A stretch of DNA of 22,882 bases from a virus. The notes beneath the pieces are model-generated. The model did no database searches. It was given only the letters and a program-made list of their open reading frames with translations, and was not told the origin of the DNA. Position numbers and translations under genes: made by a program. Position 1 is the stretch's first letter. Every line of letters begins with the position of its first letter. Shown here piece after piece: positions 1 through 22,882 of this stretch. The stretch spans positions 1 through 22,882 of IMG/VR virus record IMGVR_UViG_3300032298_000105, one strand, 5' to 3'.

Positions 1-1041
1 GCTTTTGGGTCGATGCCACCTATCGCCTGGAAGGGCCACGGCGGGCAGGTCAAGGAGGGTTTCCTTATCAGAGCCCCAAACAACGTCCGAAGGCCCCTTG
101 CTGGGGTCCAGAGGCATCACTGAGAAGTCGCTGAGCTTGAGGGGGAACTTGAGTGCGTCGGAAAGGGACGTAGAAAGCATAAACTGGAGCATGAAGTTGC
201 TCCGACTCATGCTTTGCTCTCTTTCAAGAAGGTTAATTTCGGAAAACCGTGTGTCAGTTGGTTTCCAAGCTAAGTTTTCAAGACCATATTTATCAATATC
301 AGCTTGAAGTTCTTTTGCAAGAACATTTTCATATCCAGTTAATTCTTTTGGATAACGAGCTGGCCATACCATTGGAATGTAACCACGTTCCCTTAGCGAA
401 CCATAAACCGTAAAACAAGATTGTGGTGTGCCAAGAAAAACGATACGGCTGTCTGGTTTGGGTGTCAACACCGATTCAAATTCAGTGACAAGTTGAAGAA
501 GCTTCTCTCTCATCATATCTGTTGCTGAATTTGAGGGAGTTTCAATATCGTCGGCAATCAGAATATCGGCACGGGAACCAGTGAGCTGTCCAGTAACACC
601 AACACTTTTTACCGAAGGACTTTGAGCTGGACGGGCACCTGTAACATCAAAAGATACACGACTCCACCGTTGGTCATCATCCTTTGGAGCAAGGTGATTA
701 AGCCATGCCACTTCAATAATTACCTTTTGACAGAAAATCGAAAAGTCATCGGCCCGCTGTTTACTTGCCGACACAACCATAATCTTTTTGTCTTTGTCAA
801 CAAACAAATTCCATAGCACAAACGCAGCTGTAACCCAGCTTTTTCCCAATCCTCGGAAGCATTGTAGCTGTATGCGCTTACCCCCATGCTGAAGATAACG
901 AGCCATTGCTAACTGAGCACGGGTAGGAGTCGGAAGATCTAATGATTTCCAAACCAACCTTAAAAATATACTAAAGTCTTCCTTTATTTTCTGCTCTGTC
1001 AAGGTATTCGATTGCTTTGAGGAGGTTGTTTTGGTTGTCAT
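1..1041 (-). CDS. terL: Terminase large subunit (T7 gp19-like), 3' end outside window
   Basis: ATPase-nuclease motor that pumps DNA into the prohead and cuts concatemers. Hand translation from the ATG at 1041 gives 347 residues, open to the left edge. A Walker A region, CFRGLGKSW (about residues 61-69), matches T7 gp19 AFRGIGKSF. The stretch SPSVKSVGVTGQLTGSRAD is nearly identical to T7, followed by Walker B ILIADDIE (about 160-167) and the FLGTPQ coupling motif (about 202-207). T7 gp19 is about 586 aa, so the C-terminal nuclease domain lies beyond the window. I chose the ATG at 1041 because it gives an N-terminus of T7-like length before KEDFSIFLRLVWKSL; a weak AGG lies 8 nt upstream. The first 71 nt overlap the 3' end of the endonuclease VII-like gene, so translation may be coupled. 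Family assignment is very secure; the start is likely. Confidence 0.95.
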   Translation of the reverse strand, partial: MTTKTTSSKQSNTLTEQKIKEDFSIFLRLVWKSLDLPTPTRAQLAMARYLQHGGKRIQLQCFRGLGKSWVTAAFVLWNLFVDKDKKIMVVSASKQRADDFSIFCQKVIIEVAWLNHLAPKDDDQRWSRVSFDVTGARPAQSPSVKSVGVTGQLTGSRADILIADDIETPSNSATDMMREKLLQLVTEFESVLTPKPDSRIVFLGTPQSCFTVYGSLRERGYIPMVWPARYPKELTGYENVLAKELQADIDKYGLENLAWKPTDTRFSEINLLEREQSMSRSNFMLQFMLSTSLSDALKFPLKLSDFSVMPLDPSKGPSDVVWGSDKETLLDLPAVALPGDRWHRPKS

Positions 1042-1423
1042 TAAATAAACCTAAAGCGTGATTACATTTAGAGCAGAGCAAACCTCTGATCTTATTAGTT
1101 TTGTGGCAGTGATCAACATGAAATCCACCAATACCTGTTGGAGTGTCTGTTTGGCAAATTGCGCAACAACCGTTCTGGGTTTTTAAGAGGTTATCATAAT
1201 CCTCAAGCGTAATGCCAAACGCACCTTTTAATCTTGAATTTTTAGCTTTATCAGGATTAGCGTGGTACCAACTTAAACTATAATTTTTTTTACAGGGTTT
1301 ACAGTAACAATGAAATCCGTCTTTTGTTTGTAAATTTTTAGGAAATTTGTCAAGTGATAAAGTTAATTCACATTTGGGGCACCGCTTTAAACGGGCCTCT
1401 ACGGTGCTTGTGTTGGGGGTCAT
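971..1423 (-). CDS. Recombination endonuclease VII-like HNH nuclease
   Basis: A 150-aa Zn-dependent nuclease of the endonuclease VII type (T4 gp49 family, His-Me finger). The N-terminal half has a CPKC...CYCKPC zinc-ribbon-like cluster (Cys15/18 and Cys41/44). The C-terminal half carries CCAIC (86-90), the HVDHCH active-site segment (102-107), and RGLLCSKCNHALG with Cys117/Cys120, ending in a typical LLKAIEYL helix. The frame is open to 1480, but that start would be TTG. The ATG at 1423 places the first cysteines as in relatives, so I prefer it, although no Shine-Dalgarno is visible. The gene overlaps terL by 71 nt. Stand-alone nucleases beside terminase genes are often homing-type elements or help packaging; which applies here cannot be told. 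The start codon lies in the loop of a long inverted repeat. Confidence 0.85.
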   Translation of the reverse strand: MTPNTSTVEARLKRCPKCELTLSLDKFPKNLQTKDGFHCYCKPCKKNYSLSWYHANPDKAKNSRLKGAFGITLEDYDNLLKTQNGCCAICQTDTPTGIGGFHVDHCHKTNKIRGLLCSKCNHALGLFNDNQNNLLKAIEYLDRAENKGRL

Positions 1424-1470
1424 AAGGGAAACATACACAAAAGGGGGTGGAGGCCCGTTGTAGAGCCTCC
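1389..1470 (-). promoter_or_regulatory. Two overlapping inverted repeats around the endonuclease VII start
   Basis: On the minus strand GGAGGC and GCCTCC (plus 1465-1470 and 1449-1454) form a 6-bp hairpin with a 10-nt loop, followed by ACCCCCTTTTG. The right arm overlaps AACGGGCCTC, which also pairs perfectly over 10 bp with GAGGCCCGTT near 1390-1400. The second pairing would put the ATG at 1423 in a loop. The two structures share bases and exclude each other. This could be a weak terminator for the upstream small genes or a translation switch for the nuclease. The pairing is seen; the function is inferred. Confidence 0.4.
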
Positions 1471-1490
1471 TAGGTGCCAATGGTGAGGGG

Positions 1491-1748
1491 TTAAGCTAGA
1501 TAGCCGCCCTGCTTAAACCGATTCTTGCTTTTAGTAGCGGTTGACTTATATGATTCAACTGGTTTTCCTAAACCATCATTATGTGTTGAAGGGTTGCCTT
1601 TTGCTTTATTAAGCTTTGTGCCATAACCAAAATTGTTAGGTTGTTGCCTACGCACTTCGTCTTGAGGTCCTTTAACCTTCAGTTTATCTGTTGCCGCCCA
1701 CGCAGCCTCATTAACTGTTTTGTAAGGTTTTTGCTTTTTGGGGGCCAT
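1491..1748 (-). CDS. Basic 85-aa protein, MAPKK type
   Basis: I do not recognise this 85-aa protein. It starts MAPKKQKPYKTVNEAAW, is rich in Lys, Asn and Gln, and has no membrane segment. A middle stretch, NNFGYGTKLNKAKGNP, is polar with Gly and Asn. Its ATG lies one base after the TAA of the preceding 44-aa gene, so the two are probably translated together. The DNA around this ATG is nearly identical to that at the start of the DUF6321-like gene about 550 bp upstream. It belongs to a run of small basic genes between terS and terL. A virion-associated or DNA-binding role is a guess from charge and position only. Confidence 0.7.
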   Translation of the reverse strand: MAPKKQKPYKTVNEAAWAATDKLKVKGPQDEVRRQQPNNFGYGTKLNKAKGNPSTHNDGLGKPVESYKSTATKSKNRFKQGGYLA

Positions 1749-1768
1749 ATTACTTACCCTTCTTTTTC
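1734..1768. repeat. Gene-junction repeat, copy 1
   Basis: Plus-strand ctttttgggggccat, then attacttacc, then ttctttttc. It spans the 3' end of the 44-aa gene and the ATGGCCCCCAAAAAG start of the 85-aa gene. The same order of blocks recurs at 2288-2326 with one inserted G after ccat and a short different spacer. Confidence 0.75.
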
Positions 1769-1884
1769 ATACCTGCTTTGCTCATGGCAATAGCAATGGC
1801 TTGTTTTTGGGGGCGACCTTCCTTGACCATCTTGCTGATGTTCTTGGATACGGCCTTCTTAGATGAGCCTTTAGAAAGGGGCAT
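1750..1884 (-). CDS. 44-aa KGxSxKxxSxNI phage mini-protein
   Basis: Found by hand translation: 44 aa starting [20 protein letters not shown] and containing [18 protein letters not shown]. The pattern KG-S-K-SxNI-x-EGxPxKQAxAIAxxxA is one I recall from very small proteins in many unrelated tailed phages, usually near structural or packaging genes; the function is unknown. The protein is strongly basic and ends KKKGK. A clear Shine-Dalgarno (AAAGGAG) stands 10 nt before the ATG, unusual among these genes, and supports a real start. The stop is one base from the next ATG. The C-terminal half could form a short amphipathic helix. Existence is well supported by conservation of the motif; the role is unknown. 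Confidence 0.8.
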
Positions 1885-1889
1885 AATGA

Positions 1890-2048
1890 TTAAACTCCTT
1901 TGATTGAGCCGAAGCTCATACCGTAATTGGCATACTGTTTATTGAGACGCTCTAGTTCTCTTTTAGCAGCTTTACTGCCGTCAAGTTGTAGAGTCTTAGC
2001 GTAATCACGCAGTTGCTGACGGTCATCAGCAGACATTGGTCCTGGCAT
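1890..2048 (-). CDS. Hypothetical 52-aa protein
   Basis: Found by hand translation: 52 aa starting [19 protein letters not shown], with a charged helical middle ([14 protein letters not shown]) and ending [12 protein letters not shown]. It is less basic than its neighbours and is predicted mostly helical, possibly a small coiled coil. I do not recognise a family. It begins 2 nt after the DUF6321-like gene ends and stops 5 nt before the 44-aa gene starts, filling its slot exactly, which supports it as a gene. A GGAAG about 11 nt before the ATG may serve as a ribosome site. Confidence 0.65.
1895..1901 (-). promoter_or_regulatory. Ribosome binding site of the 44-aa gene
   Basis: AAAGGAG on the minus strand, 10 nt before the ATG at 1884. 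One of the few canonical Shine-Dalgarno sites in the window, and it decides the start of a gene that would otherwise be missed. Confidence 0.65.
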
Positions 2049-2050
2049 AA

Positions 2051-2302
2051 TTAACTACACTTCCAACGATTAAGGGCAAGGGCTTTGCGAGTGGGTTTAC
2101 CGCTTGGGGTTTTCATTGGTCCTTTTACGCCACTCATACGAGCACAGAAGGACTTCTTACGGGGACCACCTTCGGGTTGAGGGGCCTTTAAGTTACTGCC
2201 AGTAGCAGCGTTGTACTTAGCCCTGCCTTTAGCGGTAAGGCCCCCCTTCTTTGATTTTTCACCCCTACCTAAAGATAAGTTGGGGTTCTTTTTGGGGGCC
2301 AT
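2051..2302 (-). CDS. DUF6321-like small basic phage protein
   Basis: An 83-aa protein whose core reads GGLTAKGRAKYNAATGSNLKA, then KKSFCARMSGVKGPM and PTRKALALNRWKC. I recognise this as the DUF6321 pattern: GGLTxKGRxxYNxxTGSNLKAP, then RxKSFCxRMxGxxGPxK, then PTxKAxALxxWxC. Such proteins occur in many tailed phages and have no established function. Two cysteines, one mid-protein and one near the end, are typical. The protein begins MAPKKNPNLS, like several neighbours, with very little acidic charge. The start ATG sits 2 nt after the stop of the 158-aa gene. Family recognition is from memory; the role in virion or packaging is unknown. Confidence 0.8.
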   Translation of the reverse strand: MAPKKNPNLSLGRGEKSKKGGLTAKGRAKYNAATGSNLKAPQPEGGPRKKSFCARMSGVKGPMKTPSGKPTRKALALNRWKCS

Positions 2303-2326
2303 GATTACTTACCGGATTTCTTTTTC
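2288..2326. repeat. Gene-junction repeat, copy 2
   Basis: Same blocks as at 1734-1768 (ctttttgggggccat / attacttacc / ttctttttc), spanning the end of the 158-aa gene and the start of the DUF6321-like gene. In both copies an upstream gene ending in a Lys-rich GK tail meets a MAPKK start. Confidence 0.75.
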
Positions 2327-2781
2327 TTCATCATGGATGCCGCAAGCTTTTGGTTATAAGCAAGCGTTCCAGGATTTAATTTACCGCCTTGAAGCGCAGC
2401 AGCACCAATGGCAGCACGAGTACCGACAGTCTTCAGTACACTTTTGCCAACAGCTTTGACCGCACCTTTAGCAACGGCAGGGGCAGCCTTAGCGGCTTGA
2501 GCAGAGAGACGATTGATGGCGTTATAGCTGCTGCCTCCACCCGTTGCCCGAATGGTATTCATGGTACCACCCTTGACGGGGTTCTTGGGAAGCTTTGGAA
2601 GACGAGGAGAGTTTTGACGGTTACTGGATGTGCGCGTCCCCGCTGAAAGGGGCCCCTGTTGTTTCATGGTTGAAACTTGGGTAGGGCGGGGCCTCGGTTG
2701 AGAACCCCCCGCATTGCCCTTAATACGCGCTTGACGGGTAGCCGAACTTGTCTGGCGGTTGTCCTTACGCATGTTAGGCAT
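2305..2781 (-). CDS. Basic Ala/Lys-rich protein, paralogue of the 265-aa neighbour
   Basis: A 158-aa, strongly basic protein without a membrane-length hydrophobic segment. The first 55 residues (TRQARIKG, Pro/Arg-rich, GPLSAGTRTS) align by eye with the start of the upstream 265-aa protein (TRQERIKG, Pro/Arg-rich, GPMKPGTRTS), so the two are paralogues or share a module. The second half is Ala, Lys and Val-rich, for example KAAPAVAKGAVKAVGKSVLK, resembling histone H1-like tails in composition. It ends MMKKKKSGK. The ATG lies 5 nt after the 265-aa gene's stop. No known domain recognised. DNA condensation or capsid packaging of this protein is only a hypothesis. Confidence 0.7.
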   Translation of the reverse strand: MPNMRKDNRQTSSATRQARIKGNAGGSQPRPRPTQVSTMKQQGPLSAGTRTSSNRQNSPRLPKLPKNPVKGGTMNTIRATGGGSSYNAINRLSAQAAKAAPAVAKGAVKAVGKSVLKTVGTRAAIGAAALQGGKLNPGTLAYNQKLAASMMKKKKSGK

Positions 2782-2786
2782 GGTCG

Positions 2787-3584
2787 TTACTTCATCTTTG
2801 TGGTATAGGTTTTGCCTTCCCAGACAAAGGTCTTCATGCCGGAGTTACGAGCAGAAGCAAAGGCATTGTCAAAGCTCTTAGCTTTAGACATCTTTGGGGC
2901 AGCCTTTTTGGAAGCACTACCTTTTTGATACTGTCCCGAAAAGGAGTCAGCTGCTTTCTTGGTAGGCTTAGGTGTCATTGCACCTTTAATGCTCTTACCA
3001 AGTGCGGTACCTGCCCTACGAGCAAGAGGGCCCAGAGCGGCGCTAGCGGCCTGCTCAATAGCACCACCAACAGCACCACGGCCAGCACCACCAACAGCGC
3101 GACCAGGGCGAACACTGCCACGAGTAGCAAGGGTATTCATCTGCCGTTGCATGGCAGTCTTGGCGCTACGCTTGACTTGAGCAGCAGCCTTAGCGGCAGC
3201 CCCTTGGGCCTTGAGCATGGCAGATTGAACGGGGTTCCGCTCGCCAGCAGCAGGCTTAACAACACCAGCTCCGACCTTTGGCAGGTTCACGCCTGCGCGT
3301 TGGGAATTAGGAAGCTTGATTGGTCCCTTGATTCCAGGTTGACCTTGGGCACGACTGCGAGCAGCAGCGGCTTTGGCTTGGATCTGGCGCATAGCAGGGC
3401 TGCTGCTATTAACCATAGGAGTGCCGGAAGTACGGGTACCAGGCTTCATGGGGCCAGCCTGGGCTCCACGGTTACCTACGGCTGTTTGACGGGGCTTAGG
3501 AGTGCTGGCAGGAGCCTTACCAGTACCTTTAATGCGCTCTTGACGAGTGCGTGAGCCAGTAACAGGAGCTTTTTTAGGAGCCAT
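2787..3584 (-). CDS. 265-aa histone-H1-like basic protein with WxGKxYTT tail
   Basis: The frame opens at a TTG (3593), but the ATG at 3584 gives MAPKKAPVTGSRTRQERIKG, matching the MAPKK starts of its neighbours, so I use that. The protein is very rich in Ala, Lys, Arg, Gly and Pro. Layout: Pro/Lys N-terminal module shared with the downstream 158-aa protein (1-60), Ala/Lys middle, a Gly/Ala hydrophobic stretch near 165-200, a KPTKKAADS linker, and a C-terminal module FDNAFASARNSGMKTFVWEGKTYTTK. I recall similar 'AFxxARxxGxxTFxWxGKxYTT' endings in small proteins of several phage groups, with no known function. Probably a virion or DNA-associated protein, by composition and position only. Confidence 0.72.
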   Translation of the reverse strand: MAPKKAPVTGSRTRQERIKGTGKAPASTPKPRQTAVGNRGAQAGPMKPGTRTSGTPMVNSSSPAMRQIQAKAAAARSRAQGQPGIKGPIKLPNSQRAGVNLPKVGAGVVKPAAGERNPVQSAMLKAQGAAAKAAAQVKRSAKTAMQRQMNTLATRGSVRPGRAVGGAGRGAVGGAIEQAASAALGPLARRAGTALGKSIKGAMTPKPTKKAADSFSGQYQKGSASKKAAPKMSKAKSFDNAFASARNSGMKTFVWEGKTYTTKMK

Positions 3585-3589
3585 GATGA

Positions 3590-4129
3590 TCAACCCATTC
3601 CAACGGTAGCCACGGGCAGGGCAAACAGAGTGCCAGGACCGATCAAATCACAGGACAGGGTGTCGCTAGTGGTGTACCATTGCCCACCACGAACGAGGGT
3701 AGCAGCCGTCACAGCACCACCAGAAACGGTCAGAGTAGCGGTAGCGCCATAGCCAGTGCCACCAGACAAGGCCACACCGGTATAGGTGCCGTTGGTATAA
3801 CCAGAGCCGTTGACACGGGTACCAAAGGAAGCAACAGCACCAGTTTCCTTACGGGTAGCAGTTCCCGTTACCTTTGCGGTAGGCAGGGTAGAGGGGGTAG
3901 TGCGAGCACGACGCACGGTGAAGATGGCAGCTTCGGCAACATCAACAGTTTGGTTAGCGGCCAATACGGTGGCAGCAGAACCGTAAGACGCCGCAACAGT
4001 TGTCGTGGTAGTAGTTCCACCCGACACATTAGTCGTGGTGTGAACCTTGTTGGTCTGTTGGTTTTCGCAACGACGGCCGGGGTCGTTAGAAATAGAACCG
4101 TAAGTAGTTCCGTTAGAAGTTGTAGACAT
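3590..4129 (-). CDS. Thr/Gly-rich beta protein with GxGYT module, putative virion protein
   Basis: A 179-aa protein with a Thr-rich N-terminus (including TTNVSGGTTTTTTVAAS) and a segment VDVAEAAIFTVRRARTTPST. Its C-terminal half is built of the repeat style VNGSGYTNGTYTGVALSGG, then GYGATATLTVSGGAVTAATL, then GGQWYTTSDTLS. This 'GxGYT...GGxGxGA...VxxGAV' pattern is one I associate with beta-stranded modules in tail, fiber and decoration proteins of marine phages. It is neutral, unlike its very basic neighbours, so probably exported or virion-borne. It lies between an HNH gene and the H1-like gene, 5 nt from the latter's start. A related module occurs as an insert in the tail tubular protein B gene here. 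Confidence 0.7.
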   Translation of the reverse strand: MSTTSNGTTYGSISNDPGRRCENQQTNKVHTTTNVSGGTTTTTTVAASYGSAATVLAANQTVDVAEAAIFTVRRARTTPSTLPTAKVTGTATRKETGAVASFGTRVNGSGYTNGTYTGVALSGGTGYGATATLTVSGGAVTAATLVRGGQWYTTSDTLSCDLIGPGTLFALPVATVGMG

Positions 4130-4152
4130 TTCTTTAAGAAAAGATAAGTGAA

Positions 4153-4470
4153 CTAGCTAGTTGTCCAGGAAAGGACTTTCGAAAAATTAGACTGGTCAAA
4201 AGAGTCTTGACCAATCCACCAAGATAACCAATGGTTCGAACCTTTTGATTGGTTACACTTGATACAGGCGGGCACTACGTTAGACGTGGTATCGTGCCCA
4301 CCACGGGCTTTTGGAATGACATGATCCAAAGTTAGATTATGATCGGAGCCGCAATAAGCACACTGGTTATTCCAATGTTCCTTAATTGCTGATCGCCAAA
4401 GTCTCTTAGCTTCTGAGGATGTCATGGCCTTTAAGTTAAAGAGGTAGTCGGAAGGGGCTTCCAGAATCAT
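4153..4470 (-). CDS. HNH endonuclease
   Basis: A 105-aa stand-alone HNH nuclease of the McrA-like type. CAYC (Cys37/40) and CIKC (Cys69/72) form the structural zinc site. LTLDHVIPKARGGHD (46-60) supplies the catalytic DH pair (Asp49, His50) and a downstream His59. SNVVPAC gives the conserved Asn64. There is no obvious DNA-recognition domain beyond the first 35 residues, so specificity is unknown. The ATG at 4470 follows the 49-aa gene's stop by 22 nt; no Shine-Dalgarno is seen. Small HNH genes in T7-like phages are usually free-standing homing endonucleases, and its insertion among packaging-region genes fits that. All motif residues are present, so it is probably active. Confidence 0.88.
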   Translation of the reverse strand: MILEAPSDYLFNLKAMTSSEAKRLWRSAIKEHWNNQCAYCGSDHNLTLDHVIPKARGGHDTTSNVVPACIKCNQSKGSNHWLSWWIGQDSFDQSNFSKVLSWTTS

Positions 4471-4492
4471 TGGGCTAATGAATCCGAGTGGT

Positions 4493-4642
4493 TTACTTCT
4501 TCTTTTTAGGGAATCCAGCTTTCATGTTAGCGTAAGCCTTCGGGGTAATCGTAGACTTACTCTTGGGCCGACTCTTACCCGCTGCCTTGCGAGCATTCAT
4601 GTTGGCGTAAAGACCCGGAGGTTTGGCGTTTCCTTTGTTCAT
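4493..4642 (-). CDS. 49-aa basic GLYAN-type mini-protein
   Basis: Found by hand translation: 49 aa starting MNKGNAKPPGLYANMNARKA and ending in four lysines. The opening KPPGLYANxxAxR matches a motif I recall from many small phage proteins (KPPGLYANIxAKRxRI...GSGEKMRKPG). Here a second, partial copy of the pattern (KAYANMKAGFPKKKK) replaces the usual C-terminus, so it may be an internally duplicated or shortened form. Its ATG overlaps the TGA of the upstream 92-aa gene in an ATGA, indicating coupled translation. No Shine-Dalgarno of its own. Function unknown. Confidence 0.72.
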   Translation of the reverse strand: MNKGNAKPPGLYANMNARKAAGKSRPKSKSTITPKAYANMKAGFPKKKK

Positions 4643-4917
4643 TTTTTTGTGGATTTACCGTTGGAACCATTACGGGCTCGATTCTTTGATGGCGATTCTT
4701 TAACTAGTCGGCCACTCTTTGTGTGGGAAAGATCAGACCCACCCTTACCCATCACACCACGTTTCCGTCGTGCGTCGGCAAGATCAGCCCGATACTTCTT
4801 ATCCGTTGGAGACTTATTCTCCTTAGTATCGTAGGCAAGTTTCTTTGCGTATGCTTCGGAGTTTTTCCGGTAATACGCAGCACTACGCTTAGGGGTTGGT
4901 GTTTTCTTTGGCGCCAT
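4639..4917 (-). CDS. Basic 92-aa MAPKK protein with SHTKSG motif
   Basis: The frame opens at 4959, but the ATG at 4917 has AAGGA 8 nt upstream and yields MAPKKTPTPKRSAAYYRKN, so I take that as the start. The protein is highly basic. A middle section (YRADLADARRKRGVMGKGG) is followed by SDLSHTKSGRLVKESPSKNR and ends ARNGSNGKSTKK. I recall this last arrangement (xxRAxLxxAxRxxGxxGxGxxxDxSHTKxG...KxxxxNRxRN) from small proteins of many marine phages; no function is established to my knowledge. It overlaps the upstream membrane protein gene by 29 nt and the downstream 49-aa gene by 4 nt, so the three are probably translated as a chain. Confidence 0.78.
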   Translation of the reverse strand: MAPKKTPTPKRSAAYYRKNSEAYAKKLAYDTKENKSPTDKKYRADLADARRKRGVMGKGGSDLSHTKSGRLVKESPSKNRARNGSNGKSTKK

Positions 4918-5134
4918 TGTTTTGTTCCTTAAAGAATACTTCGTTTTCAAGGCGCTCAATCCTTTCGTTAGAAATACTTACTCTTTCGACAAGTACCTCA
5001 ACTGATTTAGCAATGTTGTGAAGAGTGATCAAGTGCCAACTAAAGAGTGCTAGGAAAGCAGTTGCTGCTAAGTTCCTAAGCATTGTTGACATATCCTCAT
5101 CATTATTATTATTACCTGATGGCCCGTTCGACAT
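4889..5134 (-). CDS. Small membrane-anchored coiled-coil protein (holin or spanin-like candidate)
   Basis: From the ATG at 5134 the protein is 81 aa. A polar N-terminus (MSNGPSGNNNNDEDMSTML) is followed by one hydrophobic segment, LAATAFLALFSWHLITLH (about 22-39), then a heptad-like charged helix (KSVEVLVERVSISNERIERL) and a polar tail. The upstream part of the frame is ignored because GGAG and GGAGG lie just before this ATG. It starts inside the last 23 nt of terS and runs 29 nt into the next gene. One N-terminal membrane segment plus a periplasmic-type coiled coil resembles i-spanins (Rz, T7 18.5, which also follows gene 18) but also some small holins. No lipobox partner is seen nested in it, so the spanin idea is tentative. 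Confidence 0.7.
   Translation of the reverse strand: MSNGPSGNNNNDEDMSTMLRNLAATAFLALFSWHLITLHNIAKSVEVLVERVSISNERIERLENEVFFKEQNNGAKENTNP
4926..4930 (-). promoter_or_regulatory. Ribosome binding site of the 92-aa gene
   Basis: AAGGA on the minus strand, 8 nt before the ATG at 4917. It decides between the upstream opening of the frame at 4959 and the MAPKK start. Confidence 0.6.
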
Positions 5135-5342
5135 CCTCCATCTCCAATTCAAGACTACTAAATAGGTTGGCAAGTGGAGAACCGAGGACAGGAACGCCCG
5201 TGATATTATTTTTAGCAAGCCAATCAGCGGCGGCTTTGATGTCTTGCGTTGTAGCGGTGCCGGACTTAATGCGACCAATCAATTCGTTGGTGACGAGTCC
5301 GTGAAGCTCGTTAAACTGATCTTCATTTGCTCGTTGTGTCAT
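5112..5342 (-). CDS. terS: Putative terminase small subunit (T7 gp18 position)
   Basis: A 76-aa acidic-neutral helical protein: FNELHGLVTNELIGRIKSG, then ATTQDIKAAADWLAKNNITG, then PVLGSPLANLFSSLELEMED. The layout of LHxxVxxEL..RI.SG..T..DI..A..WLKxNxI followed by a short L-rich tail is the pattern I associate with small terminase (DNA maturase A-like) proteins of podoviruses, which recognise DNA for TerL. It is the right size (T7 gp18 is 89 aa) and sits after the fiber and lysis genes, as gene 18 does. Unlike T7, terL is separated from it by about 4 kb of extra genes. The start ATG is 2 nt after the upstream stop. Family assignment is moderate because such proteins diverge strongly. Confidence 0.65.
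   Translation of the reverse strand: MTQRANEDQFNELHGLVTNELIGRIKSGTATTQDIKAAADWLAKNNITGVPVLGSPLANLFSSLELEMEDVERAIR
5135..5145 (-). promoter_or_regulatory. Ribosome binding site inside terS for the membrane protein
   Basis: GGAG (5142-5145) ends 7 nt before the ATG at 5134, with a second GGAGG directly against the start. It supports the internal start inside terS over the longer reading frame. Confidence 0.6.
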
Positions 5343-5344
5343 GC

Positions 5345-5686
5345 TTAATCAGCAAGTTCAGTGATATACAAAGTTGTAGCAGCACCAGTACCTTGAATAG
5401 CAGCAATGTTAGCGTTAGGAGGAACTGCTAGTACAATCCGTTCGCCAGTACGCAGGTAATGGGACGAAGCAGTAGCAGTTTGAGCACCAACACCAATTAT
5501 ATAATGACAGTGGTTGCCACCAGCACACTTAATTGACACAAAACGACACGTTGTCGTCAGTGCTTGGTTTACACTTGTCGCCCCAAGAGTAATGGAACGC
5601 GATGCCCCAAGAGAAAATGCCGTAGTACTGGGTTCCGTAAGGAATGTACCCGCAGTTGTTGCGGCATCAGTTGTAATAGAAGCCAT
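5345..5686 (-). CDS. Small beta-rich putative virion protein
   Basis: A 113-aa protein rich in Thr, Ala and Gly with alternating hydrophobic stretches typical of a beta sandwich. It begins MASITTDAATTAGTFLTEPS, contains VNQALTTTCRFVSIKCAGGN, then HYLRTGERIVLAVPPNANIA, and ends TLYITELAD. Short proteins of this style (a surface carrying 'HYLxxGERIxLxVxPxxxIAAI' and ending in VTEL) are common in podovirus late regions, and I suspect head or tail decoration, but I cannot name a family. Three cysteines and a CHY segment are present. It lies between the C39 peptidase gene and terS, with 18 and 2 nt gaps. No Shine-Dalgarno visible. Confidence 0.7.
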   Translation of the reverse strand: MASITTDAATTAGTFLTEPSTTAFSLGASRSITLGATSVNQALTTTCRFVSIKCAGGNHCHYIIGVGAQTATASSHYLRTGERIVLAVPPNANIAAIQGTGAATTLYITELAD

Positions 5687-5704
5687 GATATTTAATAAAA
5701 GTGT

Positions 5705-6259
5705 TTATTTAGAGGATAGTTTACGGAATGTCATGTACCACCCAGACCCATTTCCATCAACCATCCACCGTTTGGACCAGTTTTTCCAGGTATAAGAGAC
5801 ATTTTTACCACCCCAGCCGGGTTTTGGGTAGCCTCCGTTGGCATTATCCATCTCTCCATACGGGTCATGACATACCACATGGGTATCCGTAAGGCCCACA
5901 ACCAACATCCAATGCCCACCACCCCTTGGGGCATGAGCAGGGCCATGATGGAGGATGCCACAAGCCACAGGATAGCCAGCATCTAACTCCTTTTCAAGAG
6001 TGGTACGGGTTCCATTTGTGTGAAAGGTTGCTTTGACCCCATAATCAGCTGCTGCCCGGATGTGTGCGGTTGCTTCGGTTGTATCACCGTACTTGAGTAC
6101 CGTCTTTAGATAATTATCGTCGGCATTAGCCCCAGAAAGGGCTTCTGGATTGAGGTACTTGATAGCCATAGCAGCCGTACTTGAGAAGCACATACGACTA
6201 CCATGACGGGTGGTTGAATCAAGCTGAGGGAAGTACTGACCAACGTTAAGGCGTACCAT
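5705..6259 (-). CDS. C39-like cysteine peptidase (endolysin candidate)
   Basis: A 184-aa protein with a papain-like C39 (Peptidase_C39_2 type) fold. Cys24 in RMCFSSTAAMAIKYL is the nucleophile, His116 in RGGGHWMLVVGLTD the base, and Asp132 in CHDPYGE the third catalytic residue. A Tyr/Trp-rich C-terminus (YTWKNWSKRWMVDGNGSGWY) completes the domain. No signal peptide or wall-binding domain is seen. C39-like proteins in phages lacking a classical lysozyme gene are thought to cleave peptidoglycan cross-bridges; here it stands 12 nt after a holin-like gene, so an endolysin role fits. T7's amidase (gene 3.5) would lie outside this window, so the presence of a second lysin cannot be excluded. Alternatives: virion maturation peptidase or bacteriocin-type peptidase. 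Confidence 0.8.
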   Translation of the reverse strand: MVRLNVGQYFPQLDSTTRHGSRMCFSSTAAMAIKYLNPEALSGANADDNYLKTVLKYGDTTEATAHIRAAADYGVKATFHTNGTRTTLEKELDAGYPVACGILHHGPAHAPRGGGHWMLVVGLTDTHVVCHDPYGEMDNANGGYPKPGWGGKNVSYTWKNWSKRWMVDGNGSGWYMTFRKLSSK

Positions 6260-6271
6260 TGTTACCCATCA

Positions 6272-6472
6272 TCACTTGAGGATGGAATCCTTAACCTTAG
6301 CAATCTTGTCGTCTTCAGTACGGAAGGGCTTAAGAGAGTTAACAGCATTCAGAAGAAGCTGAACGATGCTATTTTCCTTGAGTTTGCTGGCACCGACAAC
6401 TTCGGAACCAAGAAACAGGGCAAGAAAGGCGAGTGTTTCGTAAGAAACTTTAAGTCCGAGAAAAGTAAGCAT
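6272..6472 (-). CDS. Holin candidate, 66 aa
   Basis: A 66-aa protein with a hydrophobic N-terminal half: LTFLGLKVSYETLAFLALFL, then GSEVVGASKLKENSIVQLLL, followed by a charged tail with KPFRTEDDKIAKVKDSILK. One clear membrane segment (about 8-27) plus an amphipathic stretch, small size, a basic C-terminus and a position directly before the C39 peptidase (12 nt) fit a holin, which would form the inner membrane pores that release the endolysin. I recall similar 'SYETLAFLALFxxSEVVGASKLKxNSxxQLL' proteins from cyanophages, annotated hypothetical or holin-like. No Shine-Dalgarno; the start lies 5 nt after the preceding stop, so coupling is probable. Confidence 0.65.
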   Translation of the reverse strand: MLTFLGLKVSYETLAFLALFLGSEVVGASKLKENSIVQLLLNAVNSLKPFRTEDDKIAKVKDSILK

Positions 6473-6477
6473 GATGA

Positions 6478-6606
6478 TTAGCGGCCTTGACCGCGAGATT
6501 GTTTACGCCCGTGATTGGGCAATGATCGTGTTCCTTGTCCTTGACGGGTTTTCTTTGGGGGACCGGGAACATGGGTCACCTTGGTCATTGATTTAGGCTT
6601 GCCCAT
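6478..6606 (-). CDS. 42-aa basic PGPPKKTRQG mini-protein
   Basis: Found by hand translation: MGKPKSMTKVTHVPGPPKKT, then RQGQGTRSLPNHGRKQSRGQ, then GR. The core PGPPKKTRQG and the ending RGQGR match a motif I recall from tiny proteins of T7-like and T4-like cyanophages and pelagiphages (PPKKTRQGxGxxTKxxxxSR...RYRGQGK). It has no acidic residue at all, so nucleic acid binding or packing into the virion is plausible. It overlaps the DUF7936-like gene's 3' end by 14 nt and ends 5 nt before the holin candidate. Function unknown. Confidence 0.75.
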   Translation of the reverse strand: MGKPKSMTKVTHVPGPPKKTRQGQGTRSLPNHGRKQSRGQGR

Positions 6607-6910
6607 TTACCCAAGGAAGGCCAGCAGCCTTCGTCGGAGCAGCCTGCTCATCCAGTTGATTTTGAAGAGCAGCTTCAATTTCGGTTACTTTCTCTTCACC
6701 AAGAGAATCGGTGACCCAACCAACAATTTGCTGTTCGGTGAGTTCAGAGAAAGGGGTCTCAATCTCGCCATCAAAGCCGAGACTGCCGTAGGCTCCGGCA
6801 GAGTAGGTATCATTTTTAGCCGATACCGTATAATGAGCTACGATCACTTTTCCATCCGAAGTATTGCGTTCGAGGTTAGCAATGGCCCAGGTGTAAGTAG
6901 TTTCAGACAT
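6593..6910 (-). CDS. DUF7936-like phage protein
   Basis: A 105-aa acidic protein. The N-terminal half is beta-rich (YTWAIANLERNTSDGKVIVAHYTV...), the middle has GFDGEIETPFSELTEQQIVG, then the helix WVTDSLGEEKVTEIEAALQNQLDEQ, ending in PWVNGQA. The ordering 'TWxIxxLER..DG.V..AHxxVSA.D..Y.A...G...........PFxxLTEEQVxGWV...LGEExVxxIExxLxxQIxExxxPxxxxGLPW' is that of the DUF7936-type proteins common in phages of aquatic bacteria. They may be virion or tail-fiber accessory proteins, but none has an established role. It is the first gene after the fiber terminator. No ribosome site visible. Confidence 0.78.
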   Translation of the reverse strand: MSETTYTWAIANLERNTSDGKVIVAHYTVSAKNDTYSAGAYGSLGFDGEIETPFSELTEQQIVGWVTDSLGEEKVTEIEAALQNQLDEQAAPTKAAGLPWVNGQA

Positions 6911-6923
6911 TGGTTTAAGTATG

Positions 6924-6957
6924 AATAAAAATGCAACCAGTTAATAGGGCCGGTTGC
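6924..6957 (-). terminator. Rho-independent terminator after the tail fiber gene
   Basis: On the minus strand an 8-bp stem GCAACCGG / CTGGTTGC (one G-U) with a 9-nt loop, followed by ATTTTTATT. The G-U pair exists only in the minus-strand RNA, which supports the direction. It lies in the 67-nt gap between the fiber and the DUF7936-like gene. Confidence 0.75.
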
Positions 6958-6977
6958 CCGCCAGGTAGTGAAGGTGA

Positions 6978-9926
6978 CTACGCGCCCTTGAGGGCAGCTA
7001 CATCAGCCTCCAAGGCTTCGATGCGCTCCATCGCCTCCTGAAGCGCCTTGACTGCCTTCATGTAGAGCACCGAATAGTTGACGCTCTTGGTGACGGTGCC
7101 AAGGTCGTTGCCTTCTTCGTCGCGGTCGGGTGATTCAAAGACGAGGCCGGGGGAGACAAGTTCAGCCTCTTGAGCAACTAGTCCAATCTGAGTGTGGGTC
7201 TGGCCTTCCTTAAAGTTGTAGTTGCGGACCTGAAGGGCCTTCAAGTCATCCCATTGGGAGTTGGCGTCAACAATGTTTTCTTTCAGCTTGAGATCGGAGA
7301 TGGCGCCGTAGGAGTTGTTGGTGTTTTGGACGTTGCCATTTGAAAGGACTTTGTAAACAATGCCTCCCGAAGCCTCAACATAACCCCGATACAAGTCTCC
7401 AGCGGCACTCGTGCTTGTTACCGATGCAGAAATAGCTGTTCCTCCTGCATCTCTAGCAGAAACGAACAGAGCCAGATTATTGACATTACTTACAATTTGA
7501 TGAATCGCTTCGTTGCCATTGGCAATGTTAGTAACTGCATAGGAACCAGTATTGCTTACTTTTATAAAACCGTTTGCCTGAATCCTCATCCGCTCCGTAG
7601 GACTAGCCGTGCCGTCTGCCGTAGTGGAGAACACTAGGCGGCCTGGCATGTCATCAGCGCCGGGAGTGCCGTCTACTTGACAAGCAATTTCCGCAGCTAA
7701 TGTTGCATAATCAGTTCCATCATATCCTGCAAATTGATAAGAACCAAGAGAATCACCGGAATTGACAATTACTGGGCTTGCTATTGAGCCACGGCTTTTT
7801 ACAAGATTAAATGTTGGTGGGAAAGAATTGTTTGTTGCTCTTGCAATCGATGCGTGTGCATTTGTTGTACCAACAATTTGTACTAGTCCTTCGGCCCCGT
7901 AAGCAGCACTCGTAGACGTGCCAACTAAGAGCCTGCCCGAGCTGTCGATGCGGGCGCGTTCGGTGCCAACACCTGTATTGATTGCGGCTTGAGTATAAAA
8001 TGGGATCTCAGTTGGAGAGTTAAACGAGCTTGATCCACCACCAACGTGCAGTATTGTGTAAGTCGAACTAGAGTCAACTGAAATGATGGCTATATTCTTT
8101 TCTGCATTTGTATAATGAGCGGAAGTTACCGCCCCCCACTTTCTTGTTGAGTTAGTGCGGTCTCTGTTTACGCCAATGTCTGCACCAATGCGGATTGCAC
8201 CTGCATTTTGATAATCCCCGTAGGATACATCAAGAGCGGCCACGGGGCTCGTAGTGCCAATCCCTACGTTGCCTCCAGGAGTTATATAAAGCCTTTGAGT
8301 CAAGCTTCCGCCAGATGGCCTTGTGCTTAAATAAAGAGCGCCTGCATCATTGGCGGCAAAAGATTCAGAACGAATGGAAGCATTAACAGTTCCGGTAACT
8401 CGCTTAAAATCAACGGCAGCAACATTTGAGCCAGAAGCAACGTTGCCGGTAAGAGTTAAGATTGCATCACTTGCACTCGAAAAAACTTCAAGCAAACTGC
8501 TAGGGCTACTAGTCCCCAGACCTACCAGTCCGCCGGAGGTGATATGGAGTCTGTTTGCGCCTGCTGTTACTGCTGCCAACGTATCTGCTGCTGGGCTATA
8601 AAAACCAGTATTTAAGTCACCAGTGAAAGTAATGCTTGGCGTACCGACGGCGCCTAAGGGATGATCAATTGCTAACGAAGATGAAACTGCTGTTGTACTT
8701 GTTGTTAATCTCGCAACTCCATTAGTTGAGATGGCTACTTGGTCTGCACCTGGGCTGTAGATGCCGGTGTTGGTGTCGCCGGTGAACGTGATGCTCGGGG
8801 TAGCAGCTGCACCAAGGGGGTGGGCCAGCGCCCCGGTAAGGGTACCACCAGCAAGTTTGAGGTACCGTGTCTCTGGATCATTAGGAAAGTATTGAATCCA
8901 AGTCCAGGTAGCACCACTGGTTTGATAGATAATCCGAACCGAAAGTCCAGAACTACCAATAAAACCGGCAGGTAAACCAGACAGTGGAGTAAAGCTTTCA
9001 ATACCCGTTGAGTTAGTAACTTCAACAGCAGCATTGTTAGCTGGAGATCCAGGAATTGCTGCTACGTTAGCAACAGTAGTATAAAGAACCGCATTAGCCA
9101 CAGCAGCTGCCGCAGCATTAGCCGTTGTAACAGCTGTATTGGAGTTAGTGTTAGCGGTATTAGCCGTTGTAACAGCCGAGTTAGCCGTTGTAACAGCATT
9201 ATTAGCCGTTGTAACAGCGGTACTTGCGTTTGTAGATGCCGTATTAGCGGTACTTACAGCAGCAGTTGCGTTAGATGAAGCAGTGTTGGCAGTTGTTACC
9301 GCACTGTTAGCGTTTGTAAGGGCTGTGTTAGCCGTACTAAGCGCAGTGCTGGCATTACTAGACGCAGTGTTGGCTGTACTAACCGCAGAGTTAGCTGTAG
9401 TAACAGCAGTTGAAGCATTACTAGAAGCTGTGTTTGCCGTTGTTACAGCATTAGAAGCATTAGTGGACGCTGTGTTGGCTGTTGAGACCGCAGCAGACGC
9501 ATTACTGGAGGCAGTATTTGCCGTGCTAACGGCAGCCGACGATTGACTGAGGGCAGTATTAGCCGTAGTAGTTGCTGAAGCAGCCGTAGATGTAGCAGTA
9601 GTTGCTTCGTTAGTAGTTTCCTGAGCAATATAAAGAACCTGATCAAAATCTAAGTTAAGATCAGCTGCCTTAATGGATGAACCAGGAAAGAACGTCGCTT
9701 GAAGCGTTGCGTCATCCGTGCTACGATCAAGAAGAACTACGGCCCCGTTAGCAGGAGCCGCAACAAATTCAATGGTAGTAGCGTTGGCAAATGTGTATTG
9801 AGTTGTAATTGTCTGAAGAGTGCCATTGAGATAGACATCTACATCAGTGGTTTCAAGATATGGAAAAGTAATAGAGAACAGCTTGTTAGAGCCGTTCCCC
9901 GTGTATGTATTGGAGGTAGTTGCCAT
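6978..9926 (-). CDS. Tail fiber protein (T7 gp17-type N-terminus, S74 C-terminal chaperone)
   Basis: A 982-aa receptor-binding fiber. Residues 1-110 are the T7 tail-fiber anchor (starts MATTSNTYTGNGSNKLFSIT; contains LDRSTDDATLQATFFPGSSI). Residues about 110-285 are Ala/Ser/Thr/Asn heptad-style repeats forming a trimeric shaft. Two tandem modules 'HPLGAxxTPSITFTGDxNTGxYSPxAD' follow at about 365-450, then several beta modules with VGLGTSSP- and VGIGTTSP-type turns. The last 106 residues are an S74 intramolecular chaperone beginning SDLKLKENI; Ser877 and Lys882 form the self-cleavage dyad, and the end is a coiled coil. The fiber attaches to the tail tube via its N-terminus and binds the host surface. 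Starts 18 nt after the gp16-like gene; a terminator follows. Mosaic composition suggests module exchange. Confidence 0.93.
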   Translation of the reverse strand: MATTSNTYTGNGSNKLFSITFPYLETTDVDVYLNGTLQTITTQYTFANATTIEFVAAPANGAVVLLDRSTDDATLQATFFPGSSIKAADLNLDFDQVLYIAQETTNEATTATSTAASATTTANTALSQSSAAVSTANTASSNASAAVSTANTASTNASNAVTTANTASSNASTAVTTANSAVSTANTASSNASTALSTANTALTNANSAVTTANTASSNATAAVSTANTASTNASTAVTTANNAVTTANSAVTTANTANTNSNTAVTTANAAAAAVANAVLYTTVANVAAIPGSPANNAAVEVTNSTGIESFTPLSGLPAGFIGSSGLSVRIIYQTSGATWTWIQYFPNDPETRYLKLAGGTLTGALAHPLGAAATPSITFTGDTNTGIYSPGADQVAISTNGVARLTTSTTAVSSSLAIDHPLGAVGTPSITFTGDLNTGFYSPAADTLAAVTAGANRLHITSGGLVGLGTSSPSSLLEVFSSASDAILTLTGNVASGSNVAAVDFKRVTGTVNASIRSESFAANDAGALYLSTRPSGGSLTQRLYITPGGNVGIGTTSPVAALDVSYGDYQNAGAIRIGADIGVNRDRTNSTRKWGAVTSAHYTNAEKNIAIISVDSSSTYTILHVGGGSSSFNSPTEIPFYTQAAINTGVGTERARIDSSGRLLVGTSTSAAYGAEGLVQIVGTTNAHASIARATNNSFPPTFNLVKSRGSIASPVIVNSGDSLGSYQFAGYDGTDYATLAAEIACQVDGTPGADDMPGRLVFSTTADGTASPTERMRIQANGFIKVSNTGSYAVTNIANGNEAIHQIVSNVNNLALFVSARDAGGTAISASVTSTSAAGDLYRGYVEASGGIVYKVLSNGNVQNTNNSYGAISDLKLKENIVDANSQWDDLKALQVRNYNFKEGQTHTQIGLVAQEAELVSPGLVFESPDRDEEGNDLGTVTKSVNYSVLYMKAVKALQEAMERIEALEADVAALKGA
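8587..8830 (-). repeat. Two tandem fiber modules, diverged
   Basis: The copies near 8587-8660 and 8749-8830 both encode HPLGA..TPSITFTGD.NTG.YSP.AD. The proteins are nearly alike but the DNA is not: the left copy uses A/T-rich codons and the right copy G/C-rich ones (compare ccagtatttaagtcacc with ccggtgttggtgtcgcc). Confidence 0.75.
9100..9560 (-). repeat. Tail fiber shaft repeats
   Basis: Degenerate 21/42-nt repeats of gccgttgtaacagc type, coding for units such as TANTASSNASTAVT repeated about ten times. They form the predicted trimeric coiled-coil shaft. The near-identical DNA copies make this a likely place for length change by slippage or recombination. The antisense strand stays open here only because of the repeat codons. 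Confidence 0.8.
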
Positions 9927-9944
9927 TACTTGGTATTACCAAAG

Positions 9945-12900
9945 TTAGTTGGTTTTTGGTGCATTAGCAAATTGAAGAAACTCGTCAGTCTTTTTAGTAC
10001 TGAAGTCACCCTTAAAGGCGCGGATCTGTTCATCACGGCTCTGGTAAACCTGAGCACGGTAATCTGGATCTTCGTTGAATAAAGTGGTTAGCGCTTGTTT
10101 TTTATAGGCACTAACAATACGTCGTACTTCCTTGATGTGTGGTGGAGCATTCTCCTCTTCACCCATCAACATTTCAGTGGTAATCGTCCGACCCTTCCAT
10201 TGTTTGGCCATTGTTTGCCAAGCTTTATCACGGAAGAGGGTGTCAAGCTTTTTGGGAAGACCACTCTTGTAAAGGATCTGCGAAAGTCGCTCACGTTGTT
10301 CTGGTTGAAGACGGATATTATTTAGACCAGTCTTAATGATGCTATTGGAAGGGAATCCAATCTCAGTAAGAGTCTTAGCAACGTAGTTGTCGTTGACATC
10401 TTGAATGCGAATCGGAGATACGGCATTATAAAGACCTCCGGCAATTGAATTAAGTTTCTTACCAGTAATCCAACTTGTTACGGATGGTACGTCTCTACCA
10501 TAGCCAGGAGCAGCAGCAATCAACATACGATCCAATTCTCCACGGGTTTCCTTCATAAATGGATCAAGGGCATTAGCCAATGACCGGCGAGCACCAGCGT
10601 AAGGCAGGAAGTTGTTGGCAGCGTTAAGGACAAAGTTCATCATTCCAGGATCTTGCATACTCCGTGGATCAAGCATCTGTCCAAGAGCAGAAACACCAGA
10701 TAAGAAACTCTTGTCGGTATAAGCAGCCATAAAGGAGTATGCAAGTTGACTCATTACTCTACTAGCAGCGTCAGCACCGCCAATCTTGGCAAGACGCACG
10801 GTATCAGCAACAATGCTAAGCATCGAGTTAACTGGTTCAAGAGAGGCATATGACACCCACTTGTTACCCACTTTAATGGAATAAGGGGGGCGACCTTCTT
10901 CTTTCCATGCTGCCCGTTCCTCTTTGCTAAATGGAAGATTTCCAGTAACATCTAATTGCAAAGCCAGCATAAGCATACTTCCCGTCAACATAGCACCTGT
11001 TGCTTGACGACCACGGATCTCAGCTGCTAGGAGATAATCTCCATTCTTTTCAGCTGCTTCAAGGGTGTCACCAAGACCACGAATAACCTTATGAATACCA
11101 GGAACATGTTCCAGGCCATAACCAAGCAGGTTAGCTGGGGTACGGACAAAAGGAATAAATAGTTTGCCAACACCACCCCAAGACTGATCTAACATGTTAG
11201 CAAAGGAGTTCATAAAAGAACCTGGATCTTGCTGAAAGGTAATCCGTTCCGCATAATCCAGTAGATCCTTGTCAACAATACGACCGCTTTGTGGATCAAT
11301 ACCCTTTGAGAAGTTCTCAATGTATTTATTGAAAAGCATATCCACATCAGCATCATCAGCCGAATGCGATATTGCTTCATACATTGCCTTGCTGTTCATC
11401 CGATAACGAGCTGACATAGACTTAAAGAAGTCATCAGCAGCCATCAGGGAACGACTGGGCCAACTAAGCCAGGGGTTGTTCTGGAAGTTATAAGAAGTTT
11501 CGAGAAATCCAGCAGCAATCTTTTCAGATTCTGTTCTAGCAGCAAGGTTTAATTGCTCAAGAATTGCCCGAGTTTCAAAATCTTCAACAACAAACTTCTG
11601 ATTAAAGTTTACTGAGTCACCAGTCTTAAGGGTTGTCAGAGCCACCTGCCAAGCATCTTGGATGCCAGTAGCCATACCGTGGATACCAGCCACAGCAGAG
11701 GCTCGCAATGCCTTATCGCCCCCTACGACTCCTTGTAAATACGTTGAGAAGGGACGTTCCAGCAGGGAATAGGTGTTACCAAACGTGTTACGCAGGTGAG
11801 TAATAGGACCAGACAGCATCGACTGATACATACCAGTCATGGCTTGTTTGAAACCAACCCCACGGGCAGCATCCCAGAACCGAACAGTCTTGGATGGATC
11901 ACCACCAGCAAGCACCATGGAGCGGATAAGAGCATCCATTTCATCAGCAGCTTTTGGATCACTAGACCGTTGAAGGTTCTTGACCTTGGTTGCCCACTGA
12001 CGGATCTCACCACTGCTTAGTTCAGCCTTAGCCGCACTGGCTGCTTCATCAAGTGTATCAGCACCAAGACCAATAGCACTCTTAAAGATTTGAAGCGTAG
12101 AACCAGTTTTGTAAGCAGTGTATTTGTGGAGGTCAAGAAGGGTAACAAGACGATCAACAACCCGATCAAAGGAGTTACCAGTCAGTTCACCTGCTTCCCG
12201 CATGGCTACAGCATTGGTAGCAAGCTCATTAATTTGAAGCGCAGTGTCACGAACCAAAGCTTTGGTAACAAGGATACCCTTTTTGGAAAGGACACGCCCT
12301 GTTGTATTTTCTGGGTCGATGAGTTCTGACTGCTTCATCATGTCGAGGAGGCTTTCATTACTTACATCACCACCGAGGGCAGAACGGAAGTTCTCAAGTT
12401 CCTCAGCAGCGGATCTGACAATACTATCAACAGAATCACGTGCTGCTCGTGCTGCGTCTTGAAGCTCGAACCGAGAAGACACATTACGAATTAACTCCTC
12501 GGCACTACCCTTGATGTTCTGAATACGGAATTGAGCATCCGTCATCATGTGATTGGAGCCACGAACGTTGTCGGGGGCGTCAATCTTAATGCCATTACCA
12601 CGGGTAAGCTCGTGTTGATCAGCAATTGCCCTTACTGGACTGCCTTCTGTGATCGTGGCAGCAGCATCCTGTGGCAGGAACCGCTCCGCATCATTAGGAT
12701 AGTATCCGTTAGCAATACGCTCATCGGTCTCTGCAAGGGCCTTACGGGCGTCGTCAAGCGTCTCCTTAAGGGCCACAGCCTGTGGAGCATCATCAGGCAC
12801 ACCAGCAGCCTTTAGAGCCGCTTCCTGGTCCATCAAATTACGCTCAACATCAAGCAGTTCTTCAAGTTCCAGTTGATTTGCTTCGCCGTGAAGATCAGCT

Positions 12901-13931
12901 TCCCTAGCAATGTTTTTAGTATCAGCTTTATCAGCTGCTTTCATTGCTTGGTTGCCTGCTTCCAGTCCCTGTGCTAGGGCTTGTTCGGGTGTTGCTCCAG
13001 CCTTCAGAGCAGCCTGAGCTGCCTTACGACCAAAGACCATCCATCCAAAACCATCAACAATAGAACCAAAGACACCACCCTCCAGGGTACCCTTAACTTT
13101 CTGCGTAAAGACATCATCTGTCTTATCAGTTGCCAGGGCAAAGAAGAGAGAATCATGAAGTGGATGGTCCTTAGGAACAAAGTTCTGAACCATCTCGGAG
13201 AAGTTACCATCATCCTTTTTGGTAAGGATAAAGTCAGCAACAGCACCTGGAACAATACCAGAAGCAACAGCACCGCGAAGACCAACACCCTTTGTGCCTA
13301 GCTGGAGTAGGGCTTTGGGGGCGACCCTAGCAGCAGCTCTAGTAAGGACAATCAGTTCACCAAACTTAAGGGCAGTCTGCCCAAGTTGTGTCTTAGGCTT
13401 CTGAAGGCCAAAGGAATAGGCAGCAGCAGTATAACGGTCACTCCACGGATCTTCGGTGGGCTTGACCTTACCACCCGTAACCTTGGAAGCACCAACCTTG
13501 AGGACATCACCAGCAAGATCAGCAGTGTCTAGGAGAGCCTCTACGGATCCAACACCAAGATTGCTCACGGTGCGAACTGCTTCGGCTGTAAAGCCTTTAT
13601 CTTTGCTGATGTTTTGCTGAGCCTTAGCAGCCATTCCTGGTTGCTTTTTGCCCTGTTCGTATTGCTGCTTGAGGTTTGTTTTAAGACCAAAGGTCCCAGC
13701 AGCAGCATCAATAGCCCCATAGATATTGGGACCATAATCAGTGGACAATGCCTGCCCAACGGGCTGAAGAGGGTTAACCGTCTTGGGTCCAACCTCTCCT
13801 TTCTTAACAGCTGTTTGTTGAACCTGTTGCTCTTCAGCAGCCTTGAGGGCAGCTTGTTCTTTTTCGTACTCGTTGCTAGTATAATAAGGATCTAGAGGTC
13901 CAGGCCCAACAGGGCCAGAATATTGAGGCAT
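9945..13931 (-). CDS. Internal virion protein (T7 gp16-like core/ejection protein)
   Basis: A 1328-aa protein in the place of T7 gp16 (1318 aa): the inner-core protein ejected into the cell envelope to form part of the DNA conduit. The frame opens at a TTG (13967); the ATG at 13931 (MPQYSGPVGPGPLD) is preferred. The N-terminus is Pro/Gln-rich. Hydrophobic, Ala-rich stretches lie near 190-240 (LGQTALKFGELIVLTRAAAR) and 265-310. Helical, charged regions fill 320-650. A conserved-looking centre follows (SGPITHLRNTFGNTYSLLER), then QDPGSFMNSFANMLDQSWGG near 905 and ITHLRN/PFVRTPANLLGYGL-type segments. No lytic transglycosylase domain is present at the N-terminus, unlike T7. A terminator and a 70-nt leader precede it, so it may have its own promoter. 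Confidence 0.85.
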   Translation of the reverse strand: MPQYSGPVGPGPLDPYYTSNEYEKEQAALKAAEEQQVQQTAVKKGEVGPKTVNPLQPVGQALSTDYGPNIYGAIDAAAGTFGLKTNLKQQYEQGKKQPGMAAKAQQNISKDKGFTAEAVRTVSNLGVGSVEALLDTADLAGDVLKVGASKVTGGKVKPTEDPWSDRYTAAAYSFGLQKPKTQLGQTALKFGELIVLTRAAARVAPKALLQLGTKGVGLRGAVASGIVPGAVADFILTKKDDGNFSEMVQNFVPKDHPLHDSLFFALATDKTDDVFTQKVKGTLEGGVFGSIVDGFGWMVFGRKAAQAALKAGATPEQALAQGLEAGNQAMKAADKADTKNIAREADLHGEANQLELEELLDVERNLMDQEAALKAAGVPDDAPQAVALKETLDDARKALAETDERIANGYYPNDAERFLPQDAAATITEGSPVRAIADQHELTRGNGIKIDAPDNVRGSNHMMTDAQFRIQNIKGSAEELIRNVSSRFELQDAARAARDSVDSIVRSAAEELENFRSALGGDVSNESLLDMMKQSELIDPENTTGRVLSKKGILVTKALVRDTALQINELATNAVAMREAGELTGNSFDRVVDRLVTLLDLHKYTAYKTGSTLQIFKSAIGLGADTLDEAASAAKAELSSGEIRQWATKVKNLQRSSDPKAADEMDALIRSMVLAGGDPSKTVRFWDAARGVGFKQAMTGMYQSMLSGPITHLRNTFGNTYSLLERPFSTYLQGVVGGDKALRASAVAGIHGMATGIQDAWQVALTTLKTGDSVNFNQKFVVEDFETRAILEQLNLAARTESEKIAAGFLETSYNFQNNPWLSWPSRSLMAADDFFKSMSARYRMNSKAMYEAISHSADDADVDMLFNKYIENFSKGIDPQSGRIVDKDLLDYAERITFQQDPGSFMNSFANMLDQSWGGVGKLFIPFVRTPANLLGYGLEHVPGIHKVIRGLGDTLEAAEKNGDYLLAAEIRGRQATGAMLTGSMLMLALQLDVTGNLPFSKEERAAWKEEGRPPYSIKVGNKWVSYASLEPVNSMLSIVADTVRLAKIGGADAASRVMSQLAYSFMAAYTDKSFLSGVSALGQMLDPRSMQDPGMMNFVLNAANNFLPYAGARRSLANALDPFMKETRGELDRMLIAAAPGYGRDVPSVTSWITGKKLNSIAGGLYNAVSPIRIQDVNDNYVAKTLTEIGFPSNSIIKTGLNNIRLQPEQRERLSQILYKSGLPKKLDTLFRDKAWQTMAKQWKGRTITTEMLMGEEENAPPHIKEVRRIVSAYKKQALTTLFNEDPDYRAQVYQSRDEQIRAFKGDFSTKKTDEFLQFANAPKTN

Positions 13932-13937
13932 TGTTGG

Positions 13938-13952
13938 AAGGGGTGCCCGCAG
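13938..13952 (-). promoter_or_regulatory. Weak promoter candidate in the gp16 leader
   Basis: GGGCACCC (13941-13948) lies on the minus strand between the gene 15 terminator and the gp16 ATG. It matches the centre of the promoter I recall for cyanophage Syn5 RNA polymerase (ATTGGGCACCCGTAA), but the flanking bases do not match. A low-confidence candidate, noted because a terminator directly upstream would call for re-initiation. Confidence 0.2.
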
Positions 13953-13965
13953 GCAAAGGGTTGAC

Positions 13966-13994
13966 AAAAAAAGGGGACTAGCGCACCAGCCCCC
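13966..13994 (-). terminator. Rho-independent terminator between gene 15 and gene 16
   Basis: On the minus strand GGGGGCTGG, loop TGCG, CTAGTCCCC gives a 9-bp stem with two G-U pairs, followed directly by seven T. The G-U pairs would be mismatches in the plus-strand RNA, so it works in the direction of the genes. It begins 6 nt after the gene 15 stop codon. Confidence 0.9.
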
Positions 13995-14000
13995 GAATGT

Positions 14001-16553
14001 TTACATCTCTCGCTTCAGTTCCGCATAGGCCCTACGAGCCTCGGGAAGATATTGAAGGTGAAGACGATTTCTATGAACCGACCAGGCATTAAGACCCTGT
14101 GAATTAAGGATCATCTTCATTGCCCTAGCATTAACGTTAGGATCTTTGAGTTGATTATAATCCTTAATACCAAGAGCACGTGCCCGCTCTGGTCCAAGTT
14201 CATCAATCATATTAATCTGCCAGAGACCATAAGAATTGTCTCCGGTAGAACGGTTTGGATTATGAGCACCTGGACGCCCACCAGACTCTCCAAGGGCAAC
14301 AGCTGCCATTGTGATTGCTTTCTCAGGGGTTAAACCTTGAGATAGTCCCAGTTTGATGAGGTCTTTTGTGCCCACTGAAGGTCCAGATTTGACAGTGACA
14401 GTAGGCGCTGGTCCTTTCCCGGCGTTCGCCGCTCTTGCTTGAGCTTCAACGATTCGTTGCAACTGGAACATTTGTTGACGGTAGTTTCCACCGGCAGCAA
14501 GGTAACGCTTGGTTGCCCAAGGAGCAGCAGTACTATACTGTGATAGGCGTTGCGCTTCAGGGCTGGAAAGGATAGGCTTTGGGTCAATAACATAATGTTT
14601 TGCTTGGTTGGTCAGCAGTTGCACAGGACCGCCTTGTGAGTCAGCAAGTTGCTGTGCTCGACGAGTCAAGGGCTGATTCGAAGTAAAACGTTGAATGTTG
14701 TCTTCTACTTCTGCTTTGGTCATAATTGGCTTAGAACCACCGTTATAACCACGTAATTGAATGGTACGTGGATCAAAACCAGAGGCATCTATCACAACTC
14801 CAGACAGGGCACTTTTAATGCGATTAGGAGTCAGAGCTGGATTCTTGCTCAATGGACGGGTTGTCCACGCTTTTGTATTGGGGTTCTGTTGGAAGTACTT
14901 ACCAATGGTTCTGGGTAGTTCGTTGATGACAAATTGATTGATGTCATTATCATCAGGAGTCTGACCCTTAGCAATCTGAGACTGCCTCCAACGGTAAACA
15001 TTAGCAACCAAATCATTGGTTACCTGCTCCACGTGAAGAACGTTAGTCTCAGGACGATTGAAGGGGTCAAGAGAAACAGCACCAGCTTCCTTTAGTTTAG
15101 CCTTAACAGCATCGGAAATGCTAGGACCAAACTGTTTTTTAAAGTCACCTTGATCGGAGCTAGTAGCGTAGACACCAAGTTCCCTACCCATTTCTGTGGT
15201 AAGTTTACCTGATTGAACATCTCTTTGAATCTGTTCCTGAGACGGACGTTTGCCTTGGGCAATACCCTCACGGTACTGACGGTAAAGAGTGTAGTCTACG
15301 TTAATAGGATCAGCAAGAAGCTCTGTGCGGTACTTGAGGGCATCTGTGCTGCCTTGATCAGCAAGCTGACCCAATACCCCGATGGTCTGCTTACGGAGGG
15401 CTTGTAGCTCACCAGCAGGCAGGGTGGCGTCTTGTTCGGCTTTCTTTAGCAACCCCCAGGCTTGTTCAGCTTGTTTGCCAAGCTTACGTTCATTCTTAGC
15501 TTCCTCTGCTTCAACACGACCCTCAATAGTATCAAGGGCTTTGCCAAACATATTGGCATAGGCAGAACCAAGACTAAGGCTATTTGGATCATTAGCAATC
15601 TTCCGTACCTGAGAAAGTTTCTCAAGCATCATGGTTGCTTGTTCTTCAGGAAGGGTGACAATAGAATCCAATGCTTCCTGAATAACAGTATCAGAAGCAG
15701 CTCCTCTACTTAGTCCACCTTCAATCTCAAATGCCTTAACATTGCGTTGGAAGGACTCAGCCATTCCATCAATGCCTAGATCAGGGTTGCTGAATTCGGA
15801 ACGAACAACACCAGTGATGTCAGATACCGCAGTCTCCTTAGCCTTTCTCACTTCGGAGGAAAGCTTGTTGGCAAACATCTGTCCCTTAACCGCTTGAATG
15901 GTAGGGGCAAGATGCTCAGCAATGATGACTGGGTTAATGTTACGGATGTTGCTTTGCTTGATTAGTGTTTGCTGACCAACAGCAAGAGCAGCTTGAATCT
16001 CATCAGGGGACTTAGCTTCCGCAGGTGAGATCATGCGACCATCAAGTGTGGGAACTACCTTGTCTTTGCTGTTCTCCATCCAAGTAAGGAAGAAGGACTG
16101 AGCATTGGTAGCTACCTGCTTAGCAGATCCAACAGCACGACCATAAGACCGCCATCCACTGATAGCTGGGCTTTGAGCCTTGAACTGTTCTCCAACTGCT
16201 AGCTGTCCTTGATTGCTGAGTTGATTAGATACTTGGTTATCAGCCGAAGCAGCATCTTGAAGAAGCGTAGCACTTGCCTGGTATTGATCAGTCTGTGTTG
16301 GAGTGGGTGTTACCGTTCCGTCAAGGACTTCCGCAAGACCAAGTTGATATTCTTCTTCATTCTTTTGCTTTGCTTTATCTTGAATGAAACCAGTAAGGCT
16401 TTCGCTGAATTGAGCAAAGGCGGCAAGATCACGTTCAGACTGACGAAGCATAATGCTAGAAGCATCATACGCCTGTCCAGGTTGAAACCCACCTTGAGTT
16501 CTAGGGCCAGTCAGGGTTACCTGTTGACCCTGTGATTCATAAATACTAGCCAT
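14001..16553 (-). CDS. Internal virion protein (T7 gp15-like) with C-terminal lysozyme-like domain
   Basis: An 850-aa core/ejection protein in the T7 gene 15 position (747 aa in T7). The first 720 residues are mostly helical and polar: MASIYESQGQQVTLTGPRTQ, DKAKQKNEEEYQLGLAEVLD, and KLGKQAEQAWGLLKKAEQDA near 365. Residues about 725-850 form a lysozyme/SLT-like domain: AVALGESGGRPGAHNP with the likely catalytic Glu756, then TGDNSYGLWQINM, then NARAMKMILNSQG and NAWSVH. This would open peptidoglycan during DNA entry. In T7 the comparable activity is at the N-terminus of gp16, which lacks it here. The ATG shares one base with the gp14 stop (TAATG). A strong terminator follows. Position and domain make the call firm. 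Confidence 0.88.
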   Translation of the reverse strand: MASIYESQGQQVTLTGPRTQGGFQPGQAYDASSIMLRQSERDLAAFAQFSESLTGFIQDKAKQKNEEEYQLGLAEVLDGTVTPTPTQTDQYQASATLLQDAASADNQVSNQLSNQGQLAVGEQFKAQSPAISGWRSYGRAVGSAKQVATNAQSFFLTWMENSKDKVVPTLDGRMISPAEAKSPDEIQAALAVGQQTLIKQSNIRNINPVIIAEHLAPTIQAVKGQMFANKLSSEVRKAKETAVSDITGVVRSEFSNPDLGIDGMAESFQRNVKAFEIEGGLSRGAASDTVIQEALDSIVTLPEEQATMMLEKLSQVRKIANDPNSLSLGSAYANMFGKALDTIEGRVEAEEAKNERKLGKQAEQAWGLLKKAEQDATLPAGELQALRKQTIGVLGQLADQGSTDALKYRTELLADPINVDYTLYRQYREGIAQGKRPSQEQIQRDVQSGKLTTEMGRELGVYATSSDQGDFKKQFGPSISDAVKAKLKEAGAVSLDPFNRPETNVLHVEQVTNDLVANVYRWRQSQIAKGQTPDDNDINQFVINELPRTIGKYFQQNPNTKAWTTRPLSKNPALTPNRIKSALSGVVIDASGFDPRTIQLRGYNGGSKPIMTKAEVEDNIQRFTSNQPLTRRAQQLADSQGGPVQLLTNQAKHYVIDPKPILSSPEAQRLSQYSTAAPWATKRYLAAGGNYRQQMFQLQRIVEAQARAANAGKGPAPTVTVKSGPSVGTKDLIKLGLSQGLTPEKAITMAAVALGESGGRPGAHNPNRSTGDNSYGLWQINMIDELGPERARALGIKDYNQLKDPNVNARAMKMILNSQGLNAWSVHRNRLHLQYLPEARRAYAELKREM

Positions 16554-17209
16554 TAGCGTTTATACAAGTAAGGGTTTCCTGGAAGGGTAGGAGCAGCAGT
16601 TCCTCCACTGTAATTTGAACCTGTGCTAGAACTACTTCCTCCGGCTCCTCCCCCGCCACCTCCTCCGGCAGATGGAGCAGCCAGAGACATTCCAGCACCA
16701 ACACCACTCATCACGGCCCCACCAAGACCCAACAAGAGTCCACCAGTGCTAGGCATGGGTTTGCGTTGAGCAGCAGCTTGAATGTTAGCAGTCTTATGTT
16801 GTTCAAAGACGTTTAGCACATTCCAGGAATAATCCTGTTGAGCATAGCCGAGGTTCATACCAAGATTGGCAAGATCACGTCCCTCAGTACGTTGAGCATC
16901 GGTAAGAAGTCCGCCAATAGATTGACCACTCCTACCAGCAGCAAGGGTAGAACCTTGGGCTTGAAGACGTTGAGTAAGAAGTTGCTCTGCCTTTTGAGCA
17001 GCTTGATCATACTCACCCTTTAATTGAGCTTGAGATTGTTGATAGGAACGATTAGCTGCTTGAGCATTTAAATTACGTTGTTCTTGATAGGCACGTTCTG
17101 ATTCACGAGCTGCTTGTCGTTCAGCAGAATAAGCAGCAATTGATTGCATGGCGCCCAAGCCAGCTTGAGCAACTCCTACAATTATTGGAATGGCGGCAGG
17201 GAAACACAT
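16553..17209 (-). CDS. Internal virion protein (T7 gp14-like)
   Basis: A 218-aa ejection protein (T7 gp14 is 196 aa), thought to form the outer-membrane part of the DNA channel. The N-terminus MCFPAAIPIIVGVAQAGLGA is hydrophobic, followed by a long Ala/Gln/Arg-rich helix (residues 30-95; ERAYQEQRNLNAQAANRSYQ). GLLTDAQRTEGRDLANLGMN and QDYSWNVLNVFEQHKTANIQ follow, then a Gly/Ala hydrophobic segment near 157-182, an eight-Gly low-complexity stretch, and a Ser/Gly tail ending NPYLYKR. The start overlaps the gp13-like gene by 28 nt and the stop shares a base with the gp15 start, so translation is coupled across genes 13-15. The assignment rests on order, size and style. Confidence 0.85.
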   Translation of the reverse strand: MCFPAAIPIIVGVAQAGLGAMQSIAAYSAERQAARESERAYQEQRNLNAQAANRSYQQSQAQLKGEYDQAAQKAEQLLTQRLQAQGSTLAAGRSGQSIGGLLTDAQRTEGRDLANLGMNLGYAQQDYSWNVLNVFEQHKTANIQAAAQRKPMPSTGGLLLGLGGAVMSGVGAGMSLAAPSAGGGGGGGAGGSSSSTGSNYSGGTAAPTLPGNPYLYKR

Positions 17210-17664
17210 TTTGTTAATTTAGCAAATTCAACATAAGTAAGATTGGTTGGAGTGGTTACATAACCTAGCTTTTTAAACCCAAGCATATGAAGCAGTTTCA
17301 TGTGCATCCGGTTTCGGGGGTCGGCTATGTTATGTAACATCTCATAGGAGGTTTGTTGTTCGACCCATTTCTTAGCCTCCTTAAAAAATAGTTTTGGATA
17401 CGGGCGGACATGTGGTGTGGTTAACATCCAGATGGCTCCGCTATGGGCATCTGTTCTGGATACCCCCGCTATCCCACAAATGTTTCCATCGGGATTCCAG
17501 AAGGTTACAGCGGTGTCTGAGTAATAGACAGACAGGATTGTTGCCCATTCATAATTGGCATGGCCAAGACCAATGAGTTCCTGTCTGTCATCTTCTTGTA
17601 AGTTAGAGGCTACATACATAGCATCTAAACGGCTGGCGGTGTGGATCAGCGATTTGCAAATCAT
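17182..17664 (-). CDS. T7 gp13-like protein (DUF2833, acetyltransferase-like fold)
   Basis: A 160-aa protein in the T7 gene 13 position (138 aa). It reads like a degenerate GNAT fold: a helical start (IHTASRLDAMYVASNLQEDD), WNPDGNICGIAGVSRTD strands, AIWMLTTPHVRPYPKLFFKE, then RNRMHMKLLHMLGFKKLGYV, matching the T7 gp13 segment around TSHIRFLKTIGAVF. T7 gp13 is required for assembly of infectious particles although its place in the virion is uncertain. A classical acetyl-CoA loop (R/QxxGxG/A) is not evident, so enzymatic activity is doubtful. The ATG overlaps the gp12 stop by 4 nt (ATGA). The C-terminal 28 nt overlap gene 14. Confidence 0.85.
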   Translation of the reverse strand: MICKSLIHTASRLDAMYVASNLQEDDRQELIGLGHANYEWATILSVYYSDTAVTFWNPDGNICGIAGVSRTDAHSGAIWMLTTPHVRPYPKLFFKEAKKWVEQQTSYEMLHNIADPRNRMHMKLLHMLGFKKLGYVTTPTNLTYVEFAKLTKCVSLPPFQ

Positions 17665-20618
17665 ACGACTTGAATTCCTTTGTTGTTGTAGGTGCCTTCC
17701 CAGGTAACGGAAGTAAACGCCGTAGGGAATGGACTATCAGCAATCAAACTAAAACTAAACTGATCACCCTTAGCAAGAATGGGGACGGTGCTTTGGGCAT
17801 TCCGAATTAGTGGAATGTTATCAGCTAAATAGTTATTGGCTTGAATCTGTGGAAGACTCAAAGAAAAGTCATCACGTCCATCAGCAGTAACAAGGGCCCG
17901 ATACGGACCAGAGTTATAACTGTTGATTTTAAGACGACTAATGCGTGGAACATTAATTGTATCCTTATTTCCTTCTGCTTTGACATAATAGAAAGCAGGC
18001 AGTTCAGCCGTAGCTTCATACTTGTACCCGATGGCAAACTTAGAAGTTGTTTGATTACCATCAACCTCTAGGTAGTACTTTTCTCCTGTTGGAGCAGAGG
18101 CATCGTATTGAAGTGTTTGTTCTTCAAAAGATCCAGCAATAGCCGGATTAAGGTACATCAATACTGGTTGTTCCTCTGAGTTATCAAATCCATCTTTAAA
18201 GCAGACACGAGTGGTATCGGTGGCTGATTTGTAAACAAGGGTTGGATTATAATCAAAGTAATCAAGCCGAACATCAAGGTACTCACCCTCAAAGAGAAGT
18301 GATTGGCTTGGAGTCTCTGTCAATAAGGACACAGTATTGAGAATGTATCCGCTACCTTGTTTGGTAACAATATACATGATGTCCTGATCAAAGTCAAAGC
18401 TTTCAACCGTACCGGGTAAAACCCATCGGAACCAAGCAGAATATCTTGTTTCTCCAGTATTAAAGAAACGATAAAGATAAATTGATTTTAGGTCCTGCTT
18501 ACTTAGTAGTGCAAACGTATTGGCTGACTGGGAAACCTTAAGGCTATTAATAGCAGCTGGAATATAATAAGGCAGTGGCCTAGTAAGTTCCTGAACTGTC
18601 GGTTTGCCTCCAACATTATCTCCAATGTTCATTTCATATATGGACGAAGCTTTATCTCCTTCTTCAAGGAAGATATAACTCGGACCAATATCAATGGGAG
18701 AAATGGCGTCGGATTGACTGAAGGCTGACAGTAGGTTAATCTCAGCAGTCTTTGGAGCAAAGGCTTCAGTAGTAGTTTCTAGAACATACTGAGCATTATC
18801 ACCAAACAAAAGCAAACCCCTTGGGACTGGCAATAGATGCTTAAAACGAATAGGCTTTAGGCTACTGGCACTGATGTCAATTGGATCGCTATCAACAAGG
18901 GTGATAACGGTGCTGGCAAAGAAGTTGAAGTAATCTCCTGCTTGTGAGCAGATAGCATTCTGACGAGACGTAAAAACAATCCGGTTCTTAAAGAACGAGA
19001 TGCCATCAATTGTATGTCCTACAAAAGAAGGCATTGGATTGGTTGTTGCGTCACCAACAGAACGTGCCTTCCAATACTCAAGACGAACTTCATCACCCTC
19101 AAGGTTCTGGGTGTTAACTGTTGTAATTTGGAAAGCGTCTCCACTGGTATTGGAAAAAGCATTTGTGGCTGTATATCCTTGACCAGCTTGAACAATGCTG
19201 ATAGCATCAATGACACCATTGGTTACCTGTGTGGAGGTAATGCCAGCTCTTAGTTCATTGCTGATGTTTTGAAAACTACCATTACGAGTGTAAGTAGTAT
19301 TTCCAACAAACAATACGTCAGATGATCCTTGGCCAATTTTATTGCCAGCAAAATACCACTCATAGGTAGTAGTAAAAACCTGACGACTATACCTATTATT
19401 TGGTGGACCAATCCAATCAGATGTAGTAGTTTGCCTTACAAAACTACTGGAGTTAGCAGCATAGCTATTGGCAACAGTAACTGTTTTAACCTTGTCAACA
19501 CGAAGTCTGAGGTTCTTACCAGTACCACCAATAGCTGCAAATTCCTCACCAACAACGTGACCACCACTTGTAGCAGAGGTAATGCTGACAGCAGTAGGAA
19601 TACCAGTAACAGCAGTAGTACCAGCACTAGCAATAGCAGAAGCTTCGTCTAGCTGACGATAGGTAAACGTACCATTGGCTTCCCGAATAACAACGTGAGG
19701 AAGCGTTTCGGTATTCATGCCAAGTACGGTACTAGGTGCAATGGTTTCTTCCCAATGACCAACACCACTTGTCTGCCCCGCTGTTGAAGGGACAAATACT
19801 ACCCAATAATCATCGCTGTTGCTTTCAGCTGTGCCTTCAATTTTAATCCTTCGATCAGAAAGAAATTCACGTGGTAGTTGAGCAACAGAGGTAACAATTT
19901 CTTTAAATGCTTCAACGGCATTTCCAGTGGTACCGCCAGTTGCCTTTAGAGAAAAGTCGGCATTATTAGCACGGCGAATAAAGACAGTGTTACCAATGCC
20001 AGATGCTACATAATTAGCATTACCATTGATGGCTGCTACAAGCGCAGTAATAATGGTTTGTACACTATTTTGTGTAGAACCACTTGCGTTACTTGGAGTC
20101 GTATGCGAAAAGGCAATACCATCAATTGTAATGATATAATCAGTATTGAAGGCAACCGTATTGATGTTTACAAAACCAAATGGATTGTAAGAAGCACTAG
20201 ACGTGGCTCCTTGAGCTACTGTCTTGGTCCGATTAAGAATAAAGGTATAATCATTAATCTGAAGGGTAGCCAGATCGTCAAATGAATCATGAACAGCATA
20301 CGTGGTGGCTTCAGCAGCTACCGCATTGACTGTCTGTTGAAGACCACTGTTGGCATCCCATACCTTAAGGGCACCTGCCTTGCTAAATTGAAAGATGTAC
20401 TTCTCTTTATCATCTCGAAAGATGTGAAACCAAGTGCCATCATCAACAGCATTAGCTAGTTTACCCCTGGCTTGAAGGCCAGGGCGCTTGGCAAGACCAT
20501 TTGTAAAGTCAGGATAATAATTATCGCAAGTACGTAGTTGATTAGAGAATTTAACTGTGTCTGGCTGTTGCGATACACCACCAACCAGATTAGCAAGTTT
20601 CTGAGAGACGGCTGCCAT
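17661..20618 (-). CDS. Tail tubular protein B (T7 gp12-like nozzle), with insert
   Basis: A 985-aa nozzle protein forming the end of the short tail. The N-terminus (MAAVSQKLANLVGGVSQQPD, then RTCDNYYPDFTNGLAKRPG) is the family signature. EYWKARSVGDATTNPMPSFV and IDGISFFKNRIVF match T7 gp12, and DSDPIDISASSL and the end TSVTWEGTYNNKGIQ fit too. T7 gp12 is 794 aa. The excess of about 190 residues is close to the size of residues 325-515 here, which carry beta modules (SATSGGHVVGEEFAAIGGTG, VQAGQGYTATNAF) not found in T7. The start ATG shares one base with the gp11 stop. It probably sits between tube and fiber, and the insert would face outward. Confidence 0.93.
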   Translation of the reverse strand: MAAVSQKLANLVGGVSQQPDTVKFSNQLRTCDNYYPDFTNGLAKRPGLQARGKLANAVDDGTWFHIFRDDKEKYIFQFSKAGALKVWDANSGLQQTVNAVAAEATTYAVHDSFDDLATLQINDYTFILNRTKTVAQGATSSASYNPFGFVNINTVAFNTDYIITIDGIAFSHTTPSNASGSTQNSVQTIITALVAAINGNANYVASGIGNTVFIRRANNADFSLKATGGTTGNAVEAFKEIVTSVAQLPREFLSDRRIKIEGTAESNSDDYWVVFVPSTAGQTSGVGHWEETIAPSTVLGMNTETLPHVVIREANGTFTYRQLDEASAIASAGTTAVTGIPTAVSITSATSGGHVVGEEFAAIGGTGKNLRLRVDKVKTVTVANSYAANSSSFVRQTTTSDWIGPPNNRYSRQVFTTTYEWYFAGNKIGQGSSDVLFVGNTTYTRNGSFQNISNELRAGITSTQVTNGVIDAISIVQAGQGYTATNAFSNTSGDAFQITTVNTQNLEGDEVRLEYWKARSVGDATTNPMPSFVGHTIDGISFFKNRIVFTSRQNAICSQAGDYFNFFASTVITLVDSDPIDISASSLKPIRFKHLLPVPRGLLLFGDNAQYVLETTTEAFAPKTAEINLLSAFSQSDAISPIDIGPSYIFLEEGDKASSIYEMNIGDNVGGKPTVQELTRPLPYYIPAAINSLKVSQSANTFALLSKQDLKSIYLYRFFNTGETRYSAWFRWVLPGTVESFDFDQDIMYIVTKQGSGYILNTVSLLTETPSQSLLFEGEYLDVRLDYFDYNPTLVYKSATDTTRVCFKDGFDNSEEQPVLMYLNPAIAGSFEEQTLQYDASAPTGEKYYLEVDGNQTTSKFAIGYKYEATAELPAFYYVKAEGNKDTINVPRISRLKINSYNSGPYRALVTADGRDDFSLSLPQIQANNYLADNIPLIRNAQSTVPILAKGDQFSFSLIADSPFPTAFTSVTWEGTYNNKGIQVV

Positions 20619-21217
20619 TATCGTGCGATAGTACGGAACGGGGTATAAGAGATGTAGAAGTTCTGACCAGTTTCAACACCAAAGATGTTAACCTCGGAGG
20701 TGTTCGTATCGTAAGCGATACAGTTGGCTCTTAGGATACCTTCGTCTTGTTGGTTGAACTGGAACATCTCCTTGGATCCTACCACGCTACCAGCAAAGAC
20801 ACGGGCAGCACGTTGGGTGATGTAATCCTGGAAGACCTGGGGAAGATCCTCAAAGGCGAACAACCATACCACATCACAAAGAACTGGACTTACGTTCCAC
20901 GTGGTAAAGCTATGGCTGATCTTGTCGTAGAGTTTGCCGCCTCTTAGTACGGTCTGGTACTGTTGGACATTTGAATTCTTGTTGTCAGAGATCTGGAGAA
21001 CATTCTCAGGAATGACAATTTCATCATTTGAGTCAGGAGTAAACGGGTAGTTAATCTCCGTGTTGAAATTCCATCCTTCTCCTTGAACCTCTCGGTTAAC
21101 AGAATCAAGAATTGAAAGTGCCGTAGCAATCTCTGGGTTAGCGATGTCGAGCGACACCACTGGTGCCTGCCCGATGCCGGTCAACATTTGGTTGATAGCT
21201 TGAAGTTGGGTTGTCAT
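20618..21217 (-). CDS. Tail tubular protein A (T7 gp11-like adaptor)
   Basis: The frame is open to 21358, but the upstream portion would run through the terminator and into the capsid gene. The ATG at 21217 gives 199 aa, the size of T7 gp11 (196). It begins MTTQLQAINQMLTGIGQAPV, then NREVQGEGWNFNTEINYPFT, VWLFAFEDLPQVFQDYITQR and AARVFAGSVVGSKE; the LxxIN.ML..IG..PV opening and 'GWxFNTE' are typical of this adaptor, which joins the portal to the nozzle. No Shine-Dalgarno is seen. It lies 64 nt after the capsid stop, behind a terminator, so it is probably expressed by read-through at lower levels than capsid. The stop shares a base with gp12. Confidence 0.92.
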   Translation of the reverse strand: MTTQLQAINQMLTGIGQAPVVSLDIANPEIATALSILDSVNREVQGEGWNFNTEINYPFTPDSNDEIVIPENVLQISDNKNSNVQQYQTVLRGGKLYDKISHSFTTWNVSPVLCDVVWLFAFEDLPQVFQDYITQRAARVFAGSVVGSKEMFQFNQQDEGILRANCIAYDTNTSEVNIFGVETGQNFYISYTPFRTIAR

Positions 21218-21234
21218 TGTTCGGGACAGGTAAG

Positions 21235-21260
21235 AAAAAAGGGCCACCCGAAGGCAGCCC
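21235..21260 (-). terminator. Rho-independent terminator after the capsid gene
   Basis: On the minus strand GGGCTGCC, loop TTCG, GGTGGCCC gives an 8-bp stem with two G-U pairs and a stable UUCG-type tetraloop, followed by TTTTTT. It stands in the same place as T-phi of T7, between gene 10 and gene 11. Confidence 0.92.
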
Positions 21261-21281
21261 ATCATAGCAAATAAAAATGGA

Positions 21282-22301
21282 TCAGGTGTTACGGAAAGCA
21301 CCAGCAACGCCAACGCGCACAGCACCGCAGCCGTATGCGAGACGACCCACGATAACATCGCCTTGATAGATCACCTTCGTGTCAGCACCAGTGGTCTGAA
21401 CGGAGGGTCCGATAGCTTCCACAACGCCAGCAGCGTCACGGTGGAAAATCAGGCCGCAGCTGTTAGTGAAGTCGGTAGCAATACCGTAGGTGTTGTTCTC
21501 ACCGGTAACGGCAGCAGCGTCAATAGCAGTGCCAGAAGCCGAACCATACTTCCCAAGGAAGGGAATGTTGTTGGACTTCTTGATCTTGATACCAGCAATC
21601 TCGAACAGGCCATCGCCAGTGTTCATAGAACCCTGGGTGTTGCCATACTCACGGTAGAGGATGTTGGTGTCAACCTGAGAGATCAGGGCGTAGTACTGAC
21701 GGGGGCTCAGAACGGCAACACGGCCATCCTTAGGAGCAGCCACTTCATCGAGACGTGCGGCGGCTTCGAAAAAGCCATCGACGAGGGCCTGTGCGTCGTA
21801 CTCTTTGTTGGCGCCCAGGTTGATTTGGAAACCACCAGGCTCGCCGGTCACAGCAGCCGAAGCAGAGGAGGCTTTGTCCAGAACGCGGAAGATACGGCGA
21901 TCATAGAATTCAGCCAGGCTCTGACCGATCTGACGAGCGATAGGGCCACGGATGTCATACTGGCTCATGATCTCGTCGAGGTTATCAACGAAAGCAGAGG
22001 CGACCAGCAGGTCATCCAGCGCAATGGTGGTCTCGGCTGCGGGAGGATTGCCCGAACCCAAAATCGCCACACCAGGAGTGCGATAGCCAGCTTGGATGCG
22101 ACCCGTGTGAATAAATTGGGCCTGTTTGCCACCACGCAGAGTCCGGTTCATGACCAGATCTTTGGCGATGGTGCTGTTACGGAAAGCCTCGTAGACTTCG
22201 CCGGTAAACAGCTTGAGGAAGAGGTTAGTACGTTGGGCGTAAGTAGGCGATTGGCCGCCCGCCTTATTAGCTTCGCCCAGATAAGTTACTGAAGCAGTCA
22301 T
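21282..22301 (-). CDS. Major capsid protein (T7 gp10A-like)
   Basis: A 339-aa HK97-fold shell protein (T7 gp10A is 345 aa). Matching features: RTNLFLKLFTGEVYEAF and GGKQAQFIHTGRIQAGY near the N-terminus (compare T7 LALFLKVFGGEVLTAF and GKSAQFPVLGRTQAAY), LDDLLVASAFVDNLDEIMSQ, YDIRGPIARQIGQSLAEF, then the C-terminal GLIFHRDAAGVVEAIGP. No slippery sequence producing a 10B-like extended form was seen at the end. The start ATG at 22301 has an in-frame TAA 9 nt upstream, and no Shine-Dalgarno. Codons are clearly more G/C-rich than in neighbours, as expected for a highly expressed gene. A long leader precedes it and a terminator follows. Confidence 0.95.
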   Translation of the reverse strand: MTASVTYLGEANKAGGQSPTYAQRTNLFLKLFTGEVYEAFRNSTIAKDLVMNRTLRGGKQAQFIHTGRIQAGYRTPGVAILGSGNPPAAETTIALDDLLVASAFVDNLDEIMSQYDIRGPIARQIGQSLAEFYDRRIFRVLDKASSASAAVTGEPGGFQINLGANKEYDAQALVDGFFEAAARLDEVAAPKDGRVAVLSPRQYYALISQVDTNILYREYGNTQGSMNTGDGLFEIAGIKIKKSNNIPFLGKYGSASGTAIDAAAVTGENNTYGIATDFTNSCGLIFHRDAAGVVEAIGPSVQTTGADTKVIYQGDVIVGRLAYGCGAVRVGVAGAFRNT

Positions 22302-22336
22302 TTGAATTTATGGGAATGAAGAATGTTAATCAGTTC

Positions 22337-22348
22337 CCTAGATCTAGG
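22337..22348. repeat. 12-bp palindrome before the capsid gene
   Basis: CCTAGATCTAGG, a perfect 12-bp palindrome, 36 nt before the capsid start. With no loop it would not make a stable RNA hairpin alone; it may be a protein-binding site or chance. Confidence 0.5.
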
Positions 22349-22422
22349 AATTTGTTCGCGAAAAGAAGTATTCAGTTGTAAGAGAAGATCTTGCTTGACA
22401 TAGGGGTATCCACCGCAGTGGG

Positions 22423-22435
22423 CCCTAATCCAGCA
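22423..22435 (-). promoter_or_regulatory. Phage promoter candidate, element copy 2
   Basis: TGCTGGATTAGGG on the minus strand, followed by CCCAC. An exact second copy of 22498-22510. The GGG after an A/T-rich ATTA resembles the initiation point of single-subunit RNA polymerase promoters. The RNA would begin with a hairpin, GGG-C-CCAC-TGCG-GTGG-ATA-CCC. Confidence 0.4.
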
Positions 22436-22471
22436 CGTGCTAGTTTTTAACGTGGTCCAGTTCCACAATAG

Positions 22472-22500
22472 AAAAGGGGGTCCGACTCTGAGGTGCCCCC
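22472..22500 (-). terminator. Possible terminator or 5' hairpin upstream of the capsid gene
   Basis: GGGGG (minus, 22500-22496) pairs with CCCCC (22480-22476), with an extra CC/GG inside, followed by TTTTCT. It could end transcripts of the scaffold gene, or be the 5' hairpin of an RNA starting at the GGG of element copy 1. The loop is long and the T run short, so this is uncertain. Confidence 0.4.
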
Positions 22501-22510
22501 TAATCCAGCA
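22498..22510 (-). promoter_or_regulatory. Phage promoter candidate, element copy 1
   Basis: TGCTGGATTAGGG on the minus strand, directly after the stop of the 44-aa ORF, followed by GGCACC. It lies 75 bp before copy 2. The following GGGCACC resembles the core of the Syn5 phage promoter as I recall it. By eye I found only these two copies in the window. Confidence 0.4.
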
Positions 22511-22645
22511 TTAACGTTTGTAATAAACGGTTGCTTCTTTTTGTTTGATGTTCCGCGCCTGCTTTTGTTGCATAATCCAGGCGATCAAGATTTGACTCAT
22601 TGTCCGTTTGGATAGATCAACCCCCGTTCCATGGATGATCAACAT
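22511..22645 (-). CDS. Possible 44-aa hypothetical protein
   Basis: Hand translation gives a 44-aa open frame starting MLIIHGTGVDLSKRTMSQIL, then IAWIMQQKQARNIKQKEATV, then YYKR. It has a short amphipathic hydrophobic stretch (MSQILIAWIM) and a basic tail. I recognise no family. It fills much of the gap between the scaffold and capsid genes and ends exactly where the TGCTGGATTAGGG element begins. A GGGA lies only 3 nt before the ATG, a poor ribosome site. Either a small gene or part of an untranslated region. Confidence 0.35.
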   Translation of the reverse strand: MLIIHGTGVDLSKRTMSQILIAWIMQQKQARNIKQKEATVYYKR

Positions 22646-22683
22646 GCGTCCCAAATGGGATGAACGTAAGACGCGGATTACCT

Positions 22684-22882
22684 TTACATTAGATCGCCTG
22701 ATGCGGCAAGCTTCTGTTCGATGTCATACCGATAAGCAGGGTCGTTACGATACCGTGGATCACTGATAGCGTTAGCCAATTCAGCATTCGAACGGAATCC
22801 TTTGACAGTGCTCTTAGGCGCACGACCAGAGATCTGTTGACCTTCGAAACCAACCGAATCCTTATACCGTTGATTCAAAGCC
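22684..22882 (-). CDS. Capsid assembly scaffolding protein (T7 gp9-like), C-terminus only
   Basis: The frame is open to the right edge, so the beginning lies outside; the first in-window start-like codon is a TTG and should not be read as the start. The 65 visible residues include YKDSVGFEGQQISG, then GFRSNAELANAISDPRYRND, then AYRYDIEQKLAASGDLM. The 'GFxSxAELxxAxSDPRYRxDPAYRxxVxxKLAxS' ending is the conserved C-terminus of podovirus scaffolds, a helical hook that binds capsid subunits during prohead assembly and leaves before packaging. Its place before the capsid gene fits T7 genes 9 and 10. Confidence 0.88.
   Translation of the reverse strand, partial: ALNQRYKDSVGFEGQQISGRAPKSTVKGFRSNAELANAISDPRYRNDPAYRYDIEQKLAASGDLM

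Follow-up and report, generated by a model that had tools for sequence, protein, structure and literature searches.

What are the two small basic proteins encoded in tandem on the minus strand of virus record IMGVR_UViG_3300032298_000105? A sequence-only reading had taken P1 (158 aa, 2305..2781) and P2 (265 aa, 2787..3584) for paralogous, histone-H1-like late proteins of a T7-like podovirus. The two ORFs are present at these coordinates. P1 is a basic protein predicted to be mostly disordered, and P2 consists of an N-terminal module shared with P1 (N-module), a variable Ala-rich middle and a folded C-terminal module (C-module). The earlier observation was right, the histone label is unsupported, and the interest of the locus lies in the C-module, the most informative part, which that reading did not mention. 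The window analysed, 22,882 bases long, covers the virus record in full.

The nearest named DNA matches of the window were Synechococcus phages, so the host of this phage is likely cyanobacterial. Around P1 and P2, the tail tubular protein A, the gp14-type and gp13-type internal virion proteins, the small terminase and a C39-like endolysin were recognized from profile matches. The tail fibre, the capsid and the gp15- and gp16-sized proteins were named from their place, size and conservation in relatives. The surroundings of P1 and P2 are a phage late region of T7-like (cyanopodovirus-like) type, and the two are genuine late genes, as had been proposed. The gene order in relatives is TerS-g92-g49-HNH-g179-P2-P1-(DUF6321)-...-TerL, with TerS and TerL the small and large terminase subunits; TerL of this phage lies outside the window. 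The small terminase subunit (76 aa, 5112..5342, minus strand) was recognized by PF11123 and phrog_891. Next to it are two tiny, very basic, conserved proteins, g92 (4639-4917, phrog_6437) and g49 (4493-4642), followed by an HNH endonuclease (4153..4470, minus strand), a syntenic marker that this phage has in common with phages Syn5, P-SSP7 and S-RIP1. Directly upstream of P2 lies g179 (3590..4129, minus strand), a 179-aa Thr/Gly-rich protein that is syntenic in relatives and weakly matches tail fibre, baseplate and virion structural PHROG families. An 83-aa DUF6321 protein (PF19846; 2051..2302, minus strand) lies directly downstream of P1, and another tiny, very basic, conserved protein is encoded at 1750-1884 (phrog_2423).

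The place of P2 near TerL had suggested that it could be the small terminase. This was rejected because TerS is a separate gene, and the PF11123 profile (T7-like small terminase) matched neither P1 nor P2. Like the C-module, DUF6321 is a small basic module that phages use either by itself or as a tail, and according to PHROG profiles it is also the C-terminus of far longer phage proteins; the sequences of the two modules differ. At the endolysin position, the window (5705-6259) and relative L034 have a C39-like peptidase, and relative L007 (4022-4432) has a glucosaminidase. The glucosaminidase of L007 and the C39-like peptidase both match parts of phrog_10051, one PHROG endolysin family.

Comparison of the window with relatives in viral contigs gave dN/dS of 0.13-0.28 for P1 (six comparisons) and 0.17-0.47 for P2 (four comparisons). 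Six comparisons among the relatives themselves gave 0.10-0.34. The reading frames are conserved in relatives, and P1 and P2 are, judged from these substitution patterns, real genes under purifying selection. When 19 P2 loci were aligned, the window included, P1 was also present in 14. The tandem was kept in 13 of the 18 relatives with P2; four (L009-L012, L012 being G002) have P2 and then the large terminase without P1 between them, and one (L016) ends at the contig edge. In three long contigs the identity of P1 and P2 was 35-53%, while g179, HNH and g92 were mostly 85-97% identical, the exception among these conserved neighbours being g92 in L034 (61%). The tail fibre and gp15/gp16 were as variable as P1 and P2 in the same contigs. 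The middle of P2 was absent in L008, L013 and L014. Variation also affected the ends of P2: the frame of L004 stops without a C-module, P2 of L018 is without the N-module, and in the P2 orthologues of L017, L020 and L021 the C-module is replaced by a different C-terminus of 52 aa, which suggests exchange of C-terminal modules. P1 and P2 could be spacer proteins that evolve fast and have no specific role, retained through gene order and low cost. Their low identity beside the conserved neighbours, the lack of P1 in 4 of the 19 P2 loci and the missing middle of P2 in three relatives fit this explanation, but dN/dS well below 1, near-invariant columns in the C-module of P2 and many invariant columns in P1 make it very improbable.

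BLASTP of the pair aligned residues 11-52 of P1 (2626..2751, minus strand) with residues 9-53 of P2 (3426..3560, minus strand), with 24/45 identities and E = 1e-6. The local score of 113 was reached by none of 2000 whole-sequence shuffles of P1 (best 95) and by one of 2000 shuffles within 20-aa blocks. With no whole-sequence shuffle as good, the similarity of the N-module is not driven by composition only. The N-module profiles of P1 and P2 detected each other in most relatives, with an alignment probability of 97%. Past the N-module the two proteins differ, as had been noted: the score was 68 against a shuffled mean of 48.6, and 38 of 2000 shuffles were as good. The similarity there is weak and mostly compositional, and the two stretches are not convincingly related. 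The term paralogous therefore fits the first ~45 residues and not the unrelated remainder, nor the four relatives that have P2 without P1 or the module-less P2 of L018. Since only about 45 N-terminal residues are common, P1 and P2 have a shared module and do not represent a whole-gene duplication. Gene conversion between P1 and P2 was also considered. The similarity of the N-modules averaged 59.7 within loci and 60.8 between loci, with 4390 of 5000 permutations as high; being no higher within than between genomes, it gives no sign of ongoing conversion. In the more distant locus L151, a C-module protein with no N-module match in its N-terminus is directly followed by a P1-type protein that has the N-module.

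Like linker histone H1 and chlamydial Hc1-type proteins, P1 and P2 are basic, disordered and contain Ala and Lys. Both have a pI of 12.0, with a net charge of +29 for P1 and +44 for P2. Ala makes up 15% of P1 and 19% of P2, Lys 11% of each and Arg 8%. The tail of linker histone H1 is very Lys-rich; P1 and P2 are Ala-rich, as proposed earlier, with Lys at only 11%. High basicity is not special to P1 and P2, as the pI is above 9 for all but one of the 11 genes between 971 and 4917. Unlike H1 and Hc1, the two proteins have no profile match and no winged-helix domain, and they have in addition the conserved N-module and, in P2, the C-module. Pfam gave no family for P1 or P2 even at E <= 1, linker-histone, Hc1 and other DNA-binding families included, and PHROG and NCBIfam gave no match, so profile search found no H1-type family. 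No globular DNA-binding domain or winged helix was seen in the AlphaFold2 models, a weak negative for P1, whose alignment had 14 rows (mean pLDDT 55). The model of P2 (58 rows) was disordered or of low confidence except for a helix in the region 118-155, a short helix at 63-79 and the C-terminus. Histone H1 identity was rejected on both profile and fold.

A role like that of H1 tails is a separate matter: the disordered Ala/Lys/Arg-rich bodies of P1 and P2 would cover phage DNA or the host nucleoid, or would condense it. Their pI and charge, Ala-richness and disorder agree with such compaction. So do two precedents: PF07432 H1-like proteins, a different family from P1 and P2, are reported in four aquatic jumbo phages (PMC12619734), and microvirus Ebor is reported to have a virion protein described as 'putative charge-mitigating' (PMC11980548). 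Against it are the lack of any linker-histone, Hc1 or other DNA-binding Pfam match, the Lys content of only 11% and the about equal basicity of the adjoining genes, and it leaves the folded C-module and the conserved N-module unexplained. We think this role unlikely. DNA compaction through charge alone is possible, with no specific pointer to it among the tests run.

The C-module, the last 34 residues of P2 (2790..2891, minus strand), is common to many phage proteins and absent from P1 according to its profile. In the AlphaFold2 model the last ~26 residues of P2 form a helix (238-248) and a hairpin (252-261, strands 252-255 and 258-261) at pLDDT > 90, with 92-93 over the block, and this is predicted to be the sole confidently folded end of the protein. 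The pattern SFxxAFxxARxxGxxxFxWxGKxYxT spans about 28 residues, and F7, D8, A10, F11, A14, R15, F22, G26, Y29 and T31 are common to seven copies. We scanned viral contigs with the module profile and with a wider profile, which gave at least 242 and at least 293 relatives, respectively, 80 of each being kept. In the loci from the first scan, profile A1 matched 100 ORFs, which include overlapping loci of the same contigs. In 84 of these a large-terminase gene on the same strand lay no more than 3 kb downstream, in 13 there was none, and in 3 the sequence was too short; TerL was not a criterion for finding them. Profile A2 matched 185 of 12,321 real ORFs and none of the 12,321 reversed or 12,321 shuffled ones, the 185 not being a frequency because the loci were chosen for the C-module. 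These ORFs formed 66 clusters, 16 with a TerL-adjacent member, 39 without TerL and 11 with short flanks. The module was mostly C-terminal in all 16 TerL-adjacent clusters, and among 137 distinct instances it was C-terminal in 97, internal in 28 and N-terminal in 12.

The C-module thus caps small basic proteins encoded just upstream of the TerL gene in T7-like phages. One example is BAQ94017.1 of the uncultured phage MedDCM-OCT-S28-C3 (AP013539.1), a 212-aa protein annotated as DUF1027, whose gene is directly before TerL. It has the same C-terminal module as P2, but its N-terminus is unrelated to P2 and has no N-module match. Common ancestry within a single T7-like lineage, instead of function, may account for the adjacency to TerL. 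No close relative of P2 was found in cultured phages of the collections searched, nor were cultured relatives of two further types of TerL-adjacent C-module protein. Foldseek against viral models gave a 97-aa viral protein (probability 0.99, rmsd 1.2 over 29 columns, 45% identity, E 0.31). An annotated microvirus protein, QCS37219.1, has the same length as this match, the two being compared by length only. Among solved structures there was no credible relative (best E 0.41), and VIA comparison with three chains gave none with Z >= 2. The sole match of the hairpin strings in literature text was unrelated. No curated family or published description of the C-module was found, and no published description of P1 or P2, in searches whose reach excluded most subscription journals. 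The C-module is a recurrent folded phage module at the ends of, or inside, otherwise unrelated proteins.

Among carriers with known domains, the C-module ends an M15 peptidase in two microviruses (MK765623.1 and ON840023.1). These peptidases of ssDNA phages have the same C-terminal module as P2, with an enzymatic domain where P2 has a disordered basic body. Among the 40 listed of 113 phage records with relatives of this peptidase, the match reached the module end of the query in 2, and since so few do, the C-module is an optional addition on M15 peptidases. It precedes the lysozyme-like part of a crAss-like tail lysozyme (domain boundary read by eye), and in a 1546-aa lysin it lies between LysM and SLT domains. 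A 949-aa carrier has a virion structural PHROG match elsewhere in its sequence, a 161-aa protein of locus L170 has the module at both ends, and a Pseudomonas phage has a 46-aa ORF that consists of hardly anything else. Because most other carriers scanned had no domain of known function, the link to lysins depends on few cases. From this link one could propose that the C-module binds peptidoglycan or the envelope and that P2 aids the endolysin or loosens the wall late in infection. The M15 fusions, the copy beside the lysozyme domain of a tail protein, the copy flanked by LysM and SLT, and the location of P2 in the block after the C39-like endolysin gene agree with a function in lysis or cell exit. 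We give it a low probability, as most microvirus M15 peptidases are without the C-module, most carriers are not known lysins, and P2 itself has no hydrolase domain in Pfam and no obvious signal peptide by eye.

The corresponding interval of Syn5 has the order TerS-gp50-HNH-gp52...gp58-gp59-TerL, in which gp53, gp54 and gp58 are annotated as structural. P1 and P2 occupy the same HNH-TerL interval, with homologous genes nearby: g92 is 63% identical to Syn5 gp50 and g49 74% identical to gp59 over 35 aa. P2 and P1 could be the functional equivalents of gp53, gp54 and gp58, as minor proteins of the capsid or as internal proteins that are ejected, and the weak matches of the adjacent g179 to virion structural families point the same way. 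However, neither P1 nor P2 resembled Syn5 gp52-gp58, P-SSP7 050 or S-RIP1 020-022 in sequence, and a capsid-specific partner leaves the C-module in microviruses unexplained; a purely structural role is improbable. The C-module was also absent from the genes of the HNH-TerL interval in Syn5, P-SSP7 and S-RIP1.

We prefer, at somewhat less than an even chance, to regard P1 and P2 as late, disordered, cationic accessory proteins, with P2 docked by its C-module and acting most likely at the packaging, virion or cell-exit stage. Synteny, TerL adjacency, purifying selection, the fold, the lysin and M15 fusions and the Syn5 structural genes were counted for this docked-accessory reading. The swapped C-module in L017, L020 and L021 and its lack in L004, Syn5, P-SSP7 and S-RIP1 were counted against it. 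The two proteins are encoded between the small-terminase and lysis genes and the large-terminase gene. P2 would be a disordered polycationic late protein tethered by its C-module, a putative docking module by which different payloads would reach a common partner. The cationic body of P2 may bind a polyanion, either phage DNA under packaging or the anionic cell envelope, and P1 would be a variable partner of P2 with the same N-module. The packaging or virion stage was placed first because of the gene position. The capsid proteins of tailed phages and of ssDNA microviruses are unrelated. As both groups of phages carry the C-module, its partner is more likely host-side or nucleic acid than capsid.

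In most genomes of aquatic phages, the small basic hypothetical proteins have yet to be read. If the C-module were a general docking tag, hundreds of these proteins could be approached through their sequence, as counted in the two scans (at least 242 and at least 293 relatives). Lysins of ssDNA and dsDNA phages would then be linked. A broader proposal, which we consider doubtful, is that the C-module is an undescribed mobile mini-domain by which unrelated phages dock to one host-side ligand, with P2 as its bare cationic carrier. The carriers in this proposal belong to ssDNA microviruses and to crAss-like, T4-like, T7-like and other tailed phages, and have the module on lysins, large virion proteins and small disordered late proteins.

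In bacteria the C-module was rare, with one locus in the genome collection. A Flavobacteriales MAG (L111 / L195) encodes an S46 peptidase with the C-module at its C-terminus, by which a strictly phage-only distribution was rejected. Matches were present in 4 of 296 genomes of the phylum of this MAG, itself included; two of the four had weak, chance-like matches. Another of the four, L196, has an open frame of 384 aa in which a longer version of the C-module occurs twice, the second copy being clear (E 9.5e-10).
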